Below, in pieces: positions 1 through 64,000 of a stretch of 64,000 nt of DNA. Under the pieces are notes generated by a model, which worked only from the letters and a program-made list of their open reading frames with translations, did not search any database and was not told the DNA's origin. Numbering within the stretch: the first letter of the stretch is position 1; every line of letters begins with the position of its first letter. The stretch comes from an uncultured Clostridia bacterium. GTDB lineage: Bacteria > Bacillota > Clostridia > Christensenellales > CAG-138. The DNA lies in assembly GCA_944366945.1 (NCBI GenBank), contig CALVWJ010000011.1, positions 1 to 64,000 of the forward strand, read 5' to 3'. The position numbers and the translations under genes are program-made.

Positions 1-261
1 TATTTGCTCCAGCGTTGTATCGGCTGCCCTTAATGGCCGCTGTCTTACGCGAAAAATGCAGTAAGCCGGTTCTTCTGCTCCGAAAAGGCCGATGCACGAA
101 AGCATAATCGCGTAGTTTCCTTGTTAGCGGTGATGCAGTCACCCAAACATGGCATTGGAAAATGGTGTTTTTTTCAGCCGCTCCTTAAGTTGATGCGCTG
201 CATCGAAAGCGTTCCACGATTGGAAAATTCCTCCTGCTCACCCCGTATTGCCTCTTTTGGA
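1..261. other. Left edge, no gene recognised
   Basis: I see no convincing coding region here. The open frame that begins at 121 on the + strand runs antisense through the flavodoxin gene and has no recognisable protein. The stretch lies downstream of the leftward flavodoxin gene and shows no strong terminator hairpin. Confidence 0.4.
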
Positions 262-687
262 TCAGCCAGCAAGTTTTTCGCCAAGCGCACGGCATGCTGC
301 AAGCGCATCTTCATCCGGCTCATTGTTGGCAATGAGGCCCTCAGCAATCAAGTTGCAGCTTGCCTGCTCCACCTCTTCCTGCCAGTTGCGCATCCATTCT
401 CCATCCCCCCAACCATAAGATCCGAACAGGGCAACCGGCTTCCCCGAAAGCTGCGGCATCGCTGCGCGGTACACTGGCTCAAATTCATCCGCTTCAAGTT
501 CCTCCGCCCCCATGGATGGGCAGCCGAACGCAATGCCTGCATAATCGCCAGTTTGTGATGGATTGAACTCCGCAGCGTGAAATATGCCTACTTCAGCGCC
601 CTTAGCACGGATTCCTTCTGCAACAGCAAACGCCATTTTTTCGGTATTCCCGGTCCCACTCCAATAAACAACTGCATATTTGCTCAT
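262..687 (-). CDS. Short-chain flavodoxin
   Basis: FMN-binding electron carrier of about 141 residues, the usual size of a short-chain flavodoxin. The N-terminus carries a beta strand followed by the phosphate-binding loop SGTGNTEKMA (residues 10-19), which holds the FMN phosphate. A second FMN loop with aromatic and acidic residues (FGSYGWGDGEW) lies near residue 90. Flavodoxins replace ferredoxin when iron is scarce. The gene follows the DUF3793 gene on the same strand with a 33-bp gap, so the two probably form an operon controlled by the twin palindromes near 1298-1365. The family is clear; the redox partner is unknown. Confidence 0.93.
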   Translation of the reverse strand: MSKYAVVYWSGTGNTEKMAFAVAEGIRAKGAEVGIFHAAEFNPSQTGDYAGIAFGCPSMGAEELEADEFEPVYRAAMPQLSGKPVALFGSYGWGDGEWMRNWQEEVEQASCNLIAEGLIANNEPDEDALAACRALGEKLAG

Positions 688-720
688 ACGCTTTTCTTAA
701 TTCCTTTCTATTTCATTTAT

Positions 721-1278
721 TTACCTTACAACCGTAAGCCGTGAAAGCAATTGCCCCTGTTCATAACATTTTAGATAAACATCCCTGCATTTCTTGTATT
801 TGGCAAAGCAACGCTGCGCAAAGCAGGGATCCCCATATACCTTCCAGCAACCGCAAAGCCGGTAATTTCGCCCGCAATGCGCAATAAAGCCCTGCACGTC
901 CGCAAGCGGATACCCTAAAAAAAGACCGATTTCATGGGGAAAACTTGATTCTGCAAGCCGGATACGCAGGCGGTCCAGGTTTTCTGCCACAGGGGCAGCG
1001 GCATCATAGCCATACGCGGCGAGGAATTCCGCAACGCCAGGATGCTCCCAGTCCTGCCGAAGGTATGACGCCCGGTAAACATAGACCAAAGCGCTTTCTG
1101 TTTCCTCCTGCAGGACTGCAACCGAAATGCCGCGCGCGGAAATCACTTCCCGCCAGGCACAGAGGGCGGCTTCCCGCTCTTCTTGCAACCCCTTTAATCG
1201 GAACATGCTTGCCGTTTTGATCCCTGCAAGCGTTGGAGCGGCATGTTCCAGCAAAACCCAGTCTGCTTGCTTGCGCAT
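721..1278 (-). CDS. DUF3793 family protein
   Basis: 185-residue cytosolic protein of the DUF3793 type. It contains the family-like block GLFLGYPLADVQGFI followed by a cysteine-rich C-terminal third (HCGRNYRLCGCWKVYGDPC, then further Cys residues), which could bind metal or a cofactor. Proteins of this family are common in Clostridia and often sit beside flavodoxin or iron-responsive genes; their biochemical role is not established. ATG is preceded by AAGGAGG at a good distance. It is the first gene of a two-gene unit with the downstream flavodoxin, and its upstream region holds two near-identical palindromic boxes, which suggests metal- or redox-responsive control. Confidence 0.85.
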   Translation of the reverse strand: MRKQADWVLLEHAAPTLAGIKTASMFRLKGLQEEREAALCAWREVISARGISVAVLQEETESALVYVYRASYLRQDWEHPGVAEFLAAYGYDAAAPVAENLDRLRIRLAESSFPHEIGLFLGYPLADVQGFIAHCGRNYRLCGCWKVYGDPCFAQRCFAKYKKCRDVYLKCYEQGQLLSRLTVVR

Positions 1279-1297
1279 AATTCACCTCCTTTTTGTA

Positions 1298-1313
1298 GTT
1301 AGTTATATCTAAC
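1298..1313. promoter_or_regulatory. Palindromic operator, copy 1
   Basis: GTTAGTTATATCTAAC is a near-perfect palindrome (GTTAG/CTAAC ends) between the DUF3793 ribosome site and its presumed promoter. A second copy lies at 1350-1365. The TTAG...CTAA ends resemble DtxR/IdeR-type iron boxes, but the regulator is inferred only. Confidence 0.55.
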
Positions 1314-1326
1314 TTTAGGATTTATT

Positions 1327-1349
1327 TTTTGCCGCACAAAGCGGCAAAA
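1327..1349. promoter_or_regulatory. Perfect hairpin between the twin operators
   Basis: TTTTGCCGC and GCGGCAAAA form a perfect 9-bp inverted repeat with a 5-base loop, placed exactly between the two palindromic boxes. On the minus strand TTGCCG could act as a -35 element with TAAATC 17 bp downstream, which would put a box on each side of the promoter. It could instead be a weak terminator of the upstream MATE gene. Confidence 0.4.
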
Positions 1350-1365
1350 GTTAGTTTTATGTAAC
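1350..1365. promoter_or_regulatory. Palindromic operator, copy 2
   Basis: GTTAGTTTTATGTAAC matches copy 1 at 14 of 16 positions, with starts 52 bp apart (about five helical turns). The same face spacing fits cooperative binding of one repressor at two sites. The protein is not identified. Confidence 0.5.
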
Positions 1366-1469
1366 CATATAAAATTTATCATACTTCCCGCTTCCAGTCA
1401 AGCAGAAAAACCGATTTTTAACCCCAGCTATGCATGCAGGGAAAAGAAGGTGCATACATAGGCGGTTTA

Positions 1470-2813
1470 TCACTGGGTAACCAGCGCTGCGCGTTTTCTG
1501 TATAGTACTAGGAATATAGCGGTAAGGAACAGGCAAAGCGCTTCGCTTGCTACGGGCGCATACCACACGCCGTCTCCTCCAAAGATGGACGAAAGCCCAA
1601 TCAATGCAATCGTTACCGTTATAAACCCGCGTGAAAGGGCAATTGTCATTGCTGGAAGAGGAATTTCCATCGCTGTAAAATACCCTGCGCTGAGCACATT
1701 GAACCCCAGAATCAAGAATGTATACGAAAATGCGCGCAATGCCTCAACCGTGTACGGGAAGGTCGCGCTGCTGCGGTCAAACAGCAGGGAAACGATCGCT
1801 TCGGGAAATGCCTGGCATACCGCAAAGCATGCCGTTGCAGCAGCAACGCCGCCCACAAGCGCATAGCGGAAATAGCCCCGGCATGCCATACGGTCGCCAC
1901 GGCCCAGGTTGAGGCTTACAAGCGGCTGCATCCCCTGCGTCGTTCCGACCACAAGCATCAGCACCAGCGTGTTAACATAGCTGATCAATGAATAGCTTAC
2001 GATCCCCATTTCGCCAATATAGGTGCGGATCACCCGGTTGAACAGAAACGTTGTAAAACCAAGCGCGAATTCGGAGGAAAATTCCGAAAGGCCCAAGGGC
2101 AAAATGCGCCGATATATGCCGAGGAATGGCCGTGAAAGCTGGAATTTAATCGAGGAACGGCCTCGCAGAAAATGGACCAAGAAAATCATGAAGCTCATCG
2201 CCTGCGCGATCCCCGTAGCAAGGGCAGCACCCTCCACCCCCATATGCAGTTTAATAACGAACACATAATCGAGCACGACGTTCGTTACGAAGCAGGTGGA
2301 AACGCCAAGCACCGATACCGATGGATGCCCGCCCGTTTTCACTAGCACTTCAAAGCAGTAGGATACCATAAAAAATATGGCGAATGGGCTCACAGTTTGC
2401 AAATAGGAGATCATATAAGCGCGTGTTCCATCTGTCGCACCCAAAAGCTCTACCACAGCGTTGGGGAATAGGTGCACGAGCAGCGTCAAAAGCAGCGCAC
2501 AACCACCCACTACAAATGCGTTCTGCGTAAAAATCAAGTTCGCTTTTTCCGGTTCGCCGCGGCCAATATGGACCGCGCATACGGTAGACGTCCCAACCGA
2601 AAGCAACACCGCCACAGCAAACATCGCATTGAGGAACGGCGTACAAAGATTTACTGCACCAAGTGCCAGTTCGCCTACGCCATGTGAAACAAAGATACCA
2701 TCCACAATGGAATAGGTGGAAAACACGAACATCGAAGCCACCGATGGCACTACAAAGCGCAGGAATTCCCGCACAGTCCAACTTTTTTTCAGTTTTGTTC
2801 CTTTTTGTTTCAT
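1470..2813 (-). CDS. MATE family multidrug efflux transporter (1)
   Basis: 447-residue polytopic membrane protein of the multidrug and toxic compound extrusion family. The N-terminus shows the MATE pattern of helix 1 with VVPSVASMFVFSTYSIVDGIFVS followed by GELALGAVNLCTPF, and the length fits the usual 12-helix, two-bundle fold with cation-coupled export. It is divergently transcribed from a MerR-family regulator at 2885. The shared 71-bp gap contains a -35/-10 pair separated by 19 bp with a dyad in the spacer, the hallmark of MerR-activated promoters, pointing toward this gene. Expression is therefore probably induced by the pump's own substrate. The substrate is unknown. Confidence 0.93.
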   Translation of the reverse strand: MKQKGTKLKKSWTVREFLRFVVPSVASMFVFSTYSIVDGIFVSHGVGELALGAVNLCTPFLNAMFAVAVLLSVGTSTVCAVHIGRGEPEKANLIFTQNAFVVGGCALLLTLLVHLFPNAVVELLGATDGTRAYMISYLQTVSPFAIFFMVSYCFEVLVKTGGHPSVSVLGVSTCFVTNVVLDYVFVIKLHMGVEGAALATGIAQAMSFMIFLVHFLRGRSSIKFQLSRPFLGIYRRILPLGLSEFSSEFALGFTTFLFNRVIRTYIGEMGIVSYSLISYVNTLVLMLVVGTTQGMQPLVSLNLGRGDRMACRGYFRYALVGGVAAATACFAVCQAFPEAIVSLLFDRSSATFPYTVEALRAFSYTFLILGFNVLSAGYFTAMEIPLPAMTIALSRGFITVTIALIGLSSIFGGDGVWYAPVASEALCLFLTAIFLVLYRKRAALVTQ

Positions 2814-2833
2814 AAGTCACCTCTTTACAACCC

Positions 2834-2864
2834 ATTTTAAACCCTGGTATCATACCAAGGTCAA
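2834..2864 (-). promoter_or_regulatory. MerR-type promoter of the MATE pump
   Basis: On the minus strand TTGACC (2859-2864) and TAAAAT (2834-2839) are separated by 19 bp instead of the optimal 17. The spacer overlaps a 21-bp inverted repeat at 2841-2861 with ends ACC.TGGTAT and ATACCA.GGT. Overlong spacers carrying a dyad are typical of promoters untwisted by MerR-family activators. Confidence 0.85.
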
Positions 2865-2884
2865 GGTTTTTTCCAGGAGGCTTT

Positions 2885-3733
2885 ATGAAGCGATATTATA
2901 AAATTGGAGAAATTGCGGCATTGTACAGTGTCTCATCGGATTCCCTGCGCTATTACGAGGAGATCGGGCTTCTTACGCCCCGCAGGGATGTAAATGGTTA
3001 CAGGATGTACAGCATTGAAGACATCTGGCGGCTTAACGTTATCCGCGATATGCTCAAGTTAGACTTTCCGACCGAACAGATTAAAGAATATCTGCGCGCG
3101 CATACGCTCGCCTCTACACGAGCGTTGCTACAGAACGAAAAAGAAACAGTGGATGCGCGCATTGCAGAACTGCAAGCGATCCGGGCAGAAATCGAGGCCC
3201 GCGAGGACGAAATCGCCGCAGCAGCGGCATTGCCCACCGAAGTGTTCACTATCAAAACCCTGCCGGAACGCGGGCTGCTGCGCATGGCAGGCGAAGCGCG
3301 CGAGGATGCTGAGATTGATTTTCTGGTCAAGAAGCTGCATAAACGCTATGAAGATGAGCTATTCCTCATCCGCAATGGCGCAACAGGCGCCCTTATCCCA
3401 CTTGCAAGCATTCAATCCGGCATATTCAACCGTTATTCCAGCGTATTCATGTTGCGCGCAGGCGGAGAGCCCTGCGATGTTACAGTTCCAGCAGGTGAAT
3501 TTGCATGCGTCTGTTTCCGCGGAGATTATCAGAACACAGCGCGCTTCCTTCCAAAACTTGTTGCTTATGCAAAAGCGCATGACCGCGTGCCATGCGGAAA
3601 TGCGCTTGAGCTTTACTTGATTGATATTCACGAAAGCGGGGATCCCGCAGAGTACATTACTGAGCTTCAGCTTCCGGTTGCGCCGGTGTCTGAGGCCGCT
3701 CCTTCGCCCCGCCCAGGCAGCACCAAACGGTGA
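2885..3733 (+). CDS. MerR family transcriptional activator with effector-binding domain
   Basis: 282 residues. Residues 1-70 form the winged-helix MerR DNA-binding head (YKIGEIAALYSVSSDSLRYY, then a GYRMYS wing). A charged coiled coil follows (about 75-120), which dimerises the protein. Residues about 120-260 form a GyrI/BmrR-like ligand-binding domain, as in multidrug regulators of the BmrR class. AGGAGG lies 7 bp before the ATG. It is divergent from the MATE gene and very likely activates it through the 19-bp-spacer promoter. Its last 77 bp overlap the convergent EamA gene's 3' end. Confidence 0.92.
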   Translation: MKRYYKIGEIAALYSVSSDSLRYYEEIGLLTPRRDVNGYRMYSIEDIWRLNVIRDMLKLDFPTEQIKEYLRAHTLASTRALLQNEKETVDARIAELQAIRAEIEAREDEIAAAAALPTEVFTIKTLPERGLLRMAGEAREDAEIDFLVKKLHKRYEDELFLIRNGATGALIPLASIQSGIFNRYSSVFMLRAGGEPCDVTVPAGEFACVCFRGDYQNTARFLPKLVAYAKAHDRVPCGNALELYLIDIHESGDPAEYITELQLPVAPVSEAAPSPRPGSTKR

Positions 3734-4547
3734 TTGTGGCCACAATTACAATTGACCCGAAAATGGCGAACAAGCCGGGCATTTCGCCAAGGAAGATCCA
3801 AACCCATATGGGGCTTAAAATGATCTCCAGTGAAGCGATAAGCGTGCAGGCCAGCGTAGGGCAATGCTTTACCGCAATGCTGTAAAGCGCATAGGGCAGG
3901 CCAAGCTGCAATACGCCCATGGCGATCACGGCAAGCACGGATATCGCTGTAACTTCTGGTGGATACGCAAAGGTAAAGGGAATCCCGACAATCGTTGTTA
4001 TTGCAAGCCCAAGGAAGATGCCGGAAAGCCTGCGTTCTTCGTCCGATTCCCCTGTGAAAAGGTATACGGCGCCCATCGTTACACCATCAATTAATGCAAG
4101 GATGTTCCCAAGCATGCCGCCCGGCGTAAGCTGATCGAAAAAGAACAGCGCAATGCCGCAGACCGTGATGAACACTGCAATATAGTCCGCTGCACGATAT
4201 CTGCGCCGGAAAAAAAGCATGGAAAGCGCAACCAGGAACACTGGCGAAGTATACTGCAGCACGATGGCGTTCGCCGCTGTGGTGAGCCGATTGGCGATAA
4301 GGAACAGGATAGAAGTCCCGCTCACGCAAAGCCCAATGATCACGGTGCGCTTATCAATGCGCACCCGGTAATGCATTTTGCGCATAAAGAGCCAAAGCGT
4401 AATTGTCGCCGCAAGGCCGCGCCAGCCGGCAAGTACCATGGAATCCCATGGCACACTTTTAATGAATAACCCTGCTGTGCTCCAGAGCACAGCGCAAATG
4501 AGCATCAACCCAACGCCCAGCCCCGGTAAGCGTCTTTCCTCATTCAT
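3657..4547 (-). CDS. EamA/DMT family exporter
   Basis: 296-residue membrane protein of the drug/metabolite transporter superfamily, with ten predicted helices made of two EamA repeats (first repeat ending near residue 140, second from about 155). The start WSTAGLFIKSVPWDSMVLAGWRG is characteristic. Such carriers export amino acids, nucleosides or other metabolites; the substrate cannot be deduced. The start codon overlaps the stop of the upstream MATE gene (ATGA, 4544-4547), which indicates translational coupling. The 3' end overlaps the convergent MerR gene by 77 bp. Confidence 0.92.
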   Translation of the reverse strand: MNEERRLPGLGVGLMLICAVLWSTAGLFIKSVPWDSMVLAGWRGLAATITLWLFMRKMHYRVRIDKRTVIIGLCVSGTSILFLIANRLTTAANAIVLQYTSPVFLVALSMLFFRRRYRAADYIAVFITVCGIALFFFDQLTPGGMLGNILALIDGVTMGAVYLFTGESDEERRLSGIFLGLAITTIVGIPFTFAYPPEVTAISVLAVIAMGVLQLGLPYALYSIAVKHCPTLACTLIASLEIILSPIWVWIFLGEMPGLFAIFGSIVIVATITVWCCLGGAKERPQTPAQPEAEAQ

Positions 4548-5935
4548 TTTACTGCCTCCGGCTGGTCATCCAACGGCTTAATATAACGCGCATGCGTGCG
4601 GCGCAGCAGCGCGATGCAAACGAAAAGCGAAACGGCCTCCGCAATAACAAATGCATACCAAACTGCATTGAGCCCCCATTCCATGGCAAGCAGATAAGCA
4701 ACAGGGATCAGCACGATGATCTGCCGGCAAAGGGACATGATCATGCTGTTTACGCCTTGGCCGACTGCCTGGAAAAGGGTGGAAAGCATAATGCCGATCG
4801 CTGCGAACGGGAAGCAGAGGCTGATTATACGAAGCGCGCGCACGCCGATCTCCATCATGTTGTCAGATGCATCAAACATCCTAAGGAAAACATCCGGGAA
4901 AATCTGGAACAGCACCAAGCCAACGGTCATGATCGCAAATGCGTACAGCACACCGCATTTGAGCGCTTGAAGCAAACGCTTTTTGTTGCGCGCGCCAAAG
5001 TTATATCCCATAATGGGCATGGCGCCGCTGTTTAGGCCAAATACCGGCATAAACACAAACGATTGCAGTTTGAAATAAACGCCGAGCACGCTTACTGCAG
5101 TAGGCGTAAAGAGGTACAAGATATTGTTGAGCGCAAACGTGGTCACAGAGCCGATTGCCTGCATCACAATAGAAGGCAGGCCAACGCGGTAAACGTCCGC
5201 AATCACGCTGCGCTGCGGGCGGAACCCCTTGACTTGAACCGTAACAAGATTGCTCCTGCGGAACAGGAAAACGAAGCCAAGAATCATGGAAATCAGCTGG
5301 CCGCCCACGGTTGCGATGGCAGCGCCTGCAACGCCCATGGCCGGAAAGCCAAAATAGCCGAAAATCAAAATCGGGTCAAAGATAATATTGAAAATGGCGC
5401 CCGCCAGCTGAATCATCATGGGGCGAATGGTGTCGCCCGTAGCCTGGATTGTCTTTTCAGCCATCGTCGCAATGACCGCAAAACCGCAAAGTCCGCCGCA
5501 CAGTTGCAGATACGTCGTTGCATAGTTTAAAATCTCCTCGTTGTCTGCAAACGAGGAAAGAAGTTGCCGCGGGAAGATCGCATAAATCAGCATGAAAGCG
5601 ACTGCGCTCACCAGCGCAAGGAACTGACCCGTTGCAGCGGCGCTATCCGCTTCCGCCTGGCGCTGTTCCCCCAGCCGGCGCGCAATGAGCGAGTTTACGC
5701 CCACGCCCGTTCCCACCGCAACAGAGGTAAAAAGCATCTGGAACGGGTAGACCAGCGAAACCGCTGTAAGCGCATTTTCGCTGATACGCGATACGAAAAT
5801 GCTATCTACAATGTTATAAAGCGCCATGACCAGCATGGATGCCATCATGGGCAGCGACATTTTAATCAGCAGTGTTGGGACGTGCTGCACGCCCATCTTA
5901 TTCTCTCGTTGAATCTTTTCCACAGGTTGTGCCAT
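4544..5935 (-). CDS. MATE family efflux transporter (2)
   Basis: 463 residues, twelve predicted transmembrane helices, MATE family. The N-terminus has the pattern LLIKMSLPMMASMLVMALYN followed by IVDSIFVSRISENALTAVSLVYP, which is close to the clostridial MepA/NorM-like branch. It is the first gene of a two-gene unit with the EamA exporter, joined by a 4-bp overlap. It belongs to a different subgroup from the pump at 1470, so it is not a recent tandem copy. The substrate is unknown. Confidence 0.93.
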   Translation of the reverse strand: MAQPVEKIQRENKMGVQHVPTLLIKMSLPMMASMLVMALYNIVDSIFVSRISENALTAVSLVYPFQMLFTSVAVGTGVGVNSLIARRLGEQRQAEADSAAATGQFLALVSAVAFMLIYAIFPRQLLSSFADNEEILNYATTYLQLCGGLCGFAVIATMAEKTIQATGDTIRPMMIQLAGAIFNIIFDPILIFGYFGFPAMGVAGAAIATVGGQLISMILGFVFLFRRSNLVTVQVKGFRPQRSVIADVYRVGLPSIVMQAIGSVTTFALNNILYLFTPTAVSVLGVYFKLQSFVFMPVFGLNSGAMPIMGYNFGARNKKRLLQALKCGVLYAFAIMTVGLVLFQIFPDVFLRMFDASDNMMEIGVRALRIISLCFPFAAIGIMLSTLFQAVGQGVNSMIMSLCRQIIVLIPVAYLLAMEWGLNAVWYAFVIAEAVSLFVCIALLRRTHARYIKPLDDQPEAVK

Positions 5936-6025
5936 ATCCTTTGCTCAATAATTGCCAAATTAGGCCGTAATCTTGATTATACTACAATTTACGTGCAATT
6001 TCCACCTGTACTTTCTCATGCAATT

Positions 6026-7066
6026 CTACCAAAGCAGCCGCAAAAACACCTTTGTCATTAAAAACCCAATTAGCCCACAGCCTGGGAATGTAAACAGCCA
6101 TGCATAGATCATTTCTCGGGCCGAGCGCCAGTTCACACGTTTTTTTGAGCTCGTAGCCCCGATGCCCAAGATTACTGCTGTTTTGGTATGCGTTGTGCTT
6201 ACTGGAATCCCGGTAAGCGTGGGCAAAAGGAGACAAATAGAAGCGCCGAGGTCGGAAGCGAAGCCCTGCCGTGGCGAAAGCTGCACAAGCCCATAGCCCA
6301 TCCTGCGGATGATGCGCCGGCCACCCATTGCAGTGCCCAGGCCCATTGCAAGCGCAGCAAGCAGCATAAGCCAAAACGGCGGTACGAATACCGTTTCTCC
6401 TGTCTGTCCCAAAGCAAACGCACGCCCAAGCAAAAATACGCCAATGAATTTTTGGCCATCCTGCGCACCGTGCAAAAATGCAGTTCCTCCGGCCGCTACG
6501 CGCTGTGCATGGCGGTAAAAGCTTTGCGGGGCACGCTGCATAAGCCGCTGAGTGAACCGCTCCGCCCATGCGCCCAGCCCTGCCCCAAGCACACCCGCTA
6601 TCAACAGCCCGAGCAGTACCTTACCCCATTGCGCGCCATTCACGCATGAAAATCCCCCAGTAAGCGCGACGGCAGCACCTGTGATCCCCGCAATGAGCGC
6701 ATGGCTCTCGCTCGTTGGGATGCCAAAACGCCATGCCCCAATGCCCCAAGAAACGACTGCAAACTGTGCAGCGCAAAGCGCGATGGATGCCGCATGCGCA
6801 TCCGCCCCAAAATCTGCAAGGTTGCAGATTGCGGCTGTAACTGCTGGGTTTAAGTATGCCATGGTGAGCACTCCCGCCAGGTTGCAGATTGCCGCCATCC
6901 CAATGGCTGCATTTATGCCAATCGCACCTGTTGCAACGCAAGTCGCAATTGCATTAGGCGCATCCGTCCATCCATTTACAAGGATCACAGCAAGCGTCAG
7001 CATCGCTGTAACAGCAAAAGTAGGATCTGTTGCCACCTGGTGCAGAAAATCGGAAAAAGTCAGCAT
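6026..7066 (-). CDS. PiT family inorganic phosphate transporter
   Basis: 346-residue membrane protein of the PiT/PHO-4 family, which imports metal-phosphate with H+ or Na+. The duplicated family signature is visible: GWTDAPNAIAT at residues 32-42 (the GANDVANA-type motif), followed by IPTSESHALIAGITGA near 117, and the second half contains IPVSTTHTKTAVILGIGA near 294. The usual PhoU-like partner gene is not next to it. About ten helices are predicted. The ATG is preceded by GGAGGGCG. Confidence 0.93.
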   Translation of the reverse strand: MLTFSDFLHQVATDPTFAVTAMLTLAVILVNGWTDAPNAIATCVATGAIGINAAIGMAAICNLAGVLTMAYLNPAVTAAICNLADFGADAHAASIALCAAQFAVVSWGIGAWRFGIPTSESHALIAGITGAAVALTGGFSCVNGAQWGKVLLGLLIAGVLGAGLGAWAERFTQRLMQRAPQSFYRHAQRVAAGGTAFLHGAQDGQKFIGVFLLGRAFALGQTGETVFVPPFWLMLLAALAMGLGTAMGGRRIIRRMGYGLVQLSPRQGFASDLGASICLLLPTLTGIPVSTTHTKTAVILGIGATSSKKRVNWRSAREMIYAWLFTFPGCGLIGFLMTKVFLRLLW

Positions 7067-7620
7067 TAAAAACGCCCTCCTGTGCTTTCATACATAGAAG
7101 GACGCCTTTACATTTATGCCCTTTTTCTGCTGCTTGGTACGCCATGCGCTGCACACTCGCTTCTTCTGATTCCACTCCGCTATGCTTTATGACGGCAGGA
7201 ATTGCGAAGCATGGGCTTGCTTCTTCCCTGCAGCTTTCCGCATAATGGCTTGATTCCATATGCTGCCATTGCCATATGCCGTTATTCCGCAATGCTACAA
7301 GCAGGCAGAAACCCGGGGACTACGGCCGCCCGGGTTTCTGCCCTTTCTGCATATCCGATTAAGAGGAGAGATGTCAATTCCGTTCCAGGCCTGCGAACAC
7401 GCCTGTTCATTGTTGTTATTATCCCGCAGAGTTTAGGAAATTTTGTGTTGAAATTCCAGCAAAATCAGAACAAATTGCGGCAGAATTATGTCGATTCGCT
7501 TGCAGGCAAAAATAGGGTCATCTATTTTTGAGTTTCCGTTCCTTGCGCCCCTATCCACCAAAGCACCAACCTGCCCCGTTTGCCAGCCTGCCGTTAACCG
7601 TCGATATAAGTCGATATAAA
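7067..7620. other. Intergenic stretch with one strong inverted repeat
   Basis: No gene is supported here. The open frames are short and run against codon usage. The only clear structure is a long perfect inverted repeat at 7304-7342 (listed separately). Confidence 0.5.
7304..7342. repeat. Perfect 14-bp inverted repeat
   Basis: GGCAGAAACCCGGG (7304-7317) and CCCGGGTTTCTGCC (7329-7342) are perfect complements with an 11-base loop. No strong T run follows on either strand, so it may be a weak terminator or a regulatory hairpin. It sits upstream of the leftward PiT gene. Confidence 0.6.
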
Positions 7621-7644
7621 AAAAGTGGCGATGCCGCCACTTTT
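7621..7644 (-). terminator. Terminator of malic enzyme gene
   Basis: The arms AAAAGTGGCG and CGCCACTTTT form a 10-bp stem with a 4-base loop. On the minus strand it is followed by a run of T, 20 bp after the malic enzyme stop codon. Confidence 0.85.
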
Positions 7645-7664
7645 AAAGCATTGGGAAATGGGGA

Positions 7665-8840
7665 TCAGATGCGCGCTACGCCGCTCCTGCGCGCGGCTTC
7701 CGCTACAGCTGCCGCAACCGCCTTGCCCACGCGCGGATCAAACGCTGCAGGAAGGATGTATTCCTCGTTGAGTTCCTCCTCCGAAATCAGCCCTGCAATC
7801 GCATAAGCAGCCGCGCGCTTCATCGCATCGTTGATGTCGCTTGCACGCACATCGAATGTGCCGCGGAAAATGCCCGGGAAGGCAAGGACGTTGTTGACCT
7901 GGTTGGGGAAATCGCTGCGGCCCGTTGCAACAACGCGCGCGCCGCCTGCCTTTGCCTCATCCGGAAAGATCTCGGGCGTCGGGTTTGCGCATGCAAACAG
8001 GATCGCATCCTTCGCCATGGTTTTTACCATCTCCGTCGTCACGGCGCCCGGCGCGCTCACGCCAATGAAAACATCCGCCCCTTTGAGCGCATCCGCGAGC
8101 GTGCCTTTCAGCTTTGCGCGGTTTGTGACGCAGGCCATTTCTTCTTTAAATGGATTCATGCCTTCGGCGCGGCCTTCGTAGATGGTTCCCCTGCGATCGC
8201 ATAGAGTAATATCAGCAAAACCGTCATCCAAAAGCAGGCGCGTGATGGAGATTGCCGCTGCGCCGGCGCCATTTACCACAACCTTTACATCTTCCTTTTT
8301 TTTGCCGACGACGCGTAATGCATTCACAAGGCCCGCAAGGGTGATAACCGCCGTGCCGTGCTGGTCGTCATGGAAAATGGGTATATCGCATTTCTGCTTG
8401 AGTTTACGCTCAATCTCAAAGCAGCGCGGCGCAGAAATATCCTCCAGGTTCACTCCGCCGAAGGAACCCGAGATCATATAAATCGTGTTCACGATCTCAT
8501 CCACATCCTTGCTTTTAACGCAAAGCGGGAAAGCATCCACATCGCCAAAGGCCTTGAAAAGCACGCATTTCCCCTCCATCACGGGCATGCCTGCCTCCGG
8601 GCCGATATCGCCAAGCCCCAGCACCGCAGAGCCATCCGTAACCACAAGGCACATATTGTGCCTGCGGGTCAGCGTATAGCTTTTTTCCACATCCTTCTGG
8701 ATTTCCAAGCAGGGCTGCGCTACGCCCGGCGTGTACGCCAGAGAAAGATCCTCTTTGGTTTTCACCGGCACCGTGGCGATTACCTCAATTTTCCCGCCCC
8801 ATTCTTCATGCAGGCGCAGGGATTCCTTTGCATAATCCAT
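7665..8840 (-). CDS. NAD(P)-dependent malic enzyme
   Basis: About 391 residues, the short bacterial type. It decarboxylates L-malate to pyruvate and CO2 while reducing NAD(P). The N-terminal domain holds the malic signature with YTPGVAQPC and DGSAVLGLGDIGPEAGMPVM. The Rossmann domain has NGAGAAAISITRLLLDDG (G.GAA.G-like loop), and later GVSAPGAVT. I chose the ATG at 8840 (MDYAKESLRLHEEW), because it has AGGGAG upstream and matches the family's start; an in-frame ATG at 8891 would add 17 residues without similarity. It is monocistronic, ending at a clear terminator. Confidence 0.95.
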   Translation of the reverse strand: MDYAKESLRLHEEWGGKIEVIATVPVKTKEDLSLAYTPGVAQPCLEIQKDVEKSYTLTRRHNMCLVVTDGSAVLGLGDIGPEAGMPVMEGKCVLFKAFGDVDAFPLCVKSKDVDEIVNTIYMISGSFGGVNLEDISAPRCFEIERKLKQKCDIPIFHDDQHGTAVITLAGLVNALRVVGKKKEDVKVVVNGAGAAAISITRLLLDDGFADITLCDRRGTIYEGRAEGMNPFKEEMACVTNRAKLKGTLADALKGADVFIGVSAPGAVTTEMVKTMAKDAILFACANPTPEIFPDEAKAGGARVVATGRSDFPNQVNNVLAFPGIFRGTFDVRASDINDAMKRAAAYAIAGLISEEELNEEYILPAAFDPRVGKAVAAAVAEAARRSGVARI

Positions 8841-8933
8841 CGTCTCTTTTGCTCCCTTAAAGTATATGGTCATCCGCCTTGGACTCCGCATCCTAGTATA
8901 TGATTTTTTAGCCCGCAGCGCAAGCGTTGCGCA

Positions 8934-10508
8934 TTACAATTCCGCAAAGCGGCGCACGCCCTTGCCGCATAACCATTTCCAAATCAAAAGAGCACCAAGT
9001 GCGCAAAGCGCAGTAAACGCATACCCTAAAATGGGTGCGTCCATTATGCCGAGCAACAAAAGGGCAAGCGGAATACCCACAAGCAGCATGGATCCAAACA
9101 CGGTAACAAATGTGGGGAACCCCTGTTTGACAACCTCCGTTTCATTCTTCCAATCCAATTTCGGATGCAGGAGGTTGATCCAGAGTCCCGCAAGGCCCAC
9201 GAACGCCGAAAATGCCGCAGGCAACAGATAAAGCAGCAGCGCCTGCATAACATCTGCTTCAAGTGCAATGGAAAATAGCGTTGCTGCGATGATCTCGGCA
9301 GGCAGCGTAACGGCAAAATGCAGTGCAAGCTTTGCGCGAAAAACTGCCGGAACAGAAACGGGCAGCACTTTAAGCTGATCGATGCTATTTCCCTCAAGCG
9401 AAATGGAAGCGGCCGTCGTTGTGCTCATGCCAAGCATCCATGCCGCAAGATAAGGCACAATCGGGGCAAAAGCAGAAACAGGGATACCCATTTCCTGTGC
9501 GATGCGCCCCTTATCTACAAACAGAAGCGCTATTGCACCAGCAATGAGCAGCAGCGCACCGATCGCCGTATTGGTTACATAAATCGTGGAGGCGAAGTAC
9601 CGCCGCACCTCCCGCAAGAACAGCGCCCGGCGCACCGGGGAAACGCGAATCGCGCCCGCTTTGCGTTTCTCTCCGGCGCCGCCTGCAAGGCCCGCATGCA
9701 ATGCGCGCAGGTTGCGCGCTGCGAGCAGGGAAAATGCTGCAAACGGCAAAACGTTTAGAGCTGCAAACAGCGCAAACGCACTGGCGCTCCCGCAGGCAGC
9801 ATCCGCAAACCAACGCGCAGGCGGATAAACGGCATAGACGCTCTGTGCAAGCTGTGCCCCGATCTCATCGAAGTTTTCAACGATGGACTGCATGCTAAAA
9901 GAAAGCGCAAGGGATGCAAACACAAGCAGGAAGGACAGCACAATGCGCACAGCGTGCATCCGCTTGAACGCCATGCTGATCTTGGCGATGATTAGGCCAA
10001 GCACGGAAGCGATGGCGAGCGGCAAAAGCGGTGAAAGCAGCGCAAGCACCAAGAAGCGCAGCACAAAAGCCACGCCAACCTGCGCATTAAGGCCATAAGC
10101 CACGGCGGCAGGCACCAGCACCATGCAAAGGAACAACAGATTGCGCAGCACCAGTTTCAGCAGCCGGCTGAGCGCAACGGTGCCAACCGGGATCGGCAAG
10201 GAAAGCAGCTGATCAAAATCCGCAAAAGCAACGAGCACGTTCGGTGCGCTGACAAAGCTCGTAAGCACCGTTACAAGCGCCCCTGCAACAGCAGCGATGC
10301 CAAGGGTCAGCTCGGGTGTCCCCAGCGCTGCAAATGCTCCTGCCATCATATAAAAATACATCAGCGACGTTCCCAAAAGGCAAACGGCTACAAAAGCTCC
10401 GAGCGCCAGCGCGCGCACGGCCTTGCGCCTGGCGGCGGGGTCGCTTAGGCGCGTGGTCCCCAGCACGCCCAGCGCATCGATGCGCAAAAGCAAAAACAGC
10501 TTCCTCAT
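8934..10508 (-). CDS. ABC-2 type exporter permease
   Basis: 524-residue membrane protein with roughly twelve hydrophobic segments and no nucleotide-binding motif. It starts 4 bp inside the upstream ATPase gene's end (10505-10508), so the two are translationally coupled and form one ABC exporter. The size and helix layout resemble large clostridial ABC-2 permeases in which two six-helix halves are fused. The substrate is unknown; lipid, peptide or drug export are all possible. A segment with SFVSAPNVLVAFADFDQLLSLPIP looks like the cytosolic coupling region between early helices. Confidence 0.82.
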   Translation of the reverse strand: MRKLFLLLRIDALGVLGTTRLSDPAARRKAVRALALGAFVAVCLLGTSLMYFYMMAGAFAALGTPELTLGIAAVAGALVTVLTSFVSAPNVLVAFADFDQLLSLPIPVGTVALSRLLKLVLRNLLFLCMVLVPAAVAYGLNAQVGVAFVLRFLVLALLSPLLPLAIASVLGLIIAKISMAFKRMHAVRIVLSFLLVFASLALSFSMQSIVENFDEIGAQLAQSVYAVYPPARWFADAACGSASAFALFAALNVLPFAAFSLLAARNLRALHAGLAGGAGEKRKAGAIRVSPVRRALFLREVRRYFASTIYVTNTAIGALLLIAGAIALLFVDKGRIAQEMGIPVSAFAPIVPYLAAWMLGMSTTTAASISLEGNSIDQLKVLPVSVPAVFRAKLALHFAVTLPAEIIAATLFSIALEADVMQALLLYLLPAAFSAFVGLAGLWINLLHPKLDWKNETEVVKQGFPTFVTVFGSMLLVGIPLALLLLGIMDAPILGYAFTALCALGALLIWKWLCGKGVRRFAEL

Positions 10509-11215
10509 ACGTCAATCAACTCCATGAACACGTCTTCCAGGGATTGGTCCCCTTTCACGGTTTCCGTTTCGCCCGCCGTTACAAGCCGCCCGTTTTTGAT
10601 GATGGCAATTTTATTGCACAGCTTCTCTGCCACCTCGAGAACATGTGTGGAAAAGAAGATTGCAGAGCCTGCATCGCAAAGCTCCCGCATCACGGCCTTG
10701 AGCGTGTGCGAAGCCTTGGGGTCAAGCCCCACGAACGGTTCATCGAGCACGAGCAGTTTGGGCGCATGCACCAAGGCCGCAATGAGCGCCGTTTTCTGCT
10801 TCATGCCGTGCGAATATGCGCCGATAAGCCCGCCGAGATGATCCTCCATCTCAAAGGCTCCCGCATAGCGCGTGATGCGCTCCTGCCGCTCCTGTTCCGC
10901 TACGCCGAACACATCCGCGATAAAGTTGATATACTGCATGCCCGTTAAATAATCGTACAGCGTGGGATTATCCGGAATGTAAGCCGTCAACGCTTTGCAG
11001 GCGACCGGCTGTTCTCGCACGGACATGCCGCCAATGCGGATCTCCCCTTCCTCAAAGGCAAGCGCTCCCACCGCAGCGCGAATCGCGGTTGTTTTCCCTG
11101 CGCCATTATGGCCAATGAATCCATAAATATCCCCCGCCTCTACAGAAAGGTTCAATCCATCGACCGCCCGCTTCCCACCCGGGTACGTTTTGGAAAAGTT
11201 TTCAAACGAAAGCAT
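10505..11215 (-). CDS. ABC transporter ATP-binding protein
   Basis: ATPase of about 236 residues. It shows Walker A GHNGAGKTT, a Q-loop region, a signature-like segment YSHGMKQK (in place of LSGGQ, as usual for the ABC-2/NatA type), Walker B LLVLDEPFVGLDP, and the switch histidine in FFSTHVLEV. I prefer the ATG at 11215 because AAGGGGGG lies just upstream; the longer frame from 11233 adds six residues without a ribosome site. It pairs with the permease by a 4-bp overlap. A TTGCGA/TATAAT promoter with 17-bp spacing lies at 11266-11294. Confidence 0.93.
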   Translation of the reverse strand: MLSFENFSKTYPGGKRAVDGLNLSVEAGDIYGFIGHNGAGKTTAIRAAVGALAFEEGEIRIGGMSVREQPVACKALTAYIPDNPTLYDYLTGMQYINFIADVFGVAEQERQERITRYAGAFEMEDHLGGLIGAYSHGMKQKTALIAALVHAPKLLVLDEPFVGLDPKASHTLKAVMRELCDAGSAIFFSTHVLEVAEKLCNKIAIIKNGRLVTAGETETVKGDQSLEDVFMELIDV

Positions 11216-11265
11216 GGTAGCCCCCCTTTGCAAGCCGTTTCAGCCTGCTCCATTTTGCATTAATC

Positions 11266-11294
11266 ATTATAATTCAAATAATGCAATTTCGCAA
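11266..11294 (-). promoter_or_regulatory. Promoter of the ABC-2 exporter pair
   Basis: On the minus strand TTGCGA (11289-11294) and TATAAT (11266-11271) are 17 bp apart and about 50 bp before the ATPase start. Confidence 0.65.
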
Positions 11295-11378
11295 CCGTTT
11301 AAAAAGCAGATGCAAATTTGCATAGGATATGCTATCATATTATTTCGGTTATACTCTTTAAGATTTCGGTAAGAATGG

Positions 11379-12785
11379 ATGGCTACCATGAAATTGCGTT
11401 CTCTTATTGGCAGCAAAGCCTTTTACCGCATGGTGCTTGCCATTGCGGTGCCCGTGATGATCCAAAATGGTATCACGCAATTCGTTGGCGTGCTGGATAA
11501 CCTTATGGTTGGGCGGCTCGGCACGGAGCAAATGTCCGGTGTGGCCATTGCGAATCAACTTATTTTTATCTTTAATCTCTGCATCTTTGGTGGACTTGGG
11601 GGAGCTGGCATATTTGGTGCGCAGTTCGCAGGCAAACGCGATATAGAGGGGATTCGCAATGTTTTCCGTTTCAAGTTGATCGTATGCAGCATCGTTTGTA
11701 CAATCTGCATTCTTGTGCTTGGTTTCTGGAATGAGCCCCTTATCAACCTGTTTCTGCATGAAGGCAGCGCAGAAGGCGATTTGGCGCTCACGCTTTCCTA
11801 CGGGCAGGAGTATATCCGCATCATGCTTTTTGGGCTTATCCCCTATGCGCTTTCCCAGGCGTATTGCTCTACATTGCGCGAAACGGGAGAGACTGTGCGC
11901 CCAATGGTTGCAAGCATTGCAGCAGTGGTCACAAACCTCATTCTCAACTATCTGCTCATCTTTGGCAAGCTCGGAATGCCGGCCATGGGCCCTGCGGGCG
12001 CAGCCATTGCCACGGTGATTTCCAGGTTTGTAGAGCTGGGTCTTATTATGTATTGGTCTCATTCGCACCCGGAACGCACTCCATTCTTCCTTGGCGCTTA
12101 CCGCACGCTGCGCGTGCCGCGGGCACTCGCCCTGCACATTGTGCAAAAGGGCATGCCTCTTCTGCTTAACGAAACATTCTGGTCCATGGGCATGTCCTTG
12201 TTAAACCAGTGCTATTCTATGCGCGGCCTTGCTGTAATCGCAGCAGTGAATATTGCAAGCACTGTCTCAAACCTGTTTAATATCAGCTTTCAAGCGCTTG
12301 GCTCATCCATCGGCATCGTAGTCGGCAACCTACTCGGCGCTGGGAAAGCAGACGAAGCGCGCGATACAGACCGGAAGATGATTGCCTTTAGCGTTGCCAC
12401 CTGCTTCCTGCTGGGCAGCCTGCTTGCAGCCGTTTCCGGTGTAATCCCGAACCTTTATAATACCACAGCGGAAGTCAAATCGCTTGCGGCCGCATTCCTG
12501 CTCATCACCGCTGGCAGCATGCCATTTCACGCGTTTTCGCATGCATGTTATTTTACGCTGCGCTCCGGCGGTCAAACAAAGATTACCACGCTTTTCGACA
12601 GCGGATATGTATGGCTGGTGTGCATCCCGACGGCATTTGTGCTTTCCCGCTTCACGTCTATGCCAATTGTTCCAATGTATTTCATCTGCACGGCACTTGA
12701 GATCATCAAATGCATTGCAGGCTATCTGTTTGTAAAAAGCGGCAAATGGGTGCGCATGATCGTGCCTTCGGGGGAAGGAATTTAA
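11379..12785 (+). CDS. MATE family efflux transporter (3)
   Basis: 468 residues with about twelve helices. The MATE pattern starts at helix 1 (AIAVPVMIQNGITQFVGVLDNLMVGRLGTEQMSGVAIANQ) and repeats in the second half from about residue 240. The subgroup with 'VGVLDNLMVGRLGTEQMSG' is common in Clostridia and differs from the pumps at 1470 and 4544. The start could be ATG 11379 or ATG 11388; neither has a strong ribosome site. It is divergent from the ABC exporter and followed by a GC-rich hairpin at 12803-12823. The substrate is unknown. Confidence 0.92.
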   Translation: MATMKLRSLIGSKAFYRMVLAIAVPVMIQNGITQFVGVLDNLMVGRLGTEQMSGVAIANQLIFIFNLCIFGGLGGAGIFGAQFAGKRDIEGIRNVFRFKLIVCSIVCTICILVLGFWNEPLINLFLHEGSAEGDLALTLSYGQEYIRIMLFGLIPYALSQAYCSTLRETGETVRPMVASIAAVVTNLILNYLLIFGKLGMPAMGPAGAAIATVISRFVELGLIMYWSHSHPERTPFFLGAYRTLRVPRALALHIVQKGMPLLLNETFWSMGMSLLNQCYSMRGLAVIAAVNIASTVSNLFNISFQALGSSIGIVVGNLLGAGKADEARDTDRKMIAFSVATCFLLGSLLAAVSGVIPNLYNTTAEVKSLAAAFLLITAGSMPFHAFSHACYFTLRSGGQTKITTLFDSGYVWLVCIPTAFVLSRFTSMPIVPMYFICTALEIIKCIAGYLFVKSGKWVRMIVPSGEGI

Positions 12786-12802
12786 TCCAACGTTTTCATC
12801 AA

Positions 12803-12823
12803 GCCGCCTCTAAACGGGGCGGC
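12803..12823 (+). terminator. Probable terminator of MATE gene 3
   Basis: GCCGCC and GGCGGC form a short GC-rich stem, 18 bp after the stop codon. It is followed by CTGCTTTAT, so the T run is weak. Confidence 0.5.
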
Positions 12824-12906
12824 CTGCTTTATATTCCGCATAACGGCATATTTTCCCAACGATGCTTATACAAGCGTGAATCCTTTAACTTAAAGCGCTT
12901 TCCCCC

Positions 12907-12935
12907 TTTACTTTATTACGCTAATGTGTTACTAT
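12907..12935 (+). promoter_or_regulatory. Promoter of the amino-acid ABC importer
   Basis: TTTACT (12907-12912) and TACTAT (12930-12935) are separated by 17 bp and lie about 50 bp before the binding-protein start. Confidence 0.55.
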
Positions 12936-12983
12936 ACCAAAGCCACGAATCCTATTGTACTGAAAGAGAGGTTTAATTTACCC

Positions 12984-13775
12984 ATGAAACGTACGAAGTT
13001 TTTCCTGCTGGCGCTTGCACTCGCATTTGTTTTCGTTGCCGCGTTTGGCTGTGCGGAAAAGGAAGAAAAAACCTTTACCGTAGGCTTTGATGCGAGCTTC
13101 CCGCCGTATGGCTACATCGATGAAAACGGCGAATACATCGGCTTTGATTTGGACCTCGCCGCTGAAGTCTGCGAGCGCCGGGGTTGGACGCTCAAGCTTT
13201 CCCCCATCGATTGGGACGCTAAGGATTTCGAGCTTGAATCCGGCGCCATCGACTGCATCTGGAATGGCTTTACCATGAACGGCCGCGAAGATCTTTATAC
13301 CTGGACGGATTCCTACATGGACAACTCCCAGGTGTTCGTGACGCGTGCAGCGGATGGCCTTACCACCTTCGCGGATCTTGCGGGCAAAGTTGTCACCGTG
13401 CAGGCAGACAGCTCCTGCGAAGCCGCCCTCAACGATGAGGAAAACCCGGATGCGATCGCCCTGCGCGATTCCTTCGCTTCCTTCCAGAAGTGCGCGGAAT
13501 ACAACACCGCTTTCATGGAGCTTGAGTCCGGCGCAGTCGACGCAATCGGTATGGACATTGGCGTTGCAAAATACCAGATCGAAGGCCGCGAAGACCAGTT
13601 CATCATCATGGAGCAGCCCCTTCAGAGCGAACAATATGGCATCGGCTTCAAGCTTGGCAACACCGAGCTGCGCGACCAGGTCCAGGAAACGCTCATGGAA
13701 ATGGTTGAAGATGGCACCTTCGCTGAGATTTCCACCGAGTGGTTCGGCTATGACGTCTGCACGCTGGGCGAATAA
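12984..13775 (+). CDS. Amino-acid ABC transporter substrate-binding lipoprotein
   Basis: 263-residue family 3 solute-binding protein. The N-terminus is a lipoprotein signal (MKRTKFFLLALALAF, lipobox ending at Cys near residue 22). The mature part begins with the family 3 signature FTVGFDASFPPYGYIDENGEYIGFDLDLA and continues with the ligand-lobe block ESGAIDCIWNGFTMNGRED. The start at 12984 follows AGAGAGG; an upstream in-frame ATG at 12924 would bury the signal peptide. The permease and ATPase genes follow, making a complete polar amino-acid (possibly cystine or glutamine) importer. A hairpin at 13788-13821 may lower downstream expression. Confidence 0.94.
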   Translation: MKRTKFFLLALALAFVFVAAFGCAEKEEKTFTVGFDASFPPYGYIDENGEYIGFDLDLAAEVCERRGWTLKLSPIDWDAKDFELESGAIDCIWNGFTMNGREDLYTWTDSYMDNSQVFVTRAADGLTTFADLAGKVVTVQADSSCEAALNDEENPDAIALRDSFASFQKCAEYNTAFMELESGAVDAIGMDIGVAKYQIEGREDQFIIMEQPLQSEQYGIGFKLGNTELRDQVQETLMEMVEDGTFAEISTEWFGYDVCTLGE

Positions 13776-13787
13776 CAGCACTGATTC

Positions 13788-13821
13788 AAAACGCGGGCCG
13801 CTTTGCTGCCGCCCGCGTTTT
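13788..13821 (+). terminator. Intra-operon terminator/attenuator
   Basis: AAAACGCGGGC and GCCCGCGTTTT form an 11-bp perfect stem ending in T residues. It lies between the binding-protein and permease genes, where partial termination would give an excess of binding protein. Confidence 0.8.
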
Positions 13822-13874
13822 CTGTCCATTTACGATAAACCGGTTGATTCATTTGGGAAAGTGGGGATAGCCCT

Positions 13875-14525
13875 ATGACGTTTCAAGTAATGCTCGAGCA
13901 GCTCGGAGGAGGCATGCTTACCTCCATGCTTATTTTTGCCTTAACGCTTCTTGGCGCATTGCCGCTGGCGCTTCCGATCGCATTTGGGCGCATGAGCAAG
14001 CATGCGCCTTTGCGCATGCTCATGCAGGTGTATATTTCCTTTATGCGCGGCACACCGCTCATGCTGCAGCTGCTCGTGGTATACTTTGGGCCCTGGTTTA
14101 TCCTAAAAATCCCACTCAGCAACGGTTACAGGTTCTATGCCGCGATCATCGCATTCGTGCTCAACTATGCAGCTTACTTTGCAGAGATTTACCGCGCCGG
14201 CATCGAATCCATCCCCCGTGGCCAATACGAAGCAGCTGAGGTGCTCGGGTATTCCCAAGGGCAAACCTTCTGGCGTATCATCTTTCCCCAGATGGTCAAG
14301 CGCATCCTGCCACCGGTTACAAACGAGGTGATTACGCTCGTGAAGGACACCTCCCTTGCTTTTTCCATCGGCGTGATGGAGATGTTCACCATGGCAAAGC
14401 AGATCTCTTCTGCGGAAAAAAGCATGACGGCACTGGTTGCAGCCGCTGCATTCTACTATGTGTTCAACGCCATCGTTGCCTGGGCCATGAACCGTTTTGA
14501 GCGCAGGCTGGCTTATTATCGGTAA
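13875..14525 (+). CDS. Amino-acid ABC transporter permease
   Basis: 216 residues, HisM/GlnP family, with about five helices. The EAA loop that docks to the ATPase is visible as EAAEVLGYSQGQTFWRIIFPQ (residues about 115-135). FMRGTPLMLQLLVVYFG near residue 56 is another family hallmark. The start ATG at 13875 has GTGGGGAT upstream. The ATPase gene starts 13 bp downstream, so translation of the two is linked. Confidence 0.95.
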   Translation: MTFQVMLEQLGGGMLTSMLIFALTLLGALPLALPIAFGRMSKHAPLRMLMQVYISFMRGTPLMLQLLVVYFGPWFILKIPLSNGYRFYAAIIAFVLNYAAYFAEIYRAGIESIPRGQYEAAEVLGYSQGQTFWRIIFPQMVKRILPPVTNEVITLVKDTSLAFSIGVMEMFTMAKQISSAEKSMTALVAAAAFYYVFNAIVAWAMNRFERRLAYYR

Positions 14526-14538
14526 GGAGGAGTCGGCC

Positions 14539-15300
14539 ATGAACGTATTGGAAATTGAATCCCTGCAAAAGAGTTTCGATGGGCGCGAAGTGCTCAAGGA
14601 CATCTCCGTTTCCGTGGCGGAAGGAGAAGTGGTTGCGGTGATCGGCCCTTCCGGCTCTGGAAAATCCACGCTGCTGCGCTGCGCAACCCTGCTTGAAACC
14701 ATGGATGGCGGCGCGCTCCGCTATCTCGGCCGCAGCGCTGCAGCGCCCGGCAAGGATGGCAAGACCGTTTATGCGGACGCACAAACCCTCAAGGAAATCC
14801 GCAGCTCGTTCGGCCTGGTATTTCAAAGCTTCCACCTGTTCCCGCATTACTCTGTACTAAAGAACATCATAGATGCACCCATGTGCGTGCAAAAGCGCAG
14901 CCGCGAGGAAGCGACGAAAGCCGCCATGGCGCTGCTTTCAAAGATGGGCCTTGCCGATCGGGCGGACGCCTATCCTTATCAGCTTTCCGGCGGCGAACAG
15001 CAGCGCGTTTCCATTGCCCGCGCATTGGCGATGGGCCCGAAGATGCTTTTCTTTGACGAGCCAACGAGCGCTCTTGACCCGGAACTGACCGGCGACATCC
15101 TGCGCGTGATCCAGTCCCTTGCCCGAGAGAAGATGACCATGCTCATCGTGACGCATGAGATGGCGTTTGCCCGCAGCGTGGCAGACCGCGTAATCTTTAT
15201 GGCAGGCGGCGTTATCGTGGAGCAGGGCCGCCCGGAAGACGTAATCGACAACCCGCAGAACGAGCGCACGCGCGCATTTTTAAAGAAGCTCGAACGCTAG
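14539..15300 (+). CDS. Amino-acid ABC transporter ATP-binding protein
   Basis: 253-residue ATPase of the GlnQ/HisP type. It shows Walker A GPSGSGKST, signature LSGGEQQR, Walker B LFFDEPTSALDPEL, and the H-loop in IVTHEMAFA. The start at 14539 is fixed by AAGGAGG 8 bp upstream; the frame is open further upstream into the permease. It has an insertion of about ten residues after the Walker A region (AAAPGKDGKTVYADAQTL), not unusual in Clostridia. It energises uptake with the two preceding genes. Confidence 0.96.
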   Translation: MNVLEIESLQKSFDGREVLKDISVSVAEGEVVAVIGPSGSGKSTLLRCATLLETMDGGALRYLGRSAAAPGKDGKTVYADAQTLKEIRSSFGLVFQSFHLFPHYSVLKNIIDAPMCVQKRSREEATKAAMALLSKMGLADRADAYPYQLSGGEQQRVSIARALAMGPKMLFFDEPTSALDPELTGDILRVIQSLAREKMTMLIVTHEMAFARSVADRVIFMAGGVIVEQGRPEDVIDNPQNERTRAFLKKLER

Positions 15301-16257
15301 GTTTTCCATTTGCATCCTTGCTTTCGTTATTTTAAGCTGCGTTTGATTGCCTGCCGTTGGCGCATCCTTGGCGGCTTACAATTTTTGTTTGGTTATTCGG
15401 GTTCCCTGTGCTGAGATCGGCGCCGGGAACCTGTTTTGTTTCATCGTTTTCCCTCTCCTCCTTCATTTTCAACGCCATATACAGGCGCGGGCTTTTTAGG
15501 AAGCTGTCTAACATGATCCGCTTGGAAGTCGCTGTTCGATTGTCGCGCCTGTTTCCCACATGTACCATGGTGGATGCCGCGGGCACTTAATGTTCGCTTG
15601 GAAGCAAGTAAAGTATTCCCTCGCGTTAGGAATGCCAATATAGCAGGCCGCCGCCCCAAAGGGAAGTAGAGGACAGTTACAGGAGCAGTGCAGGAAGTAT
15701 GCTGCAACGCGTACCCCCTTTGCCCATGCTTTTAGTTCTGCTTTCTTAAAGGGAGCAAAGGCATAGCTTTGCGGCAGCTGCGGCTAAAATGGGCCAATCA
15801 GCGCGTCTGGTTTCTTCCAGCATGATCGCTTTGGCCCGGCGGTTGCATTGCCGTTTCCGATATGCTTACGCTTTCCAGCGGAAGTGGCGGGCCCTCCCCC
15901 GTATGCCAAAGGCATTGCCTTTTAGGCGGGTACATGCATGCTACAGCTTTTCCCTTGCCCCAGCATTTTCCTTCCCTTTCAAAAGAATGATTTTGGGTAT
16001 TGCAGCACACGCGCGGAAAAGCACGGTTTAAACAGCACGTTTTTCACGCACAACGGATACCGCACGATCAAGGGAATGCAGCTGATTTGTGCCGCAGCCT
16101 GTTTCTCTGCATGAAGTCCGGCCGCTGCATCTAAAGGAAAGAGCTTGCGCCTCGTTTTTCAAGGCAGCAAGCTCCTCGCTCATTCAAACAAGCCGCGCGT
16201 AATGGGCAATTCACCATTTTACGACAATGCCACGCTGCAACGCAGTACTTTTTCTGT
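15301..16257. other. Long intergenic stretch, no gene found
   Basis: Nearly 1 kb without a supportable coding region; the open frames are short, overlap in all frames and look like chance. A possible operon terminator lies at 15400-15431 (GGTTCCC and GGGAACC, followed by TGTTTTGTTT). No tRNA-like or transposase-like sequence was seen. It may contain decayed genes. Confidence 0.5.
15400..15431 (+). terminator. Possible terminator of the amino-acid importer operon
   Basis: GGTTCCC and GGGAACC form a 7-bp stem with an 18-base loop that can pair further inside. T-rich sequence (TGTTTTGTTT) follows. It lies 100 bp after the ATPase stop. Confidence 0.45.
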
Positions 16258-16935
16258 TCATTGCGCTTCGCGTTTTTTGGCAAGCACAGCGCATGCAAGG
16301 CCTGCTGCTATCACCAGCATCGGAAGCAGTCCGTTTGGTGCGGCCCCGATCTGCGGTGGCTTTAGATTTTCCGTCTGCGTAATGGGCGCTCCGCCCCCCG
16401 GCACATGCATCACAACCGTTGTGGTATCCACCTTTACCTTATCCCCATATTTTCCTTCATAATAAGTTCGAGCAACGGCCTCATCAGCAACGTTCACTGT
16501 GATATTGAGCAGATTATCCCGCTCGTTTAACCCGACGCTCAGGGCGCTGGGAACGGTGAGAGAAATGCCATCGTCATTGGCAATCTCCTCGAGCAGCTGC
16601 TTCAGTTCCGCATACGAGTATTTAGCAGTTCGAAATGTGATTTCCGCGCCTGGCACAAGCGCACGGAGCTCCGCTTCACGCGCTGCATCCAGATTCACAA
16701 TGCGCACAAACGCCCGCTGTGCTTCATCCAAATACATGCCCGCATAGTCCCTGGGGTAAATGATGTTCCCCGCATCATCTTTCCATGCATTGCGCAGAGC
16801 CATGAGCGCCCCGCTGCCACTGAGGTCCTCCCGTGATTGGGTTCCGCCGCCGACTGTGACCCCCTCCGCAAACGCCATCATTGGGATCAAACATGCCAGC
16901 ACAAATACGAACACAAACAAAGCCCCTTTTTTCAT
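16258..16935 (-). CDS. Exported protein with C-terminal membrane anchor, possible sortase substrate
   Basis: 225 residues. The N-terminus is a cleavable signal peptide (MKKGALFVFVFVLACLIPMMAFAE). The mature region of about 160 residues has no domain I recognise; it contains alternating charged and hydrophobic segments. The C-terminus has PPQIG followed, after a few residues, by a hydrophobic stretch (LLPMLVIAAGLACAVLA) and the basic tail KKREAQ. That is the layout of a cell-wall sorting signal, and PPQIG differs at one position from the (S/P)PxTG motif known for Clostridioides SrtB. It could also be a plain tail-anchored protein. ATG 16935 is preceded by GGAGGGGG. Two class B sortases lie near 59-61 kb. 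Confidence 0.75.
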   Translation of the reverse strand: MKKGALFVFVFVLACLIPMMAFAEGVTVGGGTQSREDLSGSGALMALRNAWKDDAGNIIYPRDYAGMYLDEAQRAFVRIVNLDAAREAELRALVPGAEITFRTAKYSYAELKQLLEEIANDDGISLTVPSALSVGLNERDNLLNITVNVADEAVARTYYEGKYGDKVKVDTTTVVMHVPGGGAPITQTENLKPPQIGAAPNGLLPMLVIAAGLACAVLAKKREAQ

Positions 16936-17120
16936 GTTCCCCCTCCTTCTTATTTCTCTACTTGCGTTCATACTGTTTTTGTTCATGGGTTTAAGCAACG
17001 ACAAAATAACCATACTACTTCATGATTTGTTTCCTAAAACGTACCATAAACCCAACGCTTGTGCAATGAAGCCAGGGCTCTGTTTACATTCTATTAAAGA
17101 AAAGTCAGCTTTTGTTCGCC

Positions 17121-17149
17121 TTGACTTTCGCACTTCACCGTATTAAACT
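17121..17149 (+). promoter_or_regulatory. Promoter of yerC-like gene
   Basis: TTGACT (17121-17126) and TAAACT (17144-17149) are 17 bp apart, 38 bp before the start codon. Confidence 0.65.
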
Positions 17150-17186
17150 AGCATTAATGAAATTCCAGAGGGAAAGGAGTGCGGCC

Positions 17187-17489
17187 ATGTACCAGAGCAA
17201 ACTGCAAAGCGAAGCGGCGGACCGCCTGTTTGAGGCCATCCTTTCATTGCAAAGCACTGAGGAGTGCTACCGCTTTTTTGAAGACCTTTGTACGGTGACC
17301 GAGCTGCGGGCGCTTTCGCAGCGCATGGAGGTTGCTGCGCTTTTGCGCGAAGGGGAAACCTATACTGCCATCGCAGAAAAAACCGGCGCTTCTACTGCAA
17401 CGATTTCCCGCGTAAACCGTTGCCTTTCCTATGGCGCGGATGGCTATGAAACTGTGCTGCGCCGTCTTTGCCCCCATAAAAAAGAATAA
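17187..17489 (+). CDS. TrpR/YerC family transcriptional regulator
   Basis: 100-residue all-helical DNA-binding protein of the YerC/YecD branch of the TrpR superfamily. The motif CTVTELRALSQRMEVAALLREGETYTAIAEKTGASTATISRVNRCL contains the TrpR-like helix-turn-helix (AIAEKTGASTATISRV). Length and motif match YerC closely. The start at 17187 follows AAAGGAG; the frame is open further upstream without support. It stands alone on the + strand, so its target is not evident. YerC proteins are widespread in Firmicutes and their ligand is not well defined. Confidence 0.93.
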   Translation: MYQSKLQSEAADRLFEAILSLQSTEECYRFFEDLCTVTELRALSQRMEVAALLREGETYTAIAEKTGASTATISRVNRCLSYGADGYETVLRRLCPHKKE

Positions 17490-18089
17490 CCGGCTTTAAA
17501 TACAAGGTTCGATCACAGTTTAGGATTAGTAGAACGCCACAGCATCACATAATATGGTTCGATAAAACGGCGTTTCAAATGTTATCAAAAAGCATTGCTG
17601 GTCGCACATTGGAGCAGCAGAGTCGGGCGGCTGGCGCTGCCATTCGATTCCGAAATGCTGTTGTGCTTTTTAGGCATTGCAGAACTGAAAAGTGAAATGC
17701 GCTGAAGCACGATCGTATCAGAACCTATTTTATCCTCCGGCACTCATGATGGCGTTAGTTCCGGCTGTTTTGGTTTGCGCAGAAGCAGGTTGAGATATTT
17801 GTGCACATTTCCGCCAATCGCAAGCGCTAATCGTGCTTGGGCTTGAAGTGCGCAGATATACCATTATACACCTCCCAACACCATTCGGTTGAAAGCATGC
17901 TCCGGAAAATTTGCTCGAATGCCGCGAATGCACCAAGCAAAACTATAAAGGGTAACCGGGAATAAGCAGTGTAAGCGAGCATTCATCCAGGCCACGATTC
18001 AGCGCACGTTCATGCAGGGAAACCCTCTGTGCCTAATTTGCATTAGATGTTCTGGCCAGCCACCTAATGCAAAATAAAACCGCTTTTTT
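17490..18089. other. Intergenic stretch before repeat copy A, no gene found
   Basis: About 600 bp with no coding region that I can support. It leads into the dispersed repeat at 18090-18360. No terminator with a clear T run was found after yerC. Confidence 0.45.
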
Positions 18090-18360
18090 GGGGCGGATGC
18101 CCCGCAAAACATCGCCATGAAGGGGGCAATATTGGGGCAGCTGTATTGTCATCGTTAGGAGGCATACCACAGCGGGTATGCCTCCCTTCTCTTTCGCGTC
18201 TCTGTCGCAAATCTGCCCGCTTCAAGGGCGCAGCATCACATCCGATCCCCATTTTGTTCTGGCGCAAGGCAGCCGCCGCAGGCAGGATGAATCCCCTTTC
18301 AAGGCCGGCCTACGCAGCGCCGGGGCGAAATTGACCGGCGTTTTTCTTTGGTACCGCCCC
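18090..18360 (+). repeat. Dispersed intergenic repeat, copy A
   Basis: One of four related elements in this window (others at 22953-23210 inverted, 43358-43637, 53036-53267). Shared blocks in order: CATCGCCATGAAGGGGGC; GGGGCAGCTG.ATTG; a hairpin GGAGGCATACC/GGTATGCCTCC; TTTCGCG.CTCTG.CGCAAAT then CTGCCCGCTTCAAGGGCG; CCCCATTTTGTTCTGGCG; and at the end TTGACCGGCGTTTTTC then CCGCCCC. The first and last bases (GGGGCGG / CCGCCCC) are inverted repeats. No shared reading frame. Intergenic, no target-site duplication recognised. Confidence 0.8.
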
Positions 18361-18445
18361 TATTATAAGGCAGCGTAATGTTTTAGGCCATTGATTGATC
18401 TTTTTTGGCTAGGCCAGATCGTTGCGGATGTAGATTACAGCCGTT

Positions 18446-18655
18446 TTAATCCTCTTGTATTTTTACTGCAATTGGAGCACAGTTGTTAGGCTTTATGATC
18501 CTAATTTGTGTTAGATTCCTGTTGGTTCGCTCGGCACCTGGAGGCCTGGCTTTTTGTTTTGCCTTAAACTTTTCGGCCTTTTCCCATAGAATAGCGGCGG
18601 TCCTCCGCATCGTGTTTGCTCTGCTTTCAATCAGATCGGCCAGCGTTTCTAACAA
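18446..18655 (-). CDS. Possible small protein, TTG start
   Basis: 69-residue frame starting at TTG with GGAGG 7 bp upstream. The sequence begins with an amphipathic helix (LETLADLIESRANTM, then RRTAAILWEKAEKFKAKQKAR) and a basic middle. I do not recognise a family. It lies between repeat copy A and the DUF624 gene on the same strand as the latter. It may be a real small protein, a fragment of a decayed gene, or chance. Confidence 0.3.
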   Translation of the reverse strand: MLETLADLIESRANTMRRTAAILWEKAEKFKAKQKARPPGAERTNRNLTQIRIIKPNNCAPIAVKIQED

Positions 18656-18817
18656 AAAATAACCTCCGCTTCCGTTATGCCATGTTCCGTTTTCCTGCCT
18701 CCTAAGCGCAGGTATTTTCTCAGCTTCCTACTAGGCTTGCTGTTATGGCATCTGGAAGAGAAGGAAGCGTATGCATCCATTGTTTTGCGGCTTCGTGCGG
18801 GGACCCTGCGCCAAGGG

Positions 18818-19507
18818 TTATTCCGTTTGCATATTTGCGTCCGCATCTGTTTTCATACAGCGCAAGAGCCCAGGCCGAATGGCAAAGGACGCTGCAAGCA
18901 GGCCAAGCGCGGGCAGCAGGAAGATGGCAAGCGGCAATGTAATCGGGAAAAACATTAGGCATGCACCGTTGCAAAGGATCAGCGCAAAAAAGGCGGCTGC
19001 ATTGCGCCAGCTTGCGGCAACGGAAAGGATCAGCGCGTTGCGCAGCATATCAAAAACCGGCAGCTCACACATGGCGAGCATAGAATAAAAATAAAGTCCG
19101 AACAGGGTAAGAAACGCAAGCATCACAAAAAGGCAAAGGAACGGAAGGACTGCCACCGGGTTCTCTTGAAGCGCCGCCCCGCCGTAAACATAAACGCCAA
19201 AAGCCGCAAGCATGGCGAGGAGGGTATGCACCCATCCCAAGGGCAGCGCTCGCTTCCATTCCCCTAAAAACGTCTTCCAAAACGTGCGCCACAGCGGCGG
19301 CCTTTGCTCGGCAGCAAGCAGGCTCGTTATGCGCAATGCAGCCGTGAGGGATGCCGGCAGAGTCAAGACGGGAATGCTGGCTGCAAGGAGAAGGACGTTC
19401 AGCTTGACAAGGTACCAGAGCTCCTCAAATGCCACGGCAAAAAACCGCAAAACTTCCGGCTGTTTCTGCTGTGAGCCTCTTTTTTCCCTTCCCTGTTTTC
19501 CGTTCAT
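18818..19507 (-). CDS. YesL/DUF624 family membrane protein
   Basis: 229 residues with about five helices. The pattern of an N-terminal FFAVAFEELWYLVKLNVLLLAASIPVLTLPASLTAALRI followed by LLAAEQRPPLWRTFWKTFLGEWKRAL fits the DUF624 (YesL) family, in which the polar WRTFWKTF segment is cytosolic. YesL-like proteins are usually found near sugar transporters or glycosidases, but none is adjacent here. ATG 19507 has AAAAGAGGCG upstream; an upstream in-frame ATG at 19540 lacks a good site. The function is unknown. Confidence 0.85.
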   Translation of the reverse strand: MNGKQGREKRGSQQKQPEVLRFFAVAFEELWYLVKLNVLLLAASIPVLTLPASLTAALRITSLLAAEQRPPLWRTFWKTFLGEWKRALPLGWVHTLLAMLAAFGVYVYGGAALQENPVAVLPFLCLFVMLAFLTLFGLYFYSMLAMCELPVFDMLRNALILSVAASWRNAAAFFALILCNGACLMFFPITLPLAIFLLPALGLLAASFAIRPGLLRCMKTDADANMQTE

Positions 19508-19744
19508 GCTTTCGCCTCTTTTTTGTTTACAGTATAACAAAAGCCCGGAAGTAAAGGAAGCCCCGGTTTATGCAGCGTTACACTGCTTTTCCAATGCGCT
19601 TACGTTCCCTTGCAAGGCTCCGTTTTGCGCCACGATTTAACTTAGTTTTAACATTCTTCCCCCTTTTGCTTTACATGGCACCTGTATAATGCAGGATGTG
19701 TAAGTATGAGAATATGAAAAAGGGAAAGAGAAAAAGGAGTTACC

Positions 19745-21499
19745 ATGGACATTTTTGATGGATTGCGGCTTGTCGGCGGCCTTGCGCTGTTCCTGCTCGG
19801 CATGAACCTTATGGGGGATGCGCTTGAAAAGAAAGCTGGCGGCAAACTGAAAACAATCCTTGAAAACCTTACGAGCAATCCCCTCAAAGGGTTCTTGCTC
19901 GGCCTCGGCGTTACGGCGATCATCCAATCCTCTTCCGCAACAACGGTCATGGTGGTCGGCTTTGTAAGTGCCGGGGTGATGACGCTGCACCAGGCAATCT
20001 ACATCATCATGGGCGCAAACGTTGGAACGACGGTTACTGCGTGGCTCTTAAGCCTTGCCGGCATCGATGGGACAAGCTTTTTCCTCACGCTGCTCAAGCC
20101 CAGTTCCTTTACCCCGGTGCTCGCGCTCATTGGCATCGTGCTCTACCTGTTTTGCAAAGCGCCAAAGCGGAAGGATACAGGCATGATCCTCCTCGGGTTT
20201 GCCGTGCTCATGACCGGGATGAGCGAAATGTCCGGTGCTGTGAGCGGGCTGCAGGACGTGCCGGAATTTGCGAACTTCCTGCTGCTGTTTTCCAACCCGC
20301 TTTTCGGCGTGCTCGCAGGGGCCTTGCTCACTGCAATCATTCAGTCTTCTTCAGCATCAGTCGGCATTTTGCAGGCCCTTTCGTCCACGGGCGCCGTCAC
20401 CTATGCGATTGCCATCCCCATTATCATGGGTCAGAATATCGGGACGTGCGTAACGGCCCTGCTCGCTTCGGTAGACGCAACAAAAAACGCCAAGCGCGCT
20501 GCGATGGTGCACCTTTATTTCAACATCATCGGCTCCATCGTGCTGTTGACGCTGTTCTATGGCGCAAACGCCGTCTTCCATTTCAGCTTTGTCAATCAAA
20601 CTACCGACGAAATGGGGATTGCCATCGTGCATACGGCGTTCAACGTACTCTGCACGCTGTTGCTTATGCCGTTTGGCAGCCTGCTTGAGAAGCTGGCGTG
20701 TCTCACTGTAAAGGCAGATCGCACGGAAGAGGAATTCCGCATCTTGGATGAAAACCTGCTTGCTGTGCCCGCCGTTGCGGTAGAGCGCTGCCGGGCAGCC
20801 GTGGGGGCGATGGCCAAACGCTCCGTTGAAACCTTTGGCGACGCCATTCACATGTTAGCGCACTATGAGCCAAAAACCGCAGAAGAAATTCGGCGCAGCG
20901 AAGATCTGGTAGATCGCTATGAAGATCGCATCGGCGCTTTCCTTGTGAAGATTTCAGCGCAGAATCTTTCGGATGAAGACAGCTTTGAATGCACCAAATT
21001 GCTCCGGCTCATCGGCGAGTTTGAACGCATTTCCGATCACGCCGTTAACTTGTTGGAATCTGCAGAGGAAATCAAGGAAAAGCAGATCAGCTTTTCAGCA
21101 CAGGCCAAACATGAACTGGCCGTTATTACCCATGCTGTACAGGAGATTACGGGCATTACGCTCGACTCCCTTTGCAGCGGGAACGCTGAGGAGGCTGCCC
21201 GCGTAGAGCCCCTGGAGCAGGTCATCGATGAGCTACATGACCAAATTAAGCTGAACCACGTCCTTCGGCTACAAAAAAATGAATGCACCATTGAGCATGG
21301 GTTCATTTTATCCGACATTCTCACCAACCTGGAACGTGTTGCAGATCATTGTTCCAATGTAGGTGTCTGTATCCAGGAAATGTCCCGGCACCTCCCGCTC
21401 GGCGCGCATCAATATCTTGAATCGTTTAGCGAAGAGCAACCCCAGTATAAAGCGCAATATGAAGAATATCACAAAAAATATGCGCTCGAAACAGCATGA
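19745..21499 (+). CDS. Na/Pi cotransporter family protein with PhoU-like domain
   Basis: 584 residues. The membrane half has two inverted Na_Pi_cotrans repeats, each with the hallmark QSSS motif (IIQSSSATTVMVVGFVSAG near 60 and IIQSSSASVGILQALSS near 199). The C-terminal 230 residues (from about 340) form helical PhoU-like repeats (ERCRAAVGAMAKRSVETFGDA, later EFERISDHAVNLLES and LERVADHCSNVG), where E..R..D metal-binding motifs are visible. It imports phosphate with sodium at the cytoplasmic membrane and the PhoU part probably senses phosphate. AAAGGAG precedes the ATG. A terminator follows at 21521-21543. Confidence 0.95.
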   Translation: MDIFDGLRLVGGLALFLLGMNLMGDALEKKAGGKLKTILENLTSNPLKGFLLGLGVTAIIQSSSATTVMVVGFVSAGVMTLHQAIYIIMGANVGTTVTAWLLSLAGIDGTSFFLTLLKPSSFTPVLALIGIVLYLFCKAPKRKDTGMILLGFAVLMTGMSEMSGAVSGLQDVPEFANFLLLFSNPLFGVLAGALLTAIIQSSSASVGILQALSSTGAVTYAIAIPIIMGQNIGTCVTALLASVDATKNAKRAAMVHLYFNIIGSIVLLTLFYGANAVFHFSFVNQTTDEMGIAIVHTAFNVLCTLLLMPFGSLLEKLACLTVKADRTEEEFRILDENLLAVPAVAVERCRAAVGAMAKRSVETFGDAIHMLAHYEPKTAEEIRRSEDLVDRYEDRIGAFLVKISAQNLSDEDSFECTKLLRLIGEFERISDHAVNLLESAEEIKEKQISFSAQAKHELAVITHAVQEITGITLDSLCSGNAEEAARVEPLEQVIDELHDQIKLNHVLRLQKNECTIEHGFILSDILTNLERVADHCSNVGVCIQEMSRHLPLGAHQYLESFSEEQPQYKAQYEEYHKKYALETA

Positions 21500-21520
21500 A
21501 CCGCAGCTTACAACGCATAA

Positions 21521-21543
21521 AAAGCAGGGAATCCCCTGCTTTT
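21521..21543 (+). terminator. Terminator of the Na/Pi cotransporter gene
   Basis: AAAGCAGGG and CCCTGCTTT form a strong stem with a short loop and a short T run, 21 bp after the stop codon. Confidence 0.8.
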
Positions 21544-21957
21544 GTGCTTAGTGGCAAAAATCGCAGCTTCGGTTTTCCCGGGCTTGCGCTGAAAGTGCAG
21601 GGGGGCAAGTTGTGCGCCTCTTAATGCGGCAGAATCCTTCTAAAAAATGCTTTTAAAGCATTGGGTTCGCGAGTTATTATGAACCAACATCACCACTGCA
21701 ATTTAGGCAAAAAGTTACAGGATGATAAAGCAGGCATTTTGATTTAAGCTGCTTGCAAAGTTGTCGGCTTTACCGCTTTCCCTTGGATGGATCGCGCTTG
21801 CTGCAATCCCCAATAAAAGGCGGCAGCCAATGGCCATTCATCTTGGCCTAGCTGCCGCTGCCTTGGGTTCTCCCTTATCGGGCAGAAGGGAACCCTAATT
21901 CATGCCGCCTCATTTTCGCGGATACCTTCTACCGTGCATTCCGTACCGCAATACGCC
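21544..21957. other. Intergenic stretch with hairpins
   Basis: No gene seen in about 410 bp. Two inverted repeats stand out near 21820-21897: GCGGCAGC with GCTGCCGC enclosing GGCC/GGCC, and GGTTCTCCCTT with AAGGGAACC. They lie downstream of the leftward NifX-like gene and may be its terminators. Confidence 0.5.
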
Positions 21958-22380
21958 TTATTTCTCCTTGCAGCCATGCTGCCCGCAGGTATGCGCTTCG
22001 TGTCCACCGCAGCCGTGCTCCCCGCAAGCATGATCCGCATGCCCTTCATGATGGCTGCAACGCACCGCAGCATCGTAGGCCAGATTCCCCTGCAAAAATG
22101 CGGCAACCGCTTCATCTGCACGCCCTGTAACACCGCCATATAGCTGAATCCCGCATTCCCGCAGCGCGCTCTGCGCGCCTCCTCCAATCCCGCCGCAGAT
22201 GAGCACATCCACGCCTTTTTCCTTTAAAAACGCCGCAAGCGCGCCGTGCCCCGCCCCGTTGGTTGCTGCAACGGCGCTTGCACGCACGGTGCCGTTTTCC
22301 ACATCGTAAAGCTTAAATTGCTCCGTGTGCCCAAAATGTTGGAATACCATCCCGTTTTCATACGTTACTGCAATTCGCAT
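21958..22380 (-). CDS. NifX/NafY-like iron-molybdenum cofactor-binding family protein
   Basis: 140 residues. The first 108 form the dinitrogenase iron-molybdenum cofactor-biosynthesis domain (MRIAVTYENGMVFQHFGHTEQFKLYDV, then DVLICGGIGGGAQSALRE). Homologs of this small domain are widespread in anaerobes that lack nitrogenase, so nitrogen fixation should not be assumed. The last 30 residues are rich in His and Cys (SHHEGHADHACGEHGCGGH), consistent with metal binding. It overlaps the upstream DUF134 gene by 16 bp, which implies coupling. A regulated promoter lies upstream of that gene. Confidence 0.92.
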   Translation of the reverse strand: MRIAVTYENGMVFQHFGHTEQFKLYDVENGTVRASAVAATNGAGHGALAAFLKEKGVDVLICGGIGGGAQSALRECGIQLYGGVTGRADEAVAAFLQGNLAYDAAVRCSHHEGHADHACGEHGCGGHEAHTCGQHGCKEK

Positions 22381-22811
22381 CGTGTTTTTGTTTCTCCTTC
22401 CATTGGTGTTTTAGGTTCGTTCTCCTGTTGGGGGCCTTGCCCGTTTTCCTGCCCCGCTTGCAATGCGGCTGCACGTTGCAGCCGTGGGCAGGGATGTCCG
22501 CAGGCGCCCGTTCCACCGCAAAGCACATAGGCGCCGCCCTGGATCGTCAATTCCCGGCCGGTCACCAAGCATTCTGCCAGTTTTCCACGCGCACATGCGT
22601 AGATTGCCTGCACCGTGGTCCGCGCAATGTTCATGCGCGCCGCGCATGCTTCCTGGGTCAGTCCCTCAAAATCGATGAGGCGGATTGCCTCAAACTCATC
22701 TACCGTCAGCACAATTGGTTGCCGCCCTAATGCCACAGCGCCATCCATCGGCCCAAAGCGCCTGCAGCCAGGCATAGCGCAAACGCGCCTGCGTTTGCAT
22801 GGTCTTGGCAT
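22365..22811 (-). CDS. DUF134 (UPF0251) family DNA-binding protein
   Basis: 148 residues. The conserved start MPRPCKRRRVCAMPGCRRFGP and the helix-turn-helix block VDEFEAIRLIDFEGLTQEACAARMNIARTTVQAIYA match the DUF134 family, which pairs almost always with NifX-like domain proteins. It contains extra Cys residues near 100 (CGGTGACGHPC). ATG 22811 has AAAAGGAGGGGG upstream; the ATG at 22871 is unsupported. It probably regulates this operon by binding the ACATATGT-containing sites upstream. Confidence 0.9.
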   Translation of the reverse strand: MPRPCKRRRVCAMPGCRRFGPMDGAVALGRQPIVLTVDEFEAIRLIDFEGLTQEACAARMNIARTTVQAIYACARGKLAECLVTGRELTIQGGAYVLCGGTGACGHPCPRLQRAAALQAGQENGQGPQQENEPKTPMEGETKTRCELQ

Positions 22812-22828
22812 GTTCCCCCTCCTTTTCT

Positions 22829-22878
22829 GACATATGTCTTTTATATGTGCAGTATACTCCTTTTTCGGCATATGTCAA
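22829..22878 (-). promoter_or_regulatory. Promoter with paired CATATG operators
   Basis: On the minus strand TTGACA (22873-22878) and TATACT (22851-22856) are 16 bp apart. The -35 box lies inside GACATATGCC, and a perfect palindrome GACATATGTC sits at 22829-22838 downstream of the start. The paired half-sites suggest autoregulation by the DUF134 protein. Confidence 0.75.
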
Positions 22879-22952
22879 TATTGTATTTCCTATATGCGCA
22901 ACTTCTATTCTAACAATATACCTTAGCATCACCAAAAAGCCCTGCGCACAAA

Positions 22953-23210
22953 CGGGCGGTGCCAAAGGAAAACGCCGGTCAATTTCGCCCCCGGCGCTAT
23001 GTTGGCGGGGATTCCCCCTGTCTGCGGCCGGCTCCGGCTGCCTTGCAACAGAGCAAATGGGGCCGGACTTGGTGCTGCGCCCTTGAAGCGGGCAGATTTG
23101 CGGCAGAGGCGCGAAAGAGAAGGGAGGCATACCCGCCTGGTATGCCTCCCTTGATGCCAATGCAGCTGCCCCGATTGCCCCCTTCATGGCGATGTTCCCT
23201 TGAGCCACCC
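22953..23210 (-). repeat. Dispersed intergenic repeat, copy B (inverted)
   Basis: Reverse complement of the element at 18090-18360. Read on the minus strand it starts with ACATCGCCATGAAGGGGGC, continues with GGGGCAGCTGCATTGG, then the best-preserved hairpin (GGGAGGCATACC and GGTATGCCTCCC, loop about 5), then TTTCGCGCCTCTGCCGCAAA and CTGCCCGCTTCAAGGGCG, and ends in TTGACCGGCGTTTTCC and CACCGCCC. Parts match copy A almost base for base over stretches of 40 or more. It lies between the DUF134 and amidohydrolase genes. Confidence 0.8.
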
Positions 23211-23246
23211 GCCAAGCATGCTCGGGGCCTTTGCTGCTAATACTTT

Positions 23247-24383
23247 CTATTCCATGCGTTCGCCATTGATGAACACGGCGGTTGCGCGGGTTAAATAGTG
23301 GAACGGATGTCCATTGAATACCACAATATCCGCATCCTTTCCCGGGCGAATGGAGCCTACGCGCTCCTCCACCCCCATCGAGCGCGCGGGATAAATCGTA
23401 ATTGCACGCAGCGCCTCATCTTCCTCCATCCCTTCCCGCACGCACTGCGCAGCAAAAAACGGCAGAAGCCAGAGCGGCGTTACACCATGATCTGTGGTAA
23501 TGGCCGGCTGGATGCCGGCTTGACTGAGCTGGCCTGCCGTTGCAAACGAATCATCCACGGTTTCCGGCTTACCTGCAGGCCCCATGGAAGGCCCAACAAT
23601 TGGGATCATGTTCTCTTCCACAAGGCAGGGAATAATCCTTTGCGCGCTTGTAGCATGTAGAATTGAATAGCGCAGGTGAAACTCCTTTGCGATGCGCACG
23701 GCGGTCAAAATATCGTCCGCGCGGTGTGCGTGGAAATGCGCTGGGATTTCGCGCTTTAGGAGGGGAATCAGCGCCTCCATTTCCGGTTCGTATAAATCTT
23801 CGCCGGCTTCCTTCTTTGCAAGATAGCGCTGCGCGCGTTTAAGTGTGCGGCGCATGATCGCCGCAGTACCCATGCGCGTCATGGGTTCCCGCCCTTTGTT
23901 TTCCCCATAGTTTCGCTTAGGATTTTCGCCAAGCGCGAATTTCATAGCGCACGGGGCTTTTAAGGTCATCTTCTCTACATCGATGCCGGCAAGCTTGATC
24001 GCCGCAATCTGCCCGCCGATCACGTTCGTGCTTCCCGGCGCAACGGCTACCGTAGTAACGCCGGCCTGCCTTGCTTTAGGAATTGCCGTATCGAATGGGT
24101 TGAAGCCATCCACCGCGCGCACATCCGGCGTAATAGGAGAAGTGGTCTCATTGCAGTCCTCCCCCTCCCAGCGGAGCCCCTCTTCCGATATGCCGATATG
24201 CGTATGGGCATCGATCAGCCCGGGCAGGATATACCCGCCATCGGCATCCAACACTTTTCCGCAATATGCCGGTGCATTCTGCAGTGCGCCGCAGGAAGTA
24301 ATAACGCCGTTTTCAAAGTCCACATACCCTTTTTCAAAGCGCTCCCCTTCCATTGTGAGCAAAATCCCGTTTTGAATCCGCAT
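23247..24383 (-). CDS. Amidohydrolase family protein
   Basis: 378 residues, metal-dependent amidohydrolase of the imidazolonepropionase/HutI-like group. Visible metal-site motifs are DAHTHIG (residues 60-66), the region around KFALGENPKR that supplies a carboxylated-lysine-type position, HFHAHRADD, ILHATSAQ and the final ITTDHGV aspartate. The start MRIQNGILLTMEGERFEKGYVDFENGVI is the small beta-sandwich domain typical of this superfamily. The substrate is unknown. The gene stands alone, facing the repeat copy B. The ribosome site before ATG is GGAG. Confidence 0.88.
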   Translation of the reverse strand: MRIQNGILLTMEGERFEKGYVDFENGVITSCGALQNAPAYCGKVLDADGGYILPGLIDAHTHIGISEEGLRWEGEDCNETTSPITPDVRAVDGFNPFDTAIPKARQAGVTTVAVAPGSTNVIGGQIAAIKLAGIDVEKMTLKAPCAMKFALGENPKRNYGENKGREPMTRMGTAAIMRRTLKRAQRYLAKKEAGEDLYEPEMEALIPLLKREIPAHFHAHRADDILTAVRIAKEFHLRYSILHATSAQRIIPCLVEENMIPIVGPSMGPAGKPETVDDSFATAGQLSQAGIQPAITTDHGVTPLWLLPFFAAQCVREGMEEDEALRAITIYPARSMGVEERVGSIRPGKDADIVVFNGHPFHYLTRATAVFINGERME

Positions 24384-25089
24384 ACACTCTTAGCTCCTTT
24401 GCAATTTGATGAAGCCCAACAAACAGTCTGCCGTATGCTGCGTGCAGATATGCGCGCTCCGCCGTCTGGGTTTTAATCGCTGGGCCATTCCCATGGCCGT
24501 ATGCTTGTGCGGGCTCGTTTTGAAGCAACGCAGGTGACGATAGGCCAAACGCCCGGTATTCCCGATTTTGCATGCAGGCCGAATTTTCCCAATCTTTCGG
24601 CATAGCTTTGCATGCGCGCAAAATGGCATTTGTTCGGATGCGACTGCATGCCCTCCAATAACGATATGGTTCCAAATGGACAGCGCTTGCTGAAAACGGC
24701 CCTGCACCTTTCTGGCTTGCAACGCACAAAATTGCTTCCACGCAGCGCGAACAGATAAGCTTCATCCAAAGGATACACCCTATACCCATAGAATGCAAAT
24801 GCAAAATCGGCTCCCTTTTTAATGGAGCTCTCCCTTCCCTGCGGAGATGATGTGAAGCGGGATCCCATGCGCAACAAAATGCAGCAGCACAGCTCGCATT
24901 TTAGGGTCTCATCCACCACGTCGTTTGCCAGCGCACGGTAGTCCAAAAACTTTCCGTAAAATGCTTGTTTTAGGGTTGCCGCACGATGAAAAGGCTGTTA
25001 CAATGAGCTTTGGAACCCCATCATTGCCATGTTCTGGCAGGACGCTCCAGTTTAAATCCCAATTTCAACTGAATCTAAGGAGGCAAACC
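24384..25089. other. Intergenic stretch with spurious ORFs
   Basis: About 700 bp between two divergent enzymes. Open frames on the minus strand (for example 24473-24946) have no ribosome site and no recognisable protein. Possibly a decayed gene. No promoter was identified confidently. Confidence 0.4.
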
Positions 25090-25887
25090 ATGCGCGTATT
25101 CATCAGTGCAGACATTGAAGGCATCACCACCACTACCCTTTGGGAAGAATGCAACCGCACGCAAGCCGTTTATGCCGCAGCAGCGCAGCAAATGACCAAT
25201 GAGGTCAAAGCTGCCTGCGAGGGCGCCATCGCTGCCGGCGCCGAGTTCATTCTCGTCAAGGATGCGCACGCAAGCGGCACCAACCTCGATATTCGCCAGC
25301 TCCCGCGCTGCGTGGAGCTGATTCGCAGTGGGTGTGGCCATCCTTACACCATGGCTTACGGCGTAGACCAAGGGTTTGATGCGGCAATGTTCATTGGCTA
25401 CCATTCTGCTGCAGGCAGGAATGGCAACCCGCTGTCCCACACATTTTCGCAGAAGCCTTTTGAGGTGCGCTTGAACGGACAGCTTTGCAGCGAGTTTACG
25501 CTGTTCAGCCTGGTTGCAAACTATGAAAAAGTCCCGCCTGTGCTTTTAACGGGCGATAAGGCGCTTTGCGAGGAAAATGCGGGGATGTACCCACTCCTTA
25601 AGACCGTTGCCGTAAAAGAGGGCTTCGGGAGCATGACGCGTAGCATCCATCCCGAGCTTGCATGCGAACGCATCAAAGCGGCTGCCCAGGCAGCGCTCAC
25701 GCAGGATCTTTCCAAGGGTTTAATCCAGATGCCGGAAAAATTCGTTTTTGAGATCACCTATAAAGAGCATGCCAACGCGGTTTCCATGTCGTATTATCCC
25801 GGTTTCGCGCTTGTGGGCGAACGCACGATTCGCATGGAAACTTCAGACTATGTGGATGTTGTGCGCGCAGTGAAGTTCGTGCTGTAA
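25090..25887 (+). CDS. M55 family D-aminopeptidase (DppA-like)
   Basis: 265 residues. Zinc-dependent D-aminopeptidase of the DppA family, which releases N-terminal D-amino acids (for example D-Ala from D-Ala-containing peptides). The family zinc ligands are recognisable: D8 and E10 in FISADIEG, H60 in VKDAHASG, H105 in FIGYHSAAG and E135 in LCSEFTLF, with H117 as the likely nucleophile position. The start at 25090 has AAGGAGG 7 bp upstream; the longer frame is not supported. It is not next to a dipeptide importer here. The terminator at 25951-25977 follows. Confidence 0.93.
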   Translation: MRVFISADIEGITTTTLWEECNRTQAVYAAAAQQMTNEVKAACEGAIAAGAEFILVKDAHASGTNLDIRQLPRCVELIRSGCGHPYTMAYGVDQGFDAAMFIGYHSAAGRNGNPLSHTFSQKPFEVRLNGQLCSEFTLFSLVANYEKVPPVLLTGDKALCEENAGMYPLLKTVAVKEGFGSMTRSIHPELACERIKAAAQAALTQDLSKGLIQMPEKFVFEITYKEHANAVSMSYYPGFALVGERTIRMETSDYVDVVRAVKFVL

Positions 25888-25950
25888 GCCAGGAACATCT
25901 TGCAGAGCAAAGTTTTTGACTGAGCATCTGCTCTTTTCTGCTTTCTTCCG

Positions 25951-25982
25951 GAGCAGCGTGGTAAAACCACGCTGCTCCTCTT
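25951..25982 (+). terminator. Terminator of the D-aminopeptidase gene
   Basis: GAGCAGCGTGG and CCACGCTGCTC form an 11-bp perfect stem with loop TAAAA, followed by CTCTTGTTTTT. Confidence 0.9.
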
Positions 25983-26103
25983 GTTTTTGCAATTTAGCAA
26001 GATAATAAAAATAAAGCGGCGCCCTCAAAAGCCGGGCATCCCGCTTGGAACTTTCCCTTATCTTCCTATTTGTATTGGTTCCTACAGTATCCGTTCCTTT
26101 GGG

Positions 26104-27072
26104 TTACGGCTCCTGTGTTGCCTGCTTCCCTGCCCCTTCCGCCTTTGGCAGCCGGACCACAAAGTTGTGCGCATCTTCCGCACCTGCATTCAACAGCACA
26201 GGGTCCAGGCAAGTGGAAAGCAGGGAAAGTGCGTCCTCTGCACCCGCCGCATGCGCAAGAGCCAGCAGATAAACCGCGCTCTTTTTGCTTGCAAAGCCGG
26301 GGGCAAGCTTCCGCCCCATAATCCAGGGTGCGCCATAAACGCAGCCAAGGCACAACGCAGCTTTCGCATAATCCGTGCGGCGCCGCGCCCTTCCCGCTGC
26401 CTGCAAAGCGCGCAGCAAAGTATCCTCCTGCGTTTTCCAACCCGCGCTGCTGAAAAAGCCCGAGTCTGGATCGCCATAGATCCCGGCAAGACGCATGCGG
26501 GGCAAAAACGCTTCGCCTCCATATATGGCACGCTGATAAAATGCAACTGCGCGGCCAAGATCCGCTCCTACTCCCTGCCCAGTTTCATAGCAAAGCCCTA
26601 CATGGTATAGCGCCTCGCCACTCCCGTTGCGCGCCGCTTCACAGAACCAATGAAATGCTTCTTTGGGCGCTGCCCCGAACCGACCATCTTCTCCCAGCCC
26701 TCGCCCCAGGGTCAGCATTGCTTTGACGTTGCCCATCCGTGCAGCGCGCTCATACCATGCTCTGGCTTCCTGCGCGCTTCCGGCCACTTCGTAAAAATGT
26801 CCCAAACGCAGCATCGCGCTGCAATCGCCTTGTTCTGCTTCCGTTTCGCAGGCATGCAAAATCAGTTGTGCGCGTGCAGCTTTGGAAATGCCCCGGCAAT
26901 CCAGCTCTGCCCGTGCCTTCGCATCTCCGTTGCCGGCAAGTACAGCTAACTCTTCCAGCAGCTTCTTTTCTGCCTCCCCCTTTTTCCTTCGAGCTCTGGC
27001 CTTTAGAATAACCGCCTGTTGGATCAGAATCACCACTGCTGCAATGGCTAGAATTGCTTCAGCCATCCGCAC
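26104..27072 (-). CDS. Membrane-anchored Sel1-repeat protein
   Basis: 322 residues. The first 25 residues form a transmembrane anchor (EAILAIAAVVILIQQAVIL). The rest is a string of Sel1-like TPR repeats, visible as repeated A...W...AA..G...A...LG..Y..G patterns (for example AWYERAARMGNVKAMLTLG and HWFCEAARNGSGEALYHVG). Sel1 proteins act as scaffolds for protein contacts. The topology would put the repeats inside or outside depending on the anchor, probably inside. The gene is divergent from a small XRE regulator (27176), sharing a 100-bp gap. The start could be 27072 or 27066. Confidence 0.83.
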   Translation of the reverse strand: MRMAEAILAIAAVVILIQQAVILKARARRKKGEAEKKLLEELAVLAGNGDAKARAELDCRGISKAARAQLILHACETEAEQGDCSAMLRLGHFYEVAGSAQEARAWYERAARMGNVKAMLTLGRGLGEDGRFGAAPKEAFHWFCEAARNGSGEALYHVGLCYETGQGVGADLGRAVAFYQRAIYGGEAFLPRMRLAGIYGDPDSGFFSSAGWKTQEDTLLRALQAAGRARRRTDYAKAALCLGCVYGAPWIMGRKLAPGFASKKSAVYLLALAHAAGAEDALSLLSTCLDPVLLNAGAEDAHNFVVRLPKAEGAGKQATQEP

Positions 27073-27175
27073 GCCTCCTCTGTTTGTTTATGGAAATATT
27101 ATATCTTATTACTGCCATATTTTACAACTGATTCTAGTAATAGTTTGTGTTTCAAATGGGTAGTATCATTATGGT

Positions 27176-27532
27176 ATGAACAGCATGTACGACAACCGAT
27201 TTGATGTAATCGCGCGTCTTCAGTTTCTTTTAGCGGAAAGAGGATGGACGCGTTATCGCCTTGCCAAAGAATCCGGCATCCCACATTCCACACTCACCAA
27301 TCTCTGGCGCAGGGCCAACACGCCAACCATTGCCACACTTGAAGATATTTGCCGTGCGCTCGGCATCACCATGGCTGAGTTCTTCACTTTGCCCTGCAAT
27401 GATGCGCCCGCTCTTTCGGCCGAGCAGCGAACGCTGCTTGCGCGCTGGAGCCGGCTTACGGCCGAACAGCGTGCATCCTTCCTGCAATTGATGCAATGCT
27501 GTGCCTGCAGCAGTTCACTGCGCGCTGAATGA
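27176..27532 (+). CDS. Small XRE family transcriptional regulator
   Basis: 118 residues. A Cro/C1-type helix-turn-helix occupies residues 12-66 (RLAKESGIPHSTLTNLWRR with ALGITMAEFF as the fifth helix). The C-terminal half (residues 75-118) is helical, with a cluster of cysteines near the end (CCACSS). This resembles SinR-like minimal regulators of Clostridia. It is divergent from the Sel1 gene and may control it. No clear ribosome site sequence stronger than TGG precedes the ATG, so the start is less certain (an in-frame ATG at 27185 is possible). Confidence 0.85.
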   Translation: MNSMYDNRFDVIARLQFLLAERGWTRYRLAKESGIPHSTLTNLWRRANTPTIATLEDICRALGITMAEFFTLPCNDAPALSAEQRTLLARWSRLTAEQRASFLQLMQCCACSSSLRAE

Positions 27533-27619
27533 TGCTTGGCCAGGCGGCCTTTTTTTGTTTCCATTGCTCTCAGATTGCAAAACTCAGCATTCCTAATCAC
27601 AAAGTTTAGAAATACTATA

Positions 27620-27648
27620 TTGACAGGATTCGCAAAACATGGTTTAAT
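27620..27648 (+). promoter_or_regulatory. Promoter of the XRE-cupin/pot operon
   Basis: TTGACA (27620-27625) and TTTAAT (27643-27648) are 17 bp apart. Confidence 0.8.
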
Positions 27649-27670
27649 AGCGCTTGTAGTTTAGAGATTG

Positions 27671-27685
27671 TAAACTTCAAGTTTA
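27671..27685 (+). promoter_or_regulatory. Perfect 15-bp palindrome, likely operator
   Basis: TAAACTTCAAGTTTA is perfectly symmetrical and lies between the promoter and the XRE-cupin start. A half-site AAGTTTA is at 27602-27608. Position downstream of the -10 fits repression. Confidence 0.75.
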
Positions 27686-27712
27686 TTTATGCTGACTGGG
27701 GAGGGATTCCAT

Positions 27713-28255
27713 TTGATCGACATCGGCGGAAAAATCAAGCGCAGGCGTATCCGGCTTGGTTTAACGCAGGAAGAACTCGCCGCGCGAACAGAGCTTTCCA
27801 AGGGATTCATCTCGCAGCTCGAGCGCAACTTAACATCCCCTTCCATCGCAACCCTTGCGGATATCCTCGAAGCGCTCGGCACCAGCCTTGCGGACTTTTT
27901 TTCCGAACAGGCGGAAGAAAAAGTCGTATTCGGCGCAGATGATGTTTTTGTGAAAGAGGATGACGCATTAGGCCATGCGATTCACTGGTTGATTCCCAAT
28001 GCGCAGAAGAATTCGCTTGAGCCGATTCTGGTAACGCTTGTTCCCGGTGGGCACACCTTAGAAGATGATCCCCACGAAGGTGAGGAATTTGGCTATGTGC
28101 TTGCGGGAAGCGTCATCCTCCACATTGGAGAACGCAGTTTCCGCGTGCGGCGTGGTTCAAGCTTCTGCTTCAAACCTTCTGTAGTGCACTATATTGAAAA
28201 TCCTGGCAAAACGGAAGCACGCGTGCTCTGGGTTTCTACGCCGCCCAGCTTCTAA
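27713..28255 (+). CDS. XRE-cupin regulator, probable polyamine repressor
   Basis: 180 residues. Residues 1-60 are a Cro/C1 helix-turn-helix (RRIRLGLTQEELAARTELSKGFISQLERN). Residues about 105-178 form a cupin domain (VPGGHTLEDDPHEGEEFGYVLAGS, then GSSFCFKPSVVHYIENPG). The fusion is the PuuR-type layout often found just upstream of potABCD. I chose TTG at 27713 because GGGGAGGG lies 7 bp upstream, while the in-frame ATG at 27689 has no ribosome site. It is the first gene of the pot cluster and probably binds the palindrome at 27671, responding to putrescine or spermidine. Confidence 0.9.
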   Translation: MIDIGGKIKRRRIRLGLTQEELAARTELSKGFISQLERNLTSPSIATLADILEALGTSLADFFSEQAEEKVVFGADDVFVKEDDALGHAIHWLIPNAQKNSLEPILVTLVPGGHTLEDDPHEGEEFGYVLAGSVILHIGERSFRVRRGSSFCFKPSVVHYIENPGKTEARVLWVSTPPSF

Positions 28256-28311
28256 GCAACGCCCAGGTTTCATCCTTTTGCAAGAATAAGGCTTAAATAC
28301 GAGGTACTGCC

Positions 28312-29424
28312 ATGTCCAAACATTTGATCGACTTAATCGACATCAAAAAAACCTATGGTACAGAAGACGCGCTCAAGCGCATCAATCTATATATCCGCGA
28401 TGGCGAATTTTTGACGCTGCTCGGCCCTTCAGGATGTGGTAAGACCACGCTTCTGCGCCTTATCGCAGGTTTTACCATGCCCACGGAGGGACGCGTTCTC
28501 ATCGATGGCAAGGATGTTTCCGGCATCCCCCCCTATAAGCGCCGCGTGAATACGGTGTTTCAGAAGTATGCGTTGTTCCCGCATCTTAACGTATATGATA
28601 ACGTAGCCTTCGGGCTCAAGATTCAAAAGCTCCCCAAAGATGAGATTGCGCGCCGCGTCAAGGAAATGTTGGAGCTTGTGAACTTGAGTGGCTATGAAAA
28701 GCGCTGGATTGAGCAGCTTTCCGGCGGCCAGCAGCAGCGCGTTGCCATCGCGCGGGCGCTCGTCAACCGCCCACAGGTGCTTCTGCTTGATGAGCCTCTA
28801 GGCGCGCTTGACCTCAAGCTGCGCAAAGGCATGCAGCTCGAACTTAAGCGCATGCAGCAGCACCTTGGTATTACCTTTGTTTTTGTGACGCACGACCAGG
28901 AAGAGGCGCTCACCATGAGCGATACCGTCGTAGTCATGAACGCGGGCGCCATCCAGCAGATCGGCACGCCTACGGATATTTACAATGAACCCAAAAATGT
29001 GTTCGTTGCAAAATTCATCGGAGAAAGCAATATCCTGCCCGGCATAATGAAGCAGGACCTGCTCGTTCGCTTCCACGACATGGATTTTACCTGTGTGGAC
29101 AAAGGTTTTGCACCCAACGAGCCTGTTGACGTCGTAATTCGGCCGGAGGATATCGACCTGGTCGCCCCGGAAGCCGGCATGCTGCGGGGCACCGTGAAAA
29201 GCGTGCTGTTCATGGGTGTGCATTATGAATTCCGCGTGGAATGCGGCGGAATCACGCTCACGGTGCACTCCACAGATTATGTAGAACCCGGCCGCGAGGC
29301 TGGTATCGTGATCCTTCCGGATGCAATTCACATCATGCATAAAAGCGAAGGATCCGATACGTTGGAACACTCCGCACCGGAGGAACAGCCAAGCGAATCG
29401 CCAGAACTTTTACCCGAGGAATAA
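28312..29424 (+). CDS. potA: Spermidine/putrescine ABC transporter ATP-binding protein PotA
   Basis: 370 residues. The ATPase domain carries Walker [10 protein letters not shown], signature LSGGQQQR, Walker [16 protein letters not shown] and the H-loop [16 protein letters not shown]-type regulatory domain follows from about residue 240. This length and order are typical of PotA. It is followed by potB (22-bp gap), potC and potD on the same strand, giving a complete polyamine importer. Confidence 0.97.
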
Positions 29425-29446
29425 CGCAGAAAGGAGGGTCGCCCTC

Positions 29447-30283
29447 ATGAAAATGCGGCGCACGATGTTCGCCTATCCTTATGTTGTATGGATGTTAATT
29501 TTCATTCTCGCGCCTGTGCTGATGATCGCCTATTATGCTTTCACCTCAGATAGCACGTTTACGCTTGAAAACCTTACCGGCGCGCTCACAAACGAGATGT
29601 ACATGCAGGTACTATTGCGCTCGATTTGGATTGCGCTCAAGGCAACCGTGATCTGCCTCGTGCTGGGCTATCCGATTGCCTACCTGCTTTCCAAAATGAA
29701 AAAAGGCACGGCTTCTCTGCTTTCGGTGCTCTTTATCGTGCCGATGTGGATGAACTTCCTGCTGCGCACCTATGCCTGGCAGGTTCTGCTTTCGCCCAGC
29801 GGCATTCTCAACAGCGCGCTTGAATGGCTTGGCCTTCCCCCCCAGCAGTTTCTTTACACAGAAAGCGCCGTTATGCTCGGCACGGTCTATAACTTCCTGC
29901 CATTCATGATTCTCCCCATTTATACGGTGCTCTCCAAAATGGATCCATCCCAAATTGAGGCAGCGCATGATTTGGGCGCAAACGGGCCAACTACCTTTTT
30001 CAAGGTGGTACTCCCGCTTTCCATGCCAGGTGTTATCTCCGGCATCACGATGGTATTCATTCCCGCGATCACAACGTTTGCGATCTCCCGCCTCCTTGGC
30101 GGCGGTAAATTCATGCTGTACGGCGATTTAATTGAGAACCAATTTATCACGCTCGGCATAGACGCCTGGGGCAGCGGAAGCGCGCTCTCATTCATCCTGC
30201 TCATCCTCGTGCTGATTTCCATGGCCATCATGCGCCGAGCTGAGCGGGAGGCCGGTGAGGAAGGAGGCGGCAAACTGTGGTAA
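29447..30283 (+). CDS. potB: Spermidine/putrescine ABC transporter permease PotB
   Basis: 278 residues with six helices. The EAA loop is seen as QIEAAHDLGANGPTTFFKVVLPLSMPG (near residue 170). The first helix begins YPYVVWMLIFILAPVLMIAYYAFT, which is typical of PotB. The start at 29447 is set by AAGGAGG upstream; the open frame extends into potA without support. Its stop overlaps the potC GTG start by 7 bp. Confidence 0.96.
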   Translation: MKMRRTMFAYPYVVWMLIFILAPVLMIAYYAFTSDSTFTLENLTGALTNEMYMQVLLRSIWIALKATVICLVLGYPIAYLLSKMKKGTASLLSVLFIVPMWMNFLLRTYAWQVLLSPSGILNSALEWLGLPPQQFLYTESAVMLGTVYNFLPFMILPIYTVLSKMDPSQIEAAHDLGANGPTTFFKVVLPLSMPGVISGITMVFIPAITTFAISRLLGGGKFMLYGDLIENQFITLGIDAWGSGSALSFILLILVLISMAIMRRAEREAGEEGGGKLW

Positions 30284-31098
30284 AAAAACTGCGCACCTTT
30301 TTTAAAGGCACCTATCTCGGCCTCATGCTGGTATTTCTTTATGCGCCGATCCTTGTGCTGATGGTTTTTTCGTTCAACAGTTCCAAAACCATGGGCAACT
30401 GGACGGGATTTTCCCTGCGCTGGTATGAAGCGCTCATAAATGATTCCACCATCATGAATGCACTTGGGGTAACGCTTTCTGTTGCCGTGATTTCGGCCGT
30501 AGTTTCCACGTTCATCGGCACATTTGCAGCGATCGGCATGCATTCCATGCGCAGGCGGAACCGCGCAATCATTGAAAACATTTCCCAGCTGCCAGTTGTA
30601 AACCCCGATCTGGTAACCGGCATCAGCTTCATGATGCTCTTTGCTGCGCTTGGCATTCGGGATGGTTATACGCGCATGCTCATTGCGCACATCAGCTTTA
30701 ACATCCCCTATGTGATTCTCTCCGTAATGCCCAAGCTGCGCCAGAGCTCTAACATGCTTTATGAAGCTGCCATGGACCTGGGCTGCACACCCTGGCAGGC
30801 GCTCACGCGCGTGGTAATTCCGGACATCATGCCCGGCATTGTTTCGGGGTTTATCATGGCGTTCACGCTCAGCCTCGATGATTTTGTTGTAAGCTGGTTT
30901 GCAACGGACGGCATCCAGAACCTTTCCATCTACATTTACTCCAGCGCACGGCGCGGCATCAGCCCGAAGATCAACGCGCTTTCTACGCTGATGTTCGTAG
31001 CAGTTGTTACACTGCTGCTGTTCATCAACTTGAAATCCATCCGAGAGAAGCGGGAGGCCGATATCCAGAACAGGAAGCTCAAGGCCAAAACCCGCTGA
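30277..31098 (+). CDS. potC: Spermidine/putrescine ABC transporter permease PotC
   Basis: 273 residues, six helices. The EAA loop is YEAAMDLGCTPWQALTRVVIPDIMPGI (about residue 170). The second family feature MVFSFNSSKTMGNWTGFSLRWYEAL near the first periplasmic loop is diagnostic of PotC. It starts with GTG at 30277, inside the end of potB (7-bp overlap), with GAAGGAGG just upstream. A short GC-rich inverted repeat (GCGCACCGG / CCGGGCGC) lies after the stop, before potD. Confidence 0.96.
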   Translation: MVKKLRTFFKGTYLGLMLVFLYAPILVLMVFSFNSSKTMGNWTGFSLRWYEALINDSTIMNALGVTLSVAVISAVVSTFIGTFAAIGMHSMRRRNRAIIENISQLPVVNPDLVTGISFMMLFAALGIRDGYTRMLIAHISFNIPYVILSVMPKLRQSSNMLYEAAMDLGCTPWQALTRVVIPDIMPGIVSGFIMAFTLSLDDFVVSWFATDGIQNLSIYIYSSARRGISPKINALSTLMFVAVVTLLLFINLKSIREKREADIQNRKLKAKTR

Positions 31099-31178
31099 GC
31101 CTTTTGGGGCAAATGCGCACCGGCGGCCGGCCGGGCGCTTTGAATAAGCCAAGAAAACGAATGGAGGATCTTATAAAA

Positions 31179-32228
31179 ATGAAGAAGAAACTTGCTGTAT
31201 TCCTTGTCCTTGTCTTTGCCTTGTCGCTCTGCGCCGCCGGTTGTGGCAACAGCGACAAGGTAACCATCAACGTGCTCAACTGGGGCGATTACATCGATGA
31301 AACCCTGCTTGAACAGTTCACGGAAGAAACCGGCATCGAAGTGAATTACCAGACCATGGCCACCAACGAGGAAATGCTCGTAAAGCTGGAAGCCTCCGAC
31401 TGCATTTACGATGTCTGCTTCCCGTCAGACTACATCATCGAGCGCTTGATCGCAAAGGATTTGCTGCATGAGCTCAATAAGGATAATATCCCCAACCTTG
31501 TCAACATCGATGAGCGTTTCCTGGATTTGGATTTTGATCCGGAAAACAAGTATTCCGTGCCATATATGTGGGGCACAGTCGGCATCCTTTACAACACCAC
31601 CATGGTGGACGAACCGGTTACCAGCTGGGATATCCTTTGGGATGAGAAATATGACCAGCAGATCTATATGTATGACAGCATCCGCGACACCATTGGCGTA
31701 GCGCTCTTAAAGCTCGGGCTCTCCATCAACACCCGCGATGAAGCGGACATTAAGGCTGCGGAACAAGCTCTTATCGAGCAGAAGCCGCTCGTGCTTGCTT
31801 ACCTTGGCGATAACATCAAGGAGAGCATGATCAATGGCGATGGCGCGCTTGCGGTTGTTTATTCCGGCGACGCCATGTGGTGCATCGACCCCGAAGAGGG
31901 CAACCCGGACCTTGATTACGCCGTGCCGGAAAGCGGCTCCAACCTCTGGTTTGATAACATCGTTATCCCCAAATCCAGCCAGCACACTGAAGAGGCAGAA
32001 GCGTTCATCAATTTCCTCTGCGATGCAGAAGTAGCCAAAGTTAACACGGAATACATTGGCTATTCTACGCCGAATAAAGCCGCCCTGGCCCTCCTTGATG
32101 AAAGCTACACGGAAAACCCCATCTATAACCCGCCCCAAGAACTGCTTGATAAGTGCGAAATCTTCCACGATCTCGGCGACTTCATCAACGTATACAACGA
32201 TGCCTGGAACAACATCAAGGGGCAATAA
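31179..32228 (+). CDS. potD: Spermidine/putrescine-binding lipoprotein PotD
   Basis: 349 residues. Signal peptide with a lipobox-like AAGC end (MKKKLAVFLVLVFALSLCAAGCG), so it is probably a lipoprotein. The mature N-terminus INVLNWGDYIDETLLEQFTEETGIEVNYQTMATNEEM is the family signature. PYMWGTVGILYN and SDYIIERLI match ligand-pocket strands. ATG 31179 is preceded by TGGAGG; the longer frame from 31104 would place the signal inside. It captures polyamines outside the cell for PotABC. A terminator follows at 32244-32277. Confidence 0.96.
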   Translation: MKKKLAVFLVLVFALSLCAAGCGNSDKVTINVLNWGDYIDETLLEQFTEETGIEVNYQTMATNEEMLVKLEASDCIYDVCFPSDYIIERLIAKDLLHELNKDNIPNLVNIDERFLDLDFDPENKYSVPYMWGTVGILYNTTMVDEPVTSWDILWDEKYDQQIYMYDSIRDTIGVALLKLGLSINTRDEADIKAAEQALIEQKPLVLAYLGDNIKESMINGDGALAVVYSGDAMWCIDPEEGNPDLDYAVPESGSNLWFDNIVIPKSSQHTEEAEAFINFLCDAEVAKVNTEYIGYSTPNKAALALLDESYTENPIYNPPQELLDKCEIFHDLGDFINVYNDAWNNIKGQ

Positions 32229-32243
32229 GGAAAAAATCATTTT

Positions 32244-32277
32244 GGCCCGGGGCTGCGCAGGCGCGGCTCCGGGCCTT
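32244..32277 (+). terminator. Terminator of the pot operon
   Basis: GGCCCGG and CCGGGCC enclose a GC-rich inner stem (GGCTGCGC / GCGCGGCT). It is followed by TTAAAC, so the T tract is weak, but its place 15 bp after potD fits a terminator. Confidence 0.7.
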
Positions 32278-33137
32278 AAACTATGCAAAAACGCTTTTGA
32301 GATTTTGGATGCGCATCCCCAGAATGCTTTTCATTGCATCAACGCGTTATGGGTAACGCTGCAAAGTCCTCACGCGTGTTGGCCTTCCTGCATAGCACTG
32401 CTTCTGGCAGAGCACCCTGGAAGAATGGCAAAACCTTTTTTCGGACATATGGGCTTGTTGGAGCGCGCGTGTGCCATATGGCTTATGGTTTTATCCTTGC
32501 GCTCCGCATCCCGCCTTTGGACATCGTTTTGCAGAGAAGCACGTCTTGCATCATACTATAAGCATATCCTTTCAAAGCTGATGGACGTGCTGTGCGCCGT
32601 TCAAGCTGGAAGCCATATCTTTGGATGCAGCTTTGACAGCGGCTAGTATATTCCTTCGCAATCGCATAAATTAAATCAGTCTCACACATCCAGAATCCAA
32701 AGGAAACGGGCTTATTTAGCGTTTGGCCTCCCAAGCTTTTTCCAAACTTCATAAATTGTAAGGTCGATGCGTTTGATCTCTTTCCCCCCGTGGCTTCCGT
32801 GACTTGAGAAAGGTTCCTATCTTGAATCCAGCAACCGCTTACCCGAGTTCCGTTTGCATAAAGGATGAACATGTAAGTCCTCTGGCAATGTTGCGGTTCC
32901 CCATACTTCTTCGCTCTGTGTAAGGAATCATCCTTGCATCAGAAAAGGCCTTCCTGCCCTGTGTTTCATTCATGCAGAAGCGACAGCATATTGGGGGCGG
33001 GCAACGCTCATTTCTTTCCCAAAGCGTTTGCAAAGCAGTACAATAAGGACGGATTAACCGCATTTCCGCAGATTCTCTTAGGATAATAATTCCATCGCAA
33101 TTCGGAACGCCCCCAAATTTTTTCATTCTTTTCTCGC
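32278..33137. other. Long intergenic stretch, possible decayed genes
   Basis: About 860 bp with no gene that I can defend. Minus-strand frames at 32483-32872 and 32839-33153 are open but lack ribosome sites and recognisable domains. They may be the remains of genes. Confidence 0.4.
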
Positions 33138-33166
33138 TTGCCATTCCTAGCAAATGCAGGTATAAT
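33138..33166 (+). promoter_or_regulatory. Promoter of MATE gene 4
   Basis: TTGCCA (33138-33143) and TATAAT (33161-33166) are 17 bp apart. A long leader of about 70 bases precedes the start codon. Confidence 0.75.
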
Positions 33167-33243
33167 GAATTTATTATAAATCAGAAACGCATGATTATAA
33201 ATTAGGTTGATTGCCGTTCTCATAAGGGCAGCATGAGGTTTTG

Positions 33244-34656
33244 ATGTTCCGCTTTTTCAAACGCATTTTTGATCCGCAGTTTCTTGTTTCCTCTGAGCAT
33301 GTGAAAGGCCCGCTCCCCGGGATGGGGGAAGTTTACCGCAATTGTCTCTCCCTCGCCTGGCCTTCCGCGCTTGAAAGCGTGCTTATCGCGCTTGTTTCTT
33401 CCGTCGATACCATGATGGTAGGCGGCCTTGGCGCAGCGGCAATTTCCGCGGTAGGCATCACCTCGCAGCCGCGTTTTTTAATGATGACGCCCATCATTGC
33501 GCTCAACACCGGCGTTACCGCGATCGTTGCCCGCCGCAAAGGGGAAGGCAACATCGATGGGGCATGCCGCTCCCTCAAGCAGGCTGTTATCTTCTGCCTG
33601 TTTTTCTGCATTTTAATGGTTACAGGTGCGCTTTTCTTTGCCCGCGAGCTGCTCACGCTTGCAGGCGCACAGCCGGATTTCATCGACCTGGGCGTAGAGT
33701 ATTACCGCATTGTTATGTGCGGGCAGTTTTTCGCGTGCCTGGGCATGACCATCAACGCTGCGCAGCGCGGGTTCGGCAATACGAAAGTCAGCATGCGCTC
33801 CAACGTTGCGGCAAACCTTGTAAACCTTGTGTTCAATTATTTTCTCATCAACGGCCACTGGTTTTTCCCGCGCCTTGGAACGCGCGGGGCTGCCATTGCA
33901 ACGGCGCTCGGCTCAGTCGTCGCCTTTTGCATGGCGCTTGCTTCCGTGCTCCGTCCAGCCGCCCCAGGCGTTCTGACCCTGCGCTCCAATGCGCCCTGGC
34001 GCTTTGATCGGCGCACGGCAAGCAGCATCTTCAAGGTGGCTTCAAGCACCTTTGTGGAGCAAATCTTCATGCGCTTTGGCTTCTTCACCTATGCTTCACT
34101 CGTGGCCCGCCTCGGCACGATTGAGTTTGCCACGCATCAGATCTGCATGAACATCATCAACGTCAGCTTCGGCTTTGCGGACGGCTTTGGAATCGCGTCA
34201 ACAAGCCTCGTTGGCCAGCAGCTTGGCGCAAAACGCCCGGATCTTGCCATGCTTTATGGGAAGGTGGGGCAGCGCTGTTCGCTCTGCATCGGCGTGCTGC
34301 TTGCGATCTTCTTCACCCTTTTCCGCCGCGAGATGATCCTGCTGTTCAACGATGAGCCCGCCATTGTAGCGCTTGGCGCGCAGATCGTGCTCATCGTGGC
34401 TGCGACCTGCCTTGCGCAGACCTCGCAGGTGGTCATCTCCGGCTGTTTGCGCGGCGCAGGGGATTCGCGCTATGTAGCGCTTACATCGTTTATCAGCATC
34501 GCCATCATCCGCCCCGCGCTTTCCTGGCTGCTCTGCTATCCGGTCGGCTGGGGCGTGATCGGCGCCTGGATCGGCCTGTTTGGGGATCAGTTCCTGCGGC
34601 TTGTGCTCAATTTTATCCGATTCCGCAGTGGAAAATGGTTCGAGATCGAACTCTAA
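33244..34656 (+). CDS. MATE family efflux transporter (4)
   Basis: 470 residues, about twelve helices. The N-terminus has a cytosolic extension of 30 residues, then the MATE pattern LAWPSALESVLIALVSSVDTMMVGGLGAAAISAVGITSQPRFL. The 'VDTMMVG' variant and SFGFADGFGIASTSLVGQQLGAKRP in the second half belong to a branch different from the three other pumps. ATG 33244 is one codon after a TTG; the ribosome site TGAGG is modest. The strong promoter at 33138 supports independent expression. The substrate is unknown. Confidence 0.92.
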   Translation: MFRFFKRIFDPQFLVSSEHVKGPLPGMGEVYRNCLSLAWPSALESVLIALVSSVDTMMVGGLGAAAISAVGITSQPRFLMMTPIIALNTGVTAIVARRKGEGNIDGACRSLKQAVIFCLFFCILMVTGALFFARELLTLAGAQPDFIDLGVEYYRIVMCGQFFACLGMTINAAQRGFGNTKVSMRSNVAANLVNLVFNYFLINGHWFFPRLGTRGAAIATALGSVVAFCMALASVLRPAAPGVLTLRSNAPWRFDRRTASSIFKVASSTFVEQIFMRFGFFTYASLVARLGTIEFATHQICMNIINVSFGFADGFGIASTSLVGQQLGAKRPDLAMLYGKVGQRCSLCIGVLLAIFFTLFRREMILLFNDEPAIVALGAQIVLIVAATCLAQTSQVVISGCLRGAGDSRYVALTSFISIAIIRPALSWLLCYPVGWGVIGAWIGLFGDQFLRLVLNFIRFRSGKWFEIEL

Positions 34657-34670
34657 AGCCCGCAGGCTGC

Positions 34671-34698
34671 TTGACTTTATGCGCTTTCATGCTATAAT
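34671..34698 (+). promoter_or_regulatory. Promoter of the B12 importer operon
   Basis: TTGACT (34671-34676) and TATAAT (34693-34698) are 16 bp apart, just before the riboswitch. Confidence 0.85.
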
Positions 34699-34721
34699 GT
34701 TGGGCAAACGAATTGAATACC

Positions 34722-34890
34722 TTGGTTCATGGGTGCCGCCCGTTTCAAGCGGGCGCTGAAAAGGGAAAACGGTGCGAATCCGTTGCAGCCCCCGCTGCTG
34801 TAAAGCCGATTTCAAACGCAGATGCCACTGTGCTCCGCATGGGAAGGCGCGTTTGGGAAACGAAGCCAAGCCAGAAGACCGGCCTTTGAA
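34722..34890 (+). ncRNA. Cobalamin (B12) riboswitch
   Basis: Leader RNA with the class I cobalamin core: GGTGCGAATCCGTTGCAGCC followed by CCCGCTGCTGTAA, then the B12-box-type GCCACTG (34824-34830), GGGAAGGC, and the closing GAAGCCAAGCCAGAAGACCGG. Loop and order match AdoCbl riboswitches. A terminator at 34961-34986 lies before the gene, so adenosylcobalamin binding most likely lowers expression by termination. Confidence 0.93.
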
Positions 34891-34960
34891 CGAACGGGTT
34901 TTCTTCGGTGGGAAGGAGCACGCCTGTTTGCCGGGTTTTCGGCATGCCTTGTGAGTGGAC

Positions 34961-34986
34961 AGCCCCTTTCCAAAAAGGGGCTTTTT
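34961..34986 (+). terminator. Riboswitch expression-platform terminator
   Basis: AGCCCCTTT and AAAGGGGCT form a 9-bp stem followed by TTTTT. It lies between the B12 aptamer and the binding-protein gene. Confidence 0.9.
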
Positions 34987-35035
34987 CTTTGCCCGTTTAC
35001 AAAGCATAAAATTCTTAGGAGGAATCAAAATCAAC

Positions 35036-36028
35036 ATGAACCGGAAGTCTCTATCCATCCTTGCGTTTGCCATTGCCCTTGCGCTGGCGCTTTCCGCCTG
35101 TGCACCCACGGAGGCACCATCCACTTCCGTGCAGCCCACAGCAGAGGCTACACCCACAGCCGCTCCTACTGATGAAGTAGTAGCAGAGCCCACCTCTGCG
35201 CCGGAAGTTGCCATTCTTACGGATATGGTAGGACGCCAAGTTGAACTTCCTGCACAGGTAGAAACCGTTGTTTCCCTCGCTTCGAGCAACACGGAAATCC
35301 TCTATGCCATCGGCGCGGGCGACATGCTCATCGGCCGGGATTCCTACAGCGACTACCCGGAAGAAGTAGCGGATGTTGCCGTGGTCGGCGATTTTAACGG
35401 GCCAAACATCGAAGCGATTGCCGAAGCGCAGCCGGATGTGGTTCTCGCATCCTCCCTGCTTGAGGATGTAATCAACCAGCTTACGGATCTTGGCATCACG
35501 GTCTTCTGCACGGAAGCTTCCGATTATGAAGGGATCTACACTTCCATTAAGCTTATCGGCACAATCTGCGGCAAAACGGAGGAAGCCTCCGCGCTCTGCG
35601 AGCAAATGCGCGAAACCATCGACGCTGTGCATGCGGCTGCTGCGACGGAAAACCAGCCGACCGTTTATTATGTAATGAGCTTTGGCGAATACGGCGAATG
35701 GAGCGGCGGCCCGGGCAGCTTTATCAACACGGCCATCGAGCTTGCAGGCGGCATTCCGGTCACCAAAGACATGGGCGAAACCTGGGTGAACCCCAGCATC
35801 GAGCAGGTCGTTGAGCTGGATCCCGATATTATCCTGCTCTCCTCGCTGTATACGATCGAAGACCTTTCCGCCGCGAACGGCTATGCGGATATGCGTGCGG
35901 TCAAAGAGGGTAACGTTTATCTCGTGAACCCGGATTTGGTGGAGCTCCCAGGCCCGCGCATTGCCGAGGCAGTCACCACTTTTGGCGAGATCTTCTCCGC
36001 CTATGTTGCAGAAAACCAGGCGGCGTAA
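35036..36028 (+). CDS. Cobalamin-type ABC transporter substrate-binding lipoprotein
   Basis: 330 residues. Lipoprotein signal (MNRKSLSILAFAIALALALSAC, lipobox LSAC) followed by a low-complexity Thr/Pro/Glu linker to residue 55. The Periplas_BP_2 domain starts at TDMVGRQVELPAQVETVVSLASSNTEILYAIGAG, typical of BtuF/FhuD. The domain includes the second-lobe sequence EYGEWSGGPGSFINTAIELAGG. ATG 35036 has AGGAGG upstream. Given the B12 riboswitch, cobalamin or a cobinamide precursor is the likely cargo, but heme or siderophore binding cannot be excluded from sequence alone. Confidence 0.93.
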   Translation: MNRKSLSILAFAIALALALSACAPTEAPSTSVQPTAEATPTAAPTDEVVAEPTSAPEVAILTDMVGRQVELPAQVETVVSLASSNTEILYAIGAGDMLIGRDSYSDYPEEVADVAVVGDFNGPNIEAIAEAQPDVVLASSLLEDVINQLTDLGITVFCTEASDYEGIYTSIKLIGTICGKTEEASALCEQMRETIDAVHAAAATENQPTVYYVMSFGEYGEWSGGPGSFINTAIELAGGIPVTKDMGETWVNPSIEQVVELDPDIILLSSLYTIEDLSAANGYADMRAVKEGNVYLVNPDLVELPGPRIAEAVTTFGEIFSAYVAENQAA

Positions 36029-36031
36029 CAG

Positions 36032-37075
36032 GTGGTTCGGCAATCGGCAAAAACGGCGTTGCGCGTACGCGCCTGCATATCGGTTATCACGCTGCTGGTT
36101 CTGAGCTTTTTCGCTCTGCTTTTGGCGGTTGCATGGGGCAGCACGGGCTTTAAAGTGCGGGAATTCCTGGAGTATCTTTTTACAGGGGCTTCCAGCGCTG
36201 AAGTAATCCTCTTCAAGATACGCCTACCGCGCGCCCTGCTTTCCTACCTTGTCGGCGGCGGCCTTGCCGTAGCGGGCTGCTGCCTGCAAGGCGTGTTCAA
36301 AAATCCGATGGCAGATAGCCACATTCTCGGCGTAAGCGCCGGCGCGGGTTTTGGCGCTGCCGCCTGCATCGCCTTTGGAATCGGCGGCGCATCGTTCGGC
36401 ATTGCCGCGTTTGGCCTTGGCAACGTTGCCTTGGGCGCATTGATCGGCGGCATGCTTGCCGTCCTGTTTGTAGTGCAGTTTGCGCGCATCGGCAGGCGCG
36501 TTTCCACCTCGGCACTTCTGCTTTCGGGCATCGCTGTATCCTCGCTTTTCACCGCGCTCACTTCTGGCATTATGATCCTGCACCGCGAGAGCATGGAGCA
36601 GGTTGTATTCTGGACACTCGGGAGCTTCACGGCCGCTTCGTTTGAGAAAGTGCGCTTTGCGGCGCTCCTCATCCTCCCCTGCTCCGCGCTCTGCATGGTG
36701 TTTGCGCGGCCGCTCAACATCATGCTCCTCGGCGAGGAAGATGCGCGCATGCTCGGCGTAGACCCTGTAAAAACAACGCGCATGCTCGTGCTTCTCACAA
36801 CGCTGCTCGCAGCAGGCTGCGTAAGCGTTTCCGGCATCGTGGGCTTTGTTGGCCTCATGCTGCCGCATACCCTGCGCCTTATGACCGGGCCGGATCACAG
36901 GCTGCTCCTTCCCTGCTCCTTTTTAGGCGGTGGAATTTTTCTTTGCCTTGCGGATACGCTTGCGCGCAGCCTGTTTCCCCCGCTTGAAATCCCTGTGGGC
37001 GTGCTATCCGCGCTTTTTGGCGTACCCTTTTTCCTGTATCTGCTGCGCAGGCAGGGGAAAGGAGGCCGCGGATGA
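36032..37075 (+). CDS. btuC: FecCD/BtuC family ABC transporter permease
   Basis: 347 residues with about ten helices, as expected for BtuC-type permeases. Family blocks include IRLPRALLSYLVGGGLAVAGCCLQGVFKNPMADSHILGVSAGAG and SGIVGFVGLMLPHTLRLMTGPDHRLLLP. The start appears to be GTG at 36032, 3 bp after the stop of the binding-protein gene, so translation is probably coupled. The stop overlaps the ATPase start (ATGA, 37072-37075). The symbol rests on the riboswitch context. Confidence 0.94.
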   Translation: MVRQSAKTALRVRACISVITLLVLSFFALLLAVAWGSTGFKVREFLEYLFTGASSAEVILFKIRLPRALLSYLVGGGLAVAGCCLQGVFKNPMADSHILGVSAGAGFGAAACIAFGIGGASFGIAAFGLGNVALGALIGGMLAVLFVVQFARIGRRVSTSALLLSGIAVSSLFTALTSGIMILHRESMEQVVFWTLGSFTAASFEKVRFAALLILPCSALCMVFARPLNIMLLGEEDARMLGVDPVKTTRMLVLLTTLLAAGCVSVSGIVGFVGLMLPHTLRLMTGPDHRLLLPCSFLGGGIFLCLADTLARSLFPPLEIPVGVLSALFGVPFFLYLLRRQGKGGRG

Positions 37076-37848
37076 GCAGCAGGCTTACGGTAGAAAACCT
37101 TTCGTTTTTCTATGGCAACAGGCCCATTCTAAAAAACGTGTCGCTTGCGGTTGCACCGGGGGAGCTTGTATCCATCCTGGGGCACAATGGAAGCGGAAAG
37201 ACCACGCTGCTAAGGTGCATCAGCGGCTATCTCAAGCCTAAAGAAGGCGCTGTGCGCATTGGGGAGGACGCTGTTTCCAGCCTTTCCTCGAAGGCGCTTG
37301 CGCGGCGCATGGCGCTCGTTCCGCAGAGCCCCGTTATGGAGTTCGATTTCACTGTGCGTGATATCGTGCTTATGGGGCGTAACCCGCACCTTAAACGTTT
37401 TTCCGGCGAAACGGAAACGGATTATGCGGCGGCGGATGCCGCGCTTGTGCGTACCGGCATGGATGCGCTTGCGGACCGCTCCGTTCTGACGCTTTCGGGC
37501 GGAGAATGGCAGCGGACGATCATCGCCCGTGCGATCTGCCAGAAATCCGAGCTCATGCTGCTGGATGAGCCGGTTGCAAGCCTCGATATAAAGCACCAGA
37601 TCGAGATCCTGCGCCTGGTGCGCAGCCTTTGCCGTGAAAGCGGGGTTTCCGCGCTTTGCGTCATGCATGATGTGAACCTTTCCGCGCATTATTCCGATCA
37701 GATCCTGCTGCTCAAGCAGGGCGAAGCCCTCGCATGCGGGGCGCCCGGCTCCGTAATCACGGCACCACTTCTTGCCGAGGCATACGGCATTGAAGCCGAG
37801 GTGCGCACCGAGCAGGGGCATCCTTACATGATCCCGCGCTATGATTGA
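37072..37848 (+). CDS. btuD: BtuD-type ABC transporter ATP-binding protein
   Basis: 258 residues. Walker A GHNGSGKTT, signature LSGGEWQR (W replaces Q), Walker B MLLDEPVASLDIKHQ and the H-loop CVMHDVNLS. The arrangement matches FecE/BtuD. It overlaps btuC by 4 bp and completes the importer. A hairpin terminator with a GAAA loop follows at 37965-37992. Confidence 0.95.
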   Translation: MSSRLTVENLSFFYGNRPILKNVSLAVAPGELVSILGHNGSGKTTLLRCISGYLKPKEGAVRIGEDAVSSLSSKALARRMALVPQSPVMEFDFTVRDIVLMGRNPHLKRFSGETETDYAAADAALVRTGMDALADRSVLTLSGGEWQRTIIARAICQKSELMLLDEPVASLDIKHQIEILRLVRSLCRESGVSALCVMHDVNLSAHYSDQILLLKQGEALACGAPGSVITAPLLAEAYGIEAEVRTEQGHPYMIPRYD

Positions 37849-38180
37849 TTTGGCGCATTTTGCTTAAAAAGTCGTGCTGTACGGGCGCTGCCCGCCTGTG
37901 CTGCTGTGCTTGCTCCGCTTTGGGAGCCGCCCGCTACGGGTGATATCGTGTTCAGTTTGCTGGCAAAAGGGATGGCGAAAGCCATCCCTTTTGCGTATAG
38001 ATTGATGGGCTGCTTTGTTGTGAAGCAAAGCAGGATGCGCTTCTCATGCCCGGGGCCATCCGATCCGCACCGATCCGCTTCCCTTTGCGTTTTGCAAAAA
38101 GGAGCGACTCTATCCTTTTTGCACGTTTTAAATCCTCCCATGTATTTTTCAATTCATGATAAAGATTCATCAAATTCTGC
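37849..38180. other. Intergenic stretch with operon terminator
   Basis: No coding region seen. It holds the strong terminator at 37965-37992 and otherwise unremarkable sequence up to the promoter at 38181. Confidence 0.55.
37965..37992 (+). terminator. Terminator of the B12 importer operon
   Basis: AAAAGGGATGGC and GCCATCCCTTTT form a 12-bp perfect stem closed by a GAAA tetraloop. Confidence 0.88.
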
Positions 38181-38210
38181 TTGACAAAACAGTTTGCCTT
38201 CCTATATAGT
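38181..38210 (+). promoter_or_regulatory. Promoter before the secreted-protein ORF
   Basis: TTGACA (38181-38186) and TATAGT (38205-38210) are 18 bp apart (TATATA at 38203 gives 16 bp). Confidence 0.65.
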
Positions 38211-38317
38211 AAAAAAAGAAGCTGTTTCCATAAAAATTCGTTTTTAATCGTTTCTTTGTTGTATGTTTCTGCGTCCCAACCCATGCTGAACGAGATGGCG
38301 GTTTTCTCCCGCCTGGC

Positions 38318-38734
38318 GTGCCTATTGAAACGCCAAATGGTTTCAATGCGGATGTTCTTCCGCAAACGAGAGGGGACAACATTCCAACGCAATACCACAC
38401 GCTCCCTTATACTATGGAAGCAGGCATTGTAAGCTCTGTGTATTCAAACTATTATTTTAAATCAACAACCGGTGAACTTTATACCGTTTTTAACGGAAAA
38501 ATCGAGTTTTTGGGGCAACCTTCGAGCACAAATGCGGATGTAACAATTTCCCTCTATCGCACCTCCGATAATGCGCTTGTGCAGTCGCATGTATATGCCA
38601 ACAACACACAGTGGTCCAACCGCGTGCTGAAATGGAACGGGATCGATCGTTACGACAATCATTACATTAAAGTCTCAAAAAATACAATCATTGGCACGCT
38701 GAACTTCACGCTTGAAATTTCCCAATATCCATAA
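38318..38734 (+). CDS. Small secreted-type protein, 5' end damaged or start unclear
   Basis: The recognised frame begins at GTG 38318 and encodes 138 residues with beta-strand character (GELYTVFNGKIEFLG, then ITISLYRTSDNALVQSHVY-like strands, ending in GTLNFTLEISQYP), perhaps an Ig-like or PPC-type fold. Reading the same frame upstream gives a good signal peptide (NRFFVVCFCVPTHAERDGG) back to an in-frame stop TAA at 38231, but no ATG, GTG or TTG lies between that stop and 38318. No ribosome site precedes GTG 38318. So either the signal-peptide start was lost by a mutation near 38230, or a sequencing indel breaks it. AT-rich relative to neighbours. Confidence 0.5.
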   Translation: MPIETPNGFNADVLPQTRGDNIPTQYHTLPYTMEAGIVSSVYSNYYFKSTTGELYTVFNGKIEFLGQPSSTNADVTISLYRTSDNALVQSHVYANNTQWSNRVLKWNGIDRYDNHYIKVSKNTIIGTLNFTLEISQYP

Positions 38735-38782
38735 TGAATTGTTTTTTCAAGAATATTTGGCACATGAAGGGATGATAACTCT

Positions 38783-39739
38783 ATGATTTCCAGGTCAGCT
38801 GATACTTTTCCACGCTCTGCGCGTTATATCGGCCTGCGCCAGCTTCGCAGGATTGCGGCAATCCTGCTGGCGGCGTGGGTGATAAACAGCTTTCTTGTGC
38901 CGGCGGTCGTTCCGGGGGACAATGGGTTCTTTCTGGGCACGGCGCTTTCCCAGCTTGCCCAGGTGGCGTTCCTTTTCCTTACGGTGGAAGAGCTGCGCTG
39001 TGCGCAAAGCAAGCTGCGCTATGCGCTGAAGCTGCTGCTTTGGGCGCTTGCTGCCGGGCTCTTCTGCCTTGGCGTCAACCTGGCGCTTGCCCCGCAGCAC
39101 GGCGTGCTCCTGCTGAGCAATTTCCTCTATGATCTATTCTACGCGGCGATTGCCGGGCTTGTGCTCGAAAGCCTAATCCGCTGGAAAAGCGTTCCAAAGA
39201 AGGAGCGCTGGGCCTTCCTTGCGCTGGCTGCCGGGGTTGTGCTCCTTAGCGCGCTGTTGGGAATCCTTACGGATCGCCTGCACGGAACCTCAAGCTTTCT
39301 TGGCTCGGAACCCATGCTGCACTTCCTGCGCCGCTCCGTGTTTCCCGGCTTGAACGTCACGGTTTGCCCGCGCGCTTTCCTTCTTCTCGGGGCGTTCTGG
39401 TATGCGTTTGAAGGCCGGAAGGCGCGCCTTATTGTGCTTGCGTGCTACGCGCTGTGCGGCCTTCCCGTACTGCTGCTGGAAAGCAGCGGGAATTACTGGG
39501 CGTGGTGGTTGGGTTCGCAGCTGCCAATGAAGCTCCTGGGGCAGCACATCGCGGATATGGTGCAGATTTATGCGCTGCTTGCCGTGCCGCTGCTTTTAAG
39601 CTACCGGCGCGATGCCGCCCCGCAGGAAAACGCTGAAAACCCTGCAACCCGCAACGCCGTCTTGCAGGCTGCCGTGCCGGTTGCGATGTGTTGCGGCTTT
39701 ATGCTCATCCAGGGTGCGCAGGCTTTGGGCTGGCTTTAA
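38783..39739 (+). CDS. Polytopic membrane protein of unknown function
   Basis: 318 residues with about eight to nine hydrophobic helices: first helix RIAAILLAAWVINSFLVPAVV, later WAFLALAAGVVLLSALLGIL and QIYALLAVPLLLSYRRD. The final helices loosely recall TraX-type proteins, but the similarity is too weak to name it. The N-terminus is cytosolic and basic (SARYIGLRQLRR). It follows the damaged secreted-protein ORF by 48 bp on the same strand, and a terminator at 39779-39824 closes the unit. The ribosome site AAGGGATG precedes the ATG. Confidence 0.7.
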   Translation: MISRSADTFPRSARYIGLRQLRRIAAILLAAWVINSFLVPAVVPGDNGFFLGTALSQLAQVAFLFLTVEELRCAQSKLRYALKLLLWALAAGLFCLGVNLALAPQHGVLLLSNFLYDLFYAAIAGLVLESLIRWKSVPKKERWAFLALAAGVVLLSALLGILTDRLHGTSSFLGSEPMLHFLRRSVFPGLNVTVCPRAFLLLGAFWYAFEGRKARLIVLACYALCGLPVLLLESSGNYWAWWLGSQLPMKLLGQHIADMVQIYALLAVPLLLSYRRDAAPQENAENPATRNAVLQAAVPVAMCCGFMLIQGAQALGWL

Positions 39740-39778
39740 CGGCATGGTCTTGCGCAAAGCGCAAACTCCGATGCATTG

Positions 39779-39824
39779 CCTTGAGAGGGGACTTTATGGC
39801 GCCTGTCCGCTCTCAAGGTTTTTT
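39779..39824 (+). terminator. Terminator after the membrane-protein gene
   Basis: CCTTGAGAG and CTCTCAAGG pair across a 22-base loop, followed by six T. Confidence 0.85.
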
Positions 39825-40396
39825 GTTATGCAGAAGGCCGCCTAATTTTTCGCACGAACGGGTGCGGCAGCCTTACAGCAGACGTTTTCGCACAGACGCA
39901 GAAACAAAAATGCATTGTAGCGCGTAGCGCAAAGCTGGCTGAGGTAGGTGCGCACACCTTTCCTCTTCAAAATATGGTGCAAGCTGCCATGCTGAGCGGG
40001 CCGGATGTTGTTCAGCCATATTCATGCCCTAAGCATCAAACGCATGCGAAACCCGCGTTGCGATTTTGTGCAGGAGCTTTCCCCACGTTCACTTTGCGAT
40101 ACCGCGCATTCCTTTCTCCGTTTTCATCATCGCTTCACTGCCGTTAGCAGAGTCTTCCCGCCCATGCGGTCTTTTTTCCGGCGCAAAAGCATGGTGGCGC
40201 GGTTGTTGAAAACGCGCTCCGCCCGCTGTGCTTCCCTAATTTCACCTTGCACTGGCAGCCCGGCCTCAAAAGCCGCATTCGCGCCTTTTATCCTGCCGTA
40301 AAGCCCGACATTGTTAGGATTCTTCTCTCCTTTGCACGCTTGCGATCCGCTTGGGTACGCACTTTACTCCCATGCGATCTGCCTGTAACCAGCGAA
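39825..40396. other. Intergenic stretch, nothing recognised
   Basis: About 570 bp between the terminators of the membrane-protein gene and leuS. The open frames are short and overlapping. No structured element was recognised. Confidence 0.45.
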
Positions 40397-40421
40397 AAAG
40401 GAGGCTTATCGCCTCCTTTTA
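40397..40421 (-). terminator. Terminator of leuS
   Basis: AAAAGGAGGC and GCCTCCTTTT form a 10-bp stem, 43 bp after the leuS stop. T-rich on the minus strand side (TTTTTC). Confidence 0.85.
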
Positions 40422-40463
40422 TTTTTCCAGCAAACAGCGCGGAAAGCTGATGTTGCAGCACGC

Positions 40464-42875
40464 TTATGCCACCACGATATTCACGATGTTCTTTACCGCG
40501 ATCACTTTGCGCACGGTCTTGCCTTCAATCCAGGGTTGCACCTCCGGCGCCGCCAATACGCGCGCTTCCGTTTCTTCTTTGGAAAGGCCGGCCGGTACGG
40601 TTACGCGCGCGCGCACCTTTCCATTCACCTGCACGCCAAGCTCGATTGTGGAAGCAACGAGCGCAGCTTCATCCCACTTCGGCCAGGCTGAGGCATAAAG
40701 CGGCGTTTCAAAGCCCAGCAGCTCGTTCATTTCCTCCGTAATGTGCGGGGCAACAGGGTTGAGCAGCGTCAAGAGCGTGTGCAGCTCCTCCCGGGTGATG
40801 TCGCCTTTGGCATAAACATCGTTGACAAAGCTCATCATGGCAGCGATGGCAGTGTTATACTTCATCGCCTCATAATCCTCGCTGACCTTCTTGATCATGC
40901 CGTGCAACGCAGCCTTGAGATCATCCCGCACGCCGGTCTCCGAAGAGAGCATATCCTGCAAGCGCCATACCCGGTCCAGGAAGCGGCGGCAGCCGCGCGC
41001 CGAAGTGGTGCTCCAGGGCTTGGGTTGATCAAACGCGCCCATGAACATCTCATACAGGCGGAAGGAATCCGCGCCCATCTCAGCCACGATGTCATCGGGG
41101 TTGATTACGTTCCCGCGGGACTTGGACATCTTTTCCCCGTTCTCACCCAGGATCATGCCATGGCTCGTACGCTTCTGATACGGCTCGGGCGTGGGCACAA
41201 GGCCGATATCATAAAGGAATTTATGCCAGAAGCGGGAATACAGCACGTGCAGCGTAGTATGCTCCATGCCGCCGTTGTACCAATCCACGGGCATCCAGTA
41301 ATCAAGCGCCTCCCGGCTTGCAAACTCCTTGTCGTTATGCGGATCGCAATAGCGCAGGAAATACCAGCTTGAGCCTGCCCAGTTGGGCATGGTATCCGTT
41401 TCGCGCTCCGCAGGGCCGCCGCATTTCGGGCAGGTAGTGTGGATCCAATCCTTAGCGCGCGCAAGCGCGGAGGAACCATCGTCCGATGGCGTATAATCAT
41501 CGATCTCCGGCAGCACAAGCGGCAGCTCGCTTTCGGGCAGCGGCACCCAGCCACATTTTTCGCAATGCACGAGCGGGATAGGCTCGCCCCAATAGCGCTG
41601 GCGGCTGAACACCCAATCGCGCAGCTTATAGTTTACCTTGCGCGCGCCGATGCCCTTTTCCTCCAGCCAGGCGATCATCTTCTCCTTGGCCTGTTCTACC
41701 TCAAGCCCATTGAGGAAACCGGAATTGACAAGCTTCCCAGTTTCGCAATCGGTGAAAGCCTCTTTTTCAATGTCGCCGCCCGCTACAACCTCGATGATGG
41801 GCAGATGAAATACCTTAGCGAACTCATAGTCGCGCGTATCATGCGCAGGAACCGCCATGATGGCGCCCGTTCCATACGTCATAAGCACATAGTCGGAGAT
41901 CCAAACGGGGATTTCCTTGCCCGTGGCTGGATTGATGGCGTTGAGCCCCTTGAGCGGCACGCCAGTCTTTTCCTTTGCCATCTCGCTGCGCTCAAAATCG
42001 CTCTTGCGCGCGGCGGATTCACGGTATGCCTGCACTTCCGCCCAATTCTGGATGCGCTCCTTGTATTTATCAATATAAGGATGCTCCGGGGACATCACCA
42101 TATACGTTGCGCCAAAAAGCGTATCGCAGCGGGTGGTGAAAACGCGCAGTTTATCCTCCGTGCCGGCAAACGCGAAATCCACTTCCGCGCCTTCGCTCCG
42201 GCCGATCCAGTTGCGCTGCTGGGTTTTTACGCGCTCGATGAAATCCACGGTGTCAAGATCGTCGATCAAGCGCTGCGCATAAGCCGTGATGCGCAACATC
42301 CACTGGCTGCGCACCTTCTGCACCACTTCCCCGCCGCAGCGCTCACAGTGGCCATCCACGACCTCCTCGTTGGCAAGGCCGACCTTGCAGGAGGTGCAGA
42401 AATTGATCGGGATCTCCGCCTTATAGGCAAGGCCATGCTCGAAGAGCTTTAAGAAAATCCACTGTGTCCATTTGTAATACTTTGGATCGGTGGTGTTCAC
42501 TTCACGCGACCAATCAAACGAAAAACCGAGGCGTTTAAGCTGACTGCGGAAGCGGGCGATGTTTTGTTCCGTGACCTTTGCAGGGTGGATGCCGGTTTTG
42601 ATGGCATAGTTTTCCGTGGGCAGTCCGAACGCGTCATAGCCCATCGGGAAAAGGACGTTATAGCCCTCCATGCGACGCTTGCGGCAGATAATATCAATGG
42701 CCGTATTGCTCAATGGATGGCCCACATGAAGCCCCTGCCCAGAGGGGTATGGGAACTCGATGAGCCCGTAAAACTTCGGTTTGGAATGATCCTCGCTTGC
42801 TTCAAAGCAATGGGCTTCTTCCCATTTTTTCTGCCATTTCGCCTCTACGGCGTCATGGTCATAGCGTTGTGACAT
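40464..42875 (-). CDS. leuS: Leucine--tRNA ligase
   Basis: 803 residues, class I aminoacyl-tRNA synthetase that charges tRNA-Leu. The HIGH-type motif is in [16 protein letters not shown] (residue about 45) and the KMSKS motif in [15 protein letters not shown]. The editing (CP1) domain is the middle part around TPVPL-like [25 protein letters not shown] 42875 ([22 protein letters not shown]) has GGAGGGAG upstream and matches the family start; the frame's first ATG at 42962 lies in the leader terminator. It is controlled by the T-box RNA upstream. Confidence 0.98.
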
Positions 42876-42928
42876 AGGTTGTCTCCCTCCAACTTGATCT
42901 TCGCTTTTCTTCCTAAAATTCCATAATG

Positions 42929-43165
42929 AAAAACCGCCTCTTGCATTCAAGAGACGGCTCAATCAACCGCGGTACCACTCCCGTTGGCGCACAAGCGCCC
43001 ACTCAACCCCCATAACGCAGGGATACGCCGCGCTTACTTCATTCAGCGCCGGAGGCTCTGCGGCGAGCTTCAAGGCCTCGCTCCGCTGCCTTGCACCTTC
43101 CGGCAGCTCTCTTTGGGTAGCTCAGCCCTTACTATTCCGCTTCTTCGCCCTTGTTCGATACTGCA
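42929..43165 (-). ncRNA. T-box leader of leuS
   Basis: Minus-strand leader between the promoter at 43169 and leuS. The 14-base T-box core GGGAGTGGTACCGCGG (rc of 42967-42982) pairs uncharged tRNA's acceptor end. A terminator follows (CCGTCTCTTG / CAAGAGGCGG, then TTTTTC, at 42934-42957). A CTC codon in GAAGCTCGCC near 43070 is a plausible leucine specifier; I infer it from position only. Confidence 0.92.
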
Positions 43166-43168
43166 AGG

Positions 43169-43197
43169 ATTATAGCGGAAGGGCAGCAAAAAGTCAA
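43169..43197 (-). promoter_or_regulatory. Promoter of the leuS T-box leader
   Basis: On the minus strand TTGACT (43192-43197) and TATAAT (43169-43174) are 17 bp apart. Confidence 0.88.
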
Positions 43198-43357
43198 GGG
43201 AAAGCCTGCATTTTTTCAAGCATACTCCATGTTCAAATGCATATTGCCCAATTTGCCCTAGCGGCACCTTTTTCCGTCGTTTGCCGCTTTGAACCTTTTG
43301 CCGCCACGCGGTTGGATGCGGCTGAACATAGCGGCGGAAAAGGAGCCGCCCCCCTTA

Positions 43358-43637
43358 AGGACAGTGGTTTGCGGAAGCATCGCCATGAAGGGTGCTTATT
43401 CGGGCAGCTGCATTGGTATCGTTGGAAGGAATACCACAACGGGGATGTCTCATGATGCTTTCGCGCATTTTCCGCAAATCCGCCCAAGTCAAGGGCGCAG
43501 CGCCAAGTTCGGCCCCATTTGTTTTGGCGCAAGGCGGCCGGCAGCAGGCAGGGCGGATCCCCTTCCAGAGCCGGTCAACACAGCACCGCAGCGAATGCAA
43601 GCCGAATTGAACCGATGTTTCCCCATATCGCCGCCCC
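43358..43637 (+). repeat. Dispersed intergenic repeat, copy C
   Basis: Diverged copy of the element at 18090-18360. It keeps GCATCGCCATGAAGGGTGC, CGGGCAGCTGCATTGGTATC, CGCAAATCCGCCC, TCAAGGGCGCAGC, GGCCCCATTTGTTTTGGCGC and CCGCCCC at the end; the middle hairpin has decayed (AATACC / GGGATG). The last part (CGCCGC, CCCTAT, GCGGCG, TTTTTT) forms a terminator-like stem. It lies between the leuS leader and the CNNM-gene leader. Confidence 0.75.
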
Positions 43638-43809
43638 TATGCGGCGTTTTTTCCTAAAGCAAGCTCTATTCCCTGCAGCAATGGGCTCTTATTTGAGGAG
43701 CTTGGGAGCATCGGTACGACGCGTGGCCCGTTTGCATCCAGCTTTGGATTGCATGCGCAATGCCTTTCATTTCCCTCAGCATCAAAAAAGAAGGTCTCGC
43801 ATAAATGGC

Positions 43810-43838
43810 TTGATATTTATCCATAAATACGTTATGTT
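43810..43838 (+). promoter_or_regulatory. Promoter of the CNNM-gene leader
   Basis: TTGATA (43810-43815) and TATGTT (43833-43838) are 17 bp apart. An alternative -10 (TTATAG) lies a few bases downstream. Confidence 0.55.
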
Positions 43839-43856
43839 ATAGAAAATGTGTAAAAG

Positions 43857-44020
43857 AAAGGATGGTGGTTTGTCCCGATGGACAGTCCCAGTAGCGACGA
43901 AGGCGCTCCTTACAATTTGTTTTTATTGATGTACGACGTACCTGTGCCTGTATTGAGGGAGTAAGTACGTTTTTTTGTTGTTTTTATAGCCATGAACTGA
44001 AGCAAAACAAATTGAAGGAG
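43857..44020 (+). promoter_or_regulatory. Structured leader with anti-Shine-Dalgarno before the CNNM-family gene
   Basis: Visible structure: AAGGA (43858) can pair with TCCTT (43907); TGTCC/GGACA (43871-43884) and AGCG/CGCT (43893-43907) form inner stems. CTCCTTACAATTTGT (43906-43920) is complementary to ACAAATTGAAGGAG (44007-44020), the Shine-Dalgarno region of the downstream gene, at 14 of 15 positions. ACGTAC (43936-43941) and GTACGT (43965-43970) then a T run form a terminator. An ORF (43878-43964) spans the region. This supports control by RNA folding or by leader translation. I cannot assign it to a known riboswitch class. Confidence 0.7.
43878..43964 (+). CDS. Possible 28-residue leader peptide
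   Basis: ATG at 43878 opens a 28-codon frame ending at TAA 43962. It begins MDSPSSDEGAPYN and ends YDVPVPVLRE, so it is acidic at the N-terminus and has alternating prolines later. Acidic and proline-rich nascent chains are known to destabilise ribosomes at low magnesium (MgtL-type control). The stop codon lies just before the 3' arm of the terminator stem. The ribosome site is weak (GGTGG 9 bp upstream). It is too short to judge by coding statistics; the alternative is that the segment is only a structured RNA. Confidence 0.4.
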   Translation: MDSPSSDEGAPYNLFLLMYDVPVPVLRE

Positions 44021-44029
44021 TAAACAATT

Positions 44030-45280
44030 ATGCCACTTACGAGTTTCATCCCCAGCATTCTGGTGATGGCCTTTTGCATTATCATGTCCGCATATTTTTC
44101 TGCAACGGAAACCGCTTTTTCTTCGCTTAATCGAACGCGTATAAAAGTTTTGGCGGAAAACGGGAACCGCAGAGCACAGCTTACCTATCGCCTATCGGAA
44201 AATTACGATAAGCTCATCTCCACGATCTTGATCGGGAACAACCTGGTCAACATTTTGGTAGCTTCGGTTGGAACGTTGCTTTTTGTAGAGATCTGGGGCG
44301 ATATTGGAGCCACCATTTCGACCGTGGTGGTCACGATTGTTGTGTTGATCTTCGGCGAAATTACGCCTAAAAGCATTGCCAAGGATTTCCCGGAAAAATT
44401 TGCGATGTTCAGCGCTCCGCTGATCAACATTTTAATTTATGTGCTCACGCCTGTAAACTTCCTGTTTACTCAATGGAAAAAGATGATCTCAAAGCTTTTC
44501 CAAACCAAGGAGGACGAAAAAATGTCCCAGGAAGAGCTTCTGCTGCTCCTCGAGGATGTTCAGCAGGAGGGCAGCATAAATGAGGATGAAGGCGTGCTGC
44601 TCAAAAATGCGGTTGAATTCAGCGACCTTGAGGCGCAGGATATTTTAACCCACCGTGTAGACCTTGAAGCGGTCGATATCGATGCTACCAAAGACGAAAT
44701 TGCAGAACTCTTTACCACATCCCATTTTTCCCGTTTGCTGGTATATGAAGAAAGCATCGACAAAATCATTGGCGTAATTCACAGAAAAGATTTCTATGTT
44801 GGCAACGGCATTACGTCAAAAGAGATTAAAGACATTATTACGACGCCGCTTTTTGTTATGCCAGCCGAAAAAATAAGCCGGCTTCTTAAGCTTTTGCAGG
44901 CTAACAAATCGCACATTGCCGTTGTGATCGATGAATATGGCGGAACGCTCGGCATTGTTACCATGGAAGACATCCTGGAAGAGCTTGTGGGCGAAATCTG
45001 GGATGAGCACGATGAAGTCGAGGAACCTTTCCACATGGTGGACCCCAACACCTACATTCTGGAAGGTGACGTAACGTTCGATGATTTTTGCTCGTTCTTC
45101 AACGTTAAGGGCGAGGCGGACAGCGTCTCCATCGCCGGGTGGATCATGGAGCAAATAGGCAAGATCCCGGAGCAGGACGATTCCTTCACTTACGGAAACT
45201 TAACCGTGAGCATCGAACAAATCAGCGACAACCGAATTCTTAAGGTTCGCGTAACAATGCCCGATGCCATTGCGAGCTAA
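44030..45280 (+). CDS. HlyC/CorC (CNNM) family transporter
   Basis: 416 residues. The N-terminal DUF21 domain has about three to four helices ([26 protein letters not shown] near residue 20 is the family block). Two CBS domains (about 200-325) follow, then the C-terminal CorC_HlyC domain (about 340-410, [12 protein letters not shown] then [18 protein letters not shown]). Members export Mg2+ or other cations (CNNM/MpfA-type) and bind ATP-Mg through the CBS pair. AAGGAG at 44015 lies 9 bp before ATG and is covered by the leader's anti-SD sequence. A hairpin at 45309 follows. Confidence 0.95.
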
Positions 45281-45868
45281 AGGTTGATTTCTATAGAGCG
45301 AAACTATGCGCCGCAGGCCAATTGCCTGCGGCGTTAGGCTATTCAGAAGCGGCTGGGCGCTGTTTTTTTGAAGGTTCTATGGTTCCTTTGCGTCTTCAGC
45401 GCTGCCAGAAGGCCATATAAAAAGCCCTCGCTGCACAAAGCGTTTTTGAATGTAACACAACCTTCCAGTGAATTTTTGCGTGCTTCCTTAGGACAATTTA
45501 CCTTGTAGCACCAAATCAGAGCCAAGCTTCTGGGTATTGCAAATAAATCCCAGCCACTGTACTAAGGCTTTCTTTCCCACAAGCTAACGCTGCAGGCAAT
45601 CCGCATGCGGCGTTTTGTGCGTTTACGGCTTTGCCCTTCCGATTGCGATGGCGCTTTTGCGAATAATCCTGCCGCAACATTCGGGGCCTATTTTGCAGCG
45701 CTCACATTGCTCTGCCAAAGGCATCAACGCCATGGAAGGAGACTACAGACAGCAACAAGCTTTCCCTGCATTCTATGGCAAGTGCAGCGATAGGAATTCG
45801 TTTTGTTTGGAACATTTTTAACGCTTTTTGCGTCTTTATGATAAAGGATCCATTGGGAGGATATTTTT
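45281..45868. other. Intergenic stretch, nothing recognised
   Basis: It starts with a stem (see 45309-45333) and otherwise contains only short chance frames. Confidence 0.45.
45309..45333 (+). terminator. Hairpin after the CNNM gene
   Basis: CGCCGCAGGC and GCCTGCGGCG form a 10-bp perfect stem with loop CAATT. No T run follows, so termination is likely weak. Confidence 0.55.
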
Positions 45869-46369
45869 ATGCAACGATATGCAGCGATGATTTTGGCACT
45901 CCTGCTTGCGCTCGCAACCGCAGGCTGCATGGCGCCGGCGGCACAAGAAATGCAGGATCAAGATAGCAATGAAGCCGCCCTGGAAACCCCGGAGGCCACA
46001 GCGGGAAGCGACTGGGGCATTACGCTTTCCGCCAAAGATGTTACGCCAACGGGGCTGACGCTTGTGATCGCCCAGTCCGGCGGAGCGCCTTCGGGCACGC
46101 TGCAATTCGGAAGTAGCTTTCAGCTCTCTGTTCTAGTGGATGGCGTTTGGAGCGATGTGCCCTACACCGTCGATGCGGACAGCGTGGCCTGGACGGCCGA
46201 AGCCTACATAGTCGCTATGGAAGATTCCGCAGAATATAGTATCACATGGGAAGCCATCTATGGGGTCCTGCCCGCAGGGACTTACCGTATCTGCAAGGAA
46301 TTCCAGGATTTTCGTGCGCCGGGCGATTATGATACGGAAAGCTGCTGGGCCGAATTTGAAATCATATGA
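45869..46369 (+). CDS. Lipoprotein with bacterial Ig-like domain
   Basis: 166 residues. Signal peptide with lipobox (MQRYAAMILALLLALATAGC). Residues about 50-165 form a beta-rich domain with the pattern DVTPTGLTLVIAQSGGAPSGTLQFGSSFQLSVL, then SITWEAIYGVLPAGTYRICKEFQDFRAPGDYD. This resembles the Big_14-type bacterial Ig-like domain found in secreted clostridial proteins. No enzyme motif is present. The ribosome site GGGAGG lies before ATG. It stands alone. Confidence 0.85.
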   Translation: MQRYAAMILALLLALATAGCMAPAAQEMQDQDSNEAALETPEATAGSDWGITLSAKDVTPTGLTLVIAQSGGAPSGTLQFGSSFQLSVLVDGVWSDVPYTVDADSVAWTAEAYIVAMEDSAEYSITWEAIYGVLPAGTYRICKEFQDFRAPGDYDTESCWAEFEII

Positions 46370-46517
46370 TGTTGCATTGCTTTTAAAGTGTTCCAGCATT
46401 GGGCGCTAAAAAGCATGCTTTTTCCCGGTGTTCAATTGGCTTGACTGCCGTTTATCTCTGCGGGAGCAGCAAGGTTTGCAAGCTTCCCAAAACGCACTGA
46501 TACAAAGCCTTTTCCTG

Positions 46518-46546
46518 TTGCAAGCGCTTATGTGCAGTGCTATAAT
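46518..46546 (+). promoter_or_regulatory. Promoter of the ArsB-type permease gene
   Basis: TTGCAA (46518-46523) and TATAAT (46541-46546) are 17 bp apart, 37 bp before the start. Confidence 0.8.
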
Positions 46547-46582
46547 AGCGCTTGTGTGTTTAGGCACAGGAGGCGAAATCCA

Positions 46583-47884
46583 ATGGACATTGTTGCTACA
46601 GTTTCCCCGATGACCTGCGCGGCGCTTGTCGCCGTTGTGCTGGTAAAACCGTCCGTGCGGGTCAAGGGGCATACGGTTAATATTTTCTGGGTCGTTCCGC
46701 TTGTCGGCGCGGCTATTTTGTTGCTTCTTGAAACCATCTCCCCTGGGGAAGTTCTTTTGGGGCTCACAGCGGAAAGCAGCATCAACCCGCTTAAGATCCT
46801 CGTGCTTTTCCTTTCGATGACGCTCATTTCCGTCTTCCTGGATTGCGCGGGCTTTTTCCGTCATCTTGCTACAACCGTACTGCAGCGGCAGAGCGCGAGC
46901 CAATTCCAGCTTTTTACGCTTCTTTATGCGCTCGTTTCCGTGCTGACGGTGTTTACCTCCAACGACATCATCGTGCTTACCTTCACGCCGTTTATCTGCT
47001 ATTTCGCGCGGGACGCAAAAGTTGACCCGATTCCATACCTCGTATGTGAATTCGTTGCGGCGAATACGTGGAGCATGGCGCTCATTATCGGGAATCCCAC
47101 GAACATTTACCTCGCCACGGCTGCCAATGTATCGTTCCTTGGCTATACCGCCGTGATGCTGCTGCCCACGCTGTTCGCAGGCCTAGCTTCTTTCGGCATG
47201 CTGTGCCTGCTGTTCCGCAAGAAGCTGCGCGGCGGCTTTGCGCATGCAACCGTGGAAGATGCACCGCAGGATCCCGTGCTCGTGCGGCTTGGCATCGTCC
47301 ACCTTGTGCTGTGCATCGTGCTGCTGGTGTGCTCTTCTTACCTTGACCTGCCCATGTGGCTGATCTGTTTTGCGTTCTTTTGCAGCCTGTTCCTGCTTGC
47401 AGGCATTTACCTTATGCGCCGTGGGCGTGGACTCTCAATGCTGCAGGAAGCCTTGCATGGCGCGCCATGGGAAACCGTACCTTTCATCCTTTCCATGTTT
47501 GTGCTCGTGCTGGCGCTTAACAAATATGGTTTAACGGACCGCATTGGTGCGTTTCTCGGCAGCGCGCATCCCGTAGTAAGCTATGGTATTTCCTCTTTCC
47601 TTGGCGCAAACCTCATCAACAACATCCCGATGAGCGTGCTGTTCTCTTCCATCGTATCCGGGCTTTCCGGCGAGGCGCACTCCGCTGCGCTCTATGCCTC
47701 CATCATCGGCTCCAACCTCGGCGCGTTCTTTACGCCGCTTGGAGCGCTTGCAGGCATCATGTGGGCCGGTATGCTCAAAAGCCATGGCGTAAAATTTGGG
47801 TTCAGCCGTTTCATTGCCTATGGCGCTGCCGTAGCAATCCCGGCGTTGGCGGCTGCATTGGCGGGACTTGCTCTGATGCTTTAA
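46583..47884 (+). CDS. ArsB/NhaD-like anion permease (SLC13/ion transporter superfamily)
   Basis: 433 residues with about eleven helices. The repeated ion-transporter signatures are visible: VFTSNDIIVLTFTPFICYF (near residue 110) and GANLINNIPMSVLFSSI (near residue 340), with SNLGAFFTPLGALAGIMW near the end. It belongs to the ArsB/CitMHS superfamily. No arsenic-regulatory genes (arsR, arsC, arsA) are adjacent, so the substrate could be another anion or dicarboxylate. ATG 46583 has AGGAGG upstream; the longer frame is unsupported. A terminator follows near 47941. Confidence 0.88.
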   Translation: MDIVATVSPMTCAALVAVVLVKPSVRVKGHTVNIFWVVPLVGAAILLLLETISPGEVLLGLTAESSINPLKILVLFLSMTLISVFLDCAGFFRHLATTVLQRQSASQFQLFTLLYALVSVLTVFTSNDIIVLTFTPFICYFARDAKVDPIPYLVCEFVAANTWSMALIIGNPTNIYLATAANVSFLGYTAVMLLPTLFAGLASFGMLCLLFRKKLRGGFAHATVEDAPQDPVLVRLGIVHLVLCIVLLVCSSYLDLPMWLICFAFFCSLFLLAGIYLMRRGRGLSMLQEALHGAPWETVPFILSMFVLVLALNKYGLTDRIGAFLGSAHPVVSYGISSFLGANLINNIPMSVLFSSIVSGLSGEAHSAALYASIIGSNLGAFFTPLGALAGIMWAGMLKSHGVKFGFSRFIAYGAAVAIPALAAALAGLALML

Positions 47885-47940
47885 TCATTGCGTAGCGCAT
47901 ACAAAAGCTTTGCGTTTTAAAGCCTTCATGGCTTTCGTGC

Positions 47941-47979
47941 GCCCCGAGAGGATTTTCCCTTTCGGGGCGATCTGTTTTT
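47941..47979 (+). terminator. Terminator of the ArsB-type permease gene
   Basis: GCCCCGAGAGG and CCCTTTCGGGGC pair as an interrupted stem, followed by GATCTGTTTTT. Confidence 0.75.
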
Positions 47980-48075
47980 GGCGATGAAATAAATGCATGA
48001 GCTTGAGCGTTTGCAAGCCCCCCCACAGCGCATTTGAGAAATACCGCAAAGTGCTGCAAAGATGCTAAAAGCGCT

Positions 48076-48098
48076 GCGGGCGGCCATAGGCCGCCCGC
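48076..48098 (-). terminator. Terminator of the RND pump gene
   Basis: GCGGGCGGCC and GGCCGCCCGC form a 10-bp stem with loop ATA, 15 bp after the stop codon on the minus strand. A short T run (CTTTT) follows. Confidence 0.75.
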
Positions 48099-48112
48099 TT
48101 CTTCGTTTCCGC

Positions 48113-51100
48113 TTATTCCTTGATCTCCGCAAGCTCCGCATCGGAGATATTGCGCAGCTCTTTTTTATTCATCATATCGTAAATGATCGGCACCACAAAA
48201 AGCGTGAGCGCTGTTGCATAGACAAGGCCTCCAATGCACACAACCGCGACCGGCTGCATGATTTCCGTTCCGTTTCCTACGCCAAGTGCCATTACAATAA
48301 GGCCCAGGATGGTTGTAATCGAAGTCATAAGGATGGGCCGCATACGCGTAGCGCCTGCCTCTACGATGGCTTCCACGCGGCTTGTGCCTGCAAGGCGGAG
48401 CTGGTTGATGTAATCCACCAGCACAATCCCGTTGTTAACGATGACGCCCACCAACATTACAAAGCCAATCATTGCAATGATGCTGATGGTCATCCCGCAC
48501 AAAAGCAGCGCGATAAGGCCTCCTGTAAACGCAAGCGGGATAGTAAACATCACGATAAAGGGGGATTTGAGGGACTGGAACTGCGCCACCATGATGAAAT
48601 ACACCAGCAGCACGCCAAGCAGGAGCATGAGCGCAAGATCGCTCATAGCGTCCATGATCATTTCGTTTTCCCCTTCAAAGGCATAGCTTACGCCATCTGG
48701 GAGGGAAAGCTCCGCAAGGGCCCGTTCCGCTTCCGTGGTCACAAGCGTCACGTTATTGCCGGGCGCAATCTCTGCGCTCACGGTTAGGTAACGCCGCTGA
48801 TTGACGCGGGAAATGGCGCTGAGCGTCTCGCTTTCTGTGATAATGCAAATGTCACTGAGCGCGACCTCCTCCTCCGTGCCATCCGCTCCCGTTATGGTAA
48901 ACGTGTAGTCGCTCAAGTATTGCGGCGTAAGCTCTGATACCGTATCCGTGGTTACGGAAATTTCGTAAGCGTAATCATCAATGGTGACTTCTGTGGACGC
49001 AACCTCCGTTTGCAGCGCCGCGGCGATCTCCATATAAACCTGCGCAGTGGTCAAGCCTTTTTCCATGGCGGCATTTTTATCCACTGTAAACTTGATGACG
49101 GGCGAAGGATCCTCAATGCCGTTTGCAACATGGATCGCCCCTTCCACGGTGGAAAGCCGCTCTGCAACCGCCTTTGCGCCCTCCTGGAGCGATGCAAGAT
49201 CGTTGCCATAGATGTTAATCGCGATCCCGGAGCCGCTTAGCGCGGACATTGCGTTCATCATGGAGCCGGATCCTGCCGCCTCAACCGTATAGGGCAGACC
49301 TTCCGCCATCTCGTTGATGCGCGCAGCGACCTCGTTGCCCGTAAGCGGTCCATCCTCACGCACGGTAACATAAATGGTAGCGGCATCCTCGGAAGCGGAG
49401 GCTTGCAGCATCCCGCCGGAAGCGAGCATGGCGCCTACGGTTTCCACCCCTTCAATCTCGGAGATCATCGCAACGGTCTCATCTGCGGCAGCTTTCGTTT
49501 CTTCGATCCCAGACCCTTCCGGCATCGTCAAGTCTACGGTCAATTGCGGCATATCCATTTCCGGCATGAAGATAAAGCCCCTTTGCACGGTAAGGAAAAT
49601 GCTCCCAGCAAGCAAAAGCAGGCAAGCAATTAGGACAGGTGCTTTGTGGCGCAGCGCCCCGCGCAGCAGTTTTTGATAGCCTTGCAGGAACTTGGAAAAT
49701 CCGGTTTTTTCTTTGGGCGCCGCTTTACGGAGCATGCCGGAGGACATGGCCGGCACCAGCGTAAGCGCCACAATCAAACTCGCAAGCAATGAATAGGTAA
49801 TGGTGAGCGCCATGTCGGTAAAAAGCTGCCGCGTCAACCCCTCCACGAACACGATGGGCAAAAACACGCAGACCGTAGTGAGCGTAGAAGAGGTAATAGC
49901 CGCAGCCACCTGCTTTGCGCCGGAAACAGCCGCCTGCACGGCGGAAGCGCCATTGCTGCGCAGCCGGTACACGTTCTCAATCACAACGATGGAGTTATCC
50001 ACCAGCATCCCGACCGCAACGGCAAGGCCGGAAAGCGAAATCATGTTGAGCGTTACGCCGGAAAAATACATAAGCACAAACGCAAACACCACGCTGATGG
50101 GAATCGAGCAGAGGGTAATGAACGTTGGCCGAATGTCCCTTAAGAACAGGAACAGGATCACGATTGCAAACACCGCGCCCCATAGCAGGCTTGAGAGGAT
50201 GGAATCGGTGATTAAGTAGATGTAATCGCCCTGGTCCATGAGCGGCACAAACTTAAGGCCATCATATTGTTCGGAAAGCGCGTCGAACTCAGCACGGATG
50301 TTATCCGAGACCTCTGCGGTTGCATAGGTGGACTGCTTCTGGAAGGTGAGCATCACGCCATCATTGCCGTTGATGCGGCTGTAGACGGATGCCGCATTGT
50401 CCGTGATAAACACATCCGCAACATCCTCCAAATAAACGGGATCCACGCCTTCCATGCCCGTATCAAACAGCATCAGCTGCTTCAATTCCTCGAGGGATGT
50501 AATCTCATCGCCTACGCTGACGACCCATTTTACGCCATCCTCCTGCACATAGCCCGCAGGCATAGCGAAATCCTGCGCCTGGAGGATGTTTGCAACCATA
50601 TCCATCGTAACGATATTCTGAAGGTCGGCCTGCTCAAGCGCTTCATCGCGTGCTGCATCAAGCTGCTCCTGCCCTTCCTCAACCTCGCTCAGCGCATCGG
50701 CAAGCTCCTGCTCGCCGCTGTTAAGCTTGGAAGCCGCGCTATCCAGCTGCTTCTCGGCATTTGCCTTTTCGCTCTCGAGCGTTTCGAAGGCCTCCTCAAG
50801 CTGCGTTCCGCCGCTTGCGAGCTCGCTCTTCGCGCTTTGCAGCTGGGCAATGCCGCTGTTGATCTCCGCAAGCCCATCCGCCAGCTGCGCAGATGCCGAC
50901 GGCAGATCGGCGCGGGTTAGGTCCATGCCGGCAAGCGTGGCATCAATCTGCGCAAGCCCATCCTGTACTTCCGCAAGCTGCGCCTGCGCTTTTGCATACG
51001 CTTCCGAGGCGCCAGCGCGCGTCAAGCCCTGCGCGGAGAGCGCCGCGTCTACCTCTGCAAGCGCTGCTTTTGCCGCAAGGTATTCCGGCGCACTTTCAAG

Positions 51101-52156
51101 TTTCGCAATTTGCTGCTGCTTTTTTTCATCGCTCAGTGCAGCATCGTTGCGCACTGCCTCTATTCTTGCTTCATACTCCGCTTCCACAGGGCCAAATGTG
51201 TCGATCGCCTGCACTGCGCTGCTCAAGGCGTTCACTGCCTCCTGCAGCGCAGGTTCGGCAGCTTCGAGTTCTGCGACCGTGCTTTGCAGCTGCGCGAGCT
51301 GCTCCTGCTGCGCTTCCAGAGTGGAGCGCATGTTACGAAGCTCGGAAAGGTTTGTGCGGATCAAATCCTCCGCCTCTGCAAGTTCCTCCTGCTTGGCGAC
51401 CAGCTCTTCCCGCGCTGCTTCGGTCTGCGTTTCGAGCTCCTTGCGGCCGCTCTGGATCTCTTTCCGGCCATCCTCCAGCTGCTCCTGGCCTTCCTCAATT
51501 CCCGCGCGCGCATCATCCAGTTCTGCTTGGGGTTCCTCAAACTCCGCACGGATCAAGGCGAACAGTTCCTCGTTGAGCGCGTCGATCTTTTCCTGGCTGA
51601 TTACAACGTTGAGCGTTTCTTCCACAATGCCGCTCGTCGATATGCTCGCAACACCCGCCGTACCTTCCAGTTCCGGCAGAAGCGTATCCTCCACAAAGGT
51701 TGAAAGGGCGATATTGTCCATCCCTTCCATGGAAACGGCGGACACCATCACCGGCAGCATATTGGGGTTGATTTTTAAAATATAGGGCGTGCCAACCGTT
51801 TCTTCCCAGCTGCCTTCAATTAGGCTGATCTGCTGAAGAATGTCCACCGTGATGGCATCCATATTCACATCCTCGTTGAATTCGAGAATCACAAGGGAGT
51901 AGCTATCCGAAGATGTGGATGAGACTTCTTCAATGTTTTCAAGCGTTGCCATCGCCTGCTCCAGCGGCCGGGTGATCGTGGTTTCCACACGTTCCGGCGT
52001 TGCGCCGGGATATGTAGTCATGATGACAACGTATGGAAAATCCATGTTCGGCAGCAGATCCGGTGTCATTCGCGTGAAAGCTACGGCACCCAGCACAAGC
52101 ACCGCAATGACGGCAACAAATATGGTAAGCGGTTTTTTTACACTGAATTTCGACAT
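48113..52156 (-). CDS. RND family efflux pump with long coiled-coil insertion
   Basis: 1347 residues, some 280 more than an AcrB/SwrC-type pump. RND signatures are complete: N-terminal helix FSVKKPLTIFVAVIAVLVLGAVA, the TM4 region LSGLAVAVGMLVDNSIVVIENVYR (with the acidic residues of the proton relay), and PEMDMPQLTVDLTMPEGSGIEET in the second porter half. The insertion spans about residues 205-560, after SQEKIDALNEELFALI and before QADLQNIVTMDMVANILQAQDFAMPAGYV. It is Glu/Ala/Gln-rich with heptad character (ELDDARAGIEEGQEQLEDG, SEKANAEKQLDSAASKLNS). It resembles YhgE-type coiled coils. No adaptor or outer-membrane gene lies nearby. TetR control is likely from the gene just upstream. Confidence 0.95.
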   Translation of the reverse strand: MSKFSVKKPLTIFVAVIAVLVLGAVAFTRMTPDLLPNMDFPYVVIMTTYPGATPERVETTITRPLEQAMATLENIEEVSSTSSDSYSLVILEFNEDVNMDAITVDILQQISLIEGSWEETVGTPYILKINPNMLPVMVSAVSMEGMDNIALSTFVEDTLLPELEGTAGVASISTSGIVEETLNVVISQEKIDALNEELFALIRAEFEEPQAELDDARAGIEEGQEQLEDGRKEIQSGRKELETQTEAAREELVAKQEELAEAEDLIRTNLSELRNMRSTLEAQQEQLAQLQSTVAELEAAEPALQEAVNALSSAVQAIDTFGPVEAEYEARIEAVRNDAALSDEKKQQQIAKLESAPEYLAAKAALAEVDAALSAQGLTRAGASEAYAKAQAQLAEVQDGLAQIDATLAGMDLTRADLPSASAQLADGLAEINSGIAQLQSAKSELASGGTQLEEAFETLESEKANAEKQLDSAASKLNSGEQELADALSEVEEGQEQLDAARDEALEQADLQNIVTMDMVANILQAQDFAMPAGYVQEDGVKWVVSVGDEITSLEELKQLMLFDTGMEGVDPVYLEDVADVFITDNAASVYSRINGNDGVMLTFQKQSTYATAEVSDNIRAEFDALSEQYDGLKFVPLMDQGDYIYLITDSILSSLLWGAVFAIVILFLFLRDIRPTFITLCSIPISVVFAFVLMYFSGVTLNMISLSGLAVAVGMLVDNSIVVIENVYRLRSNGASAVQAAVSGAKQVAAAITSSTLTTVCVFLPIVFVEGLTRQLFTDMALTITYSLLASLIVALTLVPAMSSGMLRKAAPKEKTGFSKFLQGYQKLLRGALRHKAPVLIACLLLLAGSIFLTVQRGFIFMPEMDMPQLTVDLTMPEGSGIEETKAAADETVAMISEIEGVETVGAMLASGGMLQASASEDAATIYVTVREDGPLTGNEVAARINEMAEGLPYTVEAAGSGSMMNAMSALSGSGIAINIYGNDLASLQEGAKAVAERLSTVEGAIHVANGIEDPSPVIKFTVDKNAAMEKGLTTAQVYMEIAAALQTEVASTEVTIDDYAYEISVTTDTVSELTPQYLSDYTFTITGADGTEEEVALSDICIITESETLSAISRVNQRRYLTVSAEIAPGNNVTLVTTEAERALAELSLPDGVSYAFEGENEMIMDAMSDLALMLLLGVLLVYFIMVAQFQSLKSPFIVMFTIPLAFTGGLIALLLCGMTISIIAMIGFVMLVGVIVNNGIVLVDYINQLRLAGTSRVEAIVEAGATRMRPILMTSITTILGLIVMALGVGNGTEIMQPVAVVCIGGLVYATALTLFVVPIIYDMMNKKELRNISDAELAEIKE

Positions 52157-52178
52157 TTCAATCTCCCAGATGCATCTT

Positions 52179-52796
52179 TTACTGTTTCTCCGGCAGCAGC
52201 ACGCCCCGGCGTATCATTTCGAGCTTTTGCGCAAACTGCACAAGATAGTGTTCCCGGTTCTCCGGGTGCGTAAAAACGCGCGCGACTGTATTGCGCGCCA
52301 GCACCACAAGCGTATCAAGCAGCAGGAAAACCGCTTCGTCTGAAGCATCCCGAAATCCAGTGCGGTCAATAAGCGGCAAGCCTGCACGCACCAGCGCGCG
52401 CTCGTTATTCATCAGCTGTTCAAAGGAAAAGCGCCGGTTCATCCGCATGCATGAGAACAGGTTCCTGCACAGCGCGCTGCGTCCTTCTTCCATGCCGAAC
52501 GATACCGTACTCGCAACTACTTGATATGCTGCTTCAAAAACATTCAGCGGGCTCCTGCCAAACATGGCGCGGATCGTGTTCTCCATCATGTGGCAGTAGT
52601 CGCCCATGAGGTATTCGATCATGTCATCCTTATCATCAAAGTAATCATAAAAGCTTCCGCGGGGGATCCCCGCCTCCCGTATGATCCGGTTGATGGAAAC
52701 CTCATCATAGGGAACGCGGGAAAGTTCCTCCCGCGCCGCCGCAATGATCCGCTGCCTTTTTTCCTCCGGCAAATGGAGAAAGCGTTCGCTGGCCAT
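52179..52796 (-). CDS. TetR/AcrR family regulator
   Basis: 205 residues. An N-terminal TetR helix-turn-helix (LPEEKRQRIIAAAREELSRVPYDEVSINRIIREAGIPRGSFYDYFDDKDDM, residues about 8-58) is followed by an all-helical ligand domain. The RND pump gene starts 22 bp after its stop codon, so the regulator and pump form one operon and the regulator presumably represses it. I chose ATG 52796, preceded by AAGGAAGG; the longer frame from 52874 lacks support. Confidence 0.95.
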   Translation of the reverse strand: MASERFLHLPEEKRQRIIAAAREELSRVPYDEVSINRIIREAGIPRGSFYDYFDDKDDMIEYLMGDYCHMMENTIRAMFGRSPLNVFEAAYQVVASTVSFGMEEGRSALCRNLFSCMRMNRRFSFEQLMNNERALVRAGLPLIDRTGFRDASDEAVFLLLDTLVVLARNTVARVFTHPENREHYLVQFAQKLEMIRRGVLLPEKQ

Positions 52797-52814
52797 TTTT
52801 CCTTCCTTCAAAAA

Positions 52815-52827
52815 TGACACCCTGTCA
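52815..52827 (-). promoter_or_regulatory. Palindrome in the TetR leader
   Basis: TGACACCCTGTCA is a 13-bp palindrome with TGACA/TGTCA arms, between the promoter and the TetR start. It is a candidate TetR operator. Confidence 0.5.
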
Positions 52828-52876
52828 TGCAAGGTGTTCAAAATAGCCGGCTGATTCCGCCGGCATCTTCGCAATG

Positions 52877-52905
52877 ATTATAATGCAGCGCATATGCGTT
52901 GTCAA
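52877..52905 (-). promoter_or_regulatory. Promoter of the tetR-RND operon with embedded palindrome
   Basis: On the minus strand TTGACA (52900-52905) and TATAAT (52877-52882) are 17 bp apart. The spacer contains the perfect palindrome CGCATATGCG, a plausible TetR site. Confidence 0.85.
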
Positions 52906-53035
52906 CGCACGCACATCTTTTTCACATTTCACTTTACCAAAGCCATTTTAGAAATGGTACACCGCGTTTTTCACGCCCTGCCCCCGCAGCAGAAAGCGTT
53001 TTTTAAGGATGCTTGCCTAGGAAAGCAGCGCGTTG
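52906..53035. other. Short gap between the tetR promoter and repeat copy D
   Basis: No gene seen. It leads from the tetR promoter into repeat copy D. Confidence 0.4.
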
Positions 53036-53267
53036 AAGCGGGTAATATTGGGGCAGCTGCATTGGCACTGCTGGGGGAATACCAGTCGGGTATGCCTCCC
53101 TCCCCTTTCGCGCATCTGCCCGTTTCAAGGGCGGTCCATTCAGCTCCATGTATTCCGGCGCAAGGCGGCCGGCCACAAGCAGCATGGCTCCCCTTTCCAA
53201 GGCCGGCCAACGCAGCGCTGGAGCGAATGGAACCAAAAGCGACCGATGTTTTCCATGTCACCGCCCC
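53036..53267 (+). repeat. Dispersed intergenic repeat, copy D
   Basis: Related to the element at 18090-18360, but without the first block. It keeps TATTGGGGCAGCTGCATTGG, a partly decayed hairpin (GGAATACC / GGGTATGCCTCCC), TTTCGCGCATCTGCCCG, TCAAGGGCG, CCGGCGCAAGGCGGCCGGC, CTTTCCAAGGCCGGCC, GCGACCGATGTTTTCC and CACCGCCCC. Orientation is the same as A and C. It lies in a 1-kb intergenic stretch before the SH3-repeat gene. Confidence 0.75.
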
Positions 53268-53748
53268 TTTGTCTTGCGCTTTCCTTCTCCAGGCGCGTGC
53301 AAAGGAGCAGCTTTGCATGCCTCCCTTCCAATTCAATCGCGCAGGTAGAACCCCGACGCTTTGATAAGGATGGCATGCTTTTTCAGCATGGCGAAAGTCT
53401 TCGCAAAGCCAAGAAGCGCAGCATCAATTAAGATTTGCCAAACCTTAGCCGTTTTGCTCTTCCGCAAAGCCTCTGTGCAGCGCGTTGGATGCCGCATCGC
53501 AAACCCGTCTTACCACGGGGCCGTTTTTTCTTCAACTTCAACGAATGATGGAAGGCGTTGAAAGAACAGCACGCCCTCAGCTTGCCAAAATATGCCGCAC
53601 GTCTAAAAGGTCTTCATTTGGATTTTCCAGCAATATGTGCAAATTCCATGGAACTTCGTCCAGCAAAGGTTTCTTTTAGGTTCCCATCCACATCGAGGGT
53701 ACAGAAAGAGCCTGTGGGGTTCAAAAAGCGGCGCATGCCATATAGACC
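53268..53748. other. Intergenic stretch, nothing recognised
   Basis: About 480 bp of short overlapping frames, none convincing. Confidence 0.4.
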
Positions 53749-53774
53749 GAGGGCGCGCCCTAAGGCGCGCCCTC
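53749..53774 (-). terminator. Terminator of the SH3-repeat gene
   Basis: GAGGGCGCGCC and GGCGCGCCCTC form an 11-bp perfect stem with loop CTAA, 25 bp after the stop codon. Confidence 0.75.
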
Positions 53775-53798
53775 GCAAAGGATACGCTATTGGTTTCA

Positions 53799-55499
53799 TC
53801 AGCTCCAGCTGCCGCTACCTACAGACACGCTGTGCAGCGAGCTGAAGAAGCGCGTTGCATCGTTGCGCGTAAAGGAATACGGCACGCGAGCATAGAACAG
53901 TTCACCGCTGCTCCACCAATATGCCTCGCTATATCCAAGCGCAGCATGCTCGGTGAAATAATACGTCTTTCCGCCTGAAGTAAACCGATCCCAATAGCCG
54001 AAGCTCTCCGTGCAGGCATAGGGATTGCGGTACCAGATAAAGGTTGCCTGGTCCGAATTGGTCTTACTGCGGAACGTAACGCGCATGGTCTGCGAGCCGC
54101 TGAAGGAGAAATCGTCCGTGCGGAACGCATAGCCGCGCGGTGGATCCACAACATAGATCCTCGTCAAGTTTTTAAAGCCGTAGGAAGACCTATCCCGGTT
54201 TTCCTTGATAAAGGAAACGAGCGTGGAATCCGCTTCATCCAGCACATTCTGCCACGAGCCATCGCCGGAACCACTCCAGTCGCTGCCGCCTGCAGCGCTT
54301 TGCAGAAGCAGGTATTTGCTTTGTACATACAGCGCTTGCCCATTTAGGTTGATGAGTGCCCAACCATCGGACGCAGCAACCACTTTCAACAGAAGGCCTT
54401 TCAGCAGCGTGCCTGCGCTCGCATAATTCGTGCCAGGGCCGCGGTATGCCGTTACATTCTGCGTGGTGGTATAATAGCCTGCAACCGTAACGCCGGGATT
54501 GGGGCTCACGGAAGTGCTGGTGGTGACATAGTAAGTGGGGATATACGCCACGGTCTTGTTCCAGGTAATCATGGTCCAATTCCCGATGGTGCCCAGGCAG
54601 TCAATGCGGGTGCCTTTCGCAATCGTGCCAGCTTTGGCATAATTGGTACCAGGGCCGTAATACGCCGTGACCGTTGCGGAAGTGATGTTATAAACGGTAA
54701 CGGTGCCGCCCGAACTGCTTCCCGATCCCTGCTTCAGATATTCGAAGAAAGCATAGCATTCCGTGCCTTTCCAGTTGACCTTAGCCCAATTGCCGGTAAC
54801 GGAAATAAGCGTAACGCTTTCCCCTTTCTCCAACCAGCCAATGCGTGCATAGCTCGTTCCAGGGCCCTTGCGCAGGTTCAGCGCCGTGGTGGCATAATAC
54901 CGAGCCCCGCTCGTAATCGTGCTGCCTCCACCGCTCGAGACCGGGGCAAGATATTTAAAGAACGCATAGCACTGCGTGCCGTTCCAATTCACCTTGGCCC
55001 AATCATCGCTCACGGAGATCACGGTCACCTTCTCGCCTTTTTCCAGCCAGCCAATGCGTGCATAGCTCGTGCTCGGCCCCTTGCGCAGGTTCAACGAAGT
55101 CGTGGCATAATACTGGTTGCCCGTGCTCGTCGTGCCGCCCGAGGTGATTCCGCTGCCTTCCAAATGCATGCCCTTGCCGATGACGAAGCCATCTGCGCGG
55201 GAGATGGAGCGCAAATATGCGGTGGAAACATAGCCATAACTACCATTGTTCAAGCTGATCTGCGTCCAGTTCCCGCTGGTTCCAGTGCGGATTACAACCG
55301 TGCCGCCCTCCAGCCAGCCAATGCGCGCATAGCTTGTTCCCGGCCCCTTGCGGATGTTTACATCCTCTTTTGCCTGGACATAGCCGGTAGCAATCACCGT
55401 GCTGTAAGAAACAGTCTCGGCAAGCGCCGGAGCAGCAAGCCCAAGCAGCGTAACTGCAACAAGCAGTACGGCGAGGATCGTTTTTGCATTGCGTTTCAT
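53799..55499 (-). CDS. Secreted protein with five SH3-like repeats
   Basis: 566 residues. Signal peptide (MKRNAKTILAVLLVAVTLLGLAAPALAE). Five bacterial SH3 repeats follow, near residues 38-100, 128-185, 200-260, 270-330 and 345-405. Three share the block NLRKGPGTSYARIGWLEKGE or its near-copy, showing recent internal duplication; the other two have the diverged form YYGPGTNYAKAGT or YRGPGTNYASAGT. Residues 430-566 form a separate C-terminal region of unknown fold, rich in aromatic residues. SH3b repeats bind peptidoglycan, so the protein probably acts at the cell wall. No hydrolase motif was recognised. Confidence 0.9.
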   Translation of the reverse strand: MKRNAKTILAVLLVAVTLLGLAAPALAETVSYSTVIATGYVQAKEDVNIRKGPGTSYARIGWLEGGTVVIRTGTSGNWTQISLNNGSYGYVSTAYLRSISRADGFVIGKGMHLEGSGITSGGTTSTGNQYYATTSLNLRKGPSTSYARIGWLEKGEKVTVISVSDDWAKVNWNGTQCYAFFKYLAPVSSGGGSTITSGARYYATTALNLRKGPGTSYARIGWLEKGESVTLISVTGNWAKVNWKGTECYAFFEYLKQGSGSSSGGTVTVYNITSATVTAYYGPGTNYAKAGTIAKGTRIDCLGTIGNWTMITWNKTVAYIPTYYVTTSTSVSPNPGVTVAGYYTTTQNVTAYRGPGTNYASAGTLLKGLLLKVVAASDGWALINLNGQALYVQSKYLLLQSAAGGSDWSGSGDGSWQNVLDEADSTLVSFIKENRDRSSYGFKNLTRIYVVDPPRGYAFRTDDFSFSGSQTMRVTFRSKTNSDQATFIWYRNPYACTESFGYWDRFTSGGKTYYFTEHAALGYSEAYWWSSGELFYARVPYSFTRNDATRFFSSLHSVSVGSGSWS

Positions 55500-55710
55500 G
55501 ATGATGACATACCTCCTTAATTGTTTTTAATTCAAAGTTTCCCGTTCCATCGTGTTTTCCAATTGTATCCTCCCGCACCTATAGTATACCATCGAAGGGA
55601 AACTCTAGGAACATTTGGATTGTTAAGTTTCCAAGAACAATTTCCTTTTCCACACGCTGGAACGCATGTTTCAAGTTTGTACCGCAGGAAGGTGCTTTAT
55701 GCGGCGCAGC

Positions 55711-57003
55711 TTACATCCGGTTCACGATGCCTACAAAAAGCAGTGCGCCTTCTGCGCTTATATAATAAAGAAACGGCCGATCGAGAATCATGTCTGCGCG
55801 GCCTTCGGGCATGGGGGAACCCGCAACGTCAATTTGCGTATATGCCGCAGCTTCTACGCCATCCTCGTTGATGCTGATGCGCGCCTGCTGGCGCACGCCG
55901 TTTACCCAAAGCGGCATTTCCGCCTTCTCTTCAAGCAATCCGGCAAAATTGGCAAGCGCCGGGTCAAACGCAGCGCTTATGCCCATGGCTTGCAGGGTTT
56001 GAGAAAGCTCTGCCTCTGCTGCATAATCGAACTTCGGGATCTTCCAAACCACTTCCCCCACGCCGCTTTCGCAGCGTCCGGAAACGATGGCATCAAACGC
56101 ATCCGCATCGGCAAGGATCTGCTGCGGGGTGCAATCCGCATCCGGAAGGATGAAAGTCATCGCGCCGTGCTTGAGCTGCAGAGTAGATAGGGTGCAGCCC
56201 ACCGCATCGTTCTCATAGCGGGAAAACCCATGGATCCCATAGGTGGCATTCAAGAATTCGCACTGGGTCTGGCTGCCATCCGCATTATAAAACGTTGCCG
56301 GCGCCGTTTTGTTCCGGTCAAACCGGTTCGACCATTCATCGCGGTAATAAACCGTGTTGAAGAGCAGCAGAGCCGTTTTAGGATCTACGGAAAAGCCCTC
56401 GCCGCGGCCAAGCAGGCCCTCCGTCTGCTCCGCGATCCAGGCGGAAATCTGGTCTTGCGCCGAAGCAAGTGCGAAATCAGCGCGCCAGGCTTCCACGCCG
56501 TATCCATCCGCAAGGTTTTGGATTGCATCAAGGTCGAGCGCATCCGCAAATGCGTCTGCGATCCAGATTGACCCGGCAGCATGCAGCTTCCCCATTGCAT
56601 CATCGATGTGCATGTTGGCAAGCAGCTTGGCCGTTTCGCTTTCCGCCAGTGCCGCTTCCACGCCAAGCGCCTGTAGAAGCTCTTCCTTCGTTTCCCCCTC
56701 AGCAGCCCCGGCGAGGACAGCCGTTGCCAAATACAGGCTCACAGGAGAGAGCAGCGCGTTTTCCTCTTCGCCTTTCGGGAGCCCCTCCCGCGCTGTACGC
56801 ACGCAAAACGAACGCAACGCCGCAAGGTACTCCTCGGCCACTTGGGTGCGCGTGCCAATGCTGCTCCCATCCTTTTTCATGCCCCGCACGGCTCGCTGCG
56901 CCGGGGTGGCAAGGCGTGCAGCGCCCTCCGCAGAAGGCCCAACAGTACATCCAAAGAGCATCGCCACCACAAGCAAGAGCGGCAAAAGCAGGCTGCGTTT
57001 CAT
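55711..57003 (-). CDS. Serpin family protease inhibitor, lipoprotein type
   Basis: 430 residues. Signal peptide with lipobox (MKRSLLLPLLLVVAMLFGC), so it is likely anchored on the outer face of the membrane. The serpin fold covers most of the rest: NALLSPVSLYLATAVLAGAAEGET (early helices), LLLFNTVYYRDEWSNRFD (strand 3A region) and the C-terminal hallmark DRPFLYYISAEGALLFVGIVNRM. The hinge of the reactive loop is INEDGVEAAAYTQIDVAG, close to the E.G.EAAA.T consensus of inhibitory serpins; the scissile bond is probably near Gly-Ser in VAGSPMPE. ATG 57003 has GGGGGG upstream. It is divergent from a papain-like peptidase gene. Confidence 0.93.
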   Translation of the reverse strand: MKRSLLLPLLLVVAMLFGCTVGPSAEGAARLATPAQRAVRGMKKDGSSIGTRTQVAEEYLAALRSFCVRTAREGLPKGEEENALLSPVSLYLATAVLAGAAEGETKEELLQALGVEAALAESETAKLLANMHIDDAMGKLHAAGSIWIADAFADALDLDAIQNLADGYGVEAWRADFALASAQDQISAWIAEQTEGLLGRGEGFSVDPKTALLLFNTVYYRDEWSNRFDRNKTAPATFYNADGSQTQCEFLNATYGIHGFSRYENDAVGCTLSTLQLKHGAMTFILPDADCTPQQILADADAFDAIVSGRCESGVGEVVWKIPKFDYAAEAELSQTLQAMGISAAFDPALANFAGLLEEKAEMPLWVNGVRQQARISINEDGVEAAAYTQIDVAGSPMPEGRADMILDRPFLYYISAEGALLFVGIVNRM

Positions 57004-57280
57004 CTTCAAGATCCCCCCCATCCATTTATTGGTTCTCAATATGAAAACGCCTTTACTTTGGCAAAGGTTCCATGTTAGGCTCTCCTGCGCTAAATCCAGT
57101 GAATCCATTGTGCGCCATGTGTTTGTTTTGAGGTATGGGCAAGCTGCGTTTTTTTGCTGCTTCAATAAAAGCGAATCGCTTTTTAATAAAAGGTTAATCG
57201 GCCTTTGATTCAACCTTGAAAATCTTCTGCTATGCTGTTTTTGTAAGTTACAACAGCCAATTTTAGAAAAGGAGGATGCC

Positions 57281-57847
57281 ATGCCGTCCGTTTATATTTT
57301 AATCACCCGTACCAACACCATGTTTTCCCGTGGTATCGGCCTTGTGACCGGCGCGGAGTTCACGCATGTTTCCCTTGCGCTCGACCGTGAGCTTACGCAT
57401 ATGTACAGCTTTGCCCGCCGCTTCGACCGCATACCGTTTTTCGCAAGCCTTGTGCGTGAATCGCTTGAGCGAGGCGTATACGGCAGGAATCGCAATGCTC
57501 CTGCTGCGCTGTTTGAGCTGGAAATGAGCGATGCTGCCTATGGGCGCATGATGCGCCGCCTTTCCTCCATGCTGTGTGAGGCAGGCCGATATCGCTACAA
57601 CGTATTGGGGCTTTGGGGATATCTGCGCAGAAAACCGCGCCACAAGGCATACCATTATTTCTGCTCTCAATTCGTTTCGGAATTGCTTGGTGAAGCAGGC
57701 GCGCTCGCACTTCCTTGTGATCCCGCATTGATTTGCCCAAACGATTTCGCTCACATGCCCGATCTTCACCTTCTTTATCAAGGGCCGCTGCGTTTTTGCA
57801 GTATTCCGCAAGCGCGCAGCATGCGATTGCAGCCCACTTCCGCCTAA
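57281..57847 (+). CDS. Papain-like (YaeF/YiiX C92-type) cysteine hydrolase
   Basis: 188 residues. Short alpha/beta protein with permuted papain-like active-site features: His in EFTHVSLALD (near residue 28) and Cys in YFCSQFVSELL (near residue 126). The block ILITRTNTMFSRGIGLVTG is typical of this family in Clostridia. No signal peptide is obvious, so it may work inside the cell or be released otherwise. AAAAGGAGG precedes ATG. It is divergent from the serpin gene with 277 bp between start codons; inhibition of this enzyme by that serpin is only a guess. Confidence 0.8.
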   Translation: MPSVYILITRTNTMFSRGIGLVTGAEFTHVSLALDRELTHMYSFARRFDRIPFFASLVRESLERGVYGRNRNAPAALFELEMSDAAYGRMMRRLSSMLCEAGRYRYNVLGLWGYLRRKPRHKAYHYFCSQFVSELLGEAGALALPCDPALICPNDFAHMPDLHLLYQGPLRFCSIPQARSMRLQPTSA

Positions 57848-57984
57848 GGTTGGAAAAGCGCCAAGGCAGGCTCCGGCGCACCAACGCGGCCCAGATGCTA
57901 ATCCAAGAAATACTGAACGTTCGCCATCCCGCATGCACCCCTATAGCTGGGAAACAGCATGCATCATCCTCTTCCCATCTAGCA

Positions 57985-58014
57985 AAAGCCCACACCGCTG
58001 CCGGTGTGGGCTTT
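57985..58014. terminator. Bidirectional terminator between the papain-like gene and mreB
   Basis: AAAGCCCACACCG and CGGTGTGGGCTTT form a 13-bp perfect stem with loop CTGC, between two convergent genes. Confidence 0.9.
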
Positions 58015-58039
58015 AGAATCATTCATTTTTCCCTTGGAT

Positions 58040-59080
58040 TTACTCCGTGTAATACTCGCCCCGGCGGTAATCATACACTGCACCGCGCGAGAAGGAATCG
58101 ATATTTTCCAATACTTTGCCCGTGCCGATCGCAACGCAGGAAATTGGGTCTTCGGCAATGTAGCAGGGCACCTTGGTGTGTTCCGAAATGAATTTATCGA
58201 TGCCATAAAGCAGCGCACCGCCGCCCGTAAGGCAGATGCCGTTTTCCGCAACGTCGCTTGCAAGCTCAGGGGGCGTTTTTTCAAACATGGTGCGCACGCT
58301 TTCAAGGATCGCCTGCAACGGTTCTTCCAGCGCATCGATCATCTCATTGCTGCCAACAACGATCGCTTGCGGCAGACCGGAAATCAAGTTGCGGCCTTTT
58401 ACGTCGATGAAGAGCTGCTCTCTGCGCGGATATGCAGAGCCGATGCGAATTTTCATTTCTTCTGCGGTACGCTCACCGATCAAAAGGTTGTGCTTTTTGC
58501 GCATGTAACGAACGATCGCATCATCGAATTTATCGCCCGCAATTTTAATCGAATCGGAGAGTACTGCACCTCCAAGGGAGATAAGTGCCACATCTGCCGT
58601 TCCGCCACCGATGTCCACCACCATGTTCCCGCGCGGCTCTGCAATATCGATGCCTGCGCCGATGGCAGCTGCGATCGGTTCTTCAATGAGATAGGTGTGG
58701 CGGGCGCCGGCCTCCTCCGTTGCATCAATCACGGAGCGCTTCTCCACTTCCGTTACGCCAGAAGGCACGCAAACCACAACGCGGGGTTTAAAAAAGATCC
58801 GCGTGCCTACCACTTTTTTCAAAAAATAATGCAGCAGGCGCTCTGTAATATCATAATTGGAAATCACGCCATCCCGCAGCGGGCGAACTGCAGCAATGGT
58901 GCCCGGCGTGCGTCCAAGCATGCGGCGCGCTTCCTCGCCAATTGCCAGGATGCGGCCCGTGATCTTTTCCACAGCCACAACAGAAGGCTCGCGCAGCACG
59001 ATGCCTTTTCCGCGCACATAAACCAAAATGCTTGCCGTGCCAAGATCGATACCGACATCATTGAACTCAAGAAACCCCAT
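58040..59080 (-). CDS. mreB: Rod shape-determining protein MreB/Mbl
   Basis: 346 residues, actin-like ATPase of the MreB family. It forms membrane-bound filaments that guide sidewall synthesis. The nucleotide site has DLGTASILVYVRG (phosphate 1, residues 12-24), DIGGGTADVALISLGG (phosphate 2, near 160) and GNM-type later loops (CLTGGGALLYGIDKFI). The first residues GFLEFNDVGIDLG match MreB/Mbl. I cannot separate MreB from Mbl by sequence alone. No mreC or mreD gene follows, so it may be a second paralogue. AGGGAG precedes the ATG. Confidence 0.96.
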   Translation of the reverse strand: MGFLEFNDVGIDLGTASILVYVRGKGIVLREPSVVAVEKITGRILAIGEEARRMLGRTPGTIAAVRPLRDGVISNYDITERLLHYFLKKVVGTRIFFKPRVVVCVPSGVTEVEKRSVIDATEEAGARHTYLIEEPIAAAIGAGIDIAEPRGNMVVDIGGGTADVALISLGGAVLSDSIKIAGDKFDDAIVRYMRKKHNLLIGERTAEEMKIRIGSAYPRREQLFIDVKGRNLISGLPQAIVVGSNEMIDALEEPLQAILESVRTMFEKTPPELASDVAENGICLTGGGALLYGIDKFISEHTKVPCYIAEDPISCVAIGTGKVLENIDSFSRGAVYDYRRGEYYTE

Positions 59081-59253
59081 ATCGCAACTCCCTTCAAGAG
59101 AAAACGCTCACACAAAAATCGCGGCGTAAGCACGCAGCGCACAATTCCGCGTATAATTCCGAATTATTGTATCATTTTATCATAAATGGGACAAGTACGC
59201 ATATGGGTAATTTTGAACAAATTATGAAAAAACGGTAGAGCATTCCCGCATCC

Positions 59254-59282
59254 TTGTAAATCCCTATGCAATGGGATATAAT
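59254..59282 (+). promoter_or_regulatory. Promoter of the sortase pair
   Basis: TTGTAA (59254-59259) and TATAAT (59277-59282) are 17 bp apart, about 60 bp before the first sortase start. Confidence 0.75.
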
Positions 59283-59341
59283 TTTTTCAGCAAGTGCTCC
59301 AGGCTTTCGCTATGGGGCAATATTTTAAATGGATGGTGCTT

Positions 59342-60214
59342 ATGTCGTTTATAAAACGTTTTCGTATATTTATCCTCGCAGTTGCGCTCATATTCATGTT
59401 TTTGCTGAGCGCCTGCACGCCGGGCGGGTCGCAATCATCCAACCCCATCGATATTAACCTGCCGCTTCCAAATTCGGATTCCGAACCCACGGCAACCCCC
59501 AATGCCGAGGAGCCCAGTGTTTCCGCAGGCCAAACGGAGTCGCCTTCCGTAAGTGCTACTCCCATGCCGAACGCCACGGCGCGCCCAACCTCCTCCATCG
59601 ATGCTTCCACCATTACGGGCAACGAGGATATTAAAGAAGAAGAAAAACTAAGCTATTCGGAATACCGCGCGCTTAACAGCGATGTGGTCGGCTGGATTAA
59701 AATAAAAGACACCAATGTGGATTATCCAATCGTGCAGAGCCACGATAACGAGGAATATCTTACCTTGACCCCAACGCTGGTGGAATCCAAGGCCGGTTCC
59801 ATCTTCGTGGATTGCCATACCTCGCTTTCAAATCAATACACTGTAATCCACGGGCATAACATGAGCAAAAGCAAGATCATGTTCGCGCAGCTCACCAATT
59901 ATGGCAACCGCGCTTTTTACGACAGCCACCGCACATTTGAGCTCACCATTGGCGATACAACCTATACTTACAAAGTGTTCGCGGTATACACGGTGGATGT
60001 GGGTGATGTGAAAAACGCGAAATATATGATGTTTGATTATCCGAGCGACATTGCTTTTGCCAGTTACATGAACGACACCCTTGCCACGCTTTCGCAATTT
60101 CCTGTTGATACAACGATCGGCCCGGACGATTATGTGGTTTCGCTTTCCACCTGCAGCCACAATGGCACCGGATACAACAAAAACCGCTTTGTCGTACACG
60201 CAGTGCGGCAATAG
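59342..60214 (+). CDS. Class B sortase with lipoprotein signal (1)
   Basis: 290 residues. Signal with lipobox (FILAVALIFMFLLSAC, LSAC), then a Ser/Thr/Pro-rich linker to about residue 95. The sortase B fold follows: WIKIKDTNVDYPIVQSHDNEEYL, the catalytic His in YTVIHGHNM, and the catalytic Cys in VVSLSTCSHNG; the Arg near the C-terminus (NRFVVHAVRQ) completes the triad. Sortases usually have one N-terminal transmembrane helix; here the anchor seems to be a lipid. The second sortase starts 38 bp downstream. Confidence 0.92.
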   Translation: MSFIKRFRIFILAVALIFMFLLSACTPGGSQSSNPIDINLPLPNSDSEPTATPNAEEPSVSAGQTESPSVSATPMPNATARPTSSIDASTITGNEDIKEEEKLSYSEYRALNSDVVGWIKIKDTNVDYPIVQSHDNEEYLTLTPTLVESKAGSIFVDCHTSLSNQYTVIHGHNMSKSKIMFAQLTNYGNRAFYDSHRTFELTIGDTTYTYKVFAVYTVDVGDVKNAKYMMFDYPSDIAFASYMNDTLATLSQFPVDTTIGPDDYVVSLSTCSHNGTGYNKNRFVVHAVRQ

Positions 60215-60252
60215 GTTCTGGGAATTTGTTTTCGGAAGGAGGTGCAGCCGAA

Positions 60253-61104
60253 TTGATAAAGCTGGTGCGCAGCACGGCCCTGGCTGTGCTCATGGGCGCC
60301 GCCCTGCTTAGCGCTGGCTGCAGCGCATGGTTTTGTGCAGTTACGCCGGATCCAGCCGCTTCACCAACCCCAAATATGCCCACGCCCACACTTGCTCCAA
60401 CCAATACCCCGGCCATCGCGCCTACTTCCACGATTGCCCTTGAAGGATACAGCCTTTCCGAGCTGGATGGCATCGCAGGGCCAGGGGACGTGCTTCCCAT
60501 GTATTCTTCTTACGAAGAAGCTGTGCAGGCCAGCATCGATGCGCGCGGCACATGCGAAGTGGTAGGCTGGATTACCATTCCGAACACGAATATCGATTAT
60601 CCCGTCTATCTCAATGCAGAGGATGCAGAATACTATCTCGATCACAATGGCGAGGGAATGCTCAGCAAGTATGGCGCCATTTTCATGGATGCCCGCAATG
60701 CTGATCCTGCGCAGCAGCAACATATACTCATTTATGGACATGACATGCACAATGGCACCATGTTCCACGATCTGGAAAACTACAGGCAGAAATCGTTTTT
60801 CGAAAGCAATCAATATATCACGCTCAACTGGAACGATGTTGAAACCGTCTGGCAGATTTATCTTGCCACTCCCATTACAGGCTACAACATTCGCTTTACC
60901 TCCACGCAATTTCAAAGCGGCGATGCGTTTGCCGAATTCATCGCAGAGGTGAAAGCATACGCGCAAATGGTCTCCTCTTCTATTCTAGATGACAGTGTTA
61001 TCGTGGGGCCAAACGACCAGGTGCTTACGCTTTCCACCTGCACTTACTGTCCGCCCGAAGCGGAAGAGCAGGGCTTTATCGTACAAGCGCGGCGCATTCG
61101 CTAA
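60253..61104 (+). CDS. Class B sortase with lipoprotein-like signal (2)
   Basis: 283 residues. TTG start at 60253, preceded by GGAAGGAGG at about 10 bp. The signal (LVRSTALAVLMGAALLSAGC) ends in a Cys, though the lipobox is less standard (SAGC). A Pro/Thr linker follows (PAASPTPNMPTPTLAPTNTP). The sortase B domain has VVGWITIPNTNIDYPVYLNAEDAEYYL, catalytic His in ILIYGHDMHNG and catalytic Cys in TLSTCTYC, then RRIR near the end. The extra YC after the catalytic Cys is unusual. It is a tandem, diverged paralogue of the gene before it. Confidence 0.9.
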   Translation: MIKLVRSTALAVLMGAALLSAGCSAWFCAVTPDPAASPTPNMPTPTLAPTNTPAIAPTSTIALEGYSLSELDGIAGPGDVLPMYSSYEEAVQASIDARGTCEVVGWITIPNTNIDYPVYLNAEDAEYYLDHNGEGMLSKYGAIFMDARNADPAQQQHILIYGHDMHNGTMFHDLENYRQKSFFESNQYITLNWNDVETVWQIYLATPITGYNIRFTSTQFQSGDAFAEFIAEVKAYAQMVSSSILDDSVIVGPNDQVLTLSTCTYCPPEAEEQGFIVQARRIR

Positions 61105-61138
61105 GGAAGATTCGCTTTTTATCCAAAATCAATAAAAG

Positions 61139-61175
61139 AGAAGCCTGCGCTGGAACCTTGCCTGCGCAGGCTTCT
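61139..61175. terminator. Bidirectional terminator between sortase 2 and the ROK kinase
   Basis: AGAAGCCTGCGC and GCGCAGGCTTCT form a 12-bp stem with 13-base loop and T/A flanks on both sides, between convergent genes. Confidence 0.85.
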
Positions 61176-61191
61176 TTGACTGCAACAAATC

Positions 61192-62151
61192 CTACTCCTG
61201 CGCATCCTGCCCCAGCATCGCTGCGCCAACAATGCCTGCATCGTTTCCCAATCGGGCGGGCACAATGCGGGCGAACTCGCTGAAGAAGCACTTTTCCCGA
61301 ACGCGCTCCACAAGCGGTTGGAAGAGGAAATCGCCTGCGAGGCTCACGCCCCCGCCGATTGCCACCACTTCCGGATCAAGCAGGTGGATGATGGAGACTA
61401 CCGCAGAGCTGAGTGCATCTATATAGCGTGCAAAAATAACCAAAGCCGTTTCATCCCCTTCGCGCGCGCAATCCACAACAAGCTTGGCATCAACCCGAGC
61501 AGGGTCGCCGCACGCTTGCGCAAACAGCAGGCCCGGCGCGCCCTTTACAAGCGCTTCACGCGCCTCATGGATCAACGTGGTTGCCGCGCAGCGCGTCTCG
61601 ATACAGCCGCGTGTGCCGCAGGTGCAAAGCTCCCCTTCCAGGTCAAGCACCATATGTCCCAGTTCCACGCCGTGCCCCATCCCGCCGCGCCAGAGTTTCC
61701 CATTTAGGATGACCCCACCGCCTACGCCGGTGCCCAACGTAAAAAGCACCGCGTTTTTCGCACCTCGAAACGCGCCTGCATACAGTTCTGCAAGCGCTGC
61801 CGCATCCGCATCGTTTGCAAGGAACACTGGAATGCCAGGAAAATGGGCGCGCACTTGCGCGCGCAGCGGTACATTGTGCAGGCCAAGATTATAGGCATCA
61901 AGCACATGCTCCGCCTCCGGGTCGATACTGCCCGGCACAGCAATGCCCAAGGAAGCGGGCGGTTCTTGAAGCCCGGCTTCTCGGCACAGCGCACGCGTCA
62001 TTTCAGCTACCGTTCCCGCGAGCGCGCCCGGATAGGCTTCTTTTTCAAACGGCCGTGTTTTTCGCGCTATGATGGCATGCGAATCATCCACAATGCCTGC
62101 TGCAATGTTTGTCCCGCCAATATCAAACCCAACCCGATACATTCTTTTCAT
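61192..62151 (-). CDS. ROK family glucokinase
   Basis: 319 residues. ATP-dependent sugar kinase of the ROK family. The phosphate-1 motif is FDIGGTNIAAGIVDD (residues 9-23), the phosphate-2/sugar region FTLGTGVGGGVILNGKLWRG, the sugar-binding GVELGHMVLD and the zinc-site CTCGTRGCIET with the three cysteines. No N-terminal helix-turn-helix is present, so it is a kinase, not a repressor. It starts 4 bp inside the end of hprK (ATGA, 62148-62151), so the two are coupled, linking glucose phosphorylation to carbon-catabolite control. Confidence 0.95.
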   Translation of the reverse strand: MKRMYRVGFDIGGTNIAAGIVDDSHAIIARKTRPFEKEAYPGALAGTVAEMTRALCREAGLQEPPASLGIAVPGSIDPEAEHVLDAYNLGLHNVPLRAQVRAHFPGIPVFLANDADAAALAELYAGAFRGAKNAVLFTLGTGVGGGVILNGKLWRGGMGHGVELGHMVLDLEGELCTCGTRGCIETRCAATTLIHEAREALVKGAPGLLFAQACGDPARVDAKLVVDCAREGDETALVIFARYIDALSSAVVSIIHLLDPEVVAIGGGVSLAGDFLFQPLVERVREKCFFSEFARIVPARLGNDAGIVGAAMLGQDAQE

Positions 62152-63071
62152 TCCCCCTTATTTTCACCATGCGCTTTCCAGTTGAGCACCTCGGAAGCGT
62201 TATATCCCAGCCTCCGAAGCCTAAAGTTGCGCGCTGCGACCTCCACCACAACGGAAAGGTTGCGCCCCGGGCTGACCGGCACCCGCGCGGAGGGTACATC
62301 CACCTCAAGGATGCATTCCACTCGGCCTTCATTTCCCGTTCGATCATACTGCGCCGTCTCATTCCACAGTTCCAGTTCGATGCACAGGTCTATCGTTTTT
62401 TCCATGTTTACTGCGCCCACACCATAAAGGTAGCGCACATCCACAATGCCGATTCCCCGCACTTCGATCAAATGGCGTGTCAGTTCCGGCGCACGGCCGG
62501 AAAGGCGGTTCGGGGCAACGCGCGTGATCTCCACAACGTCATCCGCGACAAGCCTATGCCCCATCTTGATCATTTCCAACGCTGTTTCGCTTTTGCCGAT
62601 CCCGCTCGGGCCCTTCAAAAGCACACCCACGCCAAACACATCCAGCAGCACGCCGTGCAGAAGGATACGCGGCGCAAGCTCCCGCCCAACATAACTTAAA
62701 ATGCGATGTCCAAGATCATCCGTGCGCATGTCCGACTTGAATACCGGCACTGCATGCCGCTTAGCGCAGTGAAGCAGCGCCTGCGGCGGCATGTTCCCGC
62801 GTGCGCATACGATGCAGGGGATCTGGAATCCCATAAAGCGTTCCATGCGCTTTGAAATTTCCTCATACGATAACGTGCGGAGATAATGCATTTCGGCATT
62901 CCCAATCAGCTGAACGCGCTGCGGCACAAAATGCTCATAAAATCCGGTGAAAGGCAATCCAGGCCGCCCGATTTCACCTGTGCTGAACACAACGCTTCCA
63001 TTGCCGGGTTCAAGAACTTCCAGGTTTAGATTCTGCGCAACCTTTTCTACGGAAAGGCATACTGTTTTCAT
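62148..63071 (-). CDS. hprK: HPr kinase/phosphorylase
   Basis: 307 residues. Bifunctional kinase/phosphorylase that sets the Ser-46 phosphorylation of HPr in Firmicutes. Walker A is GPSGIGKSETALEM (residues about 155-168), followed by DDVVEITR; the HprK signature is LIEVRGIGIVDVRYLYG, and the C-terminal RRLGYNASEVLNW helix is recognisable. The N-terminal domain (1-130) includes the usual MGFQIPCIVCARGNMPP. Downstream is the ROK kinase (4-bp overlap); upstream come the HAD phosphatase gene and uvrC, a common clostridial order. Confidence 0.97.
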   Translation of the reverse strand: MKTVCLSVEKVAQNLNLEVLEPGNGSVVFSTGEIGRPGLPFTGFYEHFVPQRVQLIGNAEMHYLRTLSYEEISKRMERFMGFQIPCIVCARGNMPPQALLHCAKRHAVPVFKSDMRTDDLGHRILSYVGRELAPRILLHGVLLDVFGVGVLLKGPSGIGKSETALEMIKMGHRLVADDVVEITRVAPNRLSGRAPELTRHLIEVRGIGIVDVRYLYGVGAVNMEKTIDLCIELELWNETAQYDRTGNEGRVECILEVDVPSARVPVSPGRNLSVVVEVAARNFRLRRLGYNASEVLNWKAHGENKGE

Positions 63072-63090
63072 GGTTCCCCCTGTGTTGCAC

Positions 63091-63885
63091 TCATCCTAAA
63101 ATCAGATGATCGATCATCCAGGCTACGCCGTTCTCCGCACAGGAAGGCACGATGCAATCGGCCGCAGCAAGCACTGCGCCATGCCCATTTGCAACGGCCG
63201 CACCCAGCCCGGCCCACTCGATCATTTCAAGATCAAGCAGGTTATCGCCCGCGGCAGCCACCTCGCACTGCGGTATGCCAAGGTAATTTGCGACCCACGC
63301 CGTTGCAGCGCCCTTATGCGCATTGGGGTCGTTAAACTCGATAAATCCCGCTTTGGAGCCGGAGACCTTTGCGCGCCCGGCATAGCGTTCAGCCAGCACG
63401 GGAATGAGCTCCTCCGCATAGGCAGGCTCTGCGATAAAGAGCACTTTCGGCACGTTGTGCCACACCTTTTTGCAAATATCCGGATCTATCGTGTAGGGCA
63501 GATTTAAGAAGCTATGGTATGCGTCTGCAGCCGGGCTTGCCTTCTCATAAACGATTCCGTCGCCTTGATAAAGGTGCGCATGCACATTCAGTTCCTTTCC
63601 AAGCAGGAGCAGCTCCTGCACCAGCGCAGGCGGAAGTGCCGTTTGAAAGATCGTCTCATCCGTGCGCGTATCATGGATGACTGCGCCGCCGTAATTGATG
63701 ACGGGGCCCTGCATGCCGATCGCCTTGCGGATCGCTGCAGAGCCCAAATAGCCCCGCCCCGTAGCAACGGTTACATAAACGCCCGCAGCCTGCGCACGCC
63801 GGATGGCCGCAAGGTTTTCCTTTGGGATTTCATACGGCGACAGCGTGAGCGTGTCGTCGATATCCAATACAAGAAGCCGATACAT
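63091..63885 (-). CDS. Cof-type HAD superfamily phosphatase
   Basis: 264 residues. Motif I is LDIDDTLT (Asp nucleophile D8), motif II is TVATGR, motif III includes K and the final motif is AAAGDNLLDLEMI (metal-binding Asp pair). A C2-type cap domain (about residues 80-185) sits between. Members dephosphorylate sugar phosphates or cofactors such as FMN precursors; the substrate here is unknown. It is in the same strand as hprK, with 19 bp between them, and uvrC lies 17 bp upstream. AGGAGAAAGG precedes the ATG. Confidence 0.93.
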   Translation of the reverse strand: MYRLLVLDIDDTLTLSPYEIPKENLAAIRRAQAAGVYVTVATGRGYLGSAAIRKAIGMQGPVINYGGAVIHDTRTDETIFQTALPPALVQELLLLGKELNVHAHLYQGDGIVYEKASPAADAYHSFLNLPYTIDPDICKKVWHNVPKVLFIAEPAYAEELIPVLAERYAGRAKVSGSKAGFIEFNDPNAHKGAATAWVANYLGIPQCEVAAAGDNLLDLEMIEWAGLGAAVANGHGAVLAAADCIVPSCAENGVAWMIDHLILG

Positions 63886-63902
63886 TCCTTTCTCCTACTC
63901 TT

Positions 63903-64000
63903 TTATTCCGAATCCGAGCCGGGCTCGGCGCCCGCCTCCGCTGCAGGCGCTGGATGGAAATGCGCATATACTGCCTCTGCAGCAGGCCGGCTCATGCCAT
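63903..64000 (-). CDS. uvrC: UvrC C-terminal end (partial)
   Basis: Only the last 32 codons are in the window, ending at TAA (63903). The frame reads GMSRPAAEAVYAHFH then an Ala/Glu/Ser tail. GMSxPAAEAVYxFFH is typical of the second helix-hairpin-helix at the very end of UvrC, which sits next to hprK in many Clostridia. The name rests on this short stretch and on context. The gene continues beyond the right edge. Confidence 0.6.
   Translation of the reverse strand, partial: GMSRPAAEAVYAHFHPAPAAEAGAEPGSDSE

Follow-up and report, generated by a model that had tools for sequence, protein, structure and literature searches.

A leader ORF upstream of a CNNM/CorC-family gene

The window, by which we mean the whole 64,000-nucleotide stretch of clostridial DNA that was analyzed, carries a complete gene of the CNNM/CorC family preceded by a leader whose features are collected in Table 1. 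Pfam searches with the gene product returned PF01595 (7e-53), PF00571, and PF03471, and in a profile search the protein matched the solved CNNM/CorC structures 7m1t, 7cff, and 4hg0; with its CNNM transmembrane domain, CBS pair, and CorC_HlyC domain, it has the domain composition of the family. Bacterial CNNM/CorC proteins include PaeA, a polyamine exporter, and for this reason the cation exported by the window protein is not certain; its resemblance to PaeA was below threshold, and the protein is a putative Mg2+ exporter. A candidate promoter was found once, compared with 0.8 occurrences expected in shuffles. Downstream of the CNNM gene, past a small Big_14-domain protein (45869-46369), lies an ArsB/CitMHS-type transporter gene (46532-47884, plus strand).

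Table 1. Features of the CNNM gene and its leader in the window
Feature	Coordinates	Strand	Remarks and basis
Candidate sigma-70-type promoter, TTGATA-17-TATGTT	43810-43838	+	just upstream of leader; consensus match only
Ribosome-binding region of leader ORF, AAAGGATGGTGGT	43857-43870	+	sequence; contains AAGGA
Leader ORF, 28 codons, MDSPSSDEGAPYNLFLLMYDVPVPVLRE	43878-43964	+	stop TAA at 43962-43964
Acidic/proline codons 2-11 (DSPSSDEGAP)	43881-43910	+	proposed ribosome-destabilizing sensor; enrichment of such N-termini
Anti-Shine-Dalgarno segment CTCCTTACAATTTGT inside leader ORF	43906-43920	+	duplex energy compared with shuffles
Intrinsic terminator, stem GACGTAC/GTACGTT plus T run	43935-43977	+	folding; stem kept in relatives
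Shine-Dalgarno AAGGAG of CNNM gene	44015-44020	+	sequence and folding
CNNM/CorC-family gene	44030-45280	+	complete; CNNM, CBS pair, CorC_HlyC; putative Mg2+ exporter

An earlier, sequence-only reading of this DNA had described a 28-codon acidic/proline-rich ORF ending at the 3′ arm of a terminator, together with a near-perfect anti-Shine-Dalgarno (anti-SD) segment, and all three features were borne out. The nascent chain encoded by the ORF begins MDSPSSDEGAP, and the base that follows its stop codon is the start of the terminator 3′ arm. The terminator-like hairpin is formed by ACGTAC (43936-43941) and GTACGT (43965-43970), with a T run extending to 43976; because its loop is 23 nt, it was not picked up by a generic terminator scan. 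The anti-SD segment lies in codons 10-15 of the ORF and pairs with ACAAATTGAAGGAG (44007-44020), the SD region of the CNNM gene, leaving one bulged A. As computed with RNAduplex, the duplex comprises 18 bp at -21.1 kcal/mol (compared with -9.8 +/- 2.1 for shuffled ORFs), and a duplex of this strength was obtained with 1 of 2000 shuffled ORFs.

When the leader was folded without a ribosome, the terminator stem formed with a probability of 0.98 and the anti-SD:SD helix with a probability of 1.00, and the CNNM SD was unpaired with a probability of 0.01. When a ribosome was placed at the leader stop codon, the probability of the terminator stem fell to 0.00; with this single ribosome the anti-SD helix re-formed, and release of the SD would therefore require following ribosomes. 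With a ribosome over leader codons 3-12, the CNNM SD was unpaired with a probability of 0.91. Given that the terminator is removed by a ribosome at the stop, and the SD freed by a ribosome positioned over codons 3-12, both locks would be opened only by repeated translation of the full ORF. These effects of ribosome position are folding predictions. The earlier reading had also proposed that CTCCTT of the anti-SD segment could pair instead with AAGGA at 43858, yielding two exclusive folds. That AAGGA is the leader ORF's own SD, and the pairing is therefore a competition between two ribosome sites that would compete with leader initiation; together with the predominance of the anti-SD:SD helix in the ribosome-free fold, this leaves a balanced two-state switch unsupported.

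Leaders of CNNM genes in related genomes

CNNM orthologues were gathered from relatives, from genomes of named GTDB species, and from an independent class-wide sample. As for the closest relatives, a 28-codon leader ORF was found at L032 (MDSPSTDEYAPDNLNFQAPRMPLPILRE), whose CNNM protein is 78% identical to that of the window, and at L054 (MDGPGSDDCSPNYIVWLVYDILAPVFRE), L058 (MDSPSSDGGNPCCINGFVCGMLLPVLRE), and L053 (MDSSSSGDRDGNQLILLSSGISAPFFRV). In the window and all four of these loci (5/5), the stop codon is directly followed by a terminator arm, GTAYGY or GTGTGC, and the pairing of the stem was kept despite base changes on both sides; at L058, most of the T run has been lost. A counterpart of the leader ribosome-binding region (GGATGGTGAT/AAGGTGAT) was present at L032, L054, and L058.

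The enrichment of such leaders was measured with a fixed rule that demanded an SD matching at 5 or more bases, a length of 12-60 codons, at least 3 Asp, Glu, or Pro in residues 2-12, and at least 1 acidic residue in residues 2-4. Under this rule, an Asp/Glu/Pro-rich, SD-preceded ORF was found in 58 of 152 CNNM upstream regions, compared with 2.45 in dinucleotide shuffles (maximum, 5), 1 on the reverse strand, and 2 of 85 for other genes of the CNNM loci (Fisher p = 2e-11). The leaders begin in several ways, including MDGDSSEDDN, MDSDSSD, MDEPPLP, MDQPPP, MDDADSDA, MDDPSKRR, and MDDVPL, and when starts of the MDDAD- and MDxDS-type were searched for as patterns, every hit was either a CNNM leader or coding sequence of no relation. 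A table of residue composition was built on ORFs selected for acidity and is thus not independent evidence. In the class-wide sample, the best CNNM orthologues were preceded by a leader in about 15 of 28 cases at an SD of at least 4 and in 6 of 28 at an SD of at least 5, and leaders were rare in the more distant CNNM clades. When 12 pairs of related leaders were compared, a coding signature was evident: pooled pN/pS was 0.50, and third codon positions varied most (p=0.0013); within the first 12 codons alone, the signature was not significant (p=0.11).

A recognizable terminator was present in 48 of 76 CNNM leaders, about a third being without one, and in 45 of these 48 the ORF reads through the terminator or stops inside it. 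The terminator started within 15 nt of the ORF stop in 46 of 48, compared with 43.0 expected under uniform placement (p=0.07). Because the leaders are so compact, the overlap does not go beyond uniform placement, and it was dropped as independent proof. As for the anti-SD pairing, the window (z -4.6) is the strongest of 65 leaders, and p<=0.005 was reached in only 5 of the 65. The mean probability of an unpaired SD was 0.396 across the leaders compared with 0.427 with shuffled ORFs (p=0.11), and the anti-SD was accordingly dropped as a general mechanism. The anti-SD helix of the window is therefore a strong additional lock, but a local and lineage-specific one. It is the peptide that is conserved, and not an aptamer.

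Two further observations were made on the CNNM leaders. The second CNNM gene of the window's genome (28% identical; L002, G000:C24, leader at 1245) has the leader MDDGDSSDNPSG, with a terminator inside the ORF. Also, within the first 12 leader codons, serine is encoded by AGY in 88 of 113 cases, foremost by AGT, whereas in the CNNM genes themselves the figure is 590 of 1904 (p ~4e-23); this skew may reflect the one-step neighborhood of AGY to Asp codons, or selection at the level of RNA.

Leaders of MgtE, CorA, and control genes

Class-wide Clostridia samples of four other genes were examined by using the CNNM composition rule with an SD of at least 5 and a length of 10-65 codons. Acidic/Pro leaders were found before 14 of 30 MgtE genes (p = 2e-8) and 4 of 30 CorA genes (p = 0.011), and before none of the UppP (0/30) or TrkH (0/29) genes, or 0 of 59 combined. 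Many of the MgtE leaders are of the form M-D-x-x-P-L-P (MDSDPLP, MDSSPLP, MDYDPLP, or MDPGPLP). Moreover, an M-box lies directly upstream of the MgtE leader at L287, L305, L308, and L333, a link between the leaders and Mg2+ that does not depend on how the CNNM genes are annotated. In the window's own genome, the mgtE gene has the leader MDAGPYPSTKIK (L314), and the region of the CorA gene has none. A family of such leaders associated with Mg2+-transport genes is thus evident from sequence and statistics.

CNNM and MgtE leaders differ in layout. Strong terminators were found in 38 of 76 CNNM leaders compared with 4 of 22 MgtE leaders (p = 0.013), and the MgtE leader ORF usually ends nearer its gene than the CNNM leader ORF does. 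At MgtE loci L284-L342, a segment close to where the ORF ends (AACCAUxAUCACC-like) could pair with the GGUGAUGGUU-like ribosome site of the leader, to which it is complementary, and this suggests alternative folds. The CorA leaders at L367, L370, L378, and L379 begin MDIDPYPN, MSTDPYPN, MDADPKRT, and MDADPGEK, respectively. In Hungatella, uppP/bacA is preceded by a leader of similar type (beginning MDDADSDAAPEY; L099, 1084-935, minus strand) that has a terminator-like hairpin and was not found at other uppP genes; UppP as a further target, raised by this locus, was dropped in view of the 0/30 in the class sample at an SD of at least 5.

Proposed control through the leader peptide, and its alternatives

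The earlier reading had left two possibilities, namely a metal-sensing riboswitch that works through the AAGGA/TCCTT stem, or mgtL-like control through translation of the acidic/proline leader peptide. The latter is strongly supported by the comparative evidence (the CNNM, MgtE, and CorA leaders and the coding signature). Ribosomes are destabilized by nascent chains that open with acidic and proline residues, and more strongly so at low Mg2+, according to work of Chadani (2017, 2021) as cited in PMC11282234, PMC8092293, and PMC12421838, and MgtL acts through acidic/Pro codons (PMC11282234). Our assessment is that the window element is probably a leader-peptide transcription attenuator, in which the ORF serves as Mg2+ sensor in an MgtL-like way and the output is inverted on an exporter. 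Ribosomes would start at 43878 and at once make the acidic, proline-containing chain MDSPSSDEGAP, a type of sequence known to make ribosomes unstable under Mg2+ limitation (intrinsic ribosome destabilization, IRD). At low Mg2+, ribosomes would drop off early, the remainder of the leader would be left without ribosomes, and the terminator (43935-43977) would form; in any transcript that read through, the CNNM ribosome site would be hidden in the anti-SD helix, and the exporter would be off. At high Mg2+, ribosomes would complete the ORF, the ribosome at the stop (43962) would cover the terminator 3′ arm, and following ribosomes would hold the anti-SD open, so that the CNNM exporter would be made. 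Complete translation of the leader thus probably switches the exporter on at high Mg2+. Ribosome drop-off, Mg2+ as the signal, and the direction of the response are what we infer; being on at high Mg2+ would make sense for an exporter and would run opposite to MgtL. Salmonella corC has been reported to be raised by high Mg2+ (PMC12421838).

More broadly, there is perhaps an even chance that Clostridia possess a regulon of ribosome-destabilizing leader peptides through which Mg2+ is generally sensed, both for its export (CNNM) and for its import (MgtE, CorA). Its outputs would be opposed through RNA architecture: translation against a terminator in the exporters, and an ORF end near the gene's ribosome site, sometimes behind an M-box, in the importers.

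A leader-peptide attenuator could also respond to some other signal, such as polyamines, the action of EF-P or ABC-F proteins at Pro/acidic stretches, the overall capacity for translation, or how far Asp or Pro tRNA is charged. Pro codons and acidic codons, which occur together in the leaders, are each known to slow ribosomes, EttA acts on acidic N-termini including that of MgtL (PMC11282234), and PaeA belongs to the protein family of the window gene, its resemblance being below threshold as noted. However, no single amino acid was common to all leaders, and this absence of a shared codon argues against single-amino-acid (tRNA) attenuation. Given also that the leaders associate with CNNM, MgtE, and CorA and not with TrkH or UppP, and that the M-box paired with some mgtE leaders points to Mg2+, we regard another signal as unlikely.

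Still less likely is that the ORF provides only constitutive translational coupling or anti-termination, its acidic N-terminus being a by-product of a favorable start region. The overlap of ORF ends with terminators is what simple coupling needs, and the AGY skew hints at nucleotide-level selection near the start. Nevertheless, acidic/Pro codons at the start are not expected to aid initiation, and under the same rules for ORF length and SD, no acidic/Pro ORF preceded the 59 UppP and TrkH genes.

The riboswitch, in which the leader RNA itself would bind Mg2+, Mn2+, Na+, or Li+ and use the anti-SD/SD helix and the terminator as expression platform, is not supported. The window has a strong helix and a terminator, a metal-transport gene follows the leader, and some clostridial mgtE genes do have an M-box upstream. 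When the leader was compared with Rfam by using cmscan (Infernal), no match was obtained at the gathering threshold, and only chance matches, with no plausible family among them, appeared at a relaxed threshold; between 43700 and 44100, no covariance model (M-box, yybP-ykoY, Na+, Li+, or NiCo) matched. The M-box (RF00380) was found neither in the window nor in the window's own genome. No conserved aptamer or shared RNA fold was found between leaders, whereas ORF length, N-terminal composition, and the coding signature are conserved, and the proposed alternative stem involves the leader's own SD. These data make a metal-binding leader RNA very improbable. The two real Rfam matches in the window are a T-box leader (42947-43154, minus strand) upstream of leuS (40464-42962, minus strand) and a cobalamin riboswitch (34714-34901, plus strand).

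Although the long-loop terminator escaped the generic scan and D/E/P-rich SD-ORFs occur in about 1-2% of regions in dinucleotide shuffles, it is barely credible that the 28-codon frame is untranslated and the helix and terminator accidental, given the enrichment over shuffles, the reverse strand, and other genes, the 28-codon ORFs in four relatives, and the pN/pS of 0.50.

The proposed leader-peptide attenuator was compared with known systems. The MgtL leader peptide of E. coli and Salmonella mgtA, which begins MEPDPTPLPRRR, resembles the window leader: both are short ORFs located 5′ of a gene for Mg2+ transport, with acidic/Pro codons at the very start, and in both it is proposed that transcription depends on what becomes of the ribosome translating the leader. 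The window element shares with leaders of the MgtL/MgtQ type an SD-preceded short ORF, an initial stretch of ~10 residues with acidic and/or Pro codons that are conserved among relatives, and RNA folds that are predicted by folding to shift with ribosome position and to control the downstream gene. MgtL proper involves Rho-dependent termination, an importer gene, and expression at low Mg2+, whereas the window has an intrinsic terminator that overlaps the ORF end and a CNNM gene in place of mgtA; full translation would turn the gene on in the window, and turns it off in MgtL. The clostridial MgtE leaders share a P-L-P core with E. coli MgtL, and in this clostridial lineage the leaders are compositional relatives of MgtL rather than demonstrated homologues. 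In attenuators of the E. coli pyrBI type, as in the window, the terminator is entered or traversed by the leader ORF, and a close ribosome prevents termination. Such a leader ORF overlapping or abutting an intrinsic terminator was found in the window and in relatives, the overlap alone not being beyond uniform placement. pyrBI senses UTP through RNA polymerase pausing, whereas in the window the proposed sensor is the nascent peptide. The M-box (ykoK, RF00380) likewise lies in 5′ leaders of Mg2+-transport genes and exerts the Mg2+ control that we propose for the window, but it is an aptamer and not a leader peptide. In MgtQ, an ORF in the mgtC-mgtB intergenic region (PMC8092293), ribosomes are destabilized at the Asp2 and Glu5 codons, and whether the ribosome site of the next gene is accessible depends on alternative RNA folds, as with the anti-SD layer in the window. 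In MgtQ the consequence of drop-off is expression of an importer, whereas the predicted consequence in the window is silencing of an exporter.

In the literature searched, which excluded bioRxiv and most subscription journals, no leader peptide was described for CNNM or clostridial MgtE genes. Leaders of the acidic/Pro Mg2+ kind appeared there solely at Mg2+ genes of enterobacteria, along with the suggestion of a possible control of MgpA by YoaL (PMC12421838); sensing of Mg2+ by drop-off on such peptides has so far been described for enterobacterial importers. What would be new is that sensing of the MgtL type, its output inverted, is combined with an ORF that overlaps the terminator in the manner of pyrBI, and the similar peptides before exporter and importer genes across Clostridia suggest a widespread, so far undescribed, ribosome-based sensing of Mg2+. 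If so, ribosome drop-off leaders would be a broad alternative to the M-box riboswitch across Clostridia, would explain Mg2+ control in genomes without an M-box, and would show one ribosome-based sensor giving opposite outputs. The prediction is that the exporter rises with Mg2+ only when the acidic/proline codons are present. The finding also flags a class of unannotated genes of 20-50 codons.

A different arrangement is represented by CorC (YbeX), the N-terminus of which is reported to hold an IRD sequence (Chadani 2021, as cited in PMC12421838). CorC is like the window gene in protein family, acidic start, and predicted expression only at ample Mg2+, but its destabilizing sequence lies in the protein itself and not in a separate leader. 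CNNM proteins without a leader had slightly more Asp, Glu, or Pro in their own first residues (1.53 compared with 1.04, p=0.005). Several begin with an acidic/Pro stretch as reported for E. coli CorC, namely L015 (MEDPPPAAYD), which resembles the CorC arrangement, L154 (MLSEQPDPEPDS), and L169 (MDSDDPEPDS).
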